A stretch of DNA of 64,000 bases from the NCBI RefSeq assembly GCF_001902635.1, contig NZ_MJAO01000021.1, positions 1-64,000 of the forward strand, read 5' to 3'. This stretch comes from Serratia marcescens. GTDB lineage: Bacteria > Pseudomonadota > Gammaproteobacteria > Enterobacterales > Enterobacteriaceae. Numbering within the stretch: the first letter of the stretch is position 1; each line of letters starts with the position of its first letter. This document shows, piece after piece, positions 1 to 64,000 of this stretch. Both the position numbers and the translations under genes were made by a program. The notes beneath the pieces are model-generated. The model was not told the origin of the DNA and did no database searches. It saw only the letters and a program-made list of their open reading frames with translations.

Positions 1-717
1 TACCCGGCGGTCATTTTCTGGCTGCTGCCCGCGTTCTTCTTAGGGTTGTGCGCATTGCTGCTGAAGCGGCGCGAGACGCCGAGGAAATTCAATCTGCTGC
101 TGCTCGGCGGCATTCTGATCCCGGTGACGCTGGTGTTTGTCATCTCCTGGCGCTCGCCGCTGTTTGTCGATCGCTATCTCTATTCCGCTGCGCTCGGCAT
201 TCCGCTGGCGTTGGGCGTCTTGATCGCCGGAACGAAAAGCCGGGTGCGCGGGATCTCCCTGCTGCTGTTCTTCAGCCTGCTGTTCGGCTGCGGCGTGCGC
301 AACGACTACCCGGTCGAGAAAGATGAGTTCAAGGTGATGGTGCGCTACATCAACAGCAACTATCAGCCCGACGATGCGGTGGTGGTCAGTAATATGTTCA
401 ACTACCTGAGTTACGTGTATTACAACAAGAAGGGCTATCGCGCCTTGCTGTATACGCCGGCCCGGCCCAACGGCATTTCGGGCAAGCCCAATGCCTATGG
501 TTTCGGCACCTTCTTCCACGATCGGGCGGCGCAGACCTATGTCGACAAGCTCAGCGTTTTATCGAAAGGCCATCGCCGGGTCTGGTTGGTCAGCGGCGGG
601 GATTTCAATCAGGACTTCGGCCGTTCGCCGCCGGGGTGGGTCAATACCGGCACCTTCAAGAGCGGCGGTTTCGAGTCGCGCCTGTTCGTGGTGCGCGGCG
701 CCGGCGCGACGCGTTGA
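1..717 (+). CDS. C-terminal part of a membrane glycosyltransferase-like protein (partial)
   Basis: The frame is open from the first base, so only the 3' part of the gene is present (238 residues). The visible part begins with about four hydrophobic membrane segments, roughly residues 1-22, 33-55, 58-80 and 84-102, and ends in a soluble domain of about 130 residues. This layout is common to the C-terminus of GT39/ArnT-like dolichyl-phosphate-sugar transferases, but no catalytic motif is inside the window, so the assignment is an inference. Any start codon inside this stretch, such as the TTG at 46, is unlikely to be the real start because the hydrophobic coding sequence continues upstream of it. 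A terminator lies about 157 bases downstream. Confidence 0.6.
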   Translation, partial: YPAVIFWLLPAFFLGLCALLLKRRETPRKFNLLLLGGILIPVTLVFVISWRSPLFVDRYLYSAALGIPLALGVLIAGTKSRVRGISLLLFFSLLFGCGVRNDYPVEKDEFKVMVRYINSNYQPDDAVVVSNMFNYLSYVYYNKKGYRALLYTPARPNGISGKPNAYGFGTFFHDRAAQTYVDKLSVLSKGHRRVWLVSGGDFNQDFGRSPPGWVNTGTFKSGGFESRLFVVRGAGATR

Positions 718-873
718 GCGAAATGTCATATTTCCCATTCGGCGTTACATCTGGCCGAGCAAACTTACGCGGGGATGACAGTTCTATACATTGGGATTGG
801 TACTGTAGCTCTACCCGATGATGTTGTGTGTTATCCATTCCCTGTAGTGTATTACCCCATCCCTGTTAAGTTT
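718..873 (+). other. Intergenic leader to a terminator, possible small RNA or 3' UTR
   Basis: The 156 bases between the glycosyltransferase stop and the terminator at 874 hold no credible ORF. An extended -10-like element (TGGTACTGT, 798-806) lacks a convincing -35 box. The region may be the 3' UTR of the preceding gene or a short independent transcript; the sequence does not decide. Confidence 0.25.
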
Positions 874-899
874 ATCCCGCCTTGAGCGGGATTTTTTTT
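874..899 (+). terminator. Rho-independent terminator
   Basis: A perfect 7-bp stem (ATCCCGC at 874-880, GCGGGAT at 886-892) with a 5-base loop is followed by seven T. It is one-directional: the other strand has no T tract. It touches the stop codon of the convergent aldo/keto reductase gene. Confidence 0.85.
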
Positions 900-1962
900 A
901 TCGGTGTCCGGTGAGGCATACCCCGCCTGACATGATGTTGCGGGTGGTCGGCAGGGCGAGAAAATCGTGCGGGAATCCCAGCTCGATGGCGCTGAGATCG
1001 TCCAAGCGTTGCCACTGTTCTTCCGCCAGCGTCACGTTCAAGGCGCCGAGGTTATCTTCCAATTGCGCCAGAGTTCGGGCGCCGACGATCGGCGCGGTGA
1101 CCGCTGAGTGGCGCAGCGTCCAGGCCAGCGCGATTTGTGATGGAGAATATCCAGTCTCATAAGCTATCTGGTTGACGGCGTCGGCGATATCAAGATTGTG
1201 TGCGTTCAATGTCCCCTTGGCGCGCACGGCTTCACGCCGAGAGCCCGCTTCATCGTGCGATGGTTGCAGATCCTGCCGCCGGTATTTGCCGCTTAATACG
1301 CCGCCGGCCAGCGGCGACCACGGGATCACGCCCATCCCCAATTCTTGCGCCATCGGCATCAGCTCGCGTTCGACGGTGCGCTCCAGCAGATTGTACTCGA
1401 TTTGCAGAGCGATCAGCGGCGACCAGCCACGCAGCTCCGCCAGCATTTGCATCCTAGACGCCTGCCAGGCGGGAAGGTCCGATACTGCCACATACAGCAC
1501 TTTCCCGGCGCGTACTAAATCGTCCAGGGCGCGCATGATCTCTTCCACCGACGTGGTGAAATCCCAGGCGTGCAGATAGAGCAGATCGATGTAATCGGTA
1601 TTGAGCCGCTGCAGGCTTCCCTCCACCGATCGCAGCATGCTTTTGCGATGATTGCCGCCGGAATTGGGATCGTCCGGCTGCATCGGCAGGGTGTATTTGG
1701 TGGCGATCACCAACCGATCGCGGCGCCCGGCGGCGAATTCCCCCACGAAACGTTCGGCGCTGCCCTCGGTATAGCGGTTGGCGGTATCGATAAAGTTGCC
1801 GCCGCGTTCGACATAAACGTCAAACAGACGGCGAGCCTCGGCCAGTTCGGCGCCCCAGCCCCAGTCGGCGCCGAAGGTCATGGTGCCCAGCGCCAGCGGT
1901 GAAACGCGCAGGCCGGAACGGCCCAATAAACGATAGTGATCCAGCGATAGTGAGGTGTTCAT
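898..1962 (-). CDS. Aldo/keto reductase
   Basis: Encodes about 354 residues of an NADPH-dependent aldo/keto reductase barrel. The catalytic tetrad is visible: Asp and Tyr in NFIDTANRYTEG, Lys in VIATKYT and His in LLYLHAWD. Members of this family reduce aldehydes and ketones in the cytoplasm; the substrate cannot be told. The ATG at 1962 is preferred over the in-frame ATG at 1968 because the GGGAGA ribosome-binding site is about 8 bases from the former but only 2 from the latter. The gene is divergent from the LysR regulator at 2060, with about 100 bases between them, the usual arrangement of a regulator and its target. Confidence 0.85.
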   Translation of the reverse strand: MNTSLSLDHYRLLGRSGLRVSPLALGTMTFGADWGWGAELAEARRLFDVYVERGGNFIDTANRYTEGSAERFVGEFAAGRRDRLVIATKYTLPMQPDDPNSGGNHRKSMLRSVEGSLQRLNTDYIDLLYLHAWDFTTSVEEIMRALDDLVRAGKVLYVAVSDLPAWQASRMQMLAELRGWSPLIALQIEYNLLERTVERELMPMAQELGMGVIPWSPLAGGVLSGKYRRQDLQPSHDEAGSRREAVRAKGTLNAHNLDIADAVNQIAYETGYSPSQIALAWTLRHSAVTAPIVGARTLAQLEDNLGALNVTLAEEQWQRLDDLSAIELGFPHDFLALPTTRNIMSGGVCLTGHR

Positions 1963-2059
1963 AGGCATTCTCCCGTGTAGGTAGCGTCTACGGTAGCGCC
2001 CACAGGTTGTTTAAGGAATGCGCTATAATCTTCATGAATTATTAAGTAGGGAGAGCATA

Positions 2060-2965
2060 ATGAGGGGCAGTGATTTCGCCGAGTTGCGCGCCTTTGCCGC
2101 GATTGTTGAGCACGGTGGTTTCGCCCGCGCCGCTGCACATTTGGGGATGTCCGCTTCGGCGCTCAGCCAAACGCTGCGCAACCTGGAGGAGCGTCTGGGT
2201 GTGCGTTTACTGAATCGCACCACCCGCAGCGTGGCGCTGACTGAAGCCGGAAGACAGATGTTGGCGCGCCTGACGCCCGCGATGGCCGAGATTGACGCGG
2301 CGGTGGCGCAGGCGGTCGAGCAACGCCAGAATCCCTCAGGCCTTTTGCGGCTTAATGTAACCCGCGTGGCGGCGTTACATTTTCTGGCGCCTTTGATCGC
2401 GCCGTTTCATCATCAATATCCTGATATTACGCTCGATCTCAATGTTGAGGAGCGGTTGGTGGATATCGTTGCCGGCGGTTTTGACGCCGGCGTGCGGCTG
2501 CACGAGAAACTGGCGAAAGATATGGTGGCGGTCAAGCTGGGCGGGGAGGTGCGGATGCGTGTCGTTGCTTCACCGGCGTATTTGGCGCGTCACGGCCGGC
2601 CGTCAACACCGGGCGATCTGCATCGACATCGCTGCTTGAATTACCGCTGGCCGACCAACGGCAGTGTGTATCGCTGGGAGTTTGAGTGCGACGGTGAAAA
2701 GCAGGAGATCGCCGTGGAAGGGCCGGTGACAGTCGATGAGCCGGAAGTCTTGGTGCGGGCTGCGATGGATGGGGCTGGCATTGCCTACCTGTTTGAGCAA
2801 CAGGTTGCCGCCGGTTTGGCCGATGGCCGGTTGTTGCCGCTGCTCGATGCCTGGACGCCGCCGTTCCCCGGTTTCTATCTGTACTATCCGGCAAACCGCC
2901 AGATGCCGCGCCCGCTGCGTGCTTTTATCGACTTCGTCCGTCAACAGGCAGAGCAGGGTGCGTAG
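2060..2965 (+). CDS. LysR-family transcriptional regulator
   Basis: Encodes 301 residues with an N-terminal winged helix-turn-helix (about residues 5-63, including the helix with LGMSASALSQTLRNLE) and a LysR substrate-binding domain (about 90-295). An upstream in-frame ATG at 2018 is rejected because the ATG at 2060 has a good GTAGGGAGA ribosome-binding site at 2046-2054. It resembles the YafC/DmlR-type LysR subgroup. Its divergent position suggests that it controls the neighbouring aldo/keto reductase gene, probably together with itself; the inducer is unknown. Confidence 0.88.
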   Translation: MRGSDFAELRAFAAIVEHGGFARAAAHLGMSASALSQTLRNLEERLGVRLLNRTTRSVALTEAGRQMLARLTPAMAEIDAAVAQAVEQRQNPSGLLRLNVTRVAALHFLAPLIAPFHHQYPDITLDLNVEERLVDIVAGGFDAGVRLHEKLAKDMVAVKLGGEVRMRVVASPAYLARHGRPSTPGDLHRHRCLNYRWPTNGSVYRWEFECDGEKQEIAVEGPVTVDEPEVLVRAAMDGAGIAYLFEQQVAAGLADGRLLPLLDAWTPPFPGFYLYYPANRQMPRPLRAFIDFVRQQAEQGA

Positions 2966-3083
2966 CGCGATTTTTTTGAATAACACCGTCAGTTTTATTC
3001 GGTATTCAGCCGTTGCGCGCTTGATTAGATTGAACGCGAGATGGGCGCCGTCGGCGCCTCCGTGCAATGAGTGGGGAGTTTTT

Positions 3084-3635
3084 ATGGCGAAGACAGTGGT
3101 GGTGTTTCATTCCGGCTACGGCCATACCGAGCGTTTGGCGAAAGTGGTGGCGGAAGGCGCCGGGGCGGAACTGATCGCCATCGATCAGGACGGCGATATC
3201 AGTGATGAAGCGTGGCAGAAACTGGATGAGGCGGCCGCCATCATCTTCGGCTCGCCGACCTATATGGGCGGCCCGTCCTGGCAATTCAAGAAATTCGCCG
3301 ACGCCAGCTCCAAAGCCTGGTTCGGCCGCAAGTGGCAGGACAAAGTGTTCGGCGGCTTTACCAACAGCGCCAGCCTGAACGGCGACAAGCAGGTGACGTT
3401 GATCGCGCTGCAGACGCTGGCTTCGCAGCACGGCGGCCTGTGGGTCAGCCTGGGGCTGCTGCCGTCCAACACCAAATCGGCGCAGCGCACCGACGTCAAC
3501 AACCTGGGCGGCTCGGTGGGGCTGCTGGTGCAGACCCCGGCGGATGCCGGCGTGGATGAGATGCTGTCGGGCGATCTGGCGACTGCCAAGCTCTATGGCC
3601 AGCGCGTGGCGGGCTTTGCCGCCAAACTGGCGTAA
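3084..3635 (+). CDS. Flavodoxin-family NAD(P)H:quinone oxidoreductase-like protein
   Basis: Encodes 183 residues with a flavodoxin fold. The FMN phosphate-binding loop follows the first strand (VVVFHSGYGHTERLAK), and a second flavin loop is seen in FGSPTYMGGPSWQFK. It is related to WrbA-type and NADPH-dependent FMN reductases, which use FMN to reduce quinones or other small electrophiles in the cytoplasm. The start is fixed by GGGGAG at 3073-3078. It lies 118 bases after the LysR gene on the same strand and could be its second target. The exact substrate is not visible. Confidence 0.8.
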   Translation: MAKTVVVFHSGYGHTERLAKVVAEGAGAELIAIDQDGDISDEAWQKLDEAAAIIFGSPTYMGGPSWQFKKFADASSKAWFGRKWQDKVFGGFTNSASLNGDKQVTLIALQTLASQHGGLWVSLGLLPSNTKSAQRTDVNNLGGSVGLLVQTPADAGVDEMLSGDLATAKLYGQRVAGFAAKLA

Positions 3636-3676
3636 GGCCGCGCGTTCATTTTCTCTGCACAATTGGCGCGTAAACT

Positions 3677-3751
3677 GCGAAATGTTATTAGCCTGCTTGG
3701 GCTAACACTGCATTTCGTACAAATATTCCCGGTTCCTAGGCCGGGTTTTTT
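3677..3751 (+). ncRNA. Candidate structured small RNA (first of a tandem pair) or structured 3' UTR
   Basis: A folded segment precedes a terminator. The outer stem pairs CGAAATG (3678-3684) with CATTTCG (3711-3717); the inner stem pairs TTAGCC (3688-3693) with GGCTAA (3700-3705). The terminator follows at 3728-3751. A -10-like TAAACT lies at 3671-3676 but no good -35 box is seen. It may be an independent small RNA, or the processed 3' end of the flavodoxin-like mRNA. I do not recognise it as a known enterobacterial small RNA. Confidence 0.35.
3728..3751 (+). terminator. Rho-independent terminator
   Basis: CCCGG (3728-3732) pairs with CCGGG (3741-3745) across an 8-base loop and is followed by six T. 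It ends the flavodoxin-like gene or the candidate small RNA in front of it. Confidence 0.75.
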
Positions 3752-3793
3752 GTTGCTAAGGTCTGCTTAAGCTTTCACCGCTATACTGCGCCG

Positions 3794-3876
3794 CAGCACA
3801 GACATGCAATATGACTGTGTCGTAACTGTCGATTTGCTGTTGTTCAAGCAAGCCCGCATTCAGCGGGCTTTTTTTG
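3794..3876 (+). ncRNA. Candidate Hfq-type small RNA (second of a tandem pair)
   Basis: An isolated unit of about 83 nt sits between two terminators. A -10 box TATACT (3782-3787) predicts a start near 3794. The RNA would begin with a stem-loop (CACAG 3797-3801 with CTGTG 3815-3819, extended inside by CAT/ATG), continue as about 30 unpaired bases, and end with a strong terminator hairpin and U tract (3852-3876). This is the usual build of an Hfq-dependent trans-acting RNA. The -35 region is poor, so an activator may be needed. No known small RNA family was recognised. Confidence 0.45.
3852..3876 (+). terminator. Rho-independent terminator
   Basis: AGCCCGC (3852-3858) pairs perfectly with GCGGGCT (3864-3870) across a 5-base loop, followed by six more T. 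No protein gene ends here, which points to a short non-coding transcript. Confidence 0.85.
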
Positions 3877-4214
3877 GGTTGTTATTGCACGGACGGCCCA
3901 GTTGCAGGAAAATAATCGCGTTGTTATTCAAACATCATTCAACGACCAATAACCACAAACTTATTAATGTAATTAACTCCCTTGCCGGCATATTACCGTT
4001 TTGCGCTATGCTGACAGCAGGGCTGGGCATTATTTCCCGGTGATTTGCCGTGGTTCCAGCCGGTGCTGCATTAGGCTAAGAAAAGTCTGTTAATTAAATG
4101 TTAATGCTTTTTATTGTTGATTTGTCTGGCTTTTTTGGTTGAAATTCGAGTTGTTTATCCCTCACTGGCCGGGCGAGAGAGTATGCGCATTTTTATTCTG
4201 GTTATTAGCACTGT
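3877..4214. other. AT-rich intergenic region upstream of the MASE1-GGDEF gene
   Basis: This 338-base gap follows the second terminator and is clearly more AT-rich than the neighbouring genes, as expected for a promoter region. No repeat or convincing ORF was found; the open frame at 3804-4043 crosses a terminator and has no ribosome-binding site. Confidence 0.4.
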
Positions 4215-5675
4215 ATGGGTAAGGCGATGAATGCCAGAATAAACGCCAGGCATGGCCTGCCGCTTACGGCTCAGCTGATCAATCTTTTCATGCTGGCCTT
4301 TTTACTTTCCCTGGTGGGTATTCTTAGCCGGCCGATAGGTTCGCTTTCTTTATTCTGGCCGGTGAATGCGATTCTGCTCGGCCTGCTGCTGCGCAAACCC
4401 GCTTATGCCTCGCCGCTCGGTTGGCTCACCACCTATATGGGCATGGTCGCCGCCGATCTCAGCACCGGCGAGGGCTGGCCCCTGGCGTTATGGCTGAATG
4501 CCTGCAACATGTCGCTGATCGCCGTCGGCTACGGCATCATGCTGATGTTGCCCCAATCTCAACGGCGCATGGGCAAACCCCAGGCAATACTCTATATGTT
4601 CAGCGCCAGCCTGGCCGGCGCGGCGGTGGCGTCGACGCTGTCGGTACTGCGCAACGACAGCCTGTACAACAACACGGTGGTGGTCGCCTGGCTGGCCTGG
4701 TTCAGTGAGCAGTTCTCGACGACGTTGCTGCTGTTGCCGGTGCTGATGGCGGCACCGCGGCTGAAGCAACTGTTGCGCATGCAGGTGCGTTGGCGCTTGA
4801 AAGGCTGCCTGCCGCTGCTGGCGCTGTTGCTGTCGCTGGTGTTCAGCGTTTATATCGGTGGGCCGGGTGCCATCGCCTTCCCGATCCCGGCGCTGCTGTG
4901 GTGCGCGGTGCGCTACCCGCTGTTCCCCGTGACGTTGCTGACGCTACTGACCGGCATGACCGAGATCAGCAGCATTTCCGCCAATCTGGTGCTGTATGAA
5001 ACGCCGAACAACCATAACGCCTTCCTCGACACGCTGATGTCCGCCCGATTGGGCATTGCTATGCTGGTGATGGGGCCGCTGATCCTTGCCAGCTCCATCG
5101 CCGCCAACCGTAAACTGATGCGGCGTCTGGAGCACAGCGCCAACCACGATTTCCTGACCGGGGTGCTGGCGCGCAGCGCGATGACGCGTAAAGCGGGCGA
5201 GCTGTTGGAGCACAAGCACCGCTCCAAAGAGGCGGTGTCGCTGCTGTTGATCGACATCGACCATTTCAAGCAGATCAACGATACGCACGGCCACAGCGCC
5301 GGCGATCAGGTGCTGGCGTCGTTCGCGCACATCGTGCGGCGCGAGCTGCGGCATGACCAGCTGTTCGGCCGTTTGGGCGGCGAAGAGTTCGCCATCATGT
5401 TGCCGCGCGCGCTGGCGGCGCAGGGGGTGGCGTTGGGGGAACATCTGCGCCGGCTGGTGGAAAAGGCGGAGCTGCAGGCAGAGGGCAAACAGACGTTGAA
5501 AATCACCATCAGCGTCGGTGTCGCCAGCCTGGCGATGAACGAAGTGAAATCGCTGGAGCAGTTAATGAATATGGCGGATATCGCGCTTTATCGCGCCAAG
5601 TCGCAGGGGCGTAATCGGGTGGAGTCGTTCAACGTGGTGAACGGCAACAGCGTCGAGCATATCCTGTTCCGCTAG
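4215..5675 (+). CDS. Membrane diguanylate cyclase, MASE1 sensor plus GGDEF domain
   Basis: Encodes 486 residues. Residues of about 15-315 form eight or so membrane helices of MASE1 type (FWPVNAILLGLLLRKPA near the start). The C-terminal 165 residues are a GGDEF domain with the active site written GGEEF in the segment FGRLGGEEFAIM, which is compatible with cyclic-di-GMP synthesis from two GTP. The position of the inhibitory RxxD site reads RHDQ, so product feedback through that site is probably lost. The ATG at 4215 has a weak ribosome-binding site; an in-frame ATG at 4227 is an alternative. It is preceded by a long AT-rich region and stands alone, so it probably has its own promoter. Confidence 0.88.
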   Translation: MGKAMNARINARHGLPLTAQLINLFMLAFLLSLVGILSRPIGSLSLFWPVNAILLGLLLRKPAYASPLGWLTTYMGMVAADLSTGEGWPLALWLNACNMSLIAVGYGIMLMLPQSQRRMGKPQAILYMFSASLAGAAVASTLSVLRNDSLYNNTVVVAWLAWFSEQFSTTLLLLPVLMAAPRLKQLLRMQVRWRLKGCLPLLALLLSLVFSVYIGGPGAIAFPIPALLWCAVRYPLFPVTLLTLLTGMTEISSISANLVLYETPNNHNAFLDTLMSARLGIAMLVMGPLILASSIAANRKLMRRLEHSANHDFLTGVLARSAMTRKAGELLEHKHRSKEAVSLLLIDIDHFKQINDTHGHSAGDQVLASFAHIVRRELRHDQLFGRLGGEEFAIMLPRALAAQGVALGEHLRRLVEKAELQAEGKQTLKITISVGVASLAMNEVKSLEQLMNMADIALYRAKSQGRNRVESFNVVNGNSVEHILFR

Positions 5676-5701
5676 GGCTCGACGCTAGGCTGTGCCGGCG
5701 C

Positions 5702-6181
5702 TTACAGGCTCTTCAGCGCTTTGATGGTCTCATCCATGTCGATCTCGTGCTCGGAGAAGGTATGGGTGGTGTTCTGGAAGGTAGTGATGGTCAGCATGCG
5801 CAGCGTTTGCACGGCCTGCGTTTTGTCTTCGGACTGCGGGCGAATGCGGTTCATCAGCAGGCCGACCGACAGCACGGTGTTCTCTTTATCCACGTCGGCC
5901 TTGACCGGTACTTCCTTGGTGAAGGTGTTGAAAGACTTGATGCTGGTGATCTTGATTCTTTCATTGGCGATGATGATGTATTTGCTGGGCGCCAACACTT
6001 TGACTGCATAAGCCGACGGGCCTTTGGTGTTGTTGGTCGGTTCGAAGGTCACCGCCGCGTTTTTCTTAATCAGCTCCGGGTTCTGCACTTTAATCACGTG
6101 AAAATAACGATTTTCTCCGTTCTCGTCGGTAATAAAGCCGAAGCCTTTGTCTTCAAAAAAAGTCGTTATCTTGCCGTTCAT
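5702..6181 (-). CDS. Cold-shock-domain protein with an unassigned C-terminal domain
   Basis: Encodes 159 residues. Residues 1-65 are a cold-shock OB-fold with the RNP1-like KGFGFIT and the RNP2-like RYFHV motifs, indicating single-stranded nucleic-acid binding. Residues of about 70-159 form a second domain that I cannot place in a family; typical Csp proteins stop near residue 70. The ATG at 6181 (MNGKITTFF) is chosen over an upstream in-frame codon at 6205, because the cold-shock fold begins there and GAGAATAG precedes it. It is convergent with the diguanylate cyclase gene, 26 bases between stops. Its role is unknown; RNA chaperone activity is an inference from the first domain. Confidence 0.8.
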   Translation of the reverse strand: MNGKITTFFEDKGFGFITDENGENRYFHVIKVQNPELIKKNAAVTFEPTNNTKGPSAYAVKVLAPSKYIIIANERIKITSIKSFNTFTKEVPVKADVDKENTVLSVGLLMNRIRPQSEDKTQAVQTLRMLTITTFQNTTHTFSEHEIDMDETIKALKSL

Positions 6182-6347
6182 CGCTATTCTCACAAAAGGG
6201 TTCAATACAGCGCTTATGATAGCGCGGAATGCCCTGCAGCGACAGATTGCGCGGGCGGCATTTAGTCATGCGATAACGGCATTTAGCGGCTTTCTCCCCA
6301 CATGCTATGTTCATGCTGACTTCATTCAATGCGAAAAAGGAATAGCG

Positions 6348-6857
6348 ATGGGCATCAAACGTCTCAATCACGCCGTGCTGTATGTCAGCGACGTGCGGCA
6401 GAGCGCCGACTTTTATCATCAGGTGCTGGGATTCAAGCTGAAGCCGTCCGACAGCCCCGAGCGGGCGGTGTTTACGCAGGCCGCCGATTCGGACAACGAC
6501 CACGATTTGGCGCTGTTCAGCAAGAACCTGGGCCAGCAGCGCGCCGGGGTGTTTCGCGCCAACGGCGAACCACCGGCGGAACATGAGCCACCGGCCGGGC
6601 TGTATCATCTGGCCTGGGAAGTGGACAGCCTGGAAGAGCTGGAGCGCATTCGCCACCAGCTGGCCGAACGCGGTATTCTCGGGCTGGAAGAGGATCACGG
6701 CGTACACAAAAGCATTTATGGTCACGATCCGGACGGGTTGCTGTTCGAAGTGACCTGGTTTATTCCGCCGGCGCTGCTGACCGAAGAGGATAAAAACCAG
6801 CAGGGGATCCGCCCGCTGGATTTCGCCGCCGAGAAGCGGCGTTTCGCCGGCCGGTAA
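6348..6857 (+). CDS. VOC-family (glyoxalase/dioxygenase-fold) protein
   Basis: Encodes 169 residues with two beta-alpha-beta-beta-beta modules. Likely metal ligands are His in RLNHAVLYVSD, His in GLYHLAWEVDS and Glu in LLFEVTWF, the pattern of vicinal-oxygen-chelate enzymes such as glyoxalase I, extradiol dioxygenases and fosfomycin-resistance proteins. The similarity to ring-cleaving dioxygenases (CatE-like) is the most evident, but the substrate cannot be deduced. The start at 6348 follows an AAAAGGA ribosome-binding site; the longer open frame from 6147 overlaps the divergent cold-shock gene and is not credible. No operon partner. Confidence 0.8.
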   Translation: MGIKRLNHAVLYVSDVRQSADFYHQVLGFKLKPSDSPERAVFTQAADSDNDHDLALFSKNLGQQRAGVFRANGEPPAEHEPPAGLYHLAWEVDSLEELERIRHQLAERGILGLEEDHGVHKSIYGHDPDGLLFEVTWFIPPALLTEEDKNQQGIRPLDFAAEKRRFAGR

Positions 6858-6893
6858 GCGGCTCAGGTGCGGGGCGCCGCGGCGCCCCGACGA

Positions 6894-7721
6894 TCACAGC
6901 ACTTTGTTGAGGAAGTTAACGGTGCGCGGATGCTGTGGCTGAGCCAGCACCTGTCTGGCGTCACCCTGTTCGACGATCCGCCCATCGACCATAAACACCA
7001 CCCGATCCGCCGCTTCGCGCGCAAAGCCGATTTCATGGGTGACTACCACTAGCGTGACGCCCAGATCCGCCAACCCCTTAATCACGTCCAGCACTTCGCC
7101 GACCAGCTCGGGATCGAGCGCGGAGGTCGGTTCATCGAACAGGATCACCTTCGGGTTCAGCGCCAGCGCGCGCGCGATGGCGATGCGCTGCTGTTGGCCG
7201 CCGGAGAGGTGGCGGGGGTAGGCGTCCGCTTTATGGCGCAGCCCGACGGTGTCCAACAGCTCATGGGCCACCGCTTTCGCCCGTTCGCGGGAGTGAATTT
7301 TGTGCACCACCGGCGCTTCGATGATGTTTTCCAGCACCGTCAGGTGCGGGAACAGGTTGAAATTTTGGAACACGTAGCCGACGTTGACGCGTTGCCGAAG
7401 GATGGCCTTTTCCTTCAGCTCATACAGCCGATTGCCCTTGCGGCGGTAGCCGACGTAGTCGCCGTCGATGCGGATAAACCCCTCATCGACGCGCTCCAGA
7501 TGGTTAATCGCCCGCAGCAGCGTCGATTTGCCGGAGCCGGAAGGGCCGAGGATCACGGTGACGGTGCCAGGCTGCAGCGTCAGGCTGACGTCGTCCAGCG
7601 CCTTGTGTTTGCCGAAGAACTTGCTCACGTTGCTGATTTCGATCAGGCCGCGTGCCGGCACCGGGGTGAGGTTGCGCGCCGGCTGCTCGGGCAAGGCGTA
7701 ATAATCAATGGCTTCAGACAT
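6894..7721 (-). CDS. Amino-acid-type ABC transporter ATP-binding protein (YxeO-like)
   Basis: Encodes 275 residues of a polar-amino-acid ABC transporter ATPase. Walker A is GPSGSGKST, the signature is LSGGQQQR, Walker B is [14 protein letters not shown] and the switch His lies in VVVTHEIGF. It drives import through the permease encoded 9 bases upstream and the binding protein two genes further back. It is the last gene of a leftward cluster with the same functional parts as Bacillus yxeKLMNOP, so the cargo is probably an S-modified cysteine or similar sulfur amino acid. That specificity is inferred from context only. The first 25 residues precede the usual domain start. Confidence 0.88.
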   Translation of the reverse strand: MSEAIDYYALPEQPARNLTPVPARGLIEISNVSKFFGKHKALDDVSLTLQPGTVTVILGPSGSGKSTLLRAINHLERVDEGFIRIDGDYVGYRRKGNRLYELKEKAILRQRVNVGYVFQNFNLFPHLTVLENIIEAPVVHKIHSRERAKAVAHELLDTVGLRHKADAYPRHLSGGQQQRIAIARALALNPKVILFDEPTSALDPELVGEVLDVIKGLADLGVTLVVVTHEIGFAREAADRVVFMVDGRIVEQGDARQVLAQPQHPRTVNFLNKVL

Positions 7722-7730
7722 GCGGGTCTC

Positions 7731-8618
7731 CTAACGTTTTAACCAGCCGGCCAGTTTCTGCCAGGGCGTCGGCGGCAGTTCGCGCACCGCGCCCCGGGCG
7801 AAATAGCGCTCGATGTAGTATTGGATCACCGACAGCGCGGTGGTGATAAACAGATACCAGACGGTGGCCACCATCAGCAGCGGTATCACCTGCTGGGTGC
7901 GGTTATAGATCACCTGGATGGTGTAAAACAGCTCCGGCAGCGCCAGCACATAAACGATCGAGGTGCCTTTCGCCAGGCTGATGATCTCGTTGAAGCCAGT
8001 CGGAATAATGGAACGCAGCGCCTGCGGCAGAATGATGCGGAAGGTGCGGCGATAGCCCGGCAGACCCAGTGCCGCCGCCGCTTCGTGCTGGCCGTCATCC
8101 ACGCCTAAAATGCCACCGCGGATGATCTCGGCGGTGTAGGCGGACTGCACCAGCGTCAGGCCCAGCACCGCCACGGCGAATTGGCCGAGGATGTCGATGG
8201 TCGGGTAGCTGGCGAATACCACTGAGGTGAAGGGAATGCCCAGCGAGATGGCGTCGTACAGGTAGGAAAAGTTGTACAGGATGATCAGCACCAGGATCAG
8301 CGGCAGCGAGCGAAACAGCCAGATATACCCCCAGGCCAGCGACGCCAGCAGATAAGAGCGCGACAGCCGCGCCAGCGCCAGCAGGGTGCCGAACAGGATA
8401 CTGAACAGCGTGCCGAGCAGCGTCAGCAGCAGGGTTTGCCCCAGCCCCGCCAGCACCGCCGGCGCGAAGAACCACTCGGCGAACACGCCCCATTCCCAGC
8501 GCGCGTTGCCCGCCACCGACTGCACGATAGCGGCCAGAATCAACAGCGAAAACAGCGCGCCGATCAGCCGCAGCGGATAGCGGGCGGGAACCACTTTCAA
8601 GACTTCTTGTTTGGACAT
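7731..8618 (-). CDS. Amino-acid-type ABC transporter permease (YxeN-like)
   Basis: Encodes 295 residues with about five to six membrane helices and the permease coupling loop near EIIRGGILGVDDGQHEAAAALG, typical of His/Glu/Asp/Arg/opine-type permeases (HEAAAALG is the EAA motif). It is longer than the usual 220-residue members because of an N-terminal extension with an extra hydrophobic segment. The start at 8618 (MSKQEVLK) follows AGGAG with 7-base spacing; the in-frame codon at 8696 is rejected because it lies within the coding end of the acetyltransferase gene. It probably works as a homodimer with the downstream ATPase and the binding protein of this cluster. Confidence 0.87.
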   Translation of the reverse strand: MSKQEVLKVVPARYPLRLIGALFSLLILAAIVQSVAGNARWEWGVFAEWFFAPAVLAGLGQTLLLTLLGTLFSILFGTLLALARLSRSYLLASLAWGYIWLFRSLPLILVLIILYNFSYLYDAISLGIPFTSVVFASYPTIDILGQFAVAVLGLTLVQSAYTAEIIRGGILGVDDGQHEAAAALGLPGYRRTFRIILPQALRSIIPTGFNEIISLAKGTSIVYVLALPELFYTIQVIYNRTQQVIPLLMVATVWYLFITTALSVIQYYIERYFARGAVRELPPTPWQKLAGWLKR

Positions 8619-8649
8619 CTCGGATCTCCTGATACAGATAAAAAGGGCC

Positions 8650-9177
8650 TTAGGCGATTTTCCTTTCCGACGCGCAACAACACGCGTCCTCTGCAATCAG
8701 GCTTTTGCGGAACGGCAGGCGGCCATCGTAGGGCGGGCGGCCGTATACCTCGCTGTCGACGGTGGGATCGAACTGCGGCTGATAGCCGTTGCTCAGATAC
8801 AGGCCCACCGCTTCGGGCTGGCGAAAGCCGGTGGTCAGATAGAGCCGGCGATACCCCTGCGCCAGCGCCCGCGTTTCCAGCTGCTGCAATACCCGCTGCG
8901 CCAGGCCCTGGCGGCGCAGATCGCTGCGCGTCCAGATGCGCTTCAGCTCGGCGGTCTGCGCGTCAAAGCGCTTGAAGGCGCCCATGGCGATCGGCGCACC
9001 GGCGCGCAGCAGCACGATGAAGGCGCCCTGTGGCGGCGCGTACAAATCCAACGGTTCCGGTTCCTGGTCACCAAAATAGTCGCCGTAACGTTGGCGATAC
9101 TCGCCGAACAGCCCTTCGATCACCGGCGCGATCAGCGGGTCGGTCGGCAGCATCTGAATGTATGTGTCTTGCGTCAT
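8650..9177 (-). CDS. GNAT-family N-acetyltransferase (YxeL/SnaB-like)
   Basis: Encodes 175 residues of a GNAT fold. The acetyl-CoA pyrophosphate loop is in IWTRSDLRRQGLAQRVLQQLE, followed by the strand LTTGFRQPEAVGLYLSNGYQP with the usual C-terminal alpha-4/beta-7 pattern. Its start codon overlaps the stop of the binding-protein gene by ATGA, so the two are translationally coupled. In the Bacillus pathway the acetyltransferase N-acetylates S-(2-succino)cysteine before the monooxygenase acts; the same step is inferred here from the gene set. Confidence 0.8.
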   Translation of the reverse strand: MTQDTYIQMLPTDPLIAPVIEGLFGEYRQRYGDYFGDQEPEPLDLYAPPQGAFIVLLRAGAPIAMGAFKRFDAQTAELKRIWTRSDLRRQGLAQRVLQQLETRALAQGYRRLYLTTGFRQPEAVGLYLSNGYQPQFDPTVDSEVYGRPPYDGRLPFRKSLIAEDACCCASERKIA

Positions 9178-10106
9178 TGCGCCTCCTGGTCGCCCAGGCC
9201 GGGCGGGTTGATTTCCGACTGCGCAAGGCGTTCGACGCTTTCGCCCCAGCGGTTGAGCACCTGATCGTACTGCCCGCTGCGGATCACACCGTTCAGCGCT
9301 TCGTTCACCGCCTGCACCAAGCCGTTGCCTTTACGGGTGGTAACGGCGATGTGCGCCGCCTTCGGCCAACCGCCTTCCACCGTGCCCGCCAGCCGGGTGC
9401 GGCCGTTCAGCGTCGCTTTATAGGCGCCCAGCACGTTCGGCCCGAAGTAAGCGTCGGCCCGGCCGGACTGGATCGCCAGCGTGGCGGCCGCATCGTCGGT
9501 CACGTAGATCGGCTGGAAGGGTTTGAGCCCCTGCTGCCGGTTCTGCTTGTCCCATGCCAGCAAGATTGCTTCCTGATTGGTGCCGGAGCCGACGATAATT
9601 TTTAATCCGGCGATATCGGCAGGCTGTTTGATCGTCGCGATCTTGCCGCCGGTTTTGACGTAAAAACCGAGCGAATCGATACGGTAGGTGGCGAAGTCGA
9701 AGCGGGTTTTGCGCTCTTTGGTCACGGTGACGTTGGTGATGGCCGCGTCATACTTGCCGGACGCAACCCCCAGCGGCCAGTCTTCCCACGAGGTTTGCAC
9801 CACGTTCAGCGCCAGGCCTAGGCTGTCGGCTACCAGCTGCGCGATATCCACTTCGCTGCCGATCAGCCGCCGGTTGTCGGCGGCGAACAGCGCCAGCGGC
9901 GGCGTGTTGAGCGCGGCGATCGCGACGGTGAATTGGCCCGGCTTCACGAAGTGGAAATCGGCCGGCAGTTTGGCGATCGCCTGCGGGTTCTTCGGCGCGT
10001 GGATCGGGGTTTCATTGGCCTGCAAATCGATGCCGGTGCCCGCCTGTGCGGCGCCGGTCAGGCTCAGCAAGGCCGCCACGAGGGCGGCAGTAACGGTTTT
10101 CTGCAT
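9174..10106 (-). CDS. ABC transporter substrate-binding protein, amino-acid type (YxeM-like)
   Basis: Encodes 310 residues with a Sec signal peptide (about residues 1-22, cleavage after AAQA) and a family-3 solute-binding fold. The conserved domain carries SEVDIAQLVADSLGL and YDAAITNVTVTKERK, the region that in this family contacts the ligand carboxylate and amino groups. It acts in the periplasm and hands ligand to the permease at 7731. Its stop overlaps the acetyltransferase start (ATGA). It is longer than typical members by about 40 residues, with a C-terminal tail after the domain. Ligand inferred only from context: a sulfur or S-modified amino acid. Confidence 0.86.
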   Translation of the reverse strand: MQKTVTAALVAALLSLTGAAQAGTGIDLQANETPIHAPKNPQAIAKLPADFHFVKPGQFTVAIAALNTPPLALFAADNRRLIGSEVDIAQLVADSLGLALNVVQTSWEDWPLGVASGKYDAAITNVTVTKERKTRFDFATYRIDSLGFYVKTGGKIATIKQPADIAGLKIIVGSGTNQEAILLAWDKQNRQQGLKPFQPIYVTDDAAATLAIQSGRADAYFGPNVLGAYKATLNGRTRLAGTVEGGWPKAAHIAVTTRKGNGLVQAVNEALNGVIRSGQYDQVLNRWGESVERLAQSEINPPGLGDQEAQ

Positions 10107-10132
10107 AGCGGGTATCCCTGAAAGCGATCTTA

Positions 10133-11458
10133 TTATTGGGAGAATCTGTTCAACGGGCGCTTCAGGCCCAGGTGCTCGCGCAGCGTGTCGCCGTGGTACG
10201 CCTGGCGGAACAGGCCGCGCTGTTGCAGAATCGGCACCACCCGATCGACGAAGTGGCCGAAGGCGTTGGGCGTACCGCCGCTGATGATGAAACCGTCGGC
10301 GGCTTCGCGGTCGAACCAGTGTTGCAGGCCGTCCGCCACCGCTTCCGGCGTGCCGCTGAACACCGGGCGCGGCGAAGCGGCTTCGAGCGCCACCTGGCGC
10401 AGCGTGAGGTTACGCTCGCGGGCATTGCGCTTGATGGCGTCGGTGGTGCTGCGGAAGCTGTTTTGCCCCAGATCGCCGATGTCCGGGAAGGGGGCATCCA
10501 GTGGATGGCGGGCGAAGTCGTAATGCTCGAAGTAACGGCCGAGGTAGTTGAGGGCGTTCTCGATGCTGACCAGGCGGGCGGTCTCCTGATACTGGCGTTC
10601 GACGTCCGCGTCGTCGTTACCGACGATCACGCTGACGCCCTGGAAGATGCGCAGATCGTCAGGTTCGCGCCCCTGTTCCCCCAGCTGCCGCTTCACGTCC
10701 TGATAAAAGTCCTGCGCCTGCTCCAGCGTGTCGTGATGGGTGAAGATCGCATCGGCGTGTTGGGCCGCCAGCCGTTTGCCGTCTTCAGAGGCGCCGGCCT
10801 GGAACAGGATCGGGCGGCCCTGCGGCGTGCGGCCGATGTTCAGCGGCCCCTGTACCGAGAAGAACTCCCCCTGGTGATTGAGGGTGTGCAGCGTTCCGGC
10901 GCGGAAAAATTCGCCGCTGGCCTTATTACGCACGAAGGCGTCGTCTTCCCAGGAGTCCCACAGGCCTTTGGCGACGTCGAGAAACTCGCCGGCGATACGG
11001 TACCGCAGGCTGTGTTCCGGGTGTTCGGCGCGCGAGAAGTTTTTGGCCGAACCTTCCAGCGGCGAGGTTACCACGTTCCAACCGGCGCGCCCGTTGCTCA
11101 GGTGATCGAGGCTGGCGAACTGACGGGCGACGGTGAACGGATCGCTGTAGGAGGTGGAGAGGGTGCCCACCAGGCCGATTTTATCGGTGGCGGCGGACAG
11201 CGCGGCCAGCAGGGTGAGCGGCTCGAAACGGTTAAGAAAATGCGGAATGGATTTTTCGTTGATATATAACCCGTCGGCGACAAACACGAAATCGAATTTC
11301 CCCTGTTCGGCTTTTTTCGCCGTGGCGATATTAAATTCGAGGTTGATGCTGGCGTCGGCGGTGGCGTCCGGGTGACGCCAGGCGGACATATTTCCCGATG
11401 CGCCATGCAGAATGGCGCCCAGCCGCAATTGCCGTTGATGATTCGCACTGTTGCTCAT
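10133..11458 (-). CDS. LLM-class flavin-dependent monooxygenase (NtaA/SnaA/YxeK-like)
   Basis: Encodes 441 residues of the bacterial-luciferase-like family in the NtaA/DszA/SnaA subgroup. Typical segments are [19 protein letters not shown] at the start, [17 protein letters not shown], the [12 protein letters not shown] loop and [15 protein letters not shown]. These two-component enzymes take FMNH2 from a separate reductase and insert oxygen to break C-N or C-S bonds. In Bacillus, YxeK cleaves N-acetyl-S-(2-succino)cysteine to oxaloacetate and N-acetylcysteine. No flavin reductase is in this cluster. The 188-base gap upstream holds a terminator-like hairpin, so the gene may begin a separate transcript from the M20 gene. 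Confidence 0.87.
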
Positions 11459-11598
11459 GGTGATTATCCTGTCATGCGTCGCAGAGGCGCGTGGTGTCTG
11501 AGGTGTCCACTATTGATGAGCACAGGCGGGATGTAAAACAACAAAACAGCATATTCAAATGTTGAAAGTTGCAAATATCATGGTGAAGAAAATAATAA

Positions 11599-11626
11599 TG
11601 CCCGACGCGGCATCAGCGGCGTCGGG
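11599..11626 (-). terminator. Probable terminator or attenuator after the M20 gene
   Basis: CCCGACGC (11601-11608) pairs with GCGTCGGG (11619-11626). On the minus strand the hairpin is followed by a T-rich stretch (rich in A on the plus strand at 11586-11599). It lies 21 bases after the M20 amidohydrolase stop and may end that transcript or weaken readthrough into the monooxygenase gene. Confidence 0.45.
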
Positions 11627-11646
11627 GAAATACTATTTTCGGTTAT

Positions 11647-12810
11647 TCAGGCGTTGCTGAGGGCTTTATCCGATGCGGTGCTTAATTGCTGCAATGCGCG
11701 TTCCGCCAGCAGCGTGAAATATTGCGCCGCCGGGAATATCGCCCGCTCATCGGGATTGAAACGCGGATGATGCAGGCCGAATTCGCTGGCGGAGCCGATG
11801 CTGACAAATACACCTGGCACATGGTGCAGATAAAGCGCGAAATCCTCACCGCCCATCTGCAACTCCGCCTCTTCGACCCGGTAGCCGGCCTCGGCGGCGA
11901 CGGTTTTGCTGAACGCCGCCCAGCGGGCGTCATTGATCACCGCCGGCGGCCCCGGTTGCCAGCGGAGCTCGGCCTGCGCCCCCAGCGCGGCGGCGACGCC
12001 GTCGATCACCTGGCGCATTTTTTCCGGCACCTGACGGCGCACCGCATCGCTGTGGGTGCGAACCGTGCCTTCCAGTTCAACGGTTTGCGGCAGCACGTTC
12101 CAGGTATTGCCGCCTTCGATGCGTGTGACGCTCACCACCAGGGATTCCAGCGAGCTGAAGCTGCGGCTGGGCAACGTTTGCAGCGCGCCGACGATCTGGC
12201 TGGCGGTGACGATGGTGTCGACGCCCTGTTCCGGTTTGGCGGCGTGGGCACCTTTGCCGGTGATCAGGATCCGGAAGCGATCGACGTTGGCGTAGAACGG
12301 CCCGGCACGGGTGGCGAAGGTGCCGATGGGCAGTTCCGGCGCATTGTGCAGGCCAAATACTGCGGCGACGTTGTCCAGCGCGCCGGCGTCGATCAGATGC
12401 CGGGCGCCGTTAAAGGTCTCTTCTGCCGGCTGGAAGAAGAGGCGAACCGTACCGGGCAGTTCGGCCTCGCGCGCTTTCAGCAGGTGTGCGGCGCCGAGCA
12501 TCACCGAGGTATGAAAGTCGTGGCCGCAGGCGTGCATCACGCCACTGTTTTGCGAACTGAAGGGCACGTCGGCGATCTCGTCGATCGGCAGGGCGTCGAT
12601 ATCGCCGCGCAGTGCGATGATCGGCCCCTTGCCGCTGCCGATCTCGGCCACTACGCCGGTTTTCAACGCCAGCGGCAGAAGGCGAACGCCTGCGGCTTCC
12701 AGCCAGCGGGTCAGCCGGGCGGTGGTGGCGAATTCGTGATTGGAAAGTTCCGGGTTCTGGTGCAGTTCACGCCGATAGGCGATGATCTGGTCTGCCAATT
12801 GGCTGGTCAT
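11647..12810 (-). CDS. M20-family amidohydrolase (YxeP-like N-acyl-amino-acid deacylase)
   Basis: Encodes 387 residues of the M20D peptidase/amidohydrolase family. Metal-binding and catalytic motifs are visible: LRGDIDALP, VMHACGHDFHTSV, FQPAEETFNGA with the catalytic Glu pair, and GGEDFALYL near the C-terminus. A dimerisation domain occupies about residues 175-285. Relatives remove acyl groups from N-acyl amino acids such as hippurate, N-acetylcysteine or N-acetyl-diaminopimelate. Together with the acetyltransferase and monooxygenase of this cluster, the likely role is removal of acetyl from N-acetylcysteine, giving cysteine. It is the first gene of the leftward cluster and has its own upstream region facing cspE. 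Confidence 0.87.
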   Translation of the reverse strand: MTSQLADQIIAYRRELHQNPELSNHEFATTARLTRWLEAAGVRLLPLALKTGVVAEIGSGKGPIIALRGDIDALPIDEIADVPFSSQNSGVMHACGHDFHTSVMLGAAHLLKAREAELPGTVRLFFQPAEETFNGARHLIDAGALDNVAAVFGLHNAPELPIGTFATRAGPFYANVDRFRILITGKGAHAAKPEQGVDTIVTASQIVGALQTLPSRSFSSLESLVVSVTRIEGGNTWNVLPQTVELEGTVRTHSDAVRRQVPEKMRQVIDGVAAALGAQAELRWQPGPPAVINDARWAAFSKTVAAEAGYRVEEAELQMGGEDFALYLHHVPGVFVSIGSASEFGLHHPRFNPDERAIFPAAQYFTLLAERALQQLSTASDKALSNA

Positions 12811-13155
12811 AGGCTTGGCTCATAGTGGGAATCAGCCCTAACCCTAGTGCAGAGGCGGCAGAAGCAAAAAGACCATCTGGTTATATTTCATAGCGATTGT
12901 GTTTGCATGGAGGCGTCAACGGCGGGGGGAACGGGACGATTTGGGCGTTCGCTCGCCGTTCGCCGACCCGGAGAGAGGATCAGGCTGGAACGGTGACAAA
13001 TCACAACCGGTGCAATCAATTTACACCGTGCAACACGGATTTTTTCACTCTTTATCGGATTTCTGTGATCGCGGTGGTGGACAAAATCCCGCCTGCTTGC
13101 TGTACTGTAATCGACACAGGTTTTGTGTCTTTCATTCACGTTAAAGGTAAGTTTG
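12811..13155. other. Divergent promoter region between the M20 cluster and cspE
   Basis: 345 bases without a credible protein gene. It must hold the promoter of the leftward sulfur cluster and that of cspE. On the cspE side, GACACA (13113-13118) pairs with TGTGTC (13124-13129), a small hairpin in what is probably the cspE leader; a -10-like TGTAAT lies just before it at 13106-13111. No recognised operator was seen near the M20 start. Confidence 0.4.
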
Positions 13156-13365
13156 ATGTCTAAGATTAAAGGTAGCGTTAAGTGGTTTAATGAATCCAAA
13201 GGTTTCGGCTTCATTACCCCGGAAGATGGTAGCAAGGACGTTTTCGTTCACTTCTCTGCCATCGCTAGCAACGGTTTCAAAACTCTTGCTGAAGGCCAGC
13301 GTGTAGAATTTGAAATCACGAACGGTGCCAAAGGGCCATCTGCCGCTAACGTTACTGCTATCTAA
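13156..13365 (+). CDS. cspE: Cold-shock-like protein CspE
   Basis: Encodes 69 residues, nearly identical in my memory to E. coli CspE: it begins [19 protein letters not shown] and carries RNP1 (KGFGFI) and RNP2 (VFVHF). It binds single-stranded nucleic acid, melts RNA hairpins and acts as an antiterminator in the cytoplasm. The ATG at 13156 follows AAAGGTAAG; the in-frame codon at 13123 is in the leader. A strong terminator follows within 25 bases, so it is monocistronic. Its neighbour crcB two genes on keeps the E. coli order cspE-crcB-tatE. Confidence 0.95.
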
Positions 13366-13385
13366 GCTACGTAGCTGAATTTCTT

Positions 13386-13412
13386 AAAACCCGCTCATTG
13401 AGCGGGTTTTTT
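13386..13412 (+). terminator. Rho-independent terminator of cspE
   Basis: AACCCGCT (13388-13395) pairs with AGCGGGTT (13401-13408) across a 5-base loop. It is followed by T on the plus strand and by A/T on the other side, so it may also serve the convergent MFS gene ending at 13423. Confidence 0.85.
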
Positions 13413-13422
13413 ATTGGGCGCG

Positions 13423-14613
13423 TTATGCCTCGTGGTGGCGGGCCAACAGGCTGAACAGCAGGATGGCGATGGCGTAGCAGCCGACGATGGTCAACGCCAT
13501 CGACAGGCTGGAGGTGCCGCCCAGCCCGGTGAGCGGCACGGCGCAGGCGCCGAGTGCGAACATACAGACGCCGATCAGCGCCGAAGCGCTGCCTGCTTTG
13601 TCCCCCTGGCTTTGCATCGCCAATGAAGAGGCGGTCGGGCCGACGATGCCGATCACCGCCACCGAGAAGAACAGCGGCACTAACAACAACGGCAGTGGCG
13701 CATGTAGCGCAGCAGCCAACAGCAGCAGCAGCGACGCGACGGCCGCCAGCGTCAGACCGCTTTTCAACACCCGGCGTTCCCCCCAACGCGAACTGAGGCG
13801 GCTGGCCAGCTGCGCTGCGATGATCAGCCCGACGCCGTTAATGGCGAAGCACAGGCTGAACATTTGCGGGCTGAGGCCGTAAATCTGCTGCAAGACGAAA
13901 GGCGAGGCACCAATATAGGCGAACATGCCGGCCATCACGAAACCCTGCGTCAGGCACAGGCCCATGAAATAACGCTGGGTCAGCAAACCGCCCAATGACA
14001 TCAGCATCGCCAGGATGCCACCCTGGCTGCGGCGCTCTACCGGCAGGGATTCGCGCAGTTTCAGCGCCGACAGGCTGAACAGCAGCACCGCAATGGCGGC
14101 CAGCACGCCGAAGATGCCGCGCCAGTTCATCACCTGCAGCATAACGCCGCCCAGCACCGGGGCGACGATCGGCGCCAGGCCGTTGACCAGCATCAGCAGG
14201 GCGAAGAAACGGGTCAGTTCATGGCCGGCGTACAGATCGCGGGCGATGGCGCGGGAGATGACCGCACCGCCGGCGCCGGCGATGCCCTGCAGCAGGCGGG
14301 CGACCAACAACTGGTCGATGGTGGGGGCCAGCGCGCACCACAGTGAGGCACCCAGCAGCAGAATCAGCGACAGCAGCAGCGGGCGCATGCGGCCCAGCTT
14401 GTCACTGTAGGGGCCGAAAATCAGCTGGCCGACGCCCAGGCCGAGCAACCCGGCGGTCAGGCTGAGCTGCGCGGCGGCGGTGGAGGTATTCAGCTCGCCC
14501 GCCATCTCCGGCAGGGCAGGCAGGTAGAGATCGGTGCACAGCGGCCCCAGCGCGGCCAACAGGCCAAGCACGACGGCGTACACCAGACGTTGTCTGGCTA
14601 AGTGTCTGGTCAT
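13423..14613 (-). CDS. Bcr/CflA-type MFS multidrug efflux transporter
   Basis: Encodes 396 residues with twelve hydrophobic segments. MFS motif A appears between helices 2 and 3 as GPYSDKLGRMRP, preceded by the DHA1 hallmark LCTDLYLPALPEMA in helix 1, and the antiporter segment GIAGAGGAVISRAIARDLY follows in helices 4-5. It is expected to be an inner-membrane proton-drug antiporter. It starts 6 bases after a TetR gene on the same strand, so the pair forms an operon probably repressed by TetR and induced by a substrate drug. The substrate is unknown. It interrupts the E. coli cspE-crcB neighbourhood. Confidence 0.9.
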   Translation of the reverse strand: MTRHLARQRLVYAVVLGLLAALGPLCTDLYLPALPEMAGELNTSTAAAQLSLTAGLLGLGVGQLIFGPYSDKLGRMRPLLLSLILLLGASLWCALAPTIDQLLVARLLQGIAGAGGAVISRAIARDLYAGHELTRFFALLMLVNGLAPIVAPVLGGVMLQVMNWRGIFGVLAAIAVLLFSLSALKLRESLPVERRSQGGILAMLMSLGGLLTQRYFMGLCLTQGFVMAGMFAYIGASPFVLQQIYGLSPQMFSLCFAINGVGLIIAAQLASRLSSRWGERRVLKSGLTLAAVASLLLLLAAALHAPLPLLLVPLFFSVAVIGIVGPTASSLAMQSQGDKAGSASALIGVCMFALGACAVPLTGLGGTSSLSMALTIVGCYAIAILLFSLLARHHEA

Positions 14614-14619
14614 GGGAGG

Positions 14620-15216
14620 TTAGGGTTTCCTGAACAGGTGAGAAATGGCCTGCTGATACAGATCGCGCAGCAGGATCGCATCGGCTTTTTGCGTGGTAAG
14701 GATACGGTAACCGGTGCCTTCGCTCATGACGGCGATAAACTCTACCCGTGCGGCGATCTCTTCCGCGCTGAAATGGGGATACAGCCGCTGCAGGTTGTGG
14801 CACACGTGGCGAAACAGCCGCGCTTCCGCATCGCTGAGCATTTTGGCTACCACCGGATTGCGCGTGGCCTCGGCGGTCACTTCCAGCATCAGCATGTGGT
14901 CAGTTTCGCTCTCGCCCGGCTGTTGAAACAGCGTGCGCGCCGCCAGCGTGCCGGCGATCAGGTTGATGTGATCGCCGAGGTTTTCCAGGCGCTGCATCTT
15001 GCTGGCGATGATGCGATTGACGATCTCCTCGATAATCGCGTCTTTGTTGGCGAAATAGCGATAGATCTGTCCGACGCTGAGCTGCGAACCCTGGGCGATT
15101 TCCGCCATGCTGGCGGCGTGGAAACCGTGGCGGCGGAAACTGGTTTTCGCCGCTTCGACGATCTGGTCGCGGCGCGCCTGCACTTTGGCCTGTTTGCTGT
15201 CGTTGGGGGAGAGCAT
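14620..15216 (-). CDS. TetR-family transcriptional repressor
   Basis: Encodes 198 residues. The N-terminal helix-turn-helix is in IVEAAKTSFRRHGFHAASMAEIAQGSQLSVGQIYRYFANKDAII (about residues 19-62), the standard TetR DNA-binding fold; the remaining helices form the ligand and dimer domain. It is the first gene of a two-gene operon with the efflux transporter 6 bases downstream, so it probably represses both from the promoter at about 15220-15300. The ligand cannot be told. Confidence 0.9.
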   Translation of the reverse strand: MLSPNDSKQAKVQARRDQIVEAAKTSFRRHGFHAASMAEIAQGSQLSVGQIYRYFANKDAIIEEIVNRIIASKMQRLENLGDHINLIAGTLAARTLFQQPGESETDHMLMLEVTAEATRNPVVAKMLSDAEARLFRHVCHNLQRLYPHFSAEEIAARVEFIAVMSEGTGYRILTTQKADAILLRDLYQQAISHLFRKP

Positions 15217-15336
15217 CTGCCGATCCTTTGCTACGCGTGAGTCGGGTTCACATTTTGGGTGTGAACGTTCATTCTCAATTGTAGTGCAACTGCGGGCAAG
15301 GGGGCAAGGTGAACAGGCGATGCGGGGAAAAGGCGT

Positions 15337-15432
15337 TTAAGCGAACAGATAGGATTTGATAAAGGCGGCGACGATCAGCACGCACAGCGTAACGGTGAGC
15401 GCTTCGGTGGCGGTTTTCGGCAGGCTAAACAT
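15337..15432 (-). CDS. Unrecognised 31-residue single-span membrane peptide
   Basis: A short frame starts with ATG at 15432 and reads MFSLPKTATEALTVTLCV and on to SYLFA before a TAA. Residues of about 9-25 form one hydrophobic helix, with a basic Lys near each end. The ribosome-binding sequence GGATGAG lies inside a perfect 11-bp inverted repeat just upstream (15440-15468), and a -10-like CATAAT lies at 15469-15474 on the minus strand. It does not match the small membrane proteins I can recall (AcrZ, MgtS, YohP, TisB and others). It lies downstream of crcB on the same strand. Expression is not proven. Confidence 0.45.
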   Translation of the reverse strand: MFSLPKTATEALTVTLCVLIVAAFIKSYLFA

Positions 15433-15439
15433 AGCGGTT

Positions 15440-15468
15440 TCTCATCCAGTCAGGAATACTGGATGAGA
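15440..15468 (-). promoter_or_regulatory. Perfect 11-bp hairpin over the ribosome-binding site of the small ORF
   Basis: The arms at 15440-15450 and 15458-15468 pair perfectly with a 7-base loop. On the minus strand the second arm contains GGATGAG, ending about 7 bases before the ATG at 15432, so folding would hide the ribosome-binding site. No T tract follows, so it is not an intrinsic terminator of crcB. It could instead be a protein-binding palindrome. Confidence 0.5.
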
Positions 15469-15503
15469 TTATGCGCATGCAAGATTAAGGAAACATTAAG
15501 GGT

Positions 15504-15887
15504 TTAGCGCCCGTTGATCCACATCACCAGCATGAAAGCCAGCAGCGTCATCGCCAGCGAACCGGCCAGGTTGAGCAGCATGTTGGCCAGCGCCCAGCCG
15601 AAGCGGCCATCCTGCATCAGGTACACCACCTCCAGCGAAAAGGTGGAGAAGGTGGTCAGGCCGCCGCAGAACCCGGTGGTGATCAGTAATTTCCAGGTGG
15701 GATCCAGGTGCGTCATGCGGGTGAAAATCGCCATCGCCAGGCCGATGATAAAACCGCCGATCAGATTGACCATCAGCGTACCGAGCGGAATGTGGGCGTT
15801 CAGCGGATTCATTTTCATGCTTACCGCCCAGCGTAAAACGCTGCCGACGCCGCCGCCGATAAATACGGCCAGTAAAGAGCTCAACAT
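15504..15887 (-). CDS. crcB: Fluoride ion channel CrcB (Fluc)
   Basis: Encodes 127 residues with four membrane helices and the CrcB signature [16 protein letters not shown], plus [10 protein letters not shown] and [11 protein letters not shown]. Fluc proteins form dual-topology dimers in the inner membrane that let fluoride leave the cell. The ATG at 15887 follows AAGGTAG; the upstream TTG at 15905 is rejected. A fluoride riboswitch precedes it at 15973-16020, so expression should rise with fluoride. The order cspE-crcB-tatE is that of E. coli, although there the riboswitch is, as far as I recall, absent. Confidence 0.94.
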
Positions 15888-15972
15888 GGGGCAACTACCT
15901 TTCAATCAGAGAAATTCACGGGACTCGGAAAGGGACAGGCGTAACGCTACGCGCCTCTCTCCGAGAGGTTAC

Positions 15973-16020
15973 GTAGACATCATCAGCCTGTGAAGGCGGT
16001 TAGGGAGGAATGTCATCTCC
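15973..16020 (-). promoter_or_regulatory. Fluoride (crcB) riboswitch
   Basis: Read on the minus strand, the segment begins GGAGATGACATTCCTCCC, continues with AACCGCC, a short hairpin, and GGCTGATGATGTCTAC. This is the crcB-motif consensus: the GGxGAUGxxAUUCCUCC pseudoknot core, the AACCGCC hairpin arm, and the conserved CUGAUGAxxxCU. It lies 85 bases before the crcB start. A further hairpin (CCTCTC with GAGAGG, 15954-15968) follows and may be the expression platform. Confidence 0.9.
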
Positions 16021-16110
16021 AGCGTGCCGCACGGCCTTTTTGCCGTACCTGATGGATGTTACACCCAATGCCGCCTATTTTGTAGTATCGACATCCTGCG
16101 AGGTAAACCC

Positions 16111-16215
16111 ATGGAAATCAGAGCGGCGCGCCTGGACAACCGGCATGCTATCGCCGAGTTGATGACGGCGCTGGATTATTCCGGCACCTATTTTGCCAAG
16201 TTATTAAGTCAGTAA
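16111..16215 (+). pseudogene. N-terminal remnant of a GNAT acetyltransferase
   Basis: A 34-residue frame starts MEIRAARLDNRHAIAELM and ends soon after YFAKLLSQ. The beginning is that of a GNAT N-acetyltransferase (first strand and helix 1), with an AGGTAA ribosome-binding site, but the acetyl-CoA-binding part is missing. The next gene on the other strand ends at 16217. It looks like the remains of a gene cut by a deletion; expression as a peptide is possible but has no support. Confidence 0.5.
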
Positions 16216-16216
16216 G

Positions 16217-17284
16217 TTAGTCGCCCGCCGGCGCTGCCGTTTCCAGCCGGTTGCGGCCGTTCTGCTTCGCCAGGTAGAGCGCGCTGTCGGCCGCTTTCAG
16301 CCAGTCCAGGTAACCGCCCAGCGCGGGGTGGTAGTTGGCAATGCCGGCACTGATCTGCAGGCGCAGCTGCGGCGCCTCTTTGAAGCGGACCGCGTCCAGC
16401 CGCTGCTGGATGCGCCGCAAGACGGTTTCCGCCTGTTCGGCGCCGGTGTTCGGCAACACTGCACCAAACTCGTCGCCGCCGTAGCGCCCGACGATATCCA
16501 CGTTACGCAAACCGATCAGCAGTTCTTCCGCCAGCGCCGCCAGGGCTTCATCCCCTAGCGCATGGCCGAAGGTATCGTTGATGGTTTTGAAGCGGTCGAT
16601 ATCCATCAGGATCAGCGTGGCGCTGTCCTGATAACGGCGGCAGCTGTCGAACTGGCGATGCAGCAGGTGCTCCCAGTGGCGGCGGTTGTACAAGCCGGTC
16701 AGCCCATCGCGGGTGCTGATGCGTTGCAGCTCCCGTTTCTTCTCCGCCAGCCGTTTGGCGGTGCGGTAGGTCACCAGCCCAAGCAGCGTCGGATAAAGGT
16801 AGATCATCGGCAGACACAGATAGATTTGCAGGGGCGTGCTGTGCGGGTGAAACGGGAAGCCGAGCAGGGCGCTGGTGATCGCCGCCGCGGCCAATTGAAT
16901 CGCCAATCCTTTCGCAAACAGCGTCTTGCCGGCCGAAGCGATGTTGTTCATGCTCATCATCGACAGGATGACGATCGCAGGCAGCGCGTTGAACGCCATC
17001 ATCGCCGTCCAGAAGCCGCCGAAGGCGGAGTCGATCAGCAGGTTGCGAATTTCGGCTTTGAACGGATCTTTGGCGCGGCAGGCCAAGCGGTAGGCGAGAT
17101 GCGGCCAGAGAAAGCCGTGAAAGGCCAGCAATAGCCAGACCGCAGCGGGCGGATCCAGCGGGTAGACCCCTGCGAAGACGCAGATAAAACCGATCCCCAG
17201 GCCGGCGGTACGGGGCAGGTAGGTGCGTTTGGCGAAGCTGAGGCCGGATTTTCGGGCATCGAAAACGGGTGGGGCAATATACAT
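16217..17284 (-). CDS. Membrane diguanylate cyclase, MASE2 plus GGDEF
   Basis: Encodes 355 residues. Residues of about 15-185 hold five to six membrane helices of the MASE2 type seen in AdrA/DgcC (RTYLPRTAGLGIGFI then HGFLWPHLAYRLA). The C-terminal GGDEF domain keeps the exact active site GGDEF in GRYGGDEFGAVLP, and the inhibitory site RNVD sits five residues before it, so both catalysis and product inhibition are expected. It makes cyclic-di-GMP at the inner membrane. It is transcribed alone, between the riboswitch-controlled crcB and tatE, and is not part of that region in E. coli. Confidence 0.9.
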   Translation of the reverse strand: MYIAPPVFDARKSGLSFAKRTYLPRTAGLGIGFICVFAGVYPLDPPAAVWLLLAFHGFLWPHLAYRLACRAKDPFKAEIRNLLIDSAFGGFWTAMMAFNALPAIVILSMMSMNNIASAGKTLFAKGLAIQLAAAAITSALLGFPFHPHSTPLQIYLCLPMIYLYPTLLGLVTYRTAKRLAEKKRELQRISTRDGLTGLYNRRHWEHLLHRQFDSCRRYQDSATLILMDIDRFKTINDTFGHALGDEALAALAEELLIGLRNVDIVGRYGGDEFGAVLPNTGAEQAETVLRRIQQRLDAVRFKEAPQLRLQISAGIANYHPALGGYLDWLKAADSALYLAKQNGRNRLETAAPAGD

Positions 17285-17502
17285 CCGGCATCTCCCTGAT
17301 GAGTATCACGGCAGCGTATCACGCGGGTGATAAACTAAGAATAGTCTGGGATTCACGCCGTGAGACCGCGTGGCATTCCTGCGACGGATCTCACTCTGTT
17401 ACATGTTGTGGTTGTGTGAGCCGAAGGAAAGTCGCTAAATATTCGCAGGCAAGGTCAGTTTTTCTCGCTGTTCACGCAGCGCTCTATGATAAGAAGGTGA
17501 GT

Positions 17503-17718
17503 ATGGAAGGTATCAGCATTACCAAACTTCTGGTGATTGCGGTGTTGGTGATTTTACTGTTCGGCACCAGCAAACTGCGCACGCTCGGCGCCGATCTTGG
17601 CGCGGCGCTGAAGGGCTTTAAAAAAGCCGTGGGCGACGACAATACGCCGCCGGCCGCCGGCAACAACGCCGCCGAGAGCCAGTCTGCTCAGCAGAGCGTC
17701 GAAAAGAAAGACGTTTAA
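17503..17718 (+). CDS. tatE: Twin-arginine translocase subunit TatE
   Basis: Encodes 71 residues: one N-terminal membrane helix (about 5-21, ITKLLVIAVLVILLFGTSKL), the conserved FGTxKLRxLGxDLG hinge and amphipathic helix, and a short charged tail. It is a TatA-type component of the Tat export pore. The position between crcB and lipA is that of E. coli tatE, which supports TatE rather than TatA. The ATG at 17503 follows AAGAAGGTGAG; the longer upstream frame is not credible. Confidence 0.93.
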   Translation: MEGISITKLLVIAVLVILLFGTSKLRTLGADLGAALKGFKKAVGDDNTPPAAGNNAAESQSAQQSVEKKDV

Positions 17719-17739
17719 TCCCGTTTGGTGGCGCGCAAT

Positions 17740-17772
17740 AAAAAACGGATGCCTTGCTGACATCCGTTTTTT
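17740..17772. terminator. Bidirectional terminator between tatE and lipA
   Basis: ACGGATG (17745-17751) pairs with CATCCGT (17761-17767), with A tract before and T tract after. It can serve tatE (plus) and the convergent lipA (minus). Confidence 0.85.
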
Positions 17773-17811
17773 GGCGTTTCCGCCGTCTTTAGCGTAACAA
17801 ACTATTACGCG

Positions 17812-18777
17812 TTATTTCACTTCCAGCCCTTTGGCCTGCAGATCGGCGTGGTAAGACGAACGCACGAACGGGCCGCAGGCGGCGTGGGTGAAGCCCATCG
17901 CCATCGCTTCTTCTTTCATCTCATCGAACTCGGCCGGGCTGACGTAACGCTGCACCGGCAGGTGGTGACGGCTCGGCTGCAGATATTGCCCCAGCGTCAG
18001 CATGGTCACGCCGTGGCGGCGCAGATCGCGCATCACTTCGATGATTTCCGCGTTGGTTTCACCCAGGCCGACCATCAGGCCGGATTTGGTCGGGATATCC
18101 GGGTGCGCTTCTTTAAAGCGTTCCAGCAGCTTCAGCGACCACTCGTAGTTGGCGCCTGGGCGCACCTGGCGATAAACGCGCGGCACGTTTTCCAGGTTGT
18201 GGTTGAACACGTCCGGCGGCGTGGCGGTGAGGATCTCCAGCGCGCGATCCATACGGCCGCGGAAATCCGGCACCAGCGTTTCAATTTTGATGTTCGGGCT
18301 TTTGGCGCGGATGGCCGAGATGCAGTCGGCAAAGTGCTGAGCACCACCGTCGCGCAGATCGTCGCGGTCAACCGAGGTGATCACCACGTAACGCAGCGCC
18401 ATGTCGGCGATGGTTTGCGCCAGCTTTTCCGGTTCGTTGGCGTCCGGGGCGATCGGGCGGCCGTGGGCCACGTCGCAGAACGGGCAGCGACGGGTGCAAA
18501 TGGCGCCGAGGATCATGAAGGTGGCGGTACCGTGGTTGAAGCACTCGGACAGGTTAGGGCACGAGGCTTCCTCACAGACGGAGTGCAGGCCGTTTTTACG
18601 CATCGCGGCTTTGATGCCCTGAATGCGCGTTGAATCGGCAGGCAGTTTAATCTTCATCCACTCGGGTTTACGCAACAGCTCCTGCCGTTCGGTGACCACC
18701 GTTTTGACCGGGATCAGCGCCATTTTGTCAGCATCGCGGTATTTGACGCCGCGTTCCATCTGAATTGGTTTACTCAT
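17812..18777 (-). CDS. lipA: Lipoyl synthase
   Basis: Encodes 321 residues, the E. coli length. It is a radical SAM enzyme that inserts two sulfur atoms at C6 and C8 of protein-bound octanoate. Both iron-sulfur motifs are visible: the auxiliary cluster [12 protein letters not shown] and the radical SAM CxxxCxxC in CTRRCPFC. The start at 18777 ([10 protein letters not shown]) overlaps the end of lipB by 8 bases, so the two are coupled; the longer frame to 18873 lies inside lipB. It functions with LipB in the cytoplasm. Confidence 0.97.
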
Positions 18778-19438
18778 AATCGTGCAGGTTCCAGTTACGA
18801 AGCTCGACCGTCTGGTAGCCGAGTAAATGAACAAATTCCTGTACCAGGATTGGGTGTATGTCTTCAATGCCAACGCCGGGCGCCAGCGCGCTGACCTGCG
18901 TCATCTGCATGCCGGCGTAACCGCAAGGGTTGATGCGTTGGAAGGGGCTGAGATCCATCGCCACATTCAGGGCCAGGCCGTGGAATGAGCTGCCTTTGCG
19001 GATTCGCAAACCCAACGAACAGATTTTCTGCTCTCCCACATACACGCCGGGCGCATCCGGACGGGCACGCGATTCGAGGTGGAAGTGGGCGAGGGTGTTG
19101 ATAACGGTATCTTCTATCGCCGTGACCAATTGGCGTACGCCGACCTTGTTGCGTTTAAGATCGACCATCACGTACATCACCTGCTGACCCGGCCCGTGGT
19201 AGGTCACCTGGCCGCCGCGATCGCTCTGGACAACCGGGATATCACCGGGCATCAGCACGTGCTCGGCTTTGCCGGCCTGGCCCTGGGTGAACACCGGGTG
19301 ATGCTGCACCAGCCACAGCTCGTCCGGCGTGGTCTCGGTACGACTGTCGGTGAAGTTATGCATGGCTTGGGATACAGGCGCGTAGGGCTGCAACCCCAGC
19401 TGACGCAAAATGATCTTGTCTGGTTGCAAAAGAGTCAT
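18770..19438 (-). CDS. lipB: Octanoyl-ACP:protein octanoyltransferase
   Basis: Encodes 222 residues. The conserved segment [14 protein letters not shown] binds the acyl chain, the catalytic Cys is in INPCGYAGM and the partner Lys in the LGLRIRKG region. It moves octanoate from acyl carrier protein to lipoyl domains, the substrate of LipA encoded directly downstream. The order ybeD-lipB-lipA is that of E. coli, where another gene (ybeF) separates lipB and lipA; here they overlap. Confidence 0.96.
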
Positions 19439-19507
19439 CGTCAGGTTACAGAAGTGGTAAAGCCATTATACCGGGCGCTCCGGCCTGCGACCAGCCTTTC
19501 GCTGACC

Positions 19508-19549
19508 AAAAATGCGCAACCCGGGAAGAGGCAGCGCCGTCCCGGGTTG
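19508..19549 (-). terminator. Terminator after ybeD
   Basis: CAACCCGGGA (19517-19526) pairs perfectly with TCCCGGGTTG (19540-19549). On the minus strand it is followed within a few bases by five T (A at 19508-19512 on the plus strand). It separates dacA-ybeD from lipBA. Confidence 0.65.
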
Positions 19550-19572
19550 ATAAGCAGGGGGTTATGCTGGAA

Positions 19573-19839
19573 TTACAGCACCATGCGAACAATTTCAATG
19601 TTGCCCAACTCTTCGTATAGGGTTTCGACCTGCTCGATGTGAGTGGCGTTGATGGTGATGGAGACGGAGTGGTAGTTGCCTTTGCTGCTCGGCTTAACCT
19701 GCGGGTTGTAATCGCCCGGCGCATGGCGCTGCACCACTTCAACTACCTGGTCAACCAGCTCAGGCTGCGCCAGGCCCATCACCTTGTAGGTAAACGAGCA
19801 AGGGAATTCGAGCAGTTCGTTCAGTTTAGTTTTTTGCAT
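19573..19839 (-). CDS. ybeD: DUF493 family protein YbeD
   Basis: Encodes 88 residues, one more than E. coli YbeD, with the small alpha/beta ACT-like DUF493 fold ([18 protein letters not shown] at the start). The function is not established; a link with lipoate metabolism has been proposed only from gene position. It lies between dacA and lipB as in E. coli. Confidence 0.93.
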
Positions 19840-19878
19840 GTGCGTGCGCTCCAGAGTGCTAGCTAATCTATAAATTAT

Positions 19879-19900
19879 AACTCCCGCCGGGGCGGGAGTT
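19879..19900. terminator. GC-rich palindrome after dacA, probable weak terminator
   Basis: AACTCCCGCC (19880-19889) pairs with GGCGGGAGTT (19891-19900 region), giving a strong stem between dacA and ybeD. On the minus strand it is followed by ATAATTTATA, only moderately T-rich, so it may terminate poorly or just protect the dacA mRNA end. Confidence 0.45.
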
Positions 19901-19943
19901 AGTGTTATTCAGTATATGGGGACGATTTCGCCCGTTTCAACCG

Positions 19944-21155
19944 TTAACCGAACCAGTGGTGGAACATCAGTTTGATGTAGTCCACGATGCGGCTGAAGAA
20001 ACCGCCTTCTTTCACTTCGTTCATCACCACCAACGGACGCTGGTCGATGGTCTTGCCGTCCAGTTGGAAGTTGATGCTGCCGACCACCTGGTTTTTCGCC
20101 AGCGGCGCGTGAATTTCAGGGGTGTTCAGCACATAGCTGGCCTTCAGATCTTTCATGCGGCCGCGCGGGATGGTCAGGTAGACGTCTTTGTCCACGCCCA
20201 GCTCAACGCGGTCGGCATCGCCGAACCACACCGGCTCGGAGGCAAACTCTTTACCGACTTTCAGCGGCGCCACGGTTTCGAAGAAGCGGAAGCCCCAGGT
20301 CAGCAGTTTCTTGCTTTCGGTTTCACGGCCCTTGTAGGTGCGGCCGCCCAGTACGGCGGAGATCAGACGCATCTGGCCTTCGGTCGCCGAAGCCACCAGG
20401 TTATAACCCGCTGCGTCGGTGTGGCCGGTTTTGATGCCGTCGACGTTCAGGCTGGTATCCCACAGCAGACCATTGCGGTTCACCTGGCGAATGTTGTTGA
20501 AGGTGAACTCTTTTTCTTTATAAATCGCGTATTCGTCCGGTACGTCGCGGATCAGCGCCTGGCCGATCAGCGCCATGTCGCGCGCTGAGCTGTATTGGCC
20601 CTGGGCATCCAGGCCGTGCACCGTCTGGAAGTGGGTGTTCTGCAGGCCCAGTTTGTTGACGTAGGTGTTCATCAGGTTGACGAACGCGTCCTGGCTGCCG
20701 GCGACGTAGTCGGCCATCGCCACGCAGGCGTCGTTACCGGATTGCAGGTTGATGCCGCGGGTCAGTTTGGAGACCGGCACGCGATCGCCCGGCTTCAGGA
20801 ACATCAGCGAGGAGCCTTTAAACACCGGGTTGCCGGTCGCCCAAGCGTCCTGGCCGACGGTCACCAGATCGTCCTGGCCGATTTTGCCCGCTTTCAGTGC
20901 CTGGCCGATGACGTAGCTGGTCATCATTTTGGTCAGGCTGGCCGGATCGCGACGCGCGTCGGCGTTCATCTCAGCCAGCACCTTGCCGGAGTTGTAATCA
21001 ATCAGGATGTACGCTTCCGCATCGATCTGCGGGACACCTGGGATCATGGTTTTGATGTTAACGTCATCGGCATGCGCAACGGAGGCTGCGCTCATTGCGA
21101 TAACGGTGCCGAGCGCGATGCTCTTGATTAAGCGAAAAGAAGTTACTTGTTTCAT
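19944..21155 (-). CDS. dacA: D-alanyl-D-alanine carboxypeptidase PBP5
   Basis: Encodes 403 residues, as E. coli PBP5. A Sec signal peptide covers residues 1-29 (cut after AHA). The penicillin-binding motifs are SLTK with nucleophile Ser73 (Ser44 of the mature protein), SGN in NLQSGNDAC and KTG in [11 protein letters not shown]. The C-terminal amphipathic helix ([11 protein letters not shown]) anchors it to the periplasmic face of the inner membrane. It removes the terminal D-Ala of pentapeptides. The start at 21155 is chosen because the signal peptide begins there. It is downstream of rlpA. Confidence 0.97.
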
Positions 21156-21337
21156 GATCGGGACTACAACATCCGTGATGGGTAAAGTTAAAAAACGAGC
21201 CACACTATAGCAGATGCGATCCCGGCAGGCATTATCCATTCATCTGACTAATTGCGGTTAGTGACCTTTTAGCTGCAAGAAAATGTTTCAGCTAAATAAC
21301 CGTTTATCAGCCGCGAATGCCCACCGGGGCGTCACGC

Positions 21338-22420
21338 TCAGGGTGCAGCAGTAACGAAAGACTGTTGTTGCGCTTCGCTGGCCAGACGCTGTTGCAGCTG
21401 GGTCGCCTGCTGACGGCTGCTGAACGGGCCGAGCTGGACGCGATAAACGTTGCCGCTGGCCGCCACTTTGCCCGGTACGCCAAACTGTTGGCTCAGGCTT
21501 TGTTGCCAGCTTTGAGCGCGCTCGGCGCTGCTCAGCGCGCCGACCTGCACCACATAACCACCGGAGGAGGCGGCAGCCATGCCGGCCGCCGCAGCGCCGG
21601 CTGCGACCGGTGCGGCCACCGCGGCGGCGGCTTCAGGCTCGGAACCTTCCAGCACGCCGGCCGGCACTGCGCTTGGCGCGCCGAGGAAACCGCCGCGGCC
21701 ATTGCCGGCGTTGCCGCTGGCCGCTGGAACGTTGTCGTCGGTACGCAGAGTGCTGTTATCGATCGGGCGCACGGCCGCGCCGCTGGCGACAGGAACTTCT
21801 TGCTGCATTGGCGTACCCATGCCGCTGGAGCCGAGATCCGGGCGCGACGGCAGCGCGTAGCTCTGTTTCGCCACGATGGTGCCGATAGAGCCAGGGCCGC
21901 TCAGCGTGCCGTCTGGCGCCACGCTGATGAAATCAACTTTGACTTTGGTGTTGTTGGACAGGTTGAGGCGATCGGCGGCGGCTTTCGACAGATCGATGAT
22001 GCGGCCTTTGGTGTAAGGCCCGCGATCGTTGACCCGCACCACCAGCTGACGGCCATTGGCCAGGTTGGTGACGCGCACGTAGCTCGGGATCGGTAAGGTC
22101 GGGTGTGCCGCGGTCAGGCCGTTGGGATCGAACTGCTCGCCCAGCGCGGTGGTGTTGCCGTTGGCTTCTTCGCCATACCAGGCTGCCAGGCCGGTCTGCG
22201 AGAAGTTCTGCGGATCTTTTACGATGCGGTAAGTATCGCCATTAACCTTATAATCCTGCATGTTGTTAGGGTTATAGGGTTCATATTGAGGCTCGACGCC
22301 GCCGATCTCCACCACCGGGCCGTTGTACGGCTGCTGCGGCGCTTGCTGTTCCGTGGTCGGGGCGGTACAGGCGGAAAGCAACACCGCCGCGAGACCGATC
22401 CAAAGCCATTCCTTACGCAT
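21338..22420 (-). CDS. rlpA: Septal-ring lytic transglycosylase lipoprotein RlpA
   Basis: Encodes 360 residues. The lipobox LLSAC places the lipidated Cys at residue 18. A double-psi beta-barrel (about 75-170, with GLAAWYGEEANGNTTALGE and RVNDRGPY) carries the RlpA fold, an Ala/Gly/Pro-rich linker follows (about 200-280), and a SPOR domain (about 285-358) binds denuded peptidoglycan at the septum. In some bacteria RlpA cleaves peptidoglycan strands lacking stem peptides. It follows mrdB by 10 bases in the mrd operon. Confidence 0.94.
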   Translation of the reverse strand: MRKEWLWIGLAAVLLSACTAPTTEQQAPQQPYNGPVVEIGGVEPQYEPYNPNNMQDYKVNGDTYRIVKDPQNFSQTGLAAWYGEEANGNTTALGEQFDPNGLTAAHPTLPIPSYVRVTNLANGRQLVVRVNDRGPYTKGRIIDLSKAAADRLNLSNNTKVKVDFISVAPDGTLSGPGSIGTIVAKQSYALPSRPDLGSSGMGTPMQQEVPVASGAAVRPIDNSTLRTDDNVPAASGNAGNGRGGFLGAPSAVPAGVLEGSEPEAAAAVAAPVAAGAAAAGMAAASSGGYVVQVGALSSAERAQSWQQSLSQQFGVPGKVAASGNVYRVQLGPFSSRQQATQLQQRLASEAQQQSFVTAAP

Positions 22421-22430
22421 TACTCACCTC

Positions 22431-23543
22431 TTATAAACTTTTAGACAGCATTTTCCGATGCGTGTGGATCGACATGATGATACCGAAACCGGCCATCAAC
22501 ACTATCAGCGCCGAACCCCCGTAACTGACCAGAGGCAAAGGTACGCCAACTACCGGCAAAATGCCACTGACCATACCAATGTTAACAAATACATAAACGA
22601 ACAAAATCAGCATCAGGCCGCCGACCATCACGCGGCCGAAGGTGGTTTGCGCCTTGGCGGCGATCATCAGCCCGCGAATGATCACCAGCAGATAGAGTGC
22701 CAGCAGCACCAATACCCCGATCAGCCCCAGCTCTTCGGCCAATACGGCGAAGATGAAGTCGGTATGGCGTTCCGGCAGGAACTCCAACTGCGACTGGGTG
22801 CCGTGCAGCCAGCCCTTGCCGGACAGGCCGCCGGAGCCGATGGCGATCTTCGATTGGATAATATGGTAGCCGGCGCCGAGCGGATCGCTCTCCGGATCCA
22901 ACAGCATCATGACGCGGTCGCGCTGGTAGCCGTGCATCAGGAAGAACCACAGCACCGGGATAAAGGCCGCCAGCATCAGGGCGGCGACGGCGATCAGCTT
23001 CCAGCTCATGCCAGACAGGAACAGCACGAACAGGCCGGAGGCGGCGATCAGGATCGAGGTGCCCAGATCCGGCTGCGCGGCCACCAGCAGCGTCGGCAGG
23101 AAAATCAGCACCAGCGCGATGGCGGTGTTTTTCAGCGAAGGCGGACAGACGTCGCGGTTCATGAAGCGCGCCACCATCAGCGGCACGGCGATCTTGGCGA
23201 TTTCCGACGGCTGGAAACGCACCACGCCGAGATCCAGCCAGCGCTGTGCGCCTTTACTGATCTGCCCGAAGGCGTCCACCAGGATCAGCAAAATCACGCA
23301 GAAAATATACAGGTAGGGCGCCCAGCTTTCGTACACGCGCGGCGGGATTTGCGCCATCACGGCCATCACGATCAGCCCCATGACGATCTGGCCTATCTTG
23401 CGCTCCATCATGCCGATGTCCTGGCCGCTGGCGCTCCACATCACGAAGGCGCTGTAGACCAGCAAAGCCAGAATCAGCAGCAGGAACGTCGGATCGATAT
23501 GGATTTTGGTCCAGATCGAGCCTTTTTGTTGGCTTTCAGTCAT
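22431..23543 (-). CDS. mrdB: Peptidoglycan glycosyltransferase RodA (MrdB)
   Basis: Encodes 370 residues with ten membrane helices of the SEDS family. Typical SEDS regions are [33 protein letters not shown] and [15 protein letters not shown] near the end. RodA polymerises lipid II during cell elongation and works with PBP2, encoded 8 bases upstream on the same strand. The gene order mrdA-mrdB-rlpA is that of E. coli. Confidence 0.97.
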
Positions 23544-23551
23544 GTTCTACC

Positions 23552-25447
23552 TTAGTCACCTTCTACGCCAGGCGGCAGCGGGGCCTCGCTTGGCAATTGC
23601 GTATTGTTGTCGCCCAGCAGAATATGGTCGAGGATCTGGCGGGTGATGGTCCCCACCGCCGGACCGGAGCCGCCGTTTTCCAGAATGATGGCGACCGACA
23701 CCGTCGGGTTGTTGAACGGCGCGAAGGCGGTCATCAGCTTGTGATCGCGCAGGTGCTCCGCCAGTTTGTGGGCGTTGTAGGTTTCGTAGCCGAATACCTG
23801 TGCGGTACCCGATTTCGCCGCGGCTTTGTAAGGGGCGTCCGCAAAGTATTTGCGTGCCGTCCCGTTCGGACGGTTGGCCACACCGTACATGCCGTCTTTG
23901 GCGATTTCCCAGAAGCCGGAGTGAATATCGCCGATCTGCGTGTCTTCTTCCTGCTTGAACGGCACCAGTGCGCCGTTGACGCGGGTGCTCTGCAGCAGGT
24001 GCGGCGTTTTGACGGTGCCGTCGTTGATCAGGGTGTTCAGCGCCTTGGCCATCTGGATCGGCGTGGCGGTCCAGTAACCCTGGCCGATGCCCACCGGAAT
24101 GGTGTCGCCCTGATACCACGGCTTTTTATAGCGCTTCAGCTTCCATTCGCGCGTCGGCATCAGGCCGGAGCGCTCTTCGGCCAGATCGATGCCGGTGTAC
24201 TGGCCGTAACCGAATTTGGTCAGCCAGGTCGACAGCCGATCGATCCCCATATCATAGGCGACCTGATAGAAATAGGTATCTGCGGACTCTTCCAGCGCCT
24301 TGGTGACGTTCAGCCGGCCGTGGCCCCATTTTTTCCAGTCGCGGAAGCGTTTTTCCGAGCCGGGCAGTTGCCACCAGCCAGGATCGAACACCACGGTGTT
24401 CTTGGTGATCACCCCGGCGCTGAGCGCAGACACCGCGATATAAGGCTTCACCGTCGACGCGGGCGGGTAAACCCCCTGCGTGGCGCGGTTGATCAGTGGG
24501 CGATTCGGATCGTTCAGCAGCCCCTGATAGTCCTTGCTGGAAATGCCGTCCACGAACAGGTTCGGATCGTAGCTCGGGTTGGACACCATCGCCAGAATGG
24601 CGCCGGTACGCGGATCGCTCACCACCACCGCGGCGCGGCTGCCGACCAGCAGCTGTTCGATATAGCGCTGCAGGTTGAGATCGAGGGTCAGGTAAACGTC
24701 CTGACCGGCGGAAGGCGGCTGCTCGTGCAACTGGCGGATCACCCGGCCGCGGTTGTTGACCTCAACCTCTTCATAACCGGTTTTACCGTGCAGCGTGTCC
24801 TCGTAGTAACGTTCGATGCCCAGCTTGCCGATATCGTGAGTGGCGGCGTAGTTGGCCAGCTTGCCGTCTTTATCCAGGCGCTCGACGTCGCGGTCGTTGA
24901 TCTTCGACACGTAGCCGGTGACGTGGGTGAGGGCGGAGCCATAAGGGTAGTAGCGGCGCTGGTAGCCTTTCACTTCCACACCGGGGAAGCGGAACTGATT
25001 GACCGCAAAGCGGGCGACCTGTACCTCGGTCAGCGCGGTTTTCACCGGAATGGAGACGAAACGGCGCGAACGCTTGCGCTCTTTTTCGAAATTGACGATG
25101 TCGTCGTCGGTCAGATCGACCACCGGGCGCAGCGCCTGCAGCGTGGCTTTGAGATCGTCGATCTTCTCCGGCATCAGCTCCAGCTGATAAATGGTGCGGT
25201 TGAGCGCCAGCGGGGTGCCGTTGCGATCGTAGATGATGCCGCGGCTGGGCGCGATGGGCACCAGCTTGATGCGGTTTTCGTTGGAGCGGGTGCGGTAATC
25301 CTCGACGCGGACCACTTGCAGATTATACAGGTTGGCGATCAGGATGCCGGACAGCACCAGGATGACCAAGAACGCCACCAGGGCGCGGCGTACAAACAGG
25401 GCGGATTCAGCCGTATAGTCGCGAAAAGGGTTACGTTCTATTTTCAT
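23552..25447 (-). CDS. mrdA: Penicillin-binding protein 2 (MrdA)
   Basis: Encodes 631 residues. One N-terminal membrane anchor (about 22-43) is followed by the pedestal domain and the transpeptidase domain. Motifs are STVK (nucleophile Ser, near residue 330), SAD in EESADTYFYQVA and KSGTAQ. It cross-links peptidoglycan in the elongasome together with RodA. The order rlmH-mrdA-mrdB is conserved; 38 bases separate it from rlmH. Confidence 0.97.
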   Translation of the reverse strand: MKIERNPFRDYTAESALFVRRALVAFLVILVLSGILIANLYNLQVVRVEDYRTRSNENRIKLVPIAPSRGIIYDRNGTPLALNRTIYQLELMPEKIDDLKATLQALRPVVDLTDDDIVNFEKERKRSRRFVSIPVKTALTEVQVARFAVNQFRFPGVEVKGYQRRYYPYGSALTHVTGYVSKINDRDVERLDKDGKLANYAATHDIGKLGIERYYEDTLHGKTGYEEVEVNNRGRVIRQLHEQPPSAGQDVYLTLDLNLQRYIEQLLVGSRAAVVVSDPRTGAILAMVSNPSYDPNLFVDGISSKDYQGLLNDPNRPLINRATQGVYPPASTVKPYIAVSALSAGVITKNTVVFDPGWWQLPGSEKRFRDWKKWGHGRLNVTKALEESADTYFYQVAYDMGIDRLSTWLTKFGYGQYTGIDLAEERSGLMPTREWKLKRYKKPWYQGDTIPVGIGQGYWTATPIQMAKALNTLINDGTVKTPHLLQSTRVNGALVPFKQEEDTQIGDIHSGFWEIAKDGMYGVANRPNGTARKYFADAPYKAAAKSGTAQVFGYETYNAHKLAEHLRDHKLMTAFAPFNNPTVSVAIILENGGSGPAVGTITRQILDHILLGDNNTQLPSEAPLPPGVEGD

Positions 25448-25485
25448 CCCGCTGCTTTATTTCACTCTGTCACGGTCACCACCGG

Positions 25486-25956
25486 CTATTCCCGGTGGTA
25501 AGGATGATTTGTTGTAATGCTCCAGGCGCGGTAGAGGCTTTCGGCCACCAGGACGCGCACCAAAGGATGCGGCAGCGTCAACGGAGAAAGTGACCAGCTC
25601 TGCTCGGCAGCGGCTTTACAGGCAGGCGCCAACCCTTCCGGGCCGCCGATCAGCAAACTGACGTTGCGGCCATCCTGCTTCCAGCGCTCAAGCTGTTGCG
25701 CCAGCTGCGGCGTTTCCCACGGCGTGCCGGGGATATCCAGCGTAACGATGCGGTTGCCTTTGCCTACCGCCGCCAGCATTTGCTCGCCTTCCTTGTCCAG
25801 AATGCGCTTGATGTCGGCGTTTTTGCCGCGTTTGCCCGCCGGGATCTCGGTCAGCTCAAACGGCATGTCTTTGGGAAAGCGGTGCAGGTAATCCATAAAA
25901 CCGGTTTGCACCCAGTCTGGCATTTTGGTGCCGACCGCCACCAATTGCAGTTTCAC
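25486..25956 (-). CDS. rlmH: 23S rRNA pseudouridine-1915 N3-methyltransferase
   Basis: Encodes 156 residues of a SPOUT methyltransferase with the trefoil-knot SAM site in [14 protein letters not shown] and [20 protein letters not shown]. It methylates pseudouridine 1915 in helix 69 of the 23S rRNA on the 70S ribosome. It starts 3 bases after the stop of rsfS, so the two ribosome-related genes are co-expressed. Confidence 0.96.
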
Positions 25957-25959
25957 CGC

Positions 25960-26277
25960 TTAGCTCCAGAGTTTTTCCAGCTCGTACAGACGACGGCTTT
26001 CTTCCTGCATCACGTGCACGATCACTTCGCCCAGATCGACCACGATCCAGTCGGAGGCTTCCTGGCCTTTCATGCCGTACAGTTCCATACCCGCGGCGCG
26101 GGATTCTTGCACTACGTGGCTGGCGATCGACATCACGTGGCGAGTCGAGGTGCCGGTGCAGATGATCATGCAATCGGTGATGCTGGATTTGCCCTGTACA
26201 TCCAGAGCGATAATGTCTTGGCCTTTCAGGTCATCGATTTTATCGATGACGAAATCTTGGAGCGCTTTACCTTGCAA
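25960..26277 (-). CDS. rsfS: Ribosome silencing factor RsfS
   Basis: Encodes 105 residues of the RsfS/Iojap family, with the conserved core [14 protein letters not shown] and [16 protein letters not shown]. It binds ribosomal protein L14 and blocks subunit joining in starvation. It is the first gene before rlmH and mrdA. In E. coli cobC lies between nadD and rsfS; here that gene is missing and a 194-base gap remains. Confidence 0.96.
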
Positions 26278-26471
26278 AGGTTCCCCCTCGGGTGTGTTCT
26301 GTTCAGTCGGCTGCGGCGGGCAAAATGCGCGCGCCGCGGCATAACCGGATAATGGTTTCGGCAGGCTGCCGCTGAAAGCCAGCTAACTGGTGACTGCCCG
26401 GCCAGCTAAGGTTTCCGGGGTTTTCAGCGGATACCTGAAAAATAGCGGCGCAGTATATCACGCACCTTTCG

Positions 26472-27134
26472 CTAGCGATATAAACCCTGCAACTCGATAT
26501 AGCGCTGCACCGGCCGCGGCAGCAGATCGTCGCAGTTGAGGCCCTGATGGCGGCGCTGACGGATCTCGGTGGCGGAAATCTCCAGCTCCGGCGTATCGGC
26601 CAGATAGAGATGGCCGTGCGGGCGGCGGCTGAGCAGCGCCGGATCGGTGGTGCGATGGCGTTCCAGCCACTGCTGCAGCTCCGGCGTGTCCATGCGATCG
26701 TTGTAGCCGGGGCGCGCCAGCACCAGCAGATGGCAGACATCCAGCAGCGCCTGCCAACGATGCCATTTATGCAGCGTCAGCAGCGAGTCCTGGCCAATAA
26801 TAAACGCCAGCGGCTGTGCGGCGCCACGCTCTTTACGAATCGTTTCCAACGTCTCGATCGTATAGGAAGGGGTGGTGCGATGCAGTTCGCGATCGTCGAC
26901 CGCAAACAGCGGATTGTCGGCGATCGCCAATTCGACCATCTTCAACCGTTGCTGCGCATTGGCTTCCGGTTGCGGACGGTGCGGCGGTACGTGGTTGGGC
27001 AGCAGGGTGACGCGATTCAGGCCCACTTCGGCGGCCAGCGCCTCGACAGGCCGCAGGTGGCCGTAGTGGATCGGGTCAAAGGTGCCGCCGAATAGCGCAT
27101 GCAAGACGGCGGGGTGTTCCGGATTAGTGGGCAT
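26472..27134 (-). CDS. nadD: Nicotinate-mononucleotide adenylyltransferase
   Basis: Encodes 220 residues of a nucleotidyltransferase. The [12 protein letters not shown] motif holds the HxGH ATP site and SATEIRQR the second nucleotide-binding motif (ISxTxxR type). It makes nicotinate adenine dinucleotide in NAD synthesis. The ATG at 27134 overlaps the 3' end of holA by 11 bases, matching E. coli; the longer frame to 27212 runs inside holA and is not used. Confidence 0.96.
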
Positions 27135-28158
27135 CGGTAAAACTCGTGGCCAGAGGTTTGCCGCACAGCAGCATCGACAGGGTTTCCAGTTCCGGCCAGA
27201 CCGACTGGCCATAGTCCTGCTTGAGAGTCAGCTCAATGTGCGTCAGCAATTGCACCGTCTGCCGCAGCTGGGCGCCGGACAGGCGTTGCAGCGCCTGGGT
27301 CACTAACGGGCGGCGGTTTTGCCAGACCTTGTGCTGGTCGAACAGCGTGCGCAGTGGCGCGGAAGCCATGTGGCGTTGCAGTGTCAGCAACAGCAGCAGT
27401 TCGCGCTGCAGGGTGCGCAACAAGATCACGGGCTCCACGTCTTCCTGCTGCAGCTGTTGCAGGATATGCCAGGCGCGCTTGCTCTTGCCGGCCAGCAGGG
27501 CGTCCAGCCAGTGGAACGGCGTGAAGTGGGCGGCGTCGTTCACCGCCTGTTCGACGCGCGGCAGGGTGAGCTTGCCGTCCGGGTGCAGCAGCGACAGCCG
27601 CTCCAATGCCTGGGACAGCGCCAGCAGGTTGCCTTCGTAGCAGTAGCACAGCAGCTGGTTGGCGGCGTCGTCCAGCTCCAGCTTCATCGCCTTGGCGCGC
27701 GCGGCGACCCAGCGCGGCAGCTGCGCCTGTTCCGGCGTTTGGCAACTGACGAGGGCGCCGTGCGGGCTGAGGGCCTTGAACCAGGCGCTGTTTTCCTGCG
27801 CTTTGGTGAGGCGCGGGCCACGCAGGATCAGCAGGATATCGTCATGCAACAGCGTGGCGAGCTTGGCCAGCTGTTCGCCGATCGGCGCCGTCGGGCCGTT
27901 TTCCGGGAAGATCAGCAGCAGCGTCTGGCGGCTGGCGAACAGGCTCATCGCTTGGCAGATGCCGAAGATGGCGTCCCAGTCGGTATGGGCGTCGAGGCTG
28001 ATGCTGTAGTGCTCGCTGAACTGCTGCTGTTGCGCGGCCTGCCGCAGCAGATCCTGGCTCTCCTGCAGCAGCAGCGGCTCGTTGCCGCTCAATAAATAAC
28101 AAGCGCGCAGCCCCTCACGGAGCTGCGCGGCAAGTTGTTCCGGGTAAATGCGGATCAT
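27124..28158 (-). CDS. holA: DNA polymerase III delta subunit
   Basis: Encodes 344 residues of HolA, the clamp-loader subunit that opens the beta clamp. The N-terminal AAA-like fold begins [17 protein letters not shown] and has the degenerate nucleotide loop [13 protein letters not shown]; the clamp-contacting helix with [11 protein letters not shown] follows. It is encoded between lptE (4-base ATGA overlap) and nadD (11-base overlap), so translation of all three is coupled. Confidence 0.96.
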
Positions 28159-28715
28159 TGTGCGGTTTGGCTTGCCGCTCGTTCGCCGGCGGCAGCGGCT
28201 TTCTGCCGGTTTTCTTCTTCCGCCGCATGCACGCTCAGCAGTTTGCGCACCAGCTGTTGCGCCGCCTGCTCACGCATTTCCTGGCGGATGATCTCCTGTT
28301 CGGAGTCCTTGGCCAGTGCGGTCAACGGGTTGTCGAAGAAGGAACGGAACACTTTCACCGACAGCGGGTACAGATCGTGGCCCGGGAGCAGTACCTGCGC
28401 CTGCACGGTCAGCACCAGCTGGTACTCGGCGGTTTTACCGTCCTGGAAGATCGACGCGGTATCCTGGCTTTCCATCGAGCCGAGAATGCGCAGGGAAGGC
28501 ACGTCTTTACGCTTCGGATCGCTGACGATGGTCACGTCGTTCAGACGCAGCTGCTCACGCACCGCGCGCGTCAGCGGGCCGTATGGATCGGCGCTGTCCA
28601 GGATCAGTGTTTTCATTTCATTAGGCACCTGCGTGGTGCCACGCAGGTGAAAACCGCAGCCGGCGGTGACCAGCACCGCCAACCCCAGCAACAGCGTCAG
28701 AATACGTTGTCGCAC
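28155..28715 (-). CDS. lptE: LPS-assembly lipoprotein LptE
   Basis: Encodes 186 residues. The signal peptide ends at a lipobox with the modified Cys at residue 20 ([11 protein letters not shown]); the CGFxLRG start of the mature protein is characteristic. LptE sits inside the LptD barrel in the outer membrane and inserts LPS. The C-terminal tail is Ala/Glu-rich. It is 14 bases downstream of leuS and overlaps holA, the conserved leuS-lptE-holA order. Confidence 0.96.
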
Positions 28716-28729
28716 AACTCCTCCTTGTG

Positions 28730-31312
28730 TTAACCCACAACCAGGTTAAGCAGTTTGCCCGGAACGTAGATCACTTTGCGAATCGTGACGCCGTCCAGAT
28801 ATTTAGCCACCAGATGCTCTTCGGCAGCGCGTGCGCGCACCTGCTCTTCGGTCGCATCGGCAGATACGGTGATTTTAGCGCGAACCTTGCCGTTCACCTG
28901 CACCACCACCAGCTTGGAGTCTTCGACCATCGCCTGCTCGTCGGCAACCGGCCATGGCGCGGTGTCCACGTCGCCTTCGCCGCTCAGTGCCTGCCACAGC
29001 GTGAAGCACACGTGCGGGGTGAACGGATACAGCATGCGAACCACGGCCAGCAGCGCTTCCTGCAGCAGCGCGCGATCCTGCTCGCTCTCCTGCGGCGCGC
29101 GGGCCAGCTTGTTCATCAGCTCCATCACGGCGGCAATCGCGGTGTTGAAGGTCTGACGGCGGCCGACATCGTCGGTCACCTTGGCGATGGTTTTGTGCAG
29201 ATCGCGGCGCAGCGCTTTCTGCTCTTCGTTCAGCGCCGCCACATCCAGCGGCTGTACCGCGCCTTTTTCCACGTGATCGTAGGCCAGTTTCCACACGCGT
29301 TTCAGGAAGCGGTTAGCCCCTTCCACGCCGGATTCCTGCCACTCCAGCGTCATTTCCGCCGGTGAAGCGAACATCATGAACAGACGCACGGTGTCCGCGC
29401 CGTATTTTTCCACCATCTCCTGAGGATCGATGCCGTTGTTTTTCGACTTCGACATTTTGCTCATGCCAGCATAGACCAGTTCGCGGCCTTGCGGATCGGT
29501 GGCTTTGATGATGCGGCCCTTGTCGTCACGCTCGACGGTGGCGTCAACCGGTGACACCCAGACGCGCTCGCCGCTGTTGCCGGTATAGTAGAAGGCGTCG
29601 GCCAGCACCATACCCTGACACAGCAGGCGTTTGGCCGGCTCGTCGGAATCCACCAGGCCTGCATCGCGCATCAGCTTGTGGAAGAAGCGGAAGTACATCA
29701 GGTGCATGATGGCGTGTTCGATGCCGCCGATATATTGATCGACCGGCAGCCAGTAGTTGGCGGCGGCCGGATCCAGCATGCCTTGGTCATACTGCGGGCA
29801 GGTGTAGCGCGCGTAGTACCAGGAAGACTCCATAAAGGTGTCGAAGGTGTCGGTTTCGCGCAGCGCCGGCTGGCCGTTGACGGTGGTCTTCGCCCACTCA
29901 GGATCGGCCTTGATCGGGCTGGTGATGCCGTCCATGACCACGTCTTCCGGCAGGATCACCGGCAGCTGGTCTTCCGGCGTCGGCATGACGGTGCCGTCTT
30001 CCAGCGTCACCATCGGGATTGGCGCGCCCCAATAACGCTGGCGGGAAACGCCCCAGTCGCGCAGACGGTAGTTGACCTTACGTTGGCCCACGCCCTTGGC
30101 GACCAGTTTGTCGGCGATGGCGTTGAAGCCCGCTTCATTGTCCAGACCGTCGAACTCGCCGGAGTTGAACAGCGCGCCCTTGTCGGTCATCGCTTCGGCG
30201 CTCACGTCAGGCTGGCTGCCGTCGAGATTCAGGATCACCGGCTTGATCGGCAAATCGTATTTGGTGGCGAATTCCCAGTCGCGCTGGTCGTGCGCCGGTA
30301 CCGCCATCACGGCGCCGGTGCCGTATTCCATCAGCACGAAGTTGGCGACCCACACCGGCAGCTTCTCGCCGCTCAGTGGATGGACAACGAACAGGCCGGT
30401 CGGCATGCCTTTCTTCTCCATCGTCGCCATTTCGGCTTCGGCAACTTTGGTGTTGCGGCATTCGTCGATGAAGTCGGTCAGCGCCGGGTTGTTACGCGCG
30501 CCCTGTTGTGCCAGCGGGTGGCCCGCGGCGACCGCCACGTAGGTGGCGCCCATGAAGGTGTCGGGACGGGTGGTGTAAACCGTCAGCTGCTCTTCGCTTT
30601 CCGCCACGTCGAAGGTGATTTCCACGCCTTCGGAACGGCCAATCCAGTTGCGCTGCATGGTCTTCACCTGCTCTGGCCAGCTTTCAAGCGTGTCCAGATC
30701 GTTCAGCAGCTGATCGGCGTAGGCGGTGATTTTGATGAACCACTGCGGGATCTCTTTACGCTCGACCTTGGAGTCGCAGCGCCAGCAGCAGCCGTCGATC
30801 ACCTGTTCGTTGGCCAGCACGGTCAGATCGTGCGGGCACCAGTTCACCGCCGAGGTCTTCTTGTAGACCAGGCCTTTTTCATACAGCTTGGTGAAGAACC
30901 ACTGCTCCCAACGGTAGTATTCCGGCTGGCAGGTGGCGATTTCGCGATCCCAGTCGTAGCCGAAGCCCAGCAGTTTCAGCTGGTTCTTCATGTATTCGAT
31001 GTTGTCGTAGGTCCACGGGGCCGGTGCGGTGTTGTTTTTCACCGCCGCGCCTTCCGCCGGCAGGCCGAACGCATCCCAGCCGATCGGCTGCAGTACGTTT
31101 TTGCCCAGCATGCGCTGATAGCGCGAGATCACGTCGCCGATAGTGTAGTTACGAACGTGGCCCATGTGCAGTCGGCCGGACGGGTAAGGCAGCATGGATA
31201 GGCAGTAGTACTTTTCCTTGCTGGCGTCTTCGGTAACTTTGAAAGTTTGCTTCTCTTGCCAGTGAAGCTGTACGTTCGATTCTATGTCTTCTGGACGGTA
31301 TTGCTCTTGCAT
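28730..31312 (-). CDS. leuS: Leucyl-tRNA synthetase
   Basis: Encodes 860 residues, the E. coli length. Class I signatures are HMGH in [14 protein letters not shown] and KMSKS in [12 protein letters not shown]. The editing domain (about 225-420) includes [15 protein letters not shown] and the zinc-site region around [14 protein letters not shown] is present. It charges tRNA-Leu, including the tRNA-Leu(UAG) encoded at 45810. Its leader contains a short hairpin (GTTGCC with GGCAAC near 31343-31363). Confidence 0.98.
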
Positions 31313-31597
31313 GGCGGCCGGTGGTCCTGTAGGTGTAAACCGTTGCCCCGGTCAGAGGCAACGCAATGAACATTTAGTATTCGTAGATCCGCATAGCATA
31401 GCTGATAAGACCTCCCGGCAACAACTCCAAGCGCCTGACTCGGCGCATTTAAAAAAAACGCCGCCATGACGCGGCTCACAACCTGCGGATCCCGCGTCTT
31501 GCCAAGTGACATCAGTCATTTACGGCTAAAATAAGAACAAGTAGCTTAGGGGTATCCCTACAGCCAAGTCCGGCGCAGCGTTTATCGAGGAGAGTCT

Positions 31598-32080
31598 ATG
31601 AACAAGGTTGCTCAGTATTACCGCGAATTGGTGGCATCGCTGACCGAACGCCTGAAAAACGGTGAACGCGATATCGACGAACTGGTGGCCAGCGCGGAGC
31701 GGCGGTTGAACGAGGCCGAGGATCTGACCCGTGACGAGGTGCGGCAGGTGACGCAGGCAGTGCGGCGCGATCTGGAAGAGTTCGCTCGCAGCTATCAGGA
31801 GAGCCGGGACGAGTTTACCGACAGCGTATTTATGCGGGTGATCAAAGAGAGCCTGTGGCAGGAGCTGGCGGATATCACCGACAAAACCCAGTTGGAGTGG
31901 CGCGAGGTGTTCAAGGATGTCAGCCACCACGGTGTTTACCACAGTGGCGAAGTGGTGGGGTTGGGCAATCTGGTATGCGAGCAGTGTCACTATCACCTGG
32001 CGTTCTACACGCCGGAAGTGTTGCCGCTCTGCCCGAAATGCGGTCACGACCAGTTCCAGCGTCGGCCGTTTGAACCTTGA
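31598..32080 (+). CDS. ybeL: Zinc-ribbon protein YbeL (DUF1451)
   Basis: Encodes 160 residues, the length of E. coli YbeL and highly similar to it. The N-terminal two thirds are helical and charged (residues about 1-100, likely coiled coil). The C-terminus has a zinc ribbon with CEQCH and CPKCG pairs. Function is not established. It is divergent from leuS, with GAGGAGAG as ribosome-binding site, and convergent with azoR. Confidence 0.93.
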   Translation: MNKVAQYYRELVASLTERLKNGERDIDELVASAERRLNEAEDLTRDEVRQVTQAVRRDLEEFARSYQESRDEFTDSVFMRVIKESLWQELADITDKTQLEWREVFKDVSHHGVYHSGEVVGLGNLVCEQCHYHLAFYTPEVLPLCPKCGHDQFQRRPFEP

Positions 32081-32119
32081 TGACGTCCCCCGCCGCGGCG
32101 GGGGCGCTAAGGCTTCCGA

Positions 32120-32845
<726 letters not shown>

Positions 32846-32972
32846 CTAATCGGTTACGATGTCAGTCGGTGTAAACGCATGGTAGAGGCAAGCAATGAAC
32901 AGTGATAGCGCAAAAATTCGCTGAGTTAAATCAAAAAAGTTGAATGAGGGGCGCGAATGCGCCCCGATGGGA

Positions 32973-33905
32973 TCAATAACGCGCCACGCGCTCGGCCAGC
33001 AGATCGATAAAGCCCTCGCGGTTGATGCCGGTCAGCACTTCCACGTTGGCCGCTTTACCGGTTTGCTGGAAATAGTCCACCACCGTCATGCCGACGGTGT
33101 ATTCCCCTTTGGTTTCCACACCCACCCAGCGTTCTACGCCGGTAAACAGCTGCGGCGCCAGCAGCCAGGCGATGGTGCAGGGATCGTGCATCGCCGCACC
33201 GGGCAGGCCGCGCGGATGGCTGAGATACAGCGGCAGGTAAAAGTCGAGCATCTCCGCCACCGCCTGCGCGACCGGGTTGCCGATCTGACGAATGCGCTCG
33301 ATATCCTGCGGCAGTACCAGCGCCTGATGGGTGACGTTCAACCCGGCCATGGTCAGCGGCACGCCGGATTTCAGCACCATCTCGGCGGCTTCGGGATCGA
33401 CGAAGATGTTGAACTCCGCCACCGGTGTGGTATTGCCGGCGTTCATGCCACCGCCCATAAACACGATGCGTTCAATACGGCTTTTCAGCTCGGCGTGCTG
33501 CGCCAACAGCAGGGCGATGTTGGTCATCGGGCCGGTCACCACCAGGGTCATCGGCTGCGGGCTGGCGCGCAGCAGATCGGCGATCAGCTCAACCGCGCCG
33601 CGGGGATCGGGTGTGATGGTCGGCGTCGGCAGGTGGGTGTTGCCCATGCCGGTTTTGCCGTGGACATAGTCGGCGATCACCAGTTCGCGCATCAGCGGGC
33701 CGCCGGCGCCGGCGGCGACCGGAATGTCCTCGCGCTGCATCAGGGTTAACAGGCCCAGCGCGTTATGCAGGGTTTTCTCCGGCGTCTGGTTGCCGGCGGA
33801 GGTGGTGATGGCTTTGACGTCCAGCTCCGGCGAACGCAGCGCCATAGCCAGCGCGATGGCGTCGTCGAGGCCGGGATCGCAATCGATGATAATAGGGCGG
33901 GGCAT
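32973..33905 (-). CDS. rihA: Pyrimidine-specific ribonucleoside hydrolase
   Basis: Encodes 310 residues of the nucleoside hydrolase family. The calcium-binding DCDPGLDD motif lies near the N-terminus, and the ribose-binding [10 protein letters not shown] and [11 protein letters not shown] segments follow. It releases ribose from cytidine and uridine. The position after gltL is that of E. coli rihA, and AGAGGAGAAAG precedes the ATG at 33905. A GC-rich hairpin (33988-34009) in the 113-base gap after gltL may limit readthrough. Confidence 0.92.
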
Positions 33906-34018
33906 GTTCTTTCTCCTCTGTTTGTTATCCCGCGAGCATCGGATCAAAACCGGGGAGAAACAAGCGCTTTTAGTGCCGGGAGAGAAGATGCGCCCCTGGC
34001 GGGGCGCATAGAGAGCGT

Positions 34019-34747
34019 TTAGTGCAGGATCTTGGCCAGGAAGTCCTTGGCGCGATCGGATTCGGGGTTGTTGAAGAAATCGTCTTTGTTGCGGTCTTCG
34101 ACGATTTTGCCTTCGTCCATAAAGATCACCCGGTTTGCCACCTTGCGGGCGAAGCCCATTTCGTGGGTGACGACCATCATGGTCATGCCTTCGTTCGCCA
34201 GCTCGACCATCACGTCCAGCACTTCGTTGATCATTTCCGGATCGAGCGCCGAGGTCGGTTCGTCGAACAGCATGGCGATCGGATCCATGCACAGCGCGCG
34301 TGCGATGGCCACGCGCTGCTGCTGGCCGCCGGACAACTGACCGGGGAACTTGTTGGCGTGGGCGCTCAGGCCGACGCGCTCCAGCAGTTTCAGGCCCTTC
34401 TCGCGTGAGGCGGTCTTATCGCGTTTGAGCACTTTTACCTGCGCCAGCGTCAGGTTGTCGATGATCGACAGGTGCGGAAACAGCTCAAAGTGTTGGAACA
34501 CCATGCCGACCTTGGCGCGCAGCTGCGCCAGGTTGGTTTTTTTGTCGTTGACCTGCGTGCCGTTCACCAGGATCTCGCCCTGCTGGATCGGCTCCAGGCC
34601 GTTGACGGTTTTGATCAGGGTGGACTTGCCGGAACCTGAAGGACCGCAGACGACGACCACCTCGCCTTTTTTCACTTCGGTGGTGCAATCGGTCAACACC
34701 TGAAAGTGACCGTACCACTTAGAAACATTTTTCAGGGATATCATCAA
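34019..34747 (-). CDS. gltL: Glutamate/aspartate ABC transporter ATP-binding protein
   Basis: Encodes 242 residues with Walker [10 protein letters not shown], signature LSGGQQQR, Walker [14 protein letters not shown] and switch His in [10 protein letters not shown]. It powers glutamate and aspartate import with GltJ and GltK. Its start overlaps the gltK stop (ATGA). The order gltI-gltJ-gltK-gltL-rihA is that of E. coli. Confidence 0.95.
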
Positions 34748-35418
34748 ACAGTCCTTTTCTTCAAATAGCTTACCAGCGCCGAGGCGGCGAGGCTGATAAC
34801 AAAATAGACAAAGCCGGCGAACAGGATCATTTCAACCTGGGTGCCGTCGCGTTCGCCGATGGTCGACGCGGTGCGGAAGAAGTCGGCCAGGCTCAGTACG
34901 TAAACCAGCGACGTATCCTGGAACAGCACGATGCCTTGGGTCAGCAGCAGCGGCACCATGGCGCGGAACGCCTGCGGCAGGATCACCAGCCGCATGGATT
35001 GCCAATGGGTCATGCCCAGCGCCAGCGCGGCGGAGGACTGGCCGCGCGAGATGCTGATGATGCCGGCGCGGATAATTTCCGAGTAATAAGCCGCTTCAAA
35101 CAGGGAAAAGGCTACCATAGCCGAGATCAGGCGAATATCGGTTTTCGGCGACAGCCCTAGAACCTGTTGTAATAAGCTTGGAACCACCAGATAGAACCAC
35201 AGCAGCACCATCACCAGCGGCACCGAGCGGAACAGGTTGACATACAGGGTGGCGAACCAACTGATTGGCTTGAACGGCGACAGGCGCATCACCGCCAGCA
35301 CGGTGCCCCACAGGATGCCGACCACGATGGCGGTCACGGTGATCTTCAGCGTGATCGCCATGCCCTGCAGCAGATAAGGGAAGCTTGGGACGATCGACGC
35401 CCAGTCAAATTCGTACAT
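34744..35418 (-). CDS. gltK: Glutamate/aspartate ABC transporter permease GltK
   Basis: Encodes 224 residues with about five membrane helices and the EAA coupling loop in [20 protein letters not shown]. It forms the membrane pore with GltJ. Its start and the gltJ stop share a base (TAATG), so the two subunits are made in step. Confidence 0.95.
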
Positions 35419-36158
35419 TATTTACTCCCCAGGTTGCCGGGCAACTGCACTTTCTTTTCGACCAGACGCATAAACAGCATGATAACGGCGTTGATGCCGA
35501 TATAAGCCAGCGTAATGGCGGTAAAGGATTCGTAGGCGTGTGCGGAGTAATCCAACAGCTTGCCGGCCTGTGCGGCCATGTCCACCAGCCCAATGGTCGA
35601 GGCGATGGCGGAGTTTTTGACCAGGTTGAGCATTTCCGAGGTCATCGGCGGCACGATCACCCGGTAGGCGTTCGGCAGCAGCACGTAGCGGTAGGTTTGC
35701 GGCAGCGTCAGGCCCATCGCCAGCCCGGCGGCTTTCTGGCCGCGTGGCAGGGACTGAATGGCGGCGCGTACCTGCTCGCAAACGCGGGCGGCGGTAAACA
35801 GCCCCAGACAGAGCATGGAGGAGACGAAGAACTGCACGTTGGGATCCAGCTCGCTTTTGAACCAGGTGCCGATATTGGTCGGTAGCAGTTCGGGGATCAC
35901 CAGATACCAGGTAAAGAATTGCACGATCAGCGGCACGTTGCGAAACAGTTCGACGTAACAGGTGCCGAGGGCGGAAAGAAAGCGGTTGGGCACGGTACGC
36001 AAGATACCGAACAGCGAACCGACGAAGAAAGCGATAATCCATGCACAGACGGAGAGGGCCACCGTGACCTGAAAGCCGGACCAGATCCAGCCGAGGTAAG
36101 TGGTGTTCCCAAACGGGGCCTGCTGCAGGAAGATACCCCAGTTCCAATCTATTGACAT
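35418..36158 (-). CDS. gltJ: Glutamate/aspartate ABC transporter permease GltJ
   Basis: Encodes 246 residues with about five to six membrane helices and the EAA loop [21 protein letters not shown]. It is the partner of GltK. A gap of 335 bases holding an ERIC element separates it from gltI, so gltJKL expression may be lower than that of the binding protein. Confidence 0.95.
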
Positions 36159-36365
36159 AACAAACTCCGGTAAACGGGCGCAGGGCGCCGAAGATTGATG
36201 ACCTGATGAGCGCCGATCGCCGCGCGGCCAGTCTGGCTGGCTTGTTGTGTGCGGATGTCGGCGATGCGCCTTGGGGAAAATGAGGGAGGGGAACGGCCCC
36301 CCTCATACCTGTCTGTCCCAGTCATCAACTGGGCCGGTTTAGCCTGTGGCCACCTCGGCCTTTGT
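36159..36365. other. Intergenic region between gltI and gltJ, outside the ERIC element
   Basis: Together with the ERIC element this makes a 335-base gap inside the gltIJKL operon. No ORF with a ribosome-binding site was seen; any weak internal promoter for gltJKL would lie here. Confidence 0.4.
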
Positions 36366-36491
36366 TCTATACCCACCATCTTTCAAGCTGCGGCGTTGTT
36401 GGTTGCACGCTTACCCCAGTCACTTACTTGAGTAAGCTCCTGGGGACTCCTGCGTTTGCCGCCTGGCTGCAACTCGAAAGCTATAGGGTAA
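36366..36491. repeat. ERIC element (enterobacterial repetitive intergenic consensus)
   Basis: About 126 bases with the ERIC layout. The outer arms pair CTTTCAAGCTGC (36380-36391) with the complement near 36466-36480. The central core CCCCAGTCACTTACTT is followed by AGTAAGCTCCTGGGG (36431-36445), the near-universal ERIC centre. The ends read TACCC and GGGTA. It begins immediately downstream of gltI and would form a long hairpin in the gltIJKL mRNA. Only one copy was found in the window. Confidence 0.88.
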
Positions 36492-36493
36492 AT

Positions 36494-37390
36494 TTAGTTC
36501 AACGCTTTGTCGTTAGGCTCTTTGAACAGCTGTTTCATGTCGTCCGACAGCTCGAAGTTCATGTTGAGGTTTTTCGGTGGAATTGGCTGCTTGAACCATT
36601 TATCAAACCATTTGGCCGCTTCACCGGAGGTTTGCGCCTGGACGATAGTGTCATCGACCAGTTTTTTGAACTCAGGATCGTCTTTACGCAGCATGCAGCC
36701 GTAGGCTTCTTTCGACTGCGGTGTGCCGATGATTTCCCACTGATCCGGCTTCTTGGCCTTGGCGCGCTCGCCCGCCAGCAGGGCGTCGTCCATCATGAAG
36801 GCCACCGCGCGGCCGCTTTCCAGGGTGCGGAAGGAGTCGCCGTGGTCTTTGGCGCTGATGATGCGCATGTTCATCTTGTCGCTGTCGTTCAGCTTGTTCA
36901 GCAACACTTCGGAGGTGGTGCCGGAGGTGACCACCACCGGTTTGCCTGCCAGGTCTTTAAAGTCTTTGATGTCGGAGCCTTTCTTCACCAGCAGGCGGGT
37001 GCCGACCACGAAAATGGTGTCGGAGAAGGCGGCCTGTTTCTGGCGCTCGAGGTTATTGGTGGTGGAGCCGCACTCGAAGTCATAGGTGCCGTTTTGCAGC
37101 AGCGGAATGCGGTTCTGCGAGGTAATCGGCAGCATTTTCACCTGCAGATTCGGTGCATTAAGTTTTTTCTTAATAGCTTCAACGATTTGATTGGAGTAGT
37201 CCTGAGAGTAGCCCACAACTTTTTGTTGGTTGTCGTAGTAGGAAAAGGGCACTGACGATTCGCGGTGGCCAACAACGATCACGCCGTTGTCTTTGATTTT
37301 CTTCAGCGTACCGGTCAGGTCTTCCGCGTGCGCCACGTTACCCGCCATACCGAGCAGCAGTAACGATAACGCCAATTTACGCATTTGCAT
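36494..37390 (-). CDS. gltI: Glutamate/aspartate-binding periplasmic protein
   Basis: Encodes 298 residues. A Sec signal peptide (about 1-22, cut after AHA) leads to a family-3 solute-binding domain (HRESSVPFSYYDNQQKVVGYS at the N-lobe). Two Cys residues, in DFECGSTT and YGCML, could form the disulfide known in this subfamily. It presents glutamate and aspartate to GltJK. The ATG at 37390 follows AAGGAG; a second ATG lies at 37384. Confidence 0.95.
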   Translation of the reverse strand: MQMRKLALSLLLLGMAGNVAHAEDLTGTLKKIKDNGVIVVGHRESSVPFSYYDNQQKVVGYSQDYSNQIVEAIKKKLNAPNLQVKMLPITSQNRIPLLQNGTYDFECGSTTNNLERQKQAAFSDTIFVVGTRLLVKKGSDIKDFKDLAGKPVVVTSGTTSEVLLNKLNDSDKMNMRIISAKDHGDSFRTLESGRAVAFMMDDALLAGERAKAKKPDQWEIIGTPQSKEAYGCMLRKDDPEFKKLVDDTIVQAQTSGEAAKWFDKWFKQPIPPKNLNMNFELSDDMKQLFKEPNDKALN

Positions 37391-37462
37391 GGTCCAACTC
37401 CTTTGCTGTTGTTGTGGCTCTGACTAAAGAGCGTCAGGTTAAATCGACGATTTATTGCTCAA

Positions 37463-37468
37463 ATTATA
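37463..37468 (-). promoter_or_regulatory. Probable -10 box of the gltI promoter
   Basis: TATAAT on the minus strand, 73 bases upstream of the gltI start, inside an AT-rich stretch. The -35 region is a poor match, so the start is only probable. Confidence 0.45.
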
Positions 37469-37739
37469 AAGATAGTCTTAGAACGGATCGCCGTTAAAAA
37501 ATAACCGATTGTGAATACCTTGAAACTAAAATGTTTCATTTTTTGAGACGCCGCGCGCACCAAATCAATGCAACAAAACTGCGACGCACTCACGTGGTGC
37601 GCTTAATGCACCCAAAATGTGCGCGAGTGCGACAAAACGTCAGCAAAAGTAAACCGGTGTGCGATGTCATGAGAGATAAAGCAAAGAGTGTGCCAGCCGC
37701 GTTGATTTAACGGTGCTTTCTGACCGGAGGGCGTTGAAG

Positions 37740-37768
37740 GGGAAAGCGGGGCGCGGCGGGCGCGCCCC
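37740..37768 (-). terminator. Possible terminator after lnt
   Basis: GGGGCGCG (37748-37755) pairs with CGCGCCCC (37761-37768). On the minus strand the hairpin is followed only by CTTTCCCC, a weak T tract. Confidence 0.4.
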
Positions 37769-37779
37769 GGCGGAGAGGA

Positions 37780-39309
37780 CTATTTGCGGCGCAGACCCAG
37801 CATTAGCGCCCAGCCGCCTAACAGCAGGGTGATCACCCACAGCGGCGTGGCGCCGAAGCGCGCGTAAGGCGTGACGCCGGTGGTCGGCGTGACTTTCACT
37901 TCGAGTACCCGGCGGGTGAACTGCGGGATTTCGGCGATTACGTCGCCGTTTGCGTCCACCGCGGCGGTCACGCCGTTATTGGTGCTGCGCAGCAGCGGCC
38001 GGCCAAGCTCCAGCGCCCGCATGCGCGCCATCTGGAAGTGCTGCCACGGGCCGATGGAGTGGCCGAACCAGGCGTCGTTGGAGATGGTCAGCAGGAAGTT
38101 GGTGTCCGGGCGGAAGTTATCGCGCACCTGCTGGCCCAGCACGATTTCGTAACAGATGGCCGCCGTCAGGTTGTAGCCGCGCACACTGAGCTGCGGCTGC
38201 ACGTAGTCGCCGCGGCTGAAGGAGGACATCGGCAGATCGAAGAACGGCGCCAGCGGCCGCAGCAGCGTCTCCAGCGGCACGAACTCGCCGAACGGCACCA
38301 GGTGGTGCTTGTTGTAGCGATCTTTGGCCGGGTAGCTGTACGGCGTCGGTTCGCCGAGCACGATGGCACTGTTGTAGATCTGCTGGCCCTGCGGCGTGGC
38401 GCGTACGTCGACGATGCCGGTGATCAGGCTGCTGTTCTTCGCCCGCATCAAATCGTCCATCATGGTCAGGAAGCCGTTCTGGTTGGCCTCATAATCCGGG
38501 ATGGCGGACTCCGGCCAGATGACGATCGGCGCCTTGCCCACGTACGGGCGGGTTTCGTCCAGATAGGTTTGCAGCGTGCTGACCAGCGCTTTCGGATCCC
38601 ATTTCATCGACTGGGCGATGTTGCCTTGCACCATGGCGACGTTTACCGCTTTCTCCGGCTGCGGGGTAAACCAATGCAGCTGGCGCAGCGGCCAAGGTAA
38701 CAGCAGCAGCGCGGCGGCGATCACCGCAGCCGAGAGGCGGCGCTGATTGACGGCGTACACCAGCAGGCCGGCGATGGCCATCAACACGAAGGTGATGGCG
38801 TCGACGCCCAGCAGCGGCGCGATGCCCTTCAGCGGGCCGTTGATCTGGCTGTAGCCGAACTGCAGCCACGGGAAGCCGGTCAGCACCCAGCCGCGCAGGA
38901 ACTCGGTTACCTGCCACAGCGCCGGCGCGGCGATCGCCAGCCGCCACCAACGGGTGGAGGGCCACAGGCGCGTCAGCAGCCCGGCGAACAGCCCGGTATA
39001 GAGCGACAGGTAAGCGGCGAGCAGCACCACCAGGAAGACGTTGACGGCGAACGGCATGCCGCCGAAGTCGGCGATGCTGACATACACCCAGTTGATGCCG
39101 CTGCCGAACAGCCCCAAGCCCCAGACAAAGCCGAGCAGGGCGGACTGTTTGACGGTGCGGTTGAGGGTAACGGCCAGCAGGCCGAACAGGGAGACGATGG
39201 CCGCGGGCCAGAAGTCGTAGGGAGAGAACGCCAGCGTCCCGCCGGCACCTGACAACAGCGCCAGCAGGGCGCGAACCCGCTGGCGTTCAAGGAATGAGGC
39301 TTTAGCCAT
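37780..39309 (-). CDS. lnt: Apolipoprotein N-acyltransferase
   Basis: Encodes 509 residues: about seven N-terminal membrane helices (to about residue 215) and a nitrilase-like domain. The catalytic triad regions are [10 protein letters not shown] (Glu), [13 protein letters not shown] (Lys) and [10 protein letters not shown] (Cys). It adds the third acyl chain to lipoproteins such as RlpA and LptE at the inner membrane. It follows corC in the ybeZYX-lnt operon of E. coli. Confidence 0.96.
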
Positions 39310-39316
39310 GTTGGAT

Positions 39317-40195
39317 TTAGTCTTCCAGTTTCGGTGGTGGAGAATCGTCCGGAATTTTTACATGAACCTGGATAATACGTCGACTGTCGGCCATGGCAAC
39401 TTTAAATAGGTAACCTTCGATTTCAATGGTTTCCCCGCGCGCCGGCAGATGACCGAAGGCCTGCATCACCAAGCCGCCGATGGTGTCGACCTCGTCGTCG
39501 CTGAAATGGGTGCCGAAGGCTTCGTTAAAGTCTTCGATCGGCGCCAGTGCGCGCACGGTGTACATGTGGCGGCTGAGCTGGCGGATATCCATATCGTCTT
39601 CGTCGTCGTATTCGTCTTCGATCTCGCCGACGATCAGTTCCAGAATGTCTTCGATGGTGACCAACCCGGATACGCCGCCGAATTCGTCAATGACAATCGC
39701 CATGTGATAGCGCTGCGAACGGAACTCTTTCAGCATCCGGTCGACGCGCTTGCTTTCCGGCACCACTACCGCGGTGCGCAGCACCTTGTCGATGCTGAAA
39801 GGCTCGGAGTCTGCGCGCATGAACGGCAGCAGATCCTTGGCCATCAGGATGCCTTCGATGTGATCTTTGTCTTCGCTGATCACCGGGAAGCGCGAGTGGG
39901 CGGAGTCGATAATCACGTCCAGGCACTCTTCCAGCGTCTGGTTGCGCTTGAGCGTCACCATCTGGGAGCGGGGGATCATGATGTCGCGCACGCGCTGTTC
40001 GGCGATATCCATCACGCCTTCCAGCATGTCGCGGGTATCGGGATCGATCAGGTCATTTTGTTCGGAATCACGGATCAGCTCGACCAGATCGCCACGGTTT
40101 TTTGGCTCGCCGTGGAACAGCTGGTTAAGGATAAGAGTAAAGAACCCCTTCTTGGGACTGGGGCTGTCATTGCTTTGTGAATGGTCGTCGCTCAT
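39317..40195 (-). CDS. corC: CNNM-type transporter-associated CBS protein CorC (YbeX)
   Basis: Encodes 292 residues, as E. coli CorC. Two CBS domains (about 70-195, with [12 protein letters not shown] and [14 protein letters not shown]) precede a CorC/HlyC transporter-associated domain (about 205-285). It has been linked to magnesium and cobalt efflux and to ribosome function with YbeY. The start [10 protein letters not shown] is chosen by similarity to E. coli; an in-frame ATG 8 codons upstream (40219) is also possible. It is 7 bases before lnt. Confidence 0.93.
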
Positions 40196-40280
40196 GGCGT
40201 TTTCGTTACTGTCACTCATGTCAGAGTTAAGGGGCGTCAGCGACAGCCCCTTGTGGGGGCTGTGGGGTAAACGGCTGACG

Positions 40281-40754
40281 TCAGACGGGGTCTTTTTCCG
40301 CCAGGTACGGATCGGGATAACCCAGTCCGTGCATGATTTCGGTTTCCAAAGACTCCATTTCTTCGGCTTCATCGTCTTCGATGTGGTCATACCCTAGCAG
40401 ATGAAGACTGCCGTGGACAACCATATGCGCCCAGTGGGCCTCCAGCGCTTTACCTTGCTCAATCGCTTCCTGTTCAACTACCTGGCGGCAGATGATCAGA
40501 TCGCCGAGCAGCGGCAGCTCGATGCCCGGCGGGGCTTCGAACGGGAAAGAGAGCACGTTGGTCGGCTTGTCTTTGCCGCGGTAGGTCAGGTTCAGCTCGT
40601 GGCTCTCCGCTTCGTCCACCAGGCGCACGGTGACCTCGGCCTCTTCCTGAAATTGCGGCAGCACGCCCTCCAGCCAACGCTGGAAGGTGGCCTCATCCGG
40701 CAGACCGTCGCTGTTTTCACAGGCAATCTGCAGGTCCAAAATCACCTGACTCAT
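40281..40754 (-). CDS. ybeY: Endoribonuclease YbeY
   Basis: Encodes 157 residues with the zinc-binding [11 protein letters not shown] signature near the C-terminus. YbeY is a single-strand RNase involved in 16S rRNA 3' maturation and ribosome quality control. Its start overlaps the stop of ybeZ (ATGA). Confidence 0.96.
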
Positions 40755-41818
40755 GGTGTCTCCTGCTCGGAGGCGGCGAGCGCCTCGCGCTTACGTTGTT
40801 CGGCAATTGCGTCTTTGCGTTTCTGTTCGGCCGCTTCCCAGGCCTCATAGGCGATGACCACGCGGGCCACCACTGGGTGGCGCACCACGTCTTCACTGTG
40901 GAAGAAGTTGAAGCTTAGCTCCTCCACGTCCGACAGCACTTCCACCGCGTGGCGCAGGCCGGATTTCTGGTTGCGCGGCAGGTCGATCTGGGTGACGTCG
41001 CCGGTGATGACCGCCTTCGAGTTGAAGCCGATGCGCGTCAGGAACATCTTCATCTGTTCGATGGTGGTGTTCTGGCTCTCATCCAGAATGATAAAGGCGT
41101 CGTTCAGCGTGCGGCCGCGCATATAGGCCAGCGGCGCGACTTCGATCACGTTGCGTTCGATCAGCTTCTCTACGCGCTCGAAGCCCAGCATTTCGAACAG
41201 GGCGTCGTACAGCGGGCGCAGATAAGGATCGACCTTCTGGCTCAGATCGCCCGGCAGGAAGCCCAGCTTTTCGCCGGCTTCGACCGCGGGACGGGTCAGC
41301 AGAATGCGGCGAATTTCCTGGCGCTCCAGCGCATCCACCGCGGCGGCGACCGCCAGGTAGGTTTTGCCGGTGCCGGCCGGGCCGATGCCGAAGGTGATGT
41401 CGTGATCGAGGATGTTGGCGATGTACTGCGCCTGGTTAGGCGTGCGTGGTTTCACCATGCCGCGTTTGGTTTTGATGGTGACCGCTTTGCCGTAATCCGG
41501 CACGCTGTCGGCCACCTGTTCCAACACTCGGCTCTCTTTGATCGCCAGATGGATTTGCTCCGGATCGATATCCGGGATCACGCCGCGAATCGGCGCGGTG
41601 TCCACGTACAGGTGGCGCAGGATATCGGCGGCGGCAGTGACGCACAGGTTCTTGCCGACCAGCTTGAATCGGTTGTCGCGGCGGTTGATTTCGATCCCCA
41701 ACCGGCGCTCGAGCTGCTTGATGTTGTCATCAAACGGGCCACACAGGCTGAGCAAGCGCTGATTGTCTGCGGGCTCTAACAAAATTTCTTGTGTTGCGAC
41801 GTTCAAACTATTCCTCAA
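40751..41818 (-). CDS. ybeZ: PhoH-like ATPase YbeZ
   Basis: Encodes 355 residues. A P-loop [19 protein letters not shown] and Walker B-like [12 protein letters not shown] show an ATPase of the PhoH family, preceded by an N-terminal KH-like part. It interacts functionally with YbeY. Normally miaB lies directly upstream; here yjdM and two terminators are in between, so ybeZ must have its own promoter in the 225 bases upstream. Confidence 0.95.
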
Positions 41819-41982
41819 GGCTCTTATCGGGCCTGGTTGATGTCACACTGGGCGTTCGGGACGCACGTACTCAGAAAAAGCCTGAATACCCTCTATGTTG
41901 AATTATTCATGGTGCGTCGCTGCGGCGCAAGTTTACCGCTGATCTATCTGTGCGCCATCGACGGAATTCAAGGGAAAAGAAG

Positions 41983-42018
41983 GAAAAAACGCGGCGGGGC
42001 GCCTGGCACCCGCCGCGT
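41983..42018 (-). terminator. Rho-independent terminator of yjdM
   Basis: ACGCGGCGGG (41989-41998) pairs with CCCGCCGCGT (42009-42018). On the minus strand six T follow directly. Confidence 0.85.
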
Positions 42019-42043
42019 CATCACAGAACAAGGCCGACGAGGA

Positions 42044-42379
42044 TCAGTTCTTTTTCACGAACTCGGATTTCAGCTTCATCGGGCCGAAACCGTCGATTTT
42101 GCAGTCGATGTTGTGATCGCCTTCCACCAGGCGGATGTTTTTCACCTTGGTGCCGATTTTCAGCATCGAGGAACTGCCTTTGACTTTCAGATCCTTGATC
42201 ACGGTGACCGCGTCGCCGTCCACCAGCAGGTTGCCGTTGGCGTCTTTGACGATCAGCGCGTCCTGGTCTTCCGTCGGTGCGTTGTCGCTCCACTCGTGGG
42301 CGCATTCAGGGCAGATGAACAGGGCGTTGTCCTGGTAGGTGTATTCGGAGTTGCACTTCGGGCAGTGTGGGAGTTGCAT
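42044..42379 (-). CDS. yjdM: Zinc-ribbon protein YjdM (PhnA-like)
   Basis: Encodes 111 residues, the length of E. coli YjdM. Two CxxC pairs (CPKC and CPEC) form an N-terminal zinc ribbon, followed by the PhnA domain ([20 protein letters not shown]). Its function is not established; the older name PhnA came from the phosphonate region. The start at 42379 is chosen over 42424 because the zinc ribbon begins there. In E. coli the gene is elsewhere; here it stands between miaB and ybeZ as its own unit. Confidence 0.92.
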
Positions 42380-42404
42380 GTTATGTCGCCTCTTCAACAA
42401 TAAA

Positions 42405-42441
42405 AAAATACAAAAGAAAATCACCGGGCGCGGGCGCCCGG
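42405..42441 (-). terminator. Rho-independent terminator of miaB
   Basis: CCGGGCGC (42424-42431) pairs with GCGCCCGG (42434-42441). On the minus strand a T-rich stretch follows (A-rich on the plus strand at 42405-42421). It separates miaB from yjdM. Confidence 0.75.
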
Positions 42442-42498
42442 CGGAGAAACGGTAAGGATTGGCGCGAGTGGGCGGCGATAACGCGGGCCGCCGCGGCG

Positions 42499-43923
42499 TC
42501 AGGGCTGGTAAATGCCGACGCCCAGCGCGTTTTCTTTGCGGGTACGGGCGATCACCGACTGCGGGGATTCATGTACGCGCAGATCCATCTGCTGTTCGGT
42601 GCGCACCACTGCGCCACGCAGGGTATTGGTCAGCACCTCGGTAATTTCCACGTCGACAAACTGGCCGATCATGTCGGGCGTGCCCTCGAAGTTTACCACA
42701 CGGTTGCACTCTGTGCGCCCGGCCAGCTCCATCACGCTTCTGCGCGAGGTGCCTTCGACCAGAATGCGCTGGACGGTGCCGAGCATGCGGCGGCTGAACT
42801 GCAGCGCCTGCTGGTTGATGCGATCCTGCAGAATATACAGCCGCTGTTTTTTCTCTTCTTCGCTGACGTCGTCGACCATGTCCGCCGCCGGGGTGCCTGG
42901 GCGCGACGAATAGATGAAGCTGAAGCTGACGTCGAAATTGACGTCGGCGATCAGGTTCATGGTCTGTTCGAAGTCGGCCTGGCTTTCGCCCGGGAAACCG
43001 ACGATGAAATCGGAGCTGAGCTGAATGGCCGGCCGCGCTTTGCGCAGCTTGCGGATAATCGCCTTGTACTCCAGCGCGGTGTGGGCGCGTTTCATCATGG
43101 TCAGGATGCGATCCGAACCGCTCTGCACCGGCAGATGCAGGAAGCTGACCAGCTCCGGCGTGTCTTCGTACACCGCGATGATATCGTCGGTGAACTCGAT
43201 CGGGTGGCTGGTGGTGAAGCGAATGCGATCGATGCCGTCGATGGCCGCCACCAGGCGCAGCAGTTCGGCGAACGAACAGATCTCGCCGTCATGCGTGGCA
43301 CCGCGATAAGCGTTGACGTTTTGGCCGAGCAAGTTGACCTCGCGCACGCCTTGCGCCGCCAGCTGGGCGATTTCGAACAGAACGTCGTCGCTCGGGCGGC
43401 TCACTTCTTCGCCGCGGGTGTAAGGCACCACGCAGAAGGTGCAGTATTTGTTGCAGCCTTCCATGATCGACACGAACGCGGTCGGGCCTTCGGCGCGCGG
43501 TTCCGGCAGGCGGTCGAATTTCTCGATCTCCGGGAAGCTGATGTCGACCACCGGGCTGCGGGTGCCCTGGACATGGTTGATCATTTCCGGCAGGCGGTGC
43601 AGGGTCTGCGGGCCGAATACCACGTCGACGCAAGGCGCGCGGCTGCGGATCAGTTCGCCTTCTTGCGAGGCCACGCAACCACCGACGCCGATGATCACCG
43701 ATGGATTTTTTTCTTTCAGCAAGCGCCAGCGCCCCAGCATGGCGAAAACTTTCTCCTGCGCTTTTTCACGGATCGAGCAGGTGTTCAGCAACAGCACGTC
43801 CGCTTCTTCGGCGTTTTCGGTCCACTCGAAGCCATGTGTGCTGTTCAACAGGTCGGCCATTTTCGATGAATCGTACTCATTCATCTGGCAGCCCCAGGTT
43901 TTGATATGTAGTTTTTTCGTCAT
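42499..43923 (-). CDS. miaB: tRNA-2-methylthio-N6-dimethylallyladenosine synthase
   Basis: Encodes 474 residues. The N-terminal MTTase domain ([15 protein letters not shown]) has three Cys for the auxiliary cluster. The radical SAM CxxxCxxC is in [17 protein letters not shown], and a C-terminal TRAM domain ends the protein. It methylthiolates i6A37 in tRNAs. It is divergent from ubiF. A terminator shortly after its stop breaks the miaB-ybeZYX link known in E. coli. Confidence 0.97.
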
Positions 43924-44120
43924 TGACTTGCCATTACTCAGTGCGGAGCGAAAGTTGCGTTACGCGACATGCAGGGCGTGTATTGTAATCATTTGCCGCC
44001 GTTGTGACCAGCGCGGGGGAAAATGGCATGCGACCTGAAGCCGAAGCGAAAATCCGGTACACTGCGCAAAACGCCATGCCGGGTGGGATGGCGAGTATTC
44101 ACACAGAAAACATAGCCAAT

Positions 44121-45302
44121 ATGAAGACATCTCAAAATCGGTATGACGCGGTGGTGGTGGGCGGCGGCATGGTCGGCGCGGCGGCGGCCCTGGGGCTGGC
44201 GCAGGCGGGCTGGTCGGTGGCGTTGCTGGAACATCAGGCACCGCAGGCGTTCGAGGCGCAGAGCCCGCCGGACCTGCGCATTTCCGCTATCGGCTGCACC
44301 TCGGTGGGGCTGCTGAAACAGCTCGGTGCCTGGCAGGCCGTGACGGCGATGCGTACGGCGCCATATCGCCGGCTGGAAACCTGGGAGTGGGCGTCGTCAC
44401 GCGTGGCGTTCGACGCGGTGTCCCTGGGGTTGCCGGAGCTGGGTTTCATGGTGGAAAACCGTATCCTGCAGCTGGCGCTGTGGCAGCAGTTCGCGCAGTG
44501 CGCCAATCTGACGCTGCTGTGCCCCGCCAGGCTGCAATCGCTACAGCGGGCAGACAATGCGTGGCAGCTGACGCTGGACAGCGGCGAAACGCTACAGACG
44601 CGCCTGGTTGTCGGCGCCGACGGCGCCAACTCGCAGGTGCGCAAGCTGGCGGCGATCGGCACTAACGGTTGGCAGTATCGTCAGGCATGCATGTTGATTA
44701 CCGTCGATACCGGCGCACCGCAGCAGGATGTGACCTGGCAGCGCTTCTTCCCGTCCGGGCCGCGCGCCTTCCTGCCGCTGTACGGCAGCTGGGCATCGCT
44801 GGTGTGGTATGACAGCCCGCAACGCATTCGCCAACTGCAGGCGATGCCGCCGGCGCAGTTGGAGCGCGAGATCGCTGCCGCCTTCCCGGCGCGTTTGGGC
44901 CCGGTCAAGGTGCACGCCGCCGGCTCGTTCCCGCTGACGCGTCGTCATGCGCAGCGTTACGTGCTGCCGGGGTTGGCGCTGGTGGGGGATGCGGCGCATA
45001 CCATCAACCCGCTGGCCGGGCAGGGCGTCAATCTGGGCTATCGCGATGTGGATGCCCTGCTGAACGTATTGAGCGATGCGCGGGAGCAGGGAGAGGATTG
45101 GTGCTGCGAGGCGGTATTGTTGCGCTACCAGCGTCGCCGCCGTACCGACAATCTGCTGATGCAAAGCGGCATGGATCTGTTCTATACCGCCTTCAGCAAC
45201 AATTTGGCGCCGCTGAACGTTGCGCGCAATTTGGCGTTGATGGCTGCGCAGCGGGCGGGCAAGCTGAAAGAGCATGCGTTGAAATACGCGTTGGGATTGT
45301 AA
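44121..45302 (+). CDS. ubiF: 3-demethoxyubiquinol 3-hydroxylase UbiF
   Basis: Encodes 393 residues of a UbiH/COQ6-type flavin monooxygenase. The FAD-binding GGGMVGAAAALGLAQAGW motif is at the N-terminus, the second FAD motif GDAAHTINPLAGQGVNLG lies near residue 290, and VGADGANS is the intervening DG motif. It hydroxylates C6 in ubiquinone synthesis. The ATG at 44121 is preferred over in-frame codons further upstream by similarity and because those lie in the miaB promoter. It is divergent from miaB as in E. coli. Confidence 0.94.
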   Translation: MKTSQNRYDAVVVGGGMVGAAAALGLAQAGWSVALLEHQAPQAFEAQSPPDLRISAIGCTSVGLLKQLGAWQAVTAMRTAPYRRLETWEWASSRVAFDAVSLGLPELGFMVENRILQLALWQQFAQCANLTLLCPARLQSLQRADNAWQLTLDSGETLQTRLVVGADGANSQVRKLAAIGTNGWQYRQACMLITVDTGAPQQDVTWQRFFPSGPRAFLPLYGSWASLVWYDSPQRIRQLQAMPPAQLEREIAAAFPARLGPVKVHAAGSFPLTRRHAQRYVLPGLALVGDAAHTINPLAGQGVNLGYRDVDALLNVLSDAREQGEDWCCEAVLLRYQRRRRTDNLLMQSGMDLFYTAFSNNLAPLNVARNLALMAAQRAGKLKEHALKYALGL

Positions 45303-45309
45303 CCGGCAG

Positions 45310-45329
45310 GGCTCAGCTTCGGCTGAGCC
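45310..45329 (+). terminator. Hairpin after ubiF (GNRA/UUCG-type tetraloop)
   Basis: GGCTCAGC (45310-45317) pairs with GCTGAGCC (45322-45329) around a TTCG tetraloop. It lacks a T tract; together with the following bidirectional terminator it may shape the ubiF 3' end. Confidence 0.4.
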
Positions 45330-45356
45330 GTTATGATTGGCTGAATGCCAGACAGC

Positions 45357-45382
45357 AAAAAGCCCGCTGAAGCGGGCTTTTC
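45357..45382. terminator. Bidirectional terminator of ubiF and the tRNA operon
   Basis: AAAAAGCCCGCT (45357-45368) pairs with AGCGGGCTTTT (45371-45381) with a 2-base loop. T tracts follow in both directions, so it serves ubiF on the plus strand and the tRNA operon on the minus strand. Confidence 0.85.
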
Positions 45383-45388
45383 TAAATT

Positions 45389-45463
45389 TGGCTGGGGTGC
45401 CAGGATTCGAACCTGGGTATGCTGGTATCAGAAACCAGAGCCTTACCGCTTGGCGACACCCCA
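45389..45463 (-). tRNA. tRNA-Gln(CUG)
   Basis: A 75-nt cloverleaf with encoded CCA. The anticodon loop TTCTGAT gives CUG, and acceptor TGGGGTG pairs with CACCCCA. It is the last tRNA of the operon. E. coli has two such genes here (glnV, glnX); only one is present. Confidence 0.95.
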
Positions 45464-45467
45464 ATTA

Positions 45468-45544
45468 TGGTGGCTACGACGGGATTTGAACCTGTGACCC
45501 CATCATTATGAGTGATGTGCTCTAACCAGCTGAGCTACGTAGCC
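45468..45544 (-). tRNA. tRNA-Met(CAU), elongator
   Basis: 77 nt with encoded CCA. The anticodon loop CTCATAA gives CAU, and acceptor GGCTACG pairs with CGTAGCC. It differs from the second copy (45910) by one base in the T loop (TTCAAAT instead of TTCGAAT). Confidence 0.95.
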
Positions 45545-45585
45545 GATGTTACTTTTCACTTCTTTGATTTGCAAGCAGTTTGTTA

Positions 45586-45660
45586 TGGCTGGGGTACCTG
45601 GATTCGAACCAGGGAATGCCGGTATCAAAAACCGGTGCCTTACCGCTTGGCGATACCCCA
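45586..45660 (-). tRNA. tRNA-Gln(UUG)
   Basis: 75 nt with encoded CCA. The anticodon loop TTTTGAT gives UUG. Identical in sequence to the copy at 45705. Confidence 0.95.
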
Positions 45661-45704
45661 CCTGCAAACAAATCTTATGTTGAATACCCGTTCCCGAAAG
45701 AATA

Positions 45705-45779
45705 TGGCTGGGGTACCTGGATTCGAACCAGGGAATGCCGGTATCAAAAACCGGTGCCTTACCGCTTGGCGATACCCCA
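45705..45779 (-). tRNA. tRNA-Gln(UUG)
   Basis: 75 nt with encoded CCA, anticodon UUG, identical to the copy at 45586. The two are separated by 44 bases of spacer that is not repeated, so this is a simple tandem gene duplication. Confidence 0.95.
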
Positions 45780-45809
45780 TCAACATACTGCGCCGACGAT
45801 GAAGAGAAA

Positions 45810-45894
45810 TGGTGCGGGAGGCGAGACTTGAACTCGCACACCTTGCGGCGCCAGAACCTAAATCTGGTGCGTCTACCAATTTCGCCACTCCCGC
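45810..45894 (-). tRNA. leuW: tRNA-Leu(UAG)
   Basis: 85 nt with a long variable arm and encoded CCA. The anticodon loop TTTAGGT gives UAG. It matches E. coli leuW in type and operon position (after the first Met tRNA). Confidence 0.95.
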
Positions 45895-45909
45895 AATGCA
45901 AAAAAGATA

Positions 45910-45986
45910 TGGTGGCTACGACGGGATTCGAACCTGTGACCCCATCATTATGAGTGATGTGCTCTAACCAGCTGAGCTACGTAGCC
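45910..45986 (-). tRNA. metT: tRNA-Met(CAU), elongator
   Basis: 77 nt with encoded CCA, anticodon CAU. It is the first tRNA of the operon, as metT in E. coli. A strong promoter precedes it. Confidence 0.95.
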
Positions 45987-46025
45987 ATCTTTTTTTGCTT
46001 TGCCTTCATCGGCGTTGCGGGGCGC

Positions 46026-46054
46026 ATTATGCGTATATGACCGATTTGCGTCAA
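46026..46054 (-). promoter_or_regulatory. Promoter of the tRNA operon
   Basis: On the minus strand TTGACG (46049-46054) and CATAAT (46026-46031) are exactly 17 bp apart. The GC-rich discriminator (GCGCCCC) just downstream is typical of stringently controlled tRNA and rRNA promoters. Confidence 0.8.
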
Positions 46055-46157
46055 CAAGTTTTTTCCCGAAAAAGCGCCCGGAAGCGCCGTTTGTCTGGGT
46101 TGTGAACATTATGGCGATAAAATCGGCAATTCAGGCAGTTGGCGGGGGGGAAAGGCA

Positions 46158-46186
46158 ACAAAAAGGCGGGCCAAAAGGCCCGCCTT
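46158..46186 (-). terminator. Rho-independent terminator of asnB
   Basis: AAGGCGGGCC (46163-46172) pairs with GGCCCGCCTT (46177-46186) around AAAA. On the minus strand T bases follow. It lies 19 bases after the asnB stop. Confidence 0.85.
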
Positions 46187-46204
46187 GGGGAAAACGCCGC
46201 GCGA

Positions 46205-47869
46205 TTATTTATAGGCGGCCTGGTGCACGCCGACGGCGCGGCCGGAAGGATCGTCCATCTTCTTGAAGGATTCGTCCCATTCGATGGCCTTGGCGGACGA
46301 GCAGGCGACGGACGGGCCGCCCGGCACGCATTCGGCGGCGCTCGGCAGCGGGAACAGCTCCTCGAAGATTTCGCGGTACAGGTAGCCTTCTTTGGAAGTC
46401 GGCGTGTTGTACGGGAAGCGGAAACGCGCAGTTTCGAGCTGTTGATCGCTAATTTGTTGCGCAGCGACCTCTTTTAGCGTGTCGATCCAGCTGTAGCCGA
46501 CGCCGTCGGAGAACTGCTCTTTCTGGCGCCAGGCCACGCTGGCCGGCAAATAGGATTCGAAACATTCGCGAACGATGTGTTTTTCCATTTTGCCGTTGCC
46601 GCACATTTTATCTTTCGGGTTGATGCGCATCGCCACGTCGAGGAATTTCTTGTCCAGGAACGGCACGCGGGCTTCAACGCCCCAGGCGGACATCGCCTTG
46701 TTGGCGCGCGCGCAGTCGAACATATGCAGCGCCAGCAGCTTGCGCACGGTTTCTTCGTGGAATTCGCGGGCGTCCGGCGCCTTATGGAAGTAGAGGTAGC
46801 CGCCGAACACTTCGTCCGCGCCTTCGCCGGAGAGCACCATCTTGATGCCCATCGCCTTGATTTTACGTGACATCAAATACATCGGCGTCGAGGCGCGAAT
46901 GGTGGTGACGTCGTAGGTTTCGATGTGATAAATCACGTCGCGGATGGCGTCCAGGCCTTCCTGCACGGTGAAGTGGATTTCATGGTGCACGGTGCCCAGA
47001 TGGTTGGCCACCTCCTGCGCGGCGCGCAGATCCGGCGAGCCTTCCAGACCGACGGCGAAGGAGTGCAGCTGCGGCCACCAGGCTTCGCTGCGTTCCTGAT
47101 CTTCCACGCGGCGCGCGGCGTACTTCTTGGTGATCGCCGAGATGACCGAGGAATCCAGCCCGCCCGACAGCAGCACGCCGTAAGGCACGTCGGACATCAG
47201 GTGGCTTTTCACCGACTCTTCCAGCGCGGTGCGCAGGGCGGTGGCATCGGTCACGTTGTCTTTGACGCTGTCGTAATCGAACCAGTCGCGGCGATAGTAT
47301 TCGCGGATCTCGCCGTCCTGGCTCCACAGATAGCTGCCGGCCGGGAATTCCTTGATGGTGCGGCATACCGGCACCAGCGCTTTCATTTCCGAGGCGACGT
47401 ACAGGTTGCCGTGCTCGTCGTGGCCCATGTACAGCGGGATGATGCCCAGGTGATCGCGGCCGATCAGGTAGGCGTCTTTTTCGGTGTCATACAGGGCGAA
47501 GGCGAACATGCCTTGCAGATCGTCGAGGAAATCCGGGCCTTTCTCCTGATACAGCGCCAGGATCACTTCACAGTCGGAGCCGGTCTGGAACGCGTAGCGG
47601 TCGCTCAGCCGTTGGCGCAGCGCCTGGTGGTTGTAAATTTCGCCGTTGACCGCCAGAACGTGGGTGTGCGCAGCGTTGTACAGCGGTTGAGCACCGTTGT
47701 TGACATCGACGATCGACAGGCGTTCATGGGCCAAAATGGCGTTGTCGCTGGCATAAACGCCGGACCAATCCGGGCCACGATGGCGCATCAGGCGCGACAG
47801 CTCCAGCGCTTTCTTGCGCAGTTCAACGGGGTCGGACTTCAGATCGAGCACACCGAAAATAGAACACAT
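46205..47869 (-). CDS. asnB: Asparagine synthase (glutamine-hydrolysing) B
   Basis: Encodes 554 residues. The N-terminal glutaminase begins with the catalytic Cys2 (MCSIFGVLD) and includes RLSIVDVNNGAQPL and NGEIYNH. The synthetase domain has the ATP loop LLSGGLDSSVISAI and SGEGADEVFGGYLYF. It makes Asn from Asp, Gln and ATP. In E. coli asnB is directly followed upstream by nagD; here chiC lies between. Confidence 0.97.
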   Translation of the reverse strand: MCSIFGVLDLKSDPVELRKKALELSRLMRHRGPDWSGVYASDNAILAHERLSIVDVNNGAQPLYNAAHTHVLAVNGEIYNHQALRQRLSDRYAFQTGSDCEVILALYQEKGPDFLDDLQGMFAFALYDTEKDAYLIGRDHLGIIPLYMGHDEHGNLYVASEMKALVPVCRTIKEFPAGSYLWSQDGEIREYYRRDWFDYDSVKDNVTDATALRTALEESVKSHLMSDVPYGVLLSGGLDSSVISAITKKYAARRVEDQERSEAWWPQLHSFAVGLEGSPDLRAAQEVANHLGTVHHEIHFTVQEGLDAIRDVIYHIETYDVTTIRASTPMYLMSRKIKAMGIKMVLSGEGADEVFGGYLYFHKAPDAREFHEETVRKLLALHMFDCARANKAMSAWGVEARVPFLDKKFLDVAMRINPKDKMCGNGKMEKHIVRECFESYLPASVAWRQKEQFSDGVGYSWIDTLKEVAAQQISDQQLETARFRFPYNTPTSKEGYLYREIFEELFPLPSAAECVPGGPSVACSSAKAIEWDESFKKMDDPSGRAVGVHQAAYK

Positions 47870-48152
47870 ACAACTCTCCTAACGGGCTTTTGTGACTGTG
47901 ATGTTGTTTTTGCTGTTATGGGCAGCATTGCCGATTTATCAGCGATAACGCGGTTTTGCTGCGCTGTGGTTATGAAAATGCGCCTAAAGCTGCAGGAGAT
48001 GCAAGCATTTTAGCCATTCGCTGAGAAATAGTTGTTTGTGTGGTCGCGATTTTTGAAGAATATTCAGTTATAGACGGGAAAAATTAGCGATTATGCAATT
48101 TTTAACGCGATGGGGGGATTGCCGGCCAGTTTGACCGGCAATCGATTAGTGA
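47870..48152. other. Intergenic region between chiC and asnB
   Basis: 283 bases. Near the chiC end GATTGCCGG (48117-48125) pairs with CCGGCAATC (48135-48143), a strong hairpin that lacks a T tract on the minus strand but probably marks the end of the chiC mRNA. The rest should hold the asnB promoter; no clear operator was identified. Confidence 0.4.
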
Positions 48153-49592
48153 TTAGGCGATGAGTTGCCACAGGGTGAAGGCGGCGTCCGGCGTCCAGGC
48201 GGCGTTTGAGGTGTGCGCCTGGATACAGGTGTATTTCTTGCCTTTATAGCTCACTACGTCGCCGGTTTTATAGCTGTGGCTGTTCTGCCACTCGGGCGTA
48301 CCCGGATCGGGCGGCGTGCCGTCGTTGGCGGTTTTTACCGCCAGCGCGCTGCTCGGCAGCGAAGTATTACCCAGGTTGTCGGTGGCGGTAACGAAGTAGC
48401 TGTACTGGGTTGCCGGCGTCAGGCCGCTGTCGGCCAGCGACAGGCCGGCGGTCTGGCCGATCGGGTTGCCGTTGCGGTAAACGGTGTAACCGGCGATCGG
48501 CGAGGCACCGGTGGCGGCGGCCCAGCTCAGTTTCAGCGAGGTGGCGCCCAGCTCGGAAACCGTCAACGCCGTCGGTGCATTAGGCTTTCCCGGTGGGGTG
48601 ACGCCCCCTTGAATCAACGGCGCGTAGCGGGTTTTGAATTCCCAGTTGTAGGCCACACCGGCTTTGCTCTTGCCGTTATCCCAGTTGATTGACCAGGTCA
48701 TCAGGCCTTTGATCGACAGGTTCTTGGCGTCGAGACGGGAGAATGCGTTATACACCGCCTGTTTGTTGACCACGTAACCGGTGGCGGCGGCATCGTTGTT
48801 GGTCGGCAGGCCGATGACGAATTTTGACGCCGGGATCTTTGCGTAACCGCGGGTGCCGGTCACCAGGCTTTCCGTCAGGTAGTAGAGGAAGTCCTCTTTC
48901 ATGGCGTCGTTATTCTGCGTGATCCAGGCGTTAAGTTCGTCCACCCAAATACCGTCGCCACCCTGGTTATAATATTGCGGTGCGATAAAGTCGTAATAAC
49001 CTTCGAGGGCATTGATATAATCCAGGTAGGTACCGTTGGTGCGTAAATAAGGGAATTCCGGCGCCATGCTGATAATAAAGTTTTTCCCCTGTGCGGCGTA
49101 ATAATCTTTCACTTTTTTCAGCGCCGCGGGCAACACGGTTTTATTATTGGCTGCGCCGATCGCCGCCTGCTCCAGATCGATATCCAGACCGTCGAAGCCA
49201 TACACTTCCACCAGACGAATAATTTCGTCTTTCAGCTTGTCTTCGTCGCCGGTTTTCAGTTCGATATGGGCGTCTGCGCCGCCGAGGGAGATCAGCACTG
49301 CGCGGCCCTGGCTGTTCAGCACGCCCACCTGGCGGCGAAACTCGGCGTCGGACAGATTATAAGGCTTGAAGGTCGGAATGCCCTGGCCTTTCATAAAGGC
49401 GACGGCCACCACGTTGTACTCGGCAGGAATGTCAGTCAGATTCATATTGACGAATTGGCCTTGCTGATAGCCGTCGCTGGCGCCGGCGGCCCAGTTGTGC
49501 CAGAAGCCCATCAGGATTTTTTTGTTAGCAATACTTGGCATGGTGGCCGCATCGTCGGCGGTGAGGGCATTATTAATGTTTTGGGTGCTCAT
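48153..49592 (-). CDS. chiC: Chitinase C (GH18, FnIII and chitin-binding domains)
   Basis: Encodes 479 residues. A GH18 barrel (about 22-330) has the catalytic DGLDIDLE motif with acid Glu141. A fibronectin type III domain (about 340-425) and a C-terminal CBM5/12 chitin-binding domain (about 435-479, with WQNSHSYKTGDVVSYKGK) follow. It closely resembles S. marcescens ChiC, the endo-acting chitinase. There is no signal peptide; in S. marcescens release uses a dedicated holin/endopeptidase system encoded elsewhere. GAGG precedes the ATG. It sits between asnB and nagD, genes adjacent in E. coli. Confidence 0.95.
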   Translation of the reverse strand: MSTQNINNALTADDAATMPSIANKKILMGFWHNWAAGASDGYQQGQFVNMNLTDIPAEYNVVAVAFMKGQGIPTFKPYNLSDAEFRRQVGVLNSQGRAVLISLGGADAHIELKTGDEDKLKDEIIRLVEVYGFDGLDIDLEQAAIGAANNKTVLPAALKKVKDYYAAQGKNFIISMAPEFPYLRTNGTYLDYINALEGYYDFIAPQYYNQGGDGIWVDELNAWITQNNDAMKEDFLYYLTESLVTGTRGYAKIPASKFVIGLPTNNDAAATGYVVNKQAVYNAFSRLDAKNLSIKGLMTWSINWDNGKSKAGVAYNWEFKTRYAPLIQGGVTPPGKPNAPTALTVSELGATSLKLSWAAATGASPIAGYTVYRNGNPIGQTAGLSLADSGLTPATQYSYFVTATDNLGNTSLPSSALAVKTANDGTPPDPGTPEWQNSHSYKTGDVVSYKGKKYTCIQAHTSNAAWTPDAAFTLWQLIA

Positions 49593-49780
49593 GGTAGCCT
49601 CGTTAATTAAGGTAAGGGTTTTCCGCTCGCCGGCAATATCAGCTATTGGCGGGGCGTAAAACTATAATGAGGATTTTTGACGCAGGTAGGCTGAAACCTT
49701 TTGCGACTATGAGCGAATTAAATTCAAATTAGCGGGAATGACGTGGGAAATAAGGGCGGCCGGGCAGCCGCCATTGAAGA
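49593..49780 (-). promoter_or_regulatory. Upstream region of chiC
   Basis: 188 bases between chiC and nagD, AT-rich toward the middle. A TATAGT-like -10 hexamer on the minus strand lies near 49661-49666. No TTCG-N5-CGAA operator like those before chiP was found, so NagC control of chiC is not evident from the sequence. Confidence 0.35.
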
Positions 49781-50533
49781 TCAGAAGATGGTGATATCGG
49801 CTACGGAAGGGTAGACGTAGCTCGGGCGGAACGGCATGGTTTCGATGTCGTTCAGCGTGGAGACGCCGGACAGTACCAGCACGGTTTCGAGGCCGGCCTG
49901 GAAGCCCGCCAGAATATCGGTGCGCAGGTTATCGCCGACGATCACCGTTTCTTCCGAGTGCGCCTGCATTTTGTTCAGTGCGGCGCGAATGATCCACGGG
50001 CTGGGCTTGCCGACGTAAAACGGCTTGCGGCCGGTGATCTTCTCGATGGGGGCGCACAGTGCGCCGCAGGCCGGCGAGAAGCCGTGGCCGTGGCTATCCG
50101 GGTTGGTGGCGATAAAACGCGCGCCGTTGTTCACGAAGTAGGCGGCCTTGTGCATCATATCCCAGTTATAAGAGCGGGTTTCGCCGACGATCACGAAGTC
50201 CGGGTTGATGTCGGTGATGGTGAAACCGGCCTTGTACAGTTCATGGATCAGCGCGCCTTCGCCCACCACGTAGGCCTTTTTACCTTCCTGACGCCGCAGG
50301 AAATCAGCGGTCGCCATCGCCGAGGTGTAAAACGCGCTCTCCGGCACCTCCAGCCCGGCGGCAGAGAAGCGGTTAGCCAAATCCTGCGCGGTTTGTGAGG
50401 GGTAATTGGTCAGCACCACCAGCGGCATGCCTTGCTCCTGGATGCGCGCCAGGAACAGATCGGCGCCGGGAACCGGCGTATTGTCATGCAGCAGCACGCC
50501 GTCGATATCGCATATAACGTTTTTGATTTTCAT
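49781..50533 (-). CDS. nagD: HAD-type nucleotide/sugar phosphatase NagD
   Basis: Encodes 250 residues, as E. coli NagD. HAD motif I is CDIDGVLLHD, motif II is in VVLTNYPSQTAQ, and motif III/IV is in VGDNLRTDILAGFQAGLE with a type IIA cap. It dephosphorylates nucleoside monophosphates in vitro; its part in GlcNAc use is unproven. The start at 50533 (MKIKNVIC) is chosen for similarity. It closes the nagBACD operon. Confidence 0.95.
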   Translation of the reverse strand: MKIKNVICDIDGVLLHDNTPVPGADLFLARIQEQGMPLVVLTNYPSQTAQDLANRFSAAGLEVPESAFYTSAMATADFLRRQEGKKAYVVGEGALIHELYKAGFTITDINPDFVIVGETRSYNWDMMHKAAYFVNNGARFIATNPDSHGHGFSPACGALCAPIEKITGRKPFYVGKPSPWIIRAALNKMQAHSEETVIVGDNLRTDILAGFQAGLETVLVLSGVSTLNDIETMPFRPSYVYPSVADITIF

Positions 50534-50600
50534 TTGTCGCTGTTTCTCATGATTACGGCAGGCAAGGGGTGACGATAACACACTTGCCAGAAGCGGCGGA

Positions 50601-51821
50601 TCAGCTTTCCAGCAATCGCTGCAAGAGCACGCCGTTGAGCATCGCGCGTTTGGCCAGGGCGAAAGCGCCGATCGCCGAGCGATGATTGAGTTCGGATGTC
50701 ACCACCGGCAGATTTTTGCGGAAGTCCTTCAGCACCTGGGTATTGATGCAGCTCTGGATCGCCGGCAGCAGCACTTTGTCCGCTTCGGTGATCTCACCGG
50801 CGATCACCACCTTTTGCGGGTTGAACAGGTTGATGGCGATGGCCACCGCCTTGCCCAAATAGCGGCCGACGTGTTCGATCACTTCACCGGCCAGCAGATC
50901 GCCGCGGTTAGCGGCCTTGCAGATGGCGTTGATGCCGCAGTCGTCCAGCGTCAGCTTGCTCGGATAGCCTTGGCTCAGCAGCTGGCGCACGCGCTGTTCG
51001 ATCGCCGCGTTGGCGGCCACCGTTTCCAGGCAGCCGAAATTGCCACAGTGGCAGCGTTCGCCGAGCGGATCGATCTGGATATGGCCGATCTCGCCGACGT
51101 TGCCGTTGTTGCCGAGAAAAATCTGCCCGTTAACGATGATACCGGCGCCGGTGCCGCGGTGCAGGCGCACCAGAATCGAGTCTTCGCAGTCGCGGGTGGC
51201 ACCGAAGTAGTGCTCCGCCAGCGCCAGGCTGCGGATGTCGTGGCCGACGAAGCTGGTGACGTTGAAGCGCTGCTGCAGGTTATCCACCAACGCCCAATTG
51301 CTGACGCTGATGTGCGGCATGTAGCGCACCACGCCCAGCGCCGGATCCACCAGGCCGGGCAGGATCACCGCGATGGCGATCAGCTCGCGCAGGCGGCGTT
51401 GGTTTGCGTCGATGAACTGGGCGATGGCGGTGAACAGCGCGTTTTCCAGCGTTTCCTGGGTGCGTTCCGGTAGCGGGTAGTGTTCTTCGCCGAGCGATTT
51501 GCCGCTCATGTCGTACAGGGTGATGGTGGCGTCGTGGCGGCCAAGGCGCACCGCGACGGTATGGAAGTGACGGGTTTCCGACACGATGGAGATCGCGCGG
51601 CGACCACCGGTGGAGGCTTGCTGATCGACTTCTTTGATCAGCCCGCGCTCCAGCAGCTGGCGAGTAATTTTAGTGACGCTAGCGGGGGCGAGTTGGCTGA
51701 GTTCGGCAATCTGGATGCGCGAGATCGGGCCTTGTTGGTCGATCAAGCGATAAACTGCCGCGCCGTTAAGTTGTTTGACTAAGTCAACGTTCCCTATTTG
51801 TGCCTGTCCGCCAGTGCTCAT
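50601..51821 (-). CDS. nagC: N-acetylglucosamine repressor NagC
   Basis: Encodes 406 residues. The N-terminal winged helix-turn-helix includes ISRIQIAELSQLAPASVTKITRQL. The ROK domain carries the zinc motif CHCGNFGCLE and GHIQIDPLGE. GlcNAc-6-P releases it from DNA. Candidate targets are the operator pairs in the nagB-nagE and chiP regions of this window. The ATG at 51821 is used; the preceding in-frame TTG at 51824 is rejected. Confidence 0.97.
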   Translation of the reverse strand: MSTGGQAQIGNVDLVKQLNGAAVYRLIDQQGPISRIQIAELSQLAPASVTKITRQLLERGLIKEVDQQASTGGRRAISIVSETRHFHTVAVRLGRHDATITLYDMSGKSLGEEHYPLPERTQETLENALFTAIAQFIDANQRRLRELIAIAVILPGLVDPALGVVRYMPHISVSNWALVDNLQQRFNVTSFVGHDIRSLALAEHYFGATRDCEDSILVRLHRGTGAGIIVNGQIFLGNNGNVGEIGHIQIDPLGERCHCGNFGCLETVAANAAIEQRVRQLLSQGYPSKLTLDDCGINAICKAANRGDLLAGEVIEHVGRYLGKAVAIAINLFNPQKVVIAGEITEADKVLLPAIQSCINTQVLKDFRKNLPVVTSELNHRSAIGAFALAKRAMLNGVLLQRLLES

Positions 51822-51848
51822 CAATAATATTACTCGCTGTTCATTGAA

Positions 51849-52988
51849 TTAAACCTCGTTACCGTTAACGAGCGTTTTGGTGATTTTAAAATCACGGGTG
51901 AAGATGGTCAGGTTAGCCACCTTGCCGGCTTCGATGGTGCCCAGACGGTGATCGACGCCGATGGCGCGCGCCGGATACAGCGTCGCCATGCGCAGCGCTT
52001 CGTCCAGCGCGATGCCGATATGCTCGACGCTGTTTTGCACCGCTTCGATCATGGTCAGCGCGGAACCGCTCAGGGTGCCGTTCTCATCCACGCACAGCCC
52101 GTCCCGATAGTATATTGTTTTACCGGCGAAAATAAATTGGTCAATATCTGCACCCGCTGGCGCGGTGGCATCGGTGACCAATACCAATTTATCACCTTTC
52201 AGGCGTTTGGCGTTACGGATACTCGCCCAGGCCACGTGATGGCCGTCGGCGATGATGCCGGTATAGACCTCCGGCGTATCGAAGATCGCTCCCATCAACC
52301 CCGGTTCGCGGCCGGTAATGTACGGCATGGCGTTGTACAGGTGGGTGGCGAAGCTGATGCCGGCCGCGAAGCCGGTGCGCGCCTGGTCGTAGGTGGCGTT
52401 CGAGTGGCCGGCGGAAACCACGATGCCGGCTTCGGTCAACTGCTTGATAAAGTGCGGCTCAACCATTTCCGGTGCCAGCGTGACCTTGGTGATCACGTCG
52501 GCGTTGGCGCACAGGTAGTCGATCATTTCGCGGGTCGGTTTGCGAATGAACGCCGGGTTGTGGGTGCCTTTTTTCACCGGGCTGAGATACGGCCCTTCCA
52601 GGTGCAGGCCCAACGCCTGGTTCTGGTGCTTTTTCAGATAAGCGCGCATCACGTCGACGCTGTGCTTCATGAATTCGTCGCTGCTGGTGATCAGCGTCGG
52701 CAGATAGCTGGTGCAGCCGGATTTCTGGTTGGCGCGCTGCATGATTTCCAGCGTTTCTTCCGAAATCGCCTCCAGCGAATCGTTGAACTGTACGCCGCCG
52801 CAGCCGTTCAGCTGTACGTCGATCAGCCCGGGGGCCAGGATAGCGCCACCCAGATCGCGCGTTTCGATGCCGGCGGGCAATTCGGCCGCCGGGCAGACTC
52901 TCTCGATCAGCCCATCAGCGATAATGACTGCATGGTCATCAAGTACGTCGTGGCCGGTATAGATCCGGCCGTGGGTTAAAGCGAACAT
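51849..52988 (-). CDS. nagA: N-acetylglucosamine-6-phosphate deacetylase
   Basis: Encodes 379 residues of an amidohydrolase barrel: [15 protein letters not shown] at the first strand, [10 protein letters not shown] (metal Glu), [11 protein letters not shown] (metal His) and VTDATAPAG (catalytic Asp). It turns GlcNAc-6-P into glucosamine-6-P, the substrate of NagB. The start at 52988 (MFALTHGR) matches E. coli NagA; 18 bases separate it from nagB. Confidence 0.96.
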
Positions 52989-53006
52989 CGTAGCCCCCTG
53001 CAAAGA

Positions 53007-53807
53007 TTAAAGACTTTTAACGCTTTCCGCTTCTAACTCGCGGAAATATTTAACGGTTTTGACTTTCAGCTCCATGGTGGCCGGTTCGTCGCAGACCACC
53101 ACCGCTTTGGCGTGCAGCTGCAAACAGCTGATGGTCCACATGTGGTTGATGTTGCCTTCCACTGCGGCTTCCAACGCCTGTGCCTTGGCGTGGCCGGTCA
53201 CCAGGATCATCACTTCTTCTGCGTCCAGCAGCGTGCCCACGCCAACGGTCAGCGCATACTTCGGCACCAGGCTGACGTCGCCGCCGAAGAAGCGCGAGTT
53301 GGCGATGCGGGTGTCTTCGGTCAGCGTTTTGATGCGGGTGCGCGAAGCCAGGGACGAAGCCGGTTCGTTGAACGCGATGTGGCCGTCGATGCCCACGCCG
53401 CCCATGAACAGGTTAATTTTGCCGTAAGACTTGATCTTCTCTTCGTACTGGCGGCACTCGGCGTCGACATCTGCGGCGTTGCCATTCAGCAGGTTGATAT
53501 TTTCACTAGGAATATCAACGTGATCAAAGAAGTTGCGGTACATGAAGGTGTGGTAGCTTTCCGGGTGTTCTTGCGGCAGGCCAACGTACTCGTCCATGTT
53601 GAAAGTCACAACATGCTTAAAGCTTACTTCACCTGCTTTGTGCATCGCAATCAGATGTTTGTAGGCTTCCAGCGGCGTGCCGCCGGTGGGCAGGCCGAGC
53701 ACAAACGGGCGCTCTGCGGTTGGCTTGAATGCGTTGATGCGTTGAACGATATGACGCGCGGCCCATTTGCCGACTTGTGCGGTATCTTTCAGTGGGATAA
53801 GTCTCAT
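53007..53807 (-). CDS. nagB: Glucosamine-6-phosphate deaminase
   Basis: Encodes 266 residues, as E. coli NagB. Active-site regions are NMDEYVGLP (catalytic Asp72), [13 protein letters not shown] (with the Asp-His-Glu relay) and [13 protein letters not shown] at the phosphate site. It converts glucosamine-6-P to fructose-6-P and ammonia, and is allosterically activated by GlcNAc-6-P in E. coli. It is the first gene of nagBACD, divergent from nagE. A 10-bp tandem repeat (TAAGTAAACT twice, 53824-53843) lies in its leader. Confidence 0.97.
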
Positions 53808-53927
53808 CTAACACCTCTTGGAATAAGTAAACTTAAGTAAACTAAAGCTATACTGTACGGGCCTGCGGGAGTCCTAAGCGTAATCCAGCTTTGTGATTCT
53901 CGCGTGAATCGTCCGTTCGGTTGATTT

Positions 53928-53940
53928 TTTGAATGATAAA
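53928..53940. promoter_or_regulatory. Candidate NagC operator, nagB side
   Basis: TTTGAATGATAAA in AT-rich flanks: TTTG-N5-TAAA, a degenerate half-symmetric NagC box. It is centred 94 bp from the nagE-side box, close to nine helical turns. Confidence 0.5.
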
Positions 53941-53989
53941 ATAAGTTTTGTGTGATGGCTAGCAATGTGGGAGGTAAACACTACTTTTT

Positions 53990-54005
53990 GGTGATATTTA
54001 TCACA
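53990..54005. promoter_or_regulatory. CRP-binding site
   Basis: GGTGATATTTATCACA: the CRP consensus TGTGA-N6-TCACA with one mismatch at the second half-site-distal position. It lies between the two NagC-type boxes and can activate both promoters. Confidence 0.7.
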
Positions 54006-54021
54006 AAAAGGGAGGTTTTAA

Positions 54022-54034
54022 TTTGCGATACAAA
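54022..54034. promoter_or_regulatory. Candidate NagC operator, nagE side
   Basis: TTTGCGATACAAA: perfect TTTG-N5-CAAA symmetry in AT-rich flanks, matching the NagC box type. Confidence 0.6.
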
Positions 54035-54152
54035 ATAAATTTTTTACACTCGGCATGAGTGATACGTGCCATGCGTTTTTTCTAAAAAGGTAGTGAGAGC
54101 TCCAAATAAACTACTAAATAGGGTCCGTCCGCGGACAACATAGGGGGAAAAG

Positions 54153-56189
54153 GTGAACATTCTTAGTTATTTGCAAAAGGTGGGACGGGCGCTGATGGTG
54201 CCGGTCGCCACGCTGCCCGCCGCAGCCATCTTAATGGGCGTCGGGTACTGGATTGACCCTGTTGGTTGGGGCGGCGACAACGCGCTCGCCGCTTTCTTCA
54301 TTAAATCCGGCTCCGCTATCATCGACAACATGTCGGTGCTGTTCGCTATCGGCGTGGCCTACGGCATGTCCAAAGACAAGGACGGCGCGGCTGCGTTAAC
54401 CGGCTTCGTCGGTTTCCTGGTGTTGACCACCCTCTGTTCACCGGCCGCCGTGTCGATGATTCAGAAGATCCCGCTCGATCAGGTGCCTGCCGCGTTCGGC
54501 AAGATCCAGAACCAGTTCGTCGGTATTCTGGTGGGCATCATCTCCGCCGAAGTGTACAACCGCTTCAGCGGCGTCGAGCTGCCTAAGGCGCTGTCGTTCT
54601 TCAGCGGCCGCCGTCTGGTGCCAATCCTGATCTCCTTCCTGATGATCCTGGTCGCCTTTATCCTGATGTACATCTGGCCGGTGATCTTCAACGGTCTGGT
54701 AAACTTCGGTGAACACATCCAGAAAATGGGCTCGGTCGGCGCGGGTATCTACGCCTTCTTCAACCGCCTGCTGATCCCGGTCGGCCTGCACCACGCGCTG
54801 AACTCGGTGTTCTGGTTCGACGTGGCCGGCATCAACGATATCCCTAACTTCCTTGGCGGCCAGCAGTCGATCGAAGCCGGTAAAGCGGTCGTCGGCATCA
54901 CCGGTCGTTATCAGGCGGGCTTCTTCCCGATCATGATGTTCGGTCTGCCGGGTGCGGCACTGGCCGTCTATCACTGCGCACGCCCTGAGAACAAAGCCAA
55001 AGTTGCGGGCATCATGCTGGCGGCTGCCTTCGCCGCCTTCTTCACCGGCATCACCGAACCGCTGGAATTCTCCTTCATGTTCGTGGCGCCCGTGCTGTAC
55101 GTGATCCACGCCGTGCTGACCGGCATCTCGGTGTTCATCGCCGCCAGCATGCATTGGATCGCTGGTTTCGGCTTCAGCGCCGGCCTGGTGGATATGGTGC
55201 TGTCGTCTCGCAACCCGCTGGCGACCCACTGGTACATGCTGATCCCGCAAGGTCTGGTGTTCTTCGTTATCTACTACGTGGTATTCCGTTTCACCATCAA
55301 CAAGTTCAACCTGATGACCCCGGGCCGCGAACTGGCGGTTGCCGGTGACGAGACCGACGGTTACGACGTCAATGTCGACAGCAACGCCGGTAAAGACGAG
55401 AACGAAACCACCACGCTGGCCCGCCGTTATGTCGGCGCGATCGGCGGTTCCGACAACCTGACCGGTATCGACGCCTGCATCACCCGTCTGCGTCTGAACG
55501 TGAAAGACTCCGCGCTGGTGAACGACGCATTGGCGAAGCGCCTGGGCGCGTCGGGCGTTATCCGCCTGAACAAGCAGAGCGTGCAAGTGATCGTCGGCAC
55601 CCGTGCCGAACTGATCGCCAGCGCAATGCGCAACGTGATTGCGGCCGGTCCGGTGGCGGCAGCGGCGGCCCCGGCGGCGGCACCTGCAGCGGAAGCCAAA
55701 CCGCAAGCGGTACCGAACGCACCGAAAGCCGCGTTTGAAACGCTGGTGGCGCCGGTGACCGGTGAAGTGGTGGCGCTCGATCAGGTGCCGGACGAAGCTT
55801 TCGCCAGCAAGGCGGTGGGCGACGGCCTGGCGATTCGCCCGACCGACAAGATCGTCGTGGCGCCGGCTGACGGCACCGTGGTGAAAATCTTCAATACCAA
55901 CCACGCATTTTGTCTGGAAACCGACAAGGGTGCCGAGATCGTGGTGCACATGGGGATCGACACCGTCGCGCTGGAAGGCCAGGGCTTCAAACGCCTGGTG
56001 GAAGAGGGCGCGGAAGTGAAAGCCGGTCAACCGATTCTGGAACTGGATCTGGATTACTTGAACGCTAACGCGCGTTCGATGATAAGCCCGGTAGTGGTCA
56101 GCAACTCTGACGACTACGCCGGCCTGGCGGCGCTGGCCAGCGGTTCTGTGGTCGCCGGCCAGACCAAGCTGTACGAGATCCAAAAGTAA
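54153..56189 (+). CDS. nagE: N-acetylglucosamine-specific PTS enzyme IICBA
   Basis: Encodes 678 residues. An N-terminal IIC membrane domain (about 1-370) is followed by IIB with the phosphorylated Cys442 (GIDACITRLRL) and, after an Ala/Pro-rich linker, IIA with the phosphorylated His599 (VVHMGIDTV). It imports GlcNAc and phosphorylates it to GlcNAc-6-P, the NagC inducer. The start codon is GTG, with GGGGGAAAAG upstream. It is about 30 residues longer than E. coli NagE, mostly in the linker. It is divergent from nagB. Confidence 0.96.
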   Translation: MNILSYLQKVGRALMVPVATLPAAAILMGVGYWIDPVGWGGDNALAAFFIKSGSAIIDNMSVLFAIGVAYGMSKDKDGAAALTGFVGFLVLTTLCSPAAVSMIQKIPLDQVPAAFGKIQNQFVGILVGIISAEVYNRFSGVELPKALSFFSGRRLVPILISFLMILVAFILMYIWPVIFNGLVNFGEHIQKMGSVGAGIYAFFNRLLIPVGLHHALNSVFWFDVAGINDIPNFLGGQQSIEAGKAVVGITGRYQAGFFPIMMFGLPGAALAVYHCARPENKAKVAGIMLAAAFAAFFTGITEPLEFSFMFVAPVLYVIHAVLTGISVFIAASMHWIAGFGFSAGLVDMVLSSRNPLATHWYMLIPQGLVFFVIYYVVFRFTINKFNLMTPGRELAVAGDETDGYDVNVDSNAGKDENETTTLARRYVGAIGGSDNLTGIDACITRLRLNVKDSALVNDALAKRLGASGVIRLNKQSVQVIVGTRAELIASAMRNVIAAGPVAAAAAPAAAPAAEAKPQAVPNAPKAAFETLVAPVTGEVVALDQVPDEAFASKAVGDGLAIRPTDKIVVAPADGTVVKIFNTNHAFCLETDKGAEIVVHMGIDTVALEGQGFKRLVEEGAEVKAGQPILELDLDYLNANARSMISPVVVSNSDDYAGLAALASGSVVAGQTKLYEIQK

Positions 56190-56254
56190 GGCCGTTTTTA
56201 CCTGAGTAGTACCTGGGGCCGGTCACGCATCATGGCGGAGTTTGCCCCGACTTG

Positions 56255-56288
56255 GCGGGAAGAGAGCGATCTCTTCCCGCTTTTTTTT
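56255..56288 (+). terminator. Rho-independent terminator of nagE
   Basis: An 11-bp perfect stem (GCGGGAAGAGA 56255-56265 with TCTCTTCCCGC 56270-56280) around GCGA is followed by eight T. Confidence 0.95.
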
Positions 56289-56430
56289 ATCCCGTTTCGC
56301 CCCACGGCGGTGCGCCGCGCGCCGAGGGTGCAACATGCCGCATTTTTCGTGAAACAAACGGTTGTTTCCAGACGTGGCTTGTTGGATCATAGGCGGTTAT
56401 GTGTAGCGCTTTGCATTGAGGAACAGTGAA

Positions 56431-58095
56431 ATGAGTGAGGCTGAAGCCCGCCCAACCAATTTTATCCGTCAGATCGTCGATGAAGATCTGGCGTCGGGGA
56501 AACATACATCGGTACATACCCGTTTCCCGCCGGAGCCTAACGGCTATCTGCATATCGGTCATGCCAAGTCCATCTGCCTGAACTTCGGCATCGCCAAAGA
56601 CTACCAGGGCCAGTGCAACCTGCGCTTCGACGACACCAACCCGGTGAAAGAAGACATCGAGTTCGTCGAGTCGATCAAGCACGACGTGGAGTGGCTGGGC
56701 TTTGAGTGGAGCGGCAACGTTCGCTACTCCTCTGACTATTTCGACCAGCTGCACCAGTATGCGGTTGAGCTGATCACCAAGGGGCTGGCCTACGTCGACG
56801 AGCTGTCGCCGGAGCAGATCCGCGAATACCGCGGCACCCTGACCGCGCCGGGCAAAGACAGCCCGTACCGCGACCGCAGCGTGGAAGAGAACCTGGCGCT
56901 GTTCGAGAAGATGCGCAACGGTGAATTCGCCGAGGGCGCCGCTTGCCTGCGCGCCAAGATCGATATGGCTTCGCCGTTTATCGTGATGCGCGATCCGGTG
57001 CTGTACCGCATCAAGTTCGCTGAACACCACCAGACCGGCAACAAATGGTGCATCTACCCGATGTACGATTTCACCCACTGCATTTCCGATGCGCTGGAAG
57101 GGATCACCCATTCGCTGTGTACCCTGGAATTCCAGGATAACCGCCGCCTGTATGACTGGGTGCTGGATAACATCACCATTCCTTGCCACCCGCGTCAGTA
57201 CGAGTTTTCGCGTCTCAACCTCGAATACGCCATCATGTCGAAGCGCAAGCTGAACCAGCTGGTGACCGAGAAGATCGTCGAAGGTTGGGATGACCCGCGC
57301 ATGCCGACCGTTTCCGGTTTACGTCGCCGCGGTTATACCGCCGCTTCCATTCGCGAGTTCTGCCTGCGCATCGGCGTGACCAAGCAAGACAACAACGTCG
57401 AGATGATGGCGCTGGAATCCTGCATCCGTGACGATCTGAACGAGAACGCACCGCGCGCTATGGCGGTGCTGGATCCGGTAAAAATCGTCATCGAAAACAT
57501 GGGTGATGCGGTGGAAATGGTCACCATGCCGAACCACCCGAACAAGCCGGAAATGGGCAGCCGCGATGTGCCATTCAGCCGCGAGATCTATATCGATCGC
57601 GCCGACTTCCGTGAAGAAGCCAACAAGCAATACAAACGTCTGGTGCTGGGCAAGGAAGTGCGCCTGCGCAATGCGTATGTGATCAAGGCCGAACGCGTCG
57701 AGAAAGACGACGCGGGTGAGATCACTACCATCTTCTGCAGCTACGATGCAGAAACGCTGAGCAAAGATCCTGCCGATGGCCGCAAGGTGAAAGGCGTGAT
57801 CCACTGGGTTTCCGCGGCGCACGCGCTGCCGGCGGAAATTCGCCTGTACGATCGCCTGTTCAGCGTGCCTAACCCGGGCGCGGCGGAGGATTTCCTCGCT
57901 ACCATCAACCCGGAATCGCTGGTGATCAAGCGTGGCTTCGTCGAACCGAGCCTGGCGGCCGCACAGCCGGAGAAAGCCTACCAGTTCGAACGTGAGGGCT
58001 ATTTCTGTGCCGACAGCCGCTACTCTTCAGCCGAGCATTTGGTATTTAACCGTACCGTTGGCCTGCGAGACACCTGGGCTAAAATCGAAGGTTAA
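56431..58095 (+). CDS. glnS: Glutaminyl-tRNA synthetase
   Basis: Encodes 554 residues, as E. coli GlnRS. The HIGH motif is in [15 protein letters not shown] and the KMSKS counterpart is IMSKRK. Two C-terminal beta-barrels for anticodon recognition follow. It charges the Gln tRNAs encoded at 45.4-45.8 kb. The ATG at 56431 follows GAGGA. Its position between nagE and chiP is conserved. Confidence 0.97.
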
Positions 58096-58123
58096 TCTTA
58101 TTAGCCTCGAAAATTAATGTATC

Positions 58124-58148
58124 AGCGCGGCTTAGGCCGCGCTTTTTT
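58124..58148 (+). terminator. Rho-independent terminator of glnS
   Basis: AGCGCGGC (58124-58131) pairs with GCCGCGCT (58136-58143) around TTAG, then T to 58148. Confidence 0.9.
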
Positions 58149-58275
58149 ATGCCTGCGATTTATCCGCTAATCTATTCCACTTTCATTTCTACGGCACTCT
58201 GTTTAATTCCTCGCCGCGCGTCAGCCAATAGGCATCTTGATATTGGCCTTATAAATCTTAATATTTGCTTATATA

Positions 58276-58288
58276 TTCGTGATGCGAA
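58276..58288. promoter_or_regulatory. Candidate NagC operator 1 of chiP
   Basis: TTCGTGATGCGAA with AT-rich flanks: TTCG-N5-CGAA symmetry, the typical core of NagC/Mlc operators. Confidence 0.6.
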
Positions 58289-58301
58289 TTAATTTCATTT
58301 G

Positions 58302-58313
58302 GAGAGCGCTCTC
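58302..58313. promoter_or_regulatory. Perfect 12-bp palindrome, possible LacI-family operator
   Basis: GAGAGCGCTCTC with a central CG, flanked by AT-rich sequence, 14 bp after NagC box 1. Central-CG palindromes of this kind are typical of LacI/GalR-family operators; no such regulator is encoded in the window. Confidence 0.45.
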
Positions 58314-58466
58314 AATTTTTATCTTCTGACTGACGAATTAGGTCAGGCTGAAACCATTAATCGTCTCTGGTTGACCTGATATCTGTATTTATTCTGATTT
58401 AATTGAATTTTTTATTCGACACCCTCAATGCCTATCGGCGTAACAAATTCTCATCGATATGTGCTC

Positions 58467-58507
58467 TTTGTCATACTTTGACAAATCTTCCGCATTTTTC
58501 ATTTGAT
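58467..58507 (+). promoter_or_regulatory. Probable chiP promoter within an inverted repeat
   Basis: TTTGTCA (58467-58473) and TGACAAA (58479-58485) form a perfect inverted repeat. It contains a perfect -35 TTGACA (58478-58483), with -10 TTTGAT (58502-58507) 18 bp downstream. A start near 58514 would give a leader of about 160 nt. Confidence 0.5.
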
Positions 58508-58509
58508 AA

Positions 58510-58522
58510 TTCGCGTCGCGAA
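58510..58522. promoter_or_regulatory. Candidate NagC operator 2 of chiP
   Basis: TTCGCGTCGCGAA: perfect TTCG-N5-CGAA palindrome, overlapping the predicted transcription start, so binding would block initiation. Confidence 0.65.
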
Positions 58523-58582
58523 AAATAGTCTGTCTGTAGCAATAAGTGCTGTGGGAATAACATCTCGTCGGCAATATTTTTT

Positions 58583-58599
58583 ACCCGTTCGGGTTTTTT
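58583..58599 (+). terminator. Weak terminator-like hairpin in the chiP leader
   Basis: ACCC (58583-58586) and GGGT (58591-58594) pair around a GTTC loop, with T to 58599. The stem is short; it may attenuate chiP transcription or be without function. Confidence 0.35.
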
Positions 58600-58655
58600 A
58601 TTGGCAGTCGTGCAGGGCAGTGGTGAACACAGGCGGCTGCAACTTTTAAGTTAAG

Positions 58656-58671
58656 TCAAAGAGGAATTTCA
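58656..58671 (+). promoter_or_regulatory. ChiX small-RNA pairing site at the chiP start
   Basis: TCAAAGAGGAATTTCA contains the chiP ribosome-binding site and ends 2 bases before the ATG. From memory of E. coli and Salmonella ChiX (seed UGAAAUUCCUCUUUGA) the match is 16 of 16. ChiX silences chiP by this pairing until chitin sugars sequester it. ChiX itself is not in the window. Confidence 0.8.
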
Positions 58672-58673
58672 AT

Positions 58674-60077
58674 ATGGGTACGCACGGTGCTCAGCGTAAA
58701 ACGCTGGCGCTCGCTGTCGCGGGCGCGCTGTTGGGAACAGGGTTTGCCATGGCGCCTGAGGCGAAAGCCGCAGGGTTTATCGATGATTCCACGCTGACCG
58801 GCGGCATTTATTACTGGCAACGTGAGCGCGACCGTAAAGATCTCAATCCGGAAAGCAAGGATTACAACAAATACACTACCAACCTGTCGCACTCCACCGC
58901 CAACCTGAGCCTGGATTTCGCTTCGGGCTATGCCTGGGACATGTTCGGTCTGGATGTCGGCACCTTTACCGCCATCGAATTGGCGGAATCCAGCGCCAGC
59001 GGCCACCCGAACGAGATCGCATTCTCCTCGAAGAACCGTACCTACGATGAAGATTACTCCGGCGACAAAGGCGGCATCAGCCTGTACAAAGCCGCCGCCA
59101 AATTCAAGTACGGCCCGGTCTGGGCGCGCGCCGGCTATATTCAGCCGAGTGGCCAAACCCTGCTGGCGCCGCATTGGAGCTTTATGCCGGGCACCTATCA
59201 GGGGGCCGAAGCCGGTGCCAAGTTCGACTACGGCGATGCCGGCGCGTTGAGCTTCTCCTACATGTGGACCGACAAGTACAAGGCGCCGTGGCATATCGAA
59301 ATGGACGACTTCCGTCAGAACGATAAGAAAACCCGCGTCTCCTATTTGCACTCGCTGGGCGCCAAGTACGATTTTAAAAACGATCTGGTGCTGGAAGCCG
59401 CCTTCGGTCAGGCTCAGGGCTACGTGAACCAGTATTTCACCAAGGCGTCTTACAAATTCGATCTGCTGGGCAACCCGCTGACCACCAGCTACCAGTTCTA
59501 CGGCGCGGAAGACCGCATCAGCAACAAGAACGATCCGAACAGCATCTATGACGGCCTGGCCTGGCTGCAGGCGTTGACCTTCGGCTACACCACCGGTCAG
59601 TTCAACTGGCGTCTGGAAGGCACCATGGTCAAGGCGGAAGGCAATCAGGGCTTCTTCCTGCAGCGCATGACCCCGACTTATGCGTCGTCCAACGGTCGCT
59701 TGGACGTGTGGTGGGACAACCGCTCCGACTTTAACGCCAACGGCGAAAAAGCGGTGTACGCCGGCGTCATGTATGACCTGAGCAACTGGAACCTGCCGGG
59801 CATGGCGGTCGGCGGCTCTTACGTCTACGCCTGGGACGCCAAGCCGAGCACCAACCCGATCTTCGATCAGAGCCAGCGCCTGAAAGAAAGCGCCTGGAGC
59901 CTGGACGCGATGTACACCATTCAGGAAGGGCGCGCCAAAGGCACGCTGATCAAGCTGCACTACACCCAGTATGACAACCACACCAACATCCCGAGCTGGG
60001 GCGGCGGTTACGGCAACATCTTCCAGGACGAGAAAGACGTCAAGTTCATGGTCATCGCGCCATTCACCATCTTCTGA
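58674..60077 (+). CDS. chiP: Chitoporin ChiP (OprD-type outer-membrane channel)
   Basis: Encodes 467 residues. A signal peptide (about 1-34, cut after AKA) precedes a beta-barrel rich in aromatic and charged strands, ending with Phe (FTIF), as outer-membrane proteins do. It belongs to the OprD family and lets chito-oligosaccharides into the periplasm. It starts a chiP-chiQ-chitobiase operon controlled by the region just upstream. Confidence 0.95.
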
Positions 60078-60082
60078 TGCGT

Positions 60083-60104
60083 TCCCCGGTTTTGCCGCCG
60101 GGGA
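60083..60104 (+). other. Intercistronic hairpin between chiP and chiQ
   Basis: TCCCCGG (60083-60089) pairs with CCGGGGA (60098-60104) in the 46-base gap. It has no T tract, so transcription continues; it may stabilise the chiP mRNA end. Confidence 0.4.
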
Positions 60105-60123
60105 CAGTTAAGGGAATTCAACG

Positions 60124-60450
60124 ATGAAAAAAATCATGCTGATGTTGGCGGCCGTTGCGGCCCTGAGCGCCTGCGCGCAACCCGCCGCGCCGCCGGAAGA
60201 CACCAAATTGAAGCAGGCTTACAGCGCCTGCATCAACACCGCTGAAGGTTCGCCGGAGCGCCTGCAGCCCTGCAAGGCGGTGCTGAACGTGCTGAAACAA
60301 GAGAAACAGCACCAGCAGTTTGCCGAGCGGGAAACGGTGCGGGTGATGGATTATCAGAACTGCATTATGGCGGTTCACAGCGGCAACGGTCAGGCTTACG
60401 ACGCCAAGTGCGGCAAGCTGTGGCAAGAAATCCGCGATAACAATAATTAA
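60124..60450 (+). CDS. chiQ: Chitin-operon lipoprotein ChiQ
   Basis: Encodes 108 residues. A lipoprotein signal peptide has lipobox ALSAC with the modified Cys at residue 17. The mature part has four further Cys. It corresponds to E. coli ChiQ (YbfN), co-expressed with ChiP; its function is not known. It lies 46 bases after chiP and 13 before chitobiase. Confidence 0.9.
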
Positions 60451-60463
60451 GAAGGACGAGAAG

Positions 60464-63121
60464 ATGAACGCATTCAAACTGAGCGCGCTTGCCGCCTTGA
60501 CGGCAACGATGGGATTCCTGGGCGGCATGGGGAGCGCCATGGCCGATCAACAGCTGGTGGATCAACTGAGCCAACTGAAGCTGAACGTGAAAATGCTGGA
60601 TAACCGCGCCGCTGAAAACGGCGTGGATTGCGCAGCGCTGGGCGCCGATTGGGCCTCGTGCAACCGGGTGTTGTTCACCCTCAGCAACGATGGCCAGGCG
60701 ATCGGCGGCAAAGACTGGATCATCTATTTCCACAGCCCGCGCCAAACCCTGCGGGTGGACAACGATCAGTTCAAGATCTCGCACCTTACCGGCGATCTGT
60801 ACAAGCTGGAGCCGACTGCCAAATTCAGCGGTTTCCCGGCCGGCAAGGCGGTGGAAATCCCGGTGATTGCCGAATATTGGCAGTTGTTCAGAAATGACTT
60901 CCTGCCGCGTTGGTACGCCACTTCCGGCGACGCCAAGCCGAAAATGCTGGCGAATACCGACACTGAAAACCTGGATCAGTTCGTGGCGCCGTTCACCGGC
61001 GATCAGTGGAAGCGCAGCAAGGATGACAAAAACATCCTGATGACGCCGGCTTCACGCTTTGTCAGCAATGCCGATCTGCAGACGCTGCCTGCCGGCGCGC
61101 TGCGCGGCCAGATCGTGCCGACGCCGATGCAGGTGAAAGTGCACGCGCAGGACGCCGATCTGCGTAACGGGGTATCGCCGGATCTGAGCACGCTGGTCAA
61201 GCCGGCGGCGGACGTCGTCAACCAGCGTTTCGCGTTGCTGGGTGTGCCGGTACAGGCCGGCGGTTATCCGATCAAGACTGACATCCAGCCCGGCAAATTT
61301 AAAGGTTCGATGGCGGTTCCGGGTGCCTATGAGCTGAAGATCGGCAAGAAAGAGGCGCGGGTGATCGGTTTCGATCAGGCCGGGGTGTTCTACGGTCTGC
61401 AGTCGATCCTGTCGTTAGTGCCGACCGACGGCAGCGCCAAGATCGCCACGCTGGACGCCAGCGACGCGCCGCGCTTCCAGTATCGTGGCATTTTCCTCGA
61501 CGTGGCGCGCAACTTCCATAAGAAGGACGCGGTGCTGCGCCTGCTGGACCAGATGGCGGCCTACAAGCTGAACAAATTCCACTTCCACCTGAGCGATGAC
61601 GAAGGTTGGCGCATCGAAATCCCCGGCTTGCCTGAGCTGACGGAAGTCGGGGGCCAGCGCTGCCACGATCTGAGCGAAACTACCTGCCTGCTGCCGCAGT
61701 ACGGGCAGGGGCCGGACGTCTACGGCGGCTTCTTTACCCGCCAGGACTACATCGACATCATCAAATACGCGCAGGCGCGCCAGATCGAAGTGATCCCGGA
61801 GATCGACATGCCGGCGCACGCCCGCGCCGCAGTGGTGTCGATGGAGGCGCGCTATAAGAAGCTGCATGCCGCCGGGAAAGAGCAGGAGGCCAACGAATTC
61901 CGCCTGGTGGATCCGACCGATACTTCCAATACCACCTCCGTGCAGTTCTTTAATCGCCAGAGCTACCTGAACCCGTGCCTGGATTCTTCCCAGCGCTTTG
62001 TCGACAAGGTGATCGGCGAGATCGCCCAAATGCATAAAGAGGCCGGCCAGCCGATCAAGACCTGGCATTTCGGCGGCGACGAGGCGAAAAACATTCGTCT
62101 GGGCGCCGGTTATACCGACAAGGCGAAACCGGAGCCGGGCAAAGGCGTCATCGATCAGAGCAACGAAGACAAACCGTGGGCCAAGTCGCAGGTCTGCCAG
62201 GCGATGATCAAAGACGGCAAAGTGGCCGACATGGAACACCTGCCGAGCTACTTCGGTCAAGAGGTCAGCAAGTTGGTGAAAGCGCACGGCATCGACAGAA
62301 TGCAGGCCTGGCAGGACGGCCTGAAAGACGCCGAGAGCGCGAAGGCGTTTGCCACCTCGCGCGTGGGCGTCAACTTCTGGGACACCCTGTACTGGGGCGG
62401 TTTCGATAGCGTCAACGATTGGGCCAACAAAGGGTATGAAGTGGTGGTCTCCAACCCGGACTACGTCTATATGGACTTCCCTTACGAGGTGAACCCGGAC
62501 GAGCGCGGTTACTACTGGGGCACCCGCTTCAGCGACGAACGCAAGGTGTTCAGCTTCGCGCCGGACAACATGCCGCAGAACGCGGAAACCTCGGTCGACC
62601 GTGACGGCAACCACTTCAACGCCAAGAGCGACAAGCCGTGGCCGGGAGCATACGGGCTTTCCGCCCAGCTGTGGAGCGAAACCCAGCGCACCGATCCGCA
62701 GATGGAATACATGATCTTCCCGCGTGCGTTGTCGGTGGCTGAACGTGCTTGGCACCGTGCCGGTTGGGAGCAGGATTACCGCGCCGGCCGTGAATACAAA
62801 GGCGGGGAAACCCACTTTGTCGATACCAAGGCGCTGGAGAAAGACTGGCTGCGCTTCGCCAATATCCTCGGCCAGCGTGAACTGGCCAAGCTGGATAAAG
62901 GCGGCGTCGCTTACCGTCTGCCGGTGCCGGGCGCACGCGTAGCGGGCGGCAAGCTGGAGGCGAATATTGCGCTGCCGGGGTTGGGTATCGAGTATTCCAC
63001 CGATGGCGGCAAGCAATGGCAGCGCTATGACGCCAAGGCCAAGCCTGCGGTGTCCGGTGAGGTGCAGGTGCGTTCGGTTAGCCCGGACGGCAAGCGCTAC
63101 AGCCGCGCCGAGAAGGTCTAA
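60464..63121 (+). CDS. chb: Chitobiase (GH20 beta-N-acetylhexosaminidase)
   Basis: Encodes 885 residues, the length of S. marcescens chitobiase. Order: signal peptide (1-27, cut after AMA), N-terminal carbohydrate-binding domain (about 30-190), GH20b domain (about 210-335), GH20 barrel (about 336-765) with the catalytic pair Asp539-Glu540 in HFGGDEAKN, and a C-terminal Ig-like domain (about 800-885). It splits chitobiose and longer oligomers to GlcNAc in the periplasm by substrate-assisted catalysis. It is last in the chiPQ operon, between chiQ and fur, where E. coli has no such gene. Confidence 0.96.
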
Positions 63122-63277
63122 GCCCGGTGCGCCGGCTCGCCGCTCTGGCGGCGGGCCGTGTAACGAAGGGGGAATGCGTTCGCCTCCGCGCGTGCCGGGG
63201 TGGGGCGGGCGTTGTAGTGAGAGTAGTACGTGGAGTAGCAGTGCCGCTGCAATTGTTGTATTTCATGACATGATCTT

Positions 63278-63303
63278 CCCCCGGCTTGTCCGGGGATTTT
63301 TTT
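63278..63303 (+). terminator. Rho-independent terminator of the chiPQ-chitobiase operon
   Basis: CCCCGG (63279-63284) pairs with CCGGGG (63290-63295), then A and seven T. It lies about 157 bases after the chitobiase stop. Confidence 0.85.
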
Positions 63304-63323
63304 GTCCGCTGTACGGCGGGCAT

Positions 63324-63354
63324 AAAAAAACCGCCTCGGTGTGAGGCGGTTTTT
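63324..63354. terminator. Bidirectional terminator at the fur 3' end
   Basis: AACCGCCTC (63329-63337) pairs with GAGGCGGTT (63343-63351), with A tract before and T tract after; on the minus strand it ends fur. Confidence 0.85.
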
Positions 63355-63369
63355 CATAGCCGGTCAGGC

Positions 63370-63816
63370 TTATTTCTTGTCGTGCAGCGTTTCGTCTTCG
63401 CGGCAGTCACCGGTTTCACAGTGGCCGTACAGGTACAGGCTGTGGTTGGTGAGCTTGATGCCGTGCTGTTTGGCGATATCACGCTGGCGCACTTCGATGG
63501 ATTCGTCGCTGAACTCGATCACTTTGCCGCAGTCCAGGCAAATCAGGTGATCGTGGTGATGCTGTTGGGTCAGCTCGAACACGGACTTGCCGCCTTCGAA
63601 ATTGTGACGCGTCACAATGCCCGCATCGTCAAACTGGTTCAGTACGCGATAAACCGTCGCCAGCCCGATCTCTTCGCCCATATCTATCAGTTTTTTGTAC
63701 AAATCTTCCGCACTGACGTGATGGCATTCCGGATTTTGCAGTACTTCCAGGATTTTGAGTCGCGGAAGCGTGACTTTTAAGCCGGCCTTCTTCAATGCGA
63801 TGTTGTTGTCGGTCAT
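63370..63816 (-). CDS. fur: Ferric uptake regulator
   Basis: Encodes 148 residues, as E. coli Fur. The winged helix-turn-helix includes SAEDLYKKLIDMGEEIGLATVYRVLNQFDDAG. Metal-site residues are in QQHHHDHLICLDCGKVIEF, with the CxxC and the C-terminal Cys of CETGDC. With Fe(II) it represses iron-uptake genes. The region beyond 63817 holds its promoter; in E. coli fldA follows upstream, outside the window. Confidence 0.97.
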   Translation of the reverse strand: MTDNNIALKKAGLKVTLPRLKILEVLQNPECHHVSAEDLYKKLIDMGEEIGLATVYRVLNQFDDAGIVTRHNFEGGKSVFELTQQHHHDHLICLDCGKVIEFSDESIEVRQRDIAKQHGIKLTNHSLYLYGHCETGDCREDETLHDKK

Positions 63817-64000
63817 GCGAATTCAGTCCTGTTACTATGCTAATCAAGTTGAGGCGTACTCGCCTGTGGCATCGGTCGGCACAAAGAGTTAATGCGTCTC
63901 ATTATAGAACCGGTTGTGCTAAATGGAAACCGCCGGTTGTTAACAAGGATATAATTGCACTATTGCATGTTTTGCATGCAACGCCTTGATGGATGGGATA
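63817..64000 (-). promoter_or_regulatory. Upstream region of fur
   Basis: 184 bases to the window end, AT-rich after 63890. No gene is visible; expected fur promoter. No clear Fur box could be defined by eye. Confidence 0.4.

Follow-up and report, generated by a model that had tools for sequence, protein, structure and literature searches.

A Serratia gene cluster with a CmoJ-type monooxygenase and a distantly encoded CmoO: a probable dispersed form of S-alkylcysteine salvage

The Bacillus ytm/ytn (cmo) cluster comprises YtmI, TcyJKLMN, CmoO (YtmO), YtnI, CmoJ (YtnJ), RibR, YtnL and YtnM. S-alkylcysteine sulfoxides occur in Allium and Brassica plants. The substrate of CmoJ is a sulfoxide, according to PMC10863075, and CmoJ requires the sulfoxidase CmoO. 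In a second Bacillus system, yxeKLMNOPQ (scm), which also acetylates, splits and deacetylates, a YxeK-type enzyme splits N-acetyl-S-(2-succino)cysteine in one step into N-acetylcysteine and oxaloacetate. In PMC9706529, an scm locus is recognized by the clustering of at least three of the five components YxeK, YxeL, YxeMNO, YxeP and YxeQ, YxeK is assigned at >50% identity to the B. subtilis protein, and a variant of Dickeya and Enterococcus is described in which an S-(2-succino) lyase replaces the monooxygenase. The deacetylases of the two systems, YtnL and YxeP, both deacetylate N-acetylcysteine (PMC12757645). No description of S-alkylcysteine salvage in Serratia or other enterobacteria was noticed among the papers listed by searches of open-access PubMed Central.

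We analyzed a window of 64,000 nucleotides from Serratia marcescens (contig NZ_MJAO01000021.1, positions 1 to 64,000), for which a preliminary description had reported six leftward genes and had equated them with Bacillus yxeK-P. The six open reading frames were all present on the minus strand, and their families were confirmed by Pfam and NCBIfam. Read 5' to 3' on that strand, they encode an M20 family deacetylase of 387 amino acids (11647 to 12810), an LLM flavin monooxygenase of 441 amino acids (10133 to 11458), a periplasmic amino-acid binding protein of 310 amino acids with a signal sequence recognized by eye (9174 to 10106), a GNAT acetyltransferase of 175 amino acids (8650 to 9177), and the permease (295 amino acids, 7731 to 8618) and ATPase (275 amino acids, 6894 to 7721) of an amino-acid ABC transporter. 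The ATGA overlap was real, joining the binding protein and GNAT genes at 9174 to 9177. All six genes were found in the window order in three of the five other Serratia regions taken (L215-L217), while the remaining two (L218 and L219) had five genes in this order and lacked the binding protein gene, the gap between the monooxygenase and GNAT genes being too small to hold it. This retention of gene order indicated that the cluster was not a chance arrangement. A 2.9-kb piece of the window (9900 to 12810) had no match among 5,426 E. coli genomes, a class-wide search at E <= 1e-120 detected the window's own genome alone among 274, and an order-wide search at E <= 1e-150 detected 16 of 295 genomes, including the window's own.

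The monooxygenase was 57% identical to YtnJ/CmoJ and 49% identical to YxeK of Bacillus inaquosorum, the two loci of which were identified from gene order. A quick tree was made of 98 monooxygenases and an outgroup row, the 98 coming from 89 of 91 sources (23 loci drawn from the best 80 of 547, a further 67 loci and the window itself); it had no bootstrap and carried a warning of two long branches meeting at the outgroup. In this tree, the window protein and Bacillus CmoJ shared a 63-row clade (SH-aLRT of 100) in which 49 rows had a CmoO gene within 6.5 kb, and YxeK was located in a different, 7-row clade with YxeQ nearby in six cases. Linkage to CmoO was not exclusive, being present within the same distance for a few YxeK-like enzymes (L109, L288, L292 and L293). 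A careful tree of 40 rows placed the window protein on the CmoO-linked side with a support of 100/100, 22 of the 26 rows on that side being CmoO linked, and forcing three Serratia rows and six YxeK rows together in this tree cost 205 lnL units (p-AU of 8.4e-6). Columns diagnostic for CmoJ versus YxeK were defined from 32 CmoJ and 7 YxeK rows with the window protein excluded, and this protein was CmoJ-like at 18 of 18 and YxeK-like at 0 of 18. On these sequence comparisons, the window monooxygenase is a CmoJ orthologue and not a YxeK orthologue. A search of the window's genome at E <= 1e-60 detected no second monooxygenase.

No CmoO gene was present in the window cluster or in any of the five other Serratia cluster regions. 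The same genome encodes CmoO on another contig (C19, 68412 to 69398), and this protein was 60 to 64% identical to CmoO of Pantoea and Chimaeribacter (64% for Chimaeribacter) and 42% identical to Bacillus CmoO. In a tree limited to rows of 300 to 380 amino acids, which thus omitted the interrupted Klebsiella copy, it nested among the CmoO proteins and away from the YhbW-like ones. Sulfoxidase and splitting enzyme co-occurred in about one-fifth of the sampled family genomes: of 295, 61 had both genes, 2 had the monooxygenase alone, 1 had CmoO alone and 231 had neither, with the 61 being related and not independent genomes (by genus, the tallies were 29 and 28 of 154). Two of the three one-sided genomes kept the missing gene as interrupted frames beside the other gene (L298 and L299). 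The two genes were no more than 5.8 kb apart in 57 of the 61 genomes with both, and the four exceptions, in which the genes co-occur without being neighbors, all belonged to the window's genus and made up all of its genomes with both genes in this sample. CmoO and the monooxygenase were missing from the same 4 of 25 Serratia genomes; the YhbW-like gene was missing there too, and genome reduction may therefore explain the joint absence. A motif common to the monooxygenase and CmoO promoters (alignments of 21 genomes and of 16 loci, respectively, several of the latter from the same genomes) was not found beyond chance, the 11 of 15 matches observed being equalled by 141 of 500 shuffles. The distant cmoO is tied to the cluster by orthology and co-occurrence only.

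We consider it very probable that the cluster represents CmoO/CmoJ S-alkylcysteine salvage, as in Bacillus ytm/ytn, in a Serratia form, and not a yxe/scm system. The ABC transporter would import an S-alkylcysteine delivered by the binding protein of the cluster, with two related ones encoded elsewhere perhaps contributing, and the GNAT enzyme would N-acetylate this substrate. The CmoO from C19, an orthologue with a predicted activity, would then sulfoxidize the N-acetylated substrate. The window CmoJ, with reduced flavin and O2, would split the C-S bond of the sulfoxide to give an aldehyde and N-acetylcysteine sulfenic acid, an activity predicted for a member of this clade from PMC10863075; reduction and deacetylation by the M20 protein would yield cysteine. 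That an S-substituted cysteine is imported, N-acetylated, split at its C-S bond by a flavin-dependent enzyme and then deacetylated, in line with the preliminary description, is still the best reading, and the suggestion made there that the Serratia version may handle another S-modified cysteine fits. In this genus, cmoO and a second binding protein gene would have left the cluster, whereas elsewhere in the family cmoO still adjoins it in most of the sampled members. A more far-reaching version, in which the substrate of the proteobacterial CmoO/CmoJ clusters (equipped with a GNAT lineage of their own and several binding proteins) is an S-substituted cysteine unlike the Bacillus one and the dispersed Serratia set also uses ready-made plant S-alkylcysteine sulfoxides without a first oxidation, appears rather unlikely.

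The detachment of cmoO could alternatively mean that S-alkylcysteine sulfoxides are imported as such, so that the sulfoxidase is dispensable and has been free to drift from the Serratia cluster. Confinement of the detachment to the window's genus (4 of 4 genomes that carry the two genes, together with 5 of 5 other regions devoid of cmoO) and the action of CmoJ on a sulfoxide (PMC10863075) are consistent with this explanation. However, a second MsnO8-family protein was present in all 21 Serratia genomes with the monooxygenase, and was placed as CmoO by the tree in the 10 tested, which argues that CmoO is still needed and leaves loss of its role very unlikely. Because cmoO lies apart from the cluster, the dependence of CmoJ on CmoO in vivo is open to a clean genetic test.

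Like ytm/ytn, the window cluster has a CmoJ orthologue, an M20 deacetylase, a GNAT enzyme and an amino-acid ABC importer, with a CmoO orthologue in the genome. It differs from ytm/ytn in that CmoO is unlinked, the GNAT is not of the YtmI lineage, there is one permease gene, the binding protein is from another subfamily, no RibR-like gene was found in the cluster region and the order is M20-CmoJ-SBP-GNAT-permease-ATPase. Clusters of CmoO, CmoJ, M20, GNAT and ABC genes in Klebsiella, Pantoea, Chimaeribacter, other enterobacteria, some rhizobia and Comamonas (L115-L117, L200-L210, L266, L267, L269, L270 and L272) have the same enzymes as the window, and in the first three genera the GNAT, binding protein, permease and ATPase were 58 to 81% identical to those of the window. 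Unlike the window cluster, these relatives carry a CmoO gene beside the M20 or CmoJ gene, the copy in the Klebsiella record being interrupted; most also have a second binding protein, and a fusion of permease and ATPase is possible in the rhizobial clusters. The M20 gene was missing from some CmoO clusters (L212, L268, L273, L298 and L299). The clustered binding protein, which some Serratia genomes lack at this locus, belongs to the subfamily found in CmoO-linked clusters. In a quick tree of 53 rows, with lone genes from three genomes, a lone gene on contig C1 (L301) fell into one group (SH-aLRT of 100) with the second binding proteins from linked clusters; by this grouping, a second binding protein gene that is cluster linked in relatives is detached in Serratia.

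The GNAT lineage of the window is common to enterobacterial CmoO clusters and to similar alpha- and betaproteobacterial loci. The protein was not detected by a YxeL profile, had only a remote likeness to YtmI (11.9 bits) and was far from both in profile-profile comparisons (probabilities of 84 for YxeL and 96 for YtmI). As judged from these scores, its lineage is different from those of YxeL and YtmI, and its likely role is N-acetylation of the imported S-alkylcysteine.

Between the M20 gene and the remaining five lie 188 bases (11459 to 11646). On the minus strand, this gap contains a terminator-like hairpin followed by a T-rich stretch (11601 to 11626; folding energy of the stretch, -28.2 kcal/mol; z = -7.15) and, 5' of the monooxygenase gene, a promoter-like site, TTTACA-17-AATAGT (11509 to 11537). 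A G+C-rich inverted repeat with a T-rich tail was visible by eye in both sequence groups of an alignment of 21 Serratia genomes, including the window's. Three promoter-like sites were found in the region, compared with a mean of 1.7 in shuffled sequence, and conservation of the block around the site at 11509 to 11537 appears to be stronger evidence for it than the site count. Because of the strong hairpin and the promoter-like site, the M20 gene probably forms its own transcript. The closest solved structure to the M20 protein was 1ysj (protein YxeP), and alignment to it indicated retention of conserved positions that we take to be the metal-site motifs. The protein is likely to be an N-acetylcysteine deacetylase, as a family-level assignment, and its near-equal identities to YxeP (49%) and YtnL (48%) favor neither yxe nor ytn.

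The equation of the locus with yxeK-P, and hence one-step cleavage of N-acetyl-S-(2-succino)cysteine, could be argued from a part list that is the same at the family level, from YxeP as the best match to the M20 protein among solved structures, and from a single permease gene in a cluster without CmoO, as in yxe. Apart from the monooxygenase, the components give ytn no advantage over yxe, the ATPase being 50% identical to YxeO and 48% to its ytm counterpart. The S-(2-succino) lyase variant likewise shares GNAT, M20 and ABC genes with the window (PMC9706529). Of the scm components, the GNAT, ABC and M20 families are present in the window, with a GNAT that is not orthologous to YxeL and an M20 equally near YtnL. 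However, the separate clade of the monooxygenase, its diagnostic columns and its 49% identity to YxeK stand against the equation with yxeK-P, as do a GNAT missed by the YxeL profile and the lack of a YxeQ match between 2001 and 18000. The equation did not survive these comparisons, and a yxe/scm function is highly improbable. The CmoO/CmoJ assignment thus corrects a likely misassignment, in that the part list is that of S-(2-succino)cysteine breakdown at the family level but the enzyme deciding the chemistry is of the sulfoxide-splitting type.

That the M20 and GNAT genes are unrelated neighbors of a monooxygenase acting on some different thioether or on an amine (NtaA, EmoA, RcaE or DszA type) is almost certainly wrong: the probable separate M20 transcript, an NCBIfam label no narrower than the NtaA/DmoA subfamily and a score of 494 bits for 3sdo, a depositor-named nitrilotriacetate monooxygenase that the trees left out along with any characterized NtaA, would agree with it, but YtnJ scored 582 bits among structure chains against 290 for DszA, 216 for EmoA and 187 for riboflavin lyase, and of 15 non-Serratia enterobacterial regions, 11 kept the M20 together with the enzyme and 12 had a GNAT of the window lineage. 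DmoA (235 bits) was rejected with EmoA, RcaE and DszA as a type for the monooxygenase, all scoring far under YtnJ, and the grouping with RcaE that had been named beforehand as contrary evidence was not seen in these scores. A solved structure 57% identical to the window monooxygenase exists.

Reduced flavin for the S-alkylcysteine pathway could be supplied by SsuE, which is encoded in the window's genome at C1:150664-151167 (236.7 bits, above the curated cut-off). Other Serratia genomes contain a cluster that combines a YxeK-like enzyme with a YxeQ-like gene, as seen in the contexts of three (L232-L234), and this yxe-like cluster falls outside the YxeK clade proper.

Six genes on the reverse strand of the window (6894-12810) encode an M20 deacetylase, an LLM flavin monooxygenase, an amino-acid binding protein, a GNAT acetyltransferase, a permease and an ATPase. 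The reading frames and families were as given in the preliminary description, and the ATGA overlap noted there lies between the genes for the binding protein and the GNAT. A 188-base gap containing a strong hairpin with a T-rich tail (z = -7.15) and a promoter-like site sets the M20 gene apart from the remaining cluster, and part of this gap, including a TTTACA element, was conserved in 21 of 21 aligned genomes of the genus (the window's own counted). Upstream of the M20 gene lie a small divergent gene, cold-shock-like by eye (13156-13365, forward strand), a Bcr/CflA-type MFS efflux gene (13423-14613, reverse strand) and a gene for a TetR regulator with a weak likeness to BetI (14620-15216, reverse strand). 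At the other end, a glyoxalase/VOC-like frame recognized by eye (about 6348-6857, forward strand) is convergent with the ATPase gene.

Among solved structures, the top match of the monooxygenase was YtnJ/MoxC (582 bits), followed by 3sdo, named nitrilotriacetate monooxygenase by its depositors (494 bits); scores were far lower for DszA (290 bits), dimethyl-sulfide monooxygenase (235 bits), EDTA monooxygenase (216 bits) and riboflavin lyase (187 bits). We take YtnJ to be CmoJ, the C-S-splitting monooxygenase of Bacillus S-alkylcysteine salvage, from the way the genes are ordered at the Bacillus inaquosorum locus; the papers cited here refer to CmoJ or to the ytn cluster. The Bacillus YxeK reference was identified from its locus, in which yxeK to yxeQ occur in order. 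The window enzyme exhibited 57% identity to CmoJ versus 49% to YxeK, and 75-77% to its Klebsiella, Pantoea and Chimaeribacter counterparts. In a quick tree of 98 rows plus one outgroup row, it fell with Bacillus CmoJ in a 63-row clade (SH-aLRT 100), with a CmoO gene within 6.5 kb in 49 of these rows, while YxeK was placed in a separate 7-row clade with YxeQ nearby in six. A careful 40-row tree supported the CmoO-linked side (26 rows) at 100/100. Joining three rows of the window's genus to six YxeK rows, the grouping claimed by the preliminary description, lowered the log likelihood by 205 units (p-AU 8.4e-6). Furthermore, the window enzyme had the CmoJ residue at all 18 diagnostic columns, defined as those with one residue in at least 95% of 32 CmoJ rows and another in 7 of 7 YxeK rows. 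The clade placement, the constraint result and the diagnostic columns contradicted the equation of this cluster with the Bacillus yxe pathway for S-(2-succino)cysteine. The broader proposal that cysteine is recovered from an S-modified cysteine stands.

Two other arrangements were observed. A branch of the CmoJ clade with 70-72% identity to the window enzyme (loci L211, 8014-9342; L213, 2120-3472; L214, 8049-9389; L265, 7501-8862) had genes for large ABC ATPases (about 535-571 amino acids) in its neighborhood and a YtmI-like GNAT in three of the four loci, and may represent a form supplied by a peptide-type importer. In a second enterobacterial arrangement (L230 and L231, from genomes G575 and G527), genes for M20, binding protein, GNAT, permease and ATPase, in this order, are divergent from that of a rhizobial-type monooxygenase (57% identity to the window enzyme); CmoO was seen only in L231.

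The substrate of CmoJ is a sulfoxide produced by CmoO (PMC10863075). Of 15 enterobacterial regions from outside Serratia, 13 have a CmoO-like gene (MsnO8 family) adjoining the cluster, and such a gene also lies beside it in Klebsiella (an interrupted copy; L115, 4862-5868), Pantoea and Chimaeribacter records and in Neorhizobium, Phyllobacterium, Comamonas, Rhizobium and Pantoea piersonii records. No such gene was found in the window cluster or in five of five other clusters of its genus. The window's genome encodes two strong MsnO8-family proteins, one YhbW-like and the second at 68412-69398 of contig C19, with 60-64% identity to Pantoea and Chimaeribacter CmoO and 42% to Bacillus CmoO. In a 53-row tree, the C19 protein and nine others of its genus nested in the clade (100/98) formed by the CmoO proteins of CmoJ clusters, separate from the YhbW-like rows. 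In the window's assembly, a draft, the cluster and this cmoO gene are on separate contigs; two further genomes of the genus have cmoO and the monooxygenase gene 1.4 Mb apart on a single contig. Among 25 genomes of the genus, the monooxygenase and second MsnO8 protein were both present in the same 21 and both missing from the same 4, of which 3 are smaller than 2.6 Mb and all lack the YhbW-like gene. In L180, a MocR-like gene (GntR plus aminotransferase, by eye; 5034-6416, forward strand) overlaps the 3' end of the distant cmoO with its own 3' end by four bases.

At thresholds of E <= 1e-150 for the monooxygenase and E <= 1e-70 for CmoO, a sample of 295 genomes of the family yielded the monooxygenase in 63 and CmoO in 62 (both genes in 61, the monooxygenase alone in 2, CmoO alone in 1 and neither in 231); since the sampled genomes are related, the Fisher value is not a probability, and the by-genus tallies were 29 and 28 of 154. 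The two genes lay within 5.8 kb of each other in 57 of the 61 two-gene genomes, the four exceptions being the window's genome and three of the same genus. As for the one-sided genomes, G802 has CmoO as two overlapping frames beside the monooxygenase (L298, 10114-11141), G936 has the monooxygenase as three frames beside CmoO (L299, 8372-9707), and G575 has monooxygenases only, on 10-kb and 12-kb contigs. No M20 gene was seen in L298 or L299.

The other cluster proteins were compared with the same systems. The GNAT belongs to a lineage shared with enterobacterial CmoO clusters and alpha- and betaproteobacterial loci (five of six with CmoO), and scored 200.8 bits with a profile of these. The YxeL profile did not match it and the YtmI profile gave 11.9 bits; profile-profile probabilities were 84 for YxeL and 96 for YtmI. 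Judged by these scores, the GNAT is a remote relative of both. The M20 protein, within an enterobacterial clade of 22, resembled YxeP and YtnL to about the same degree, and N-acetylcysteine deacetylation is reported alike for ScmP (YxeP), YhaA and YtnL in PMC12757645, so that this enzyme does not discriminate between yxe and ytn. For the binding protein, permease and ATPase, the subfamilies are those seen in CmoO clusters, which accounts for the earlier remark that the first two exceed the Bacillus proteins in length. An SsuE flavin reductase is encoded elsewhere in the genome.

In other enterobacteria, most CmoO-linked clusters encode two binding proteins; in the window's genus, the cluster encodes one or none. 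A search of 10 genomes of the genus placed the clustered protein (85-100% identity) in 4; no such match was obtained in the other 6, and two examined had no room for the gene. Two further binding proteins (65-68% identity) are encoded outside the cluster in all 10, in the window's genome at C2:250129-251025 (L300) and C1:12545-13435 (L301), with 66-68% identity to the clustered protein. Both genes were fetched from three genomes (L300 to L305). One kind (L301, L303 and L305) grouped with the second binding protein of linked clusters and the other (L300, L302 and L304) with the binding protein of the L230/L231 arrangement, each at SH-aLRT 100. Apart from a 37% ATPase match at the edge of L304, no window-like permease or ATPase gene was detected within about 6 kb of these genes, and the pathway parts therefore appear to be dispersed in this genus. 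The lone binding proteins may serve the window transporter.

The most likely scheme for the cluster is one in which an S-alkylcysteine would be imported and N-acetylated, and the product sulfoxidized by the distant CmoO. The window CmoJ would then cleave the C-S bond, giving an aldehyde and N-acetylcysteine sulfenic acid, with reduction and deacetylation yielding cysteine. The data show membership of the CmoJ and CmoO clades, conserved gene company and gene order, and the activities, the substrate and the cooperation between loci are predictions; for the Bacillus ytn cluster, too, the specific target is called unclear in PMC12757645. The cluster is ordinary in kind, and the useful twist is the unlinking of the sulfoxidase and extra binding proteins in this genus.

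A second monooxygenase, 44-45% identical to that of the window, was detected in 12 of 25 genomes of the genus and was not found in the window's genome at E <= 1e-60. In three surroundings read (L232 to L234, from G010, G003 and G020), a YxeQ-like gene (38-39%), a YxeK-like monooxygenase gene (48-49% to YxeK) and binding protein, permease and ATPase genes occur together (about 5,400-9,340 in L232), with no M20 or GNAT gene in these clusters. In both the quick and careful trees, these enzymes lay outside the YxeK clade proper, on a long separate branch.
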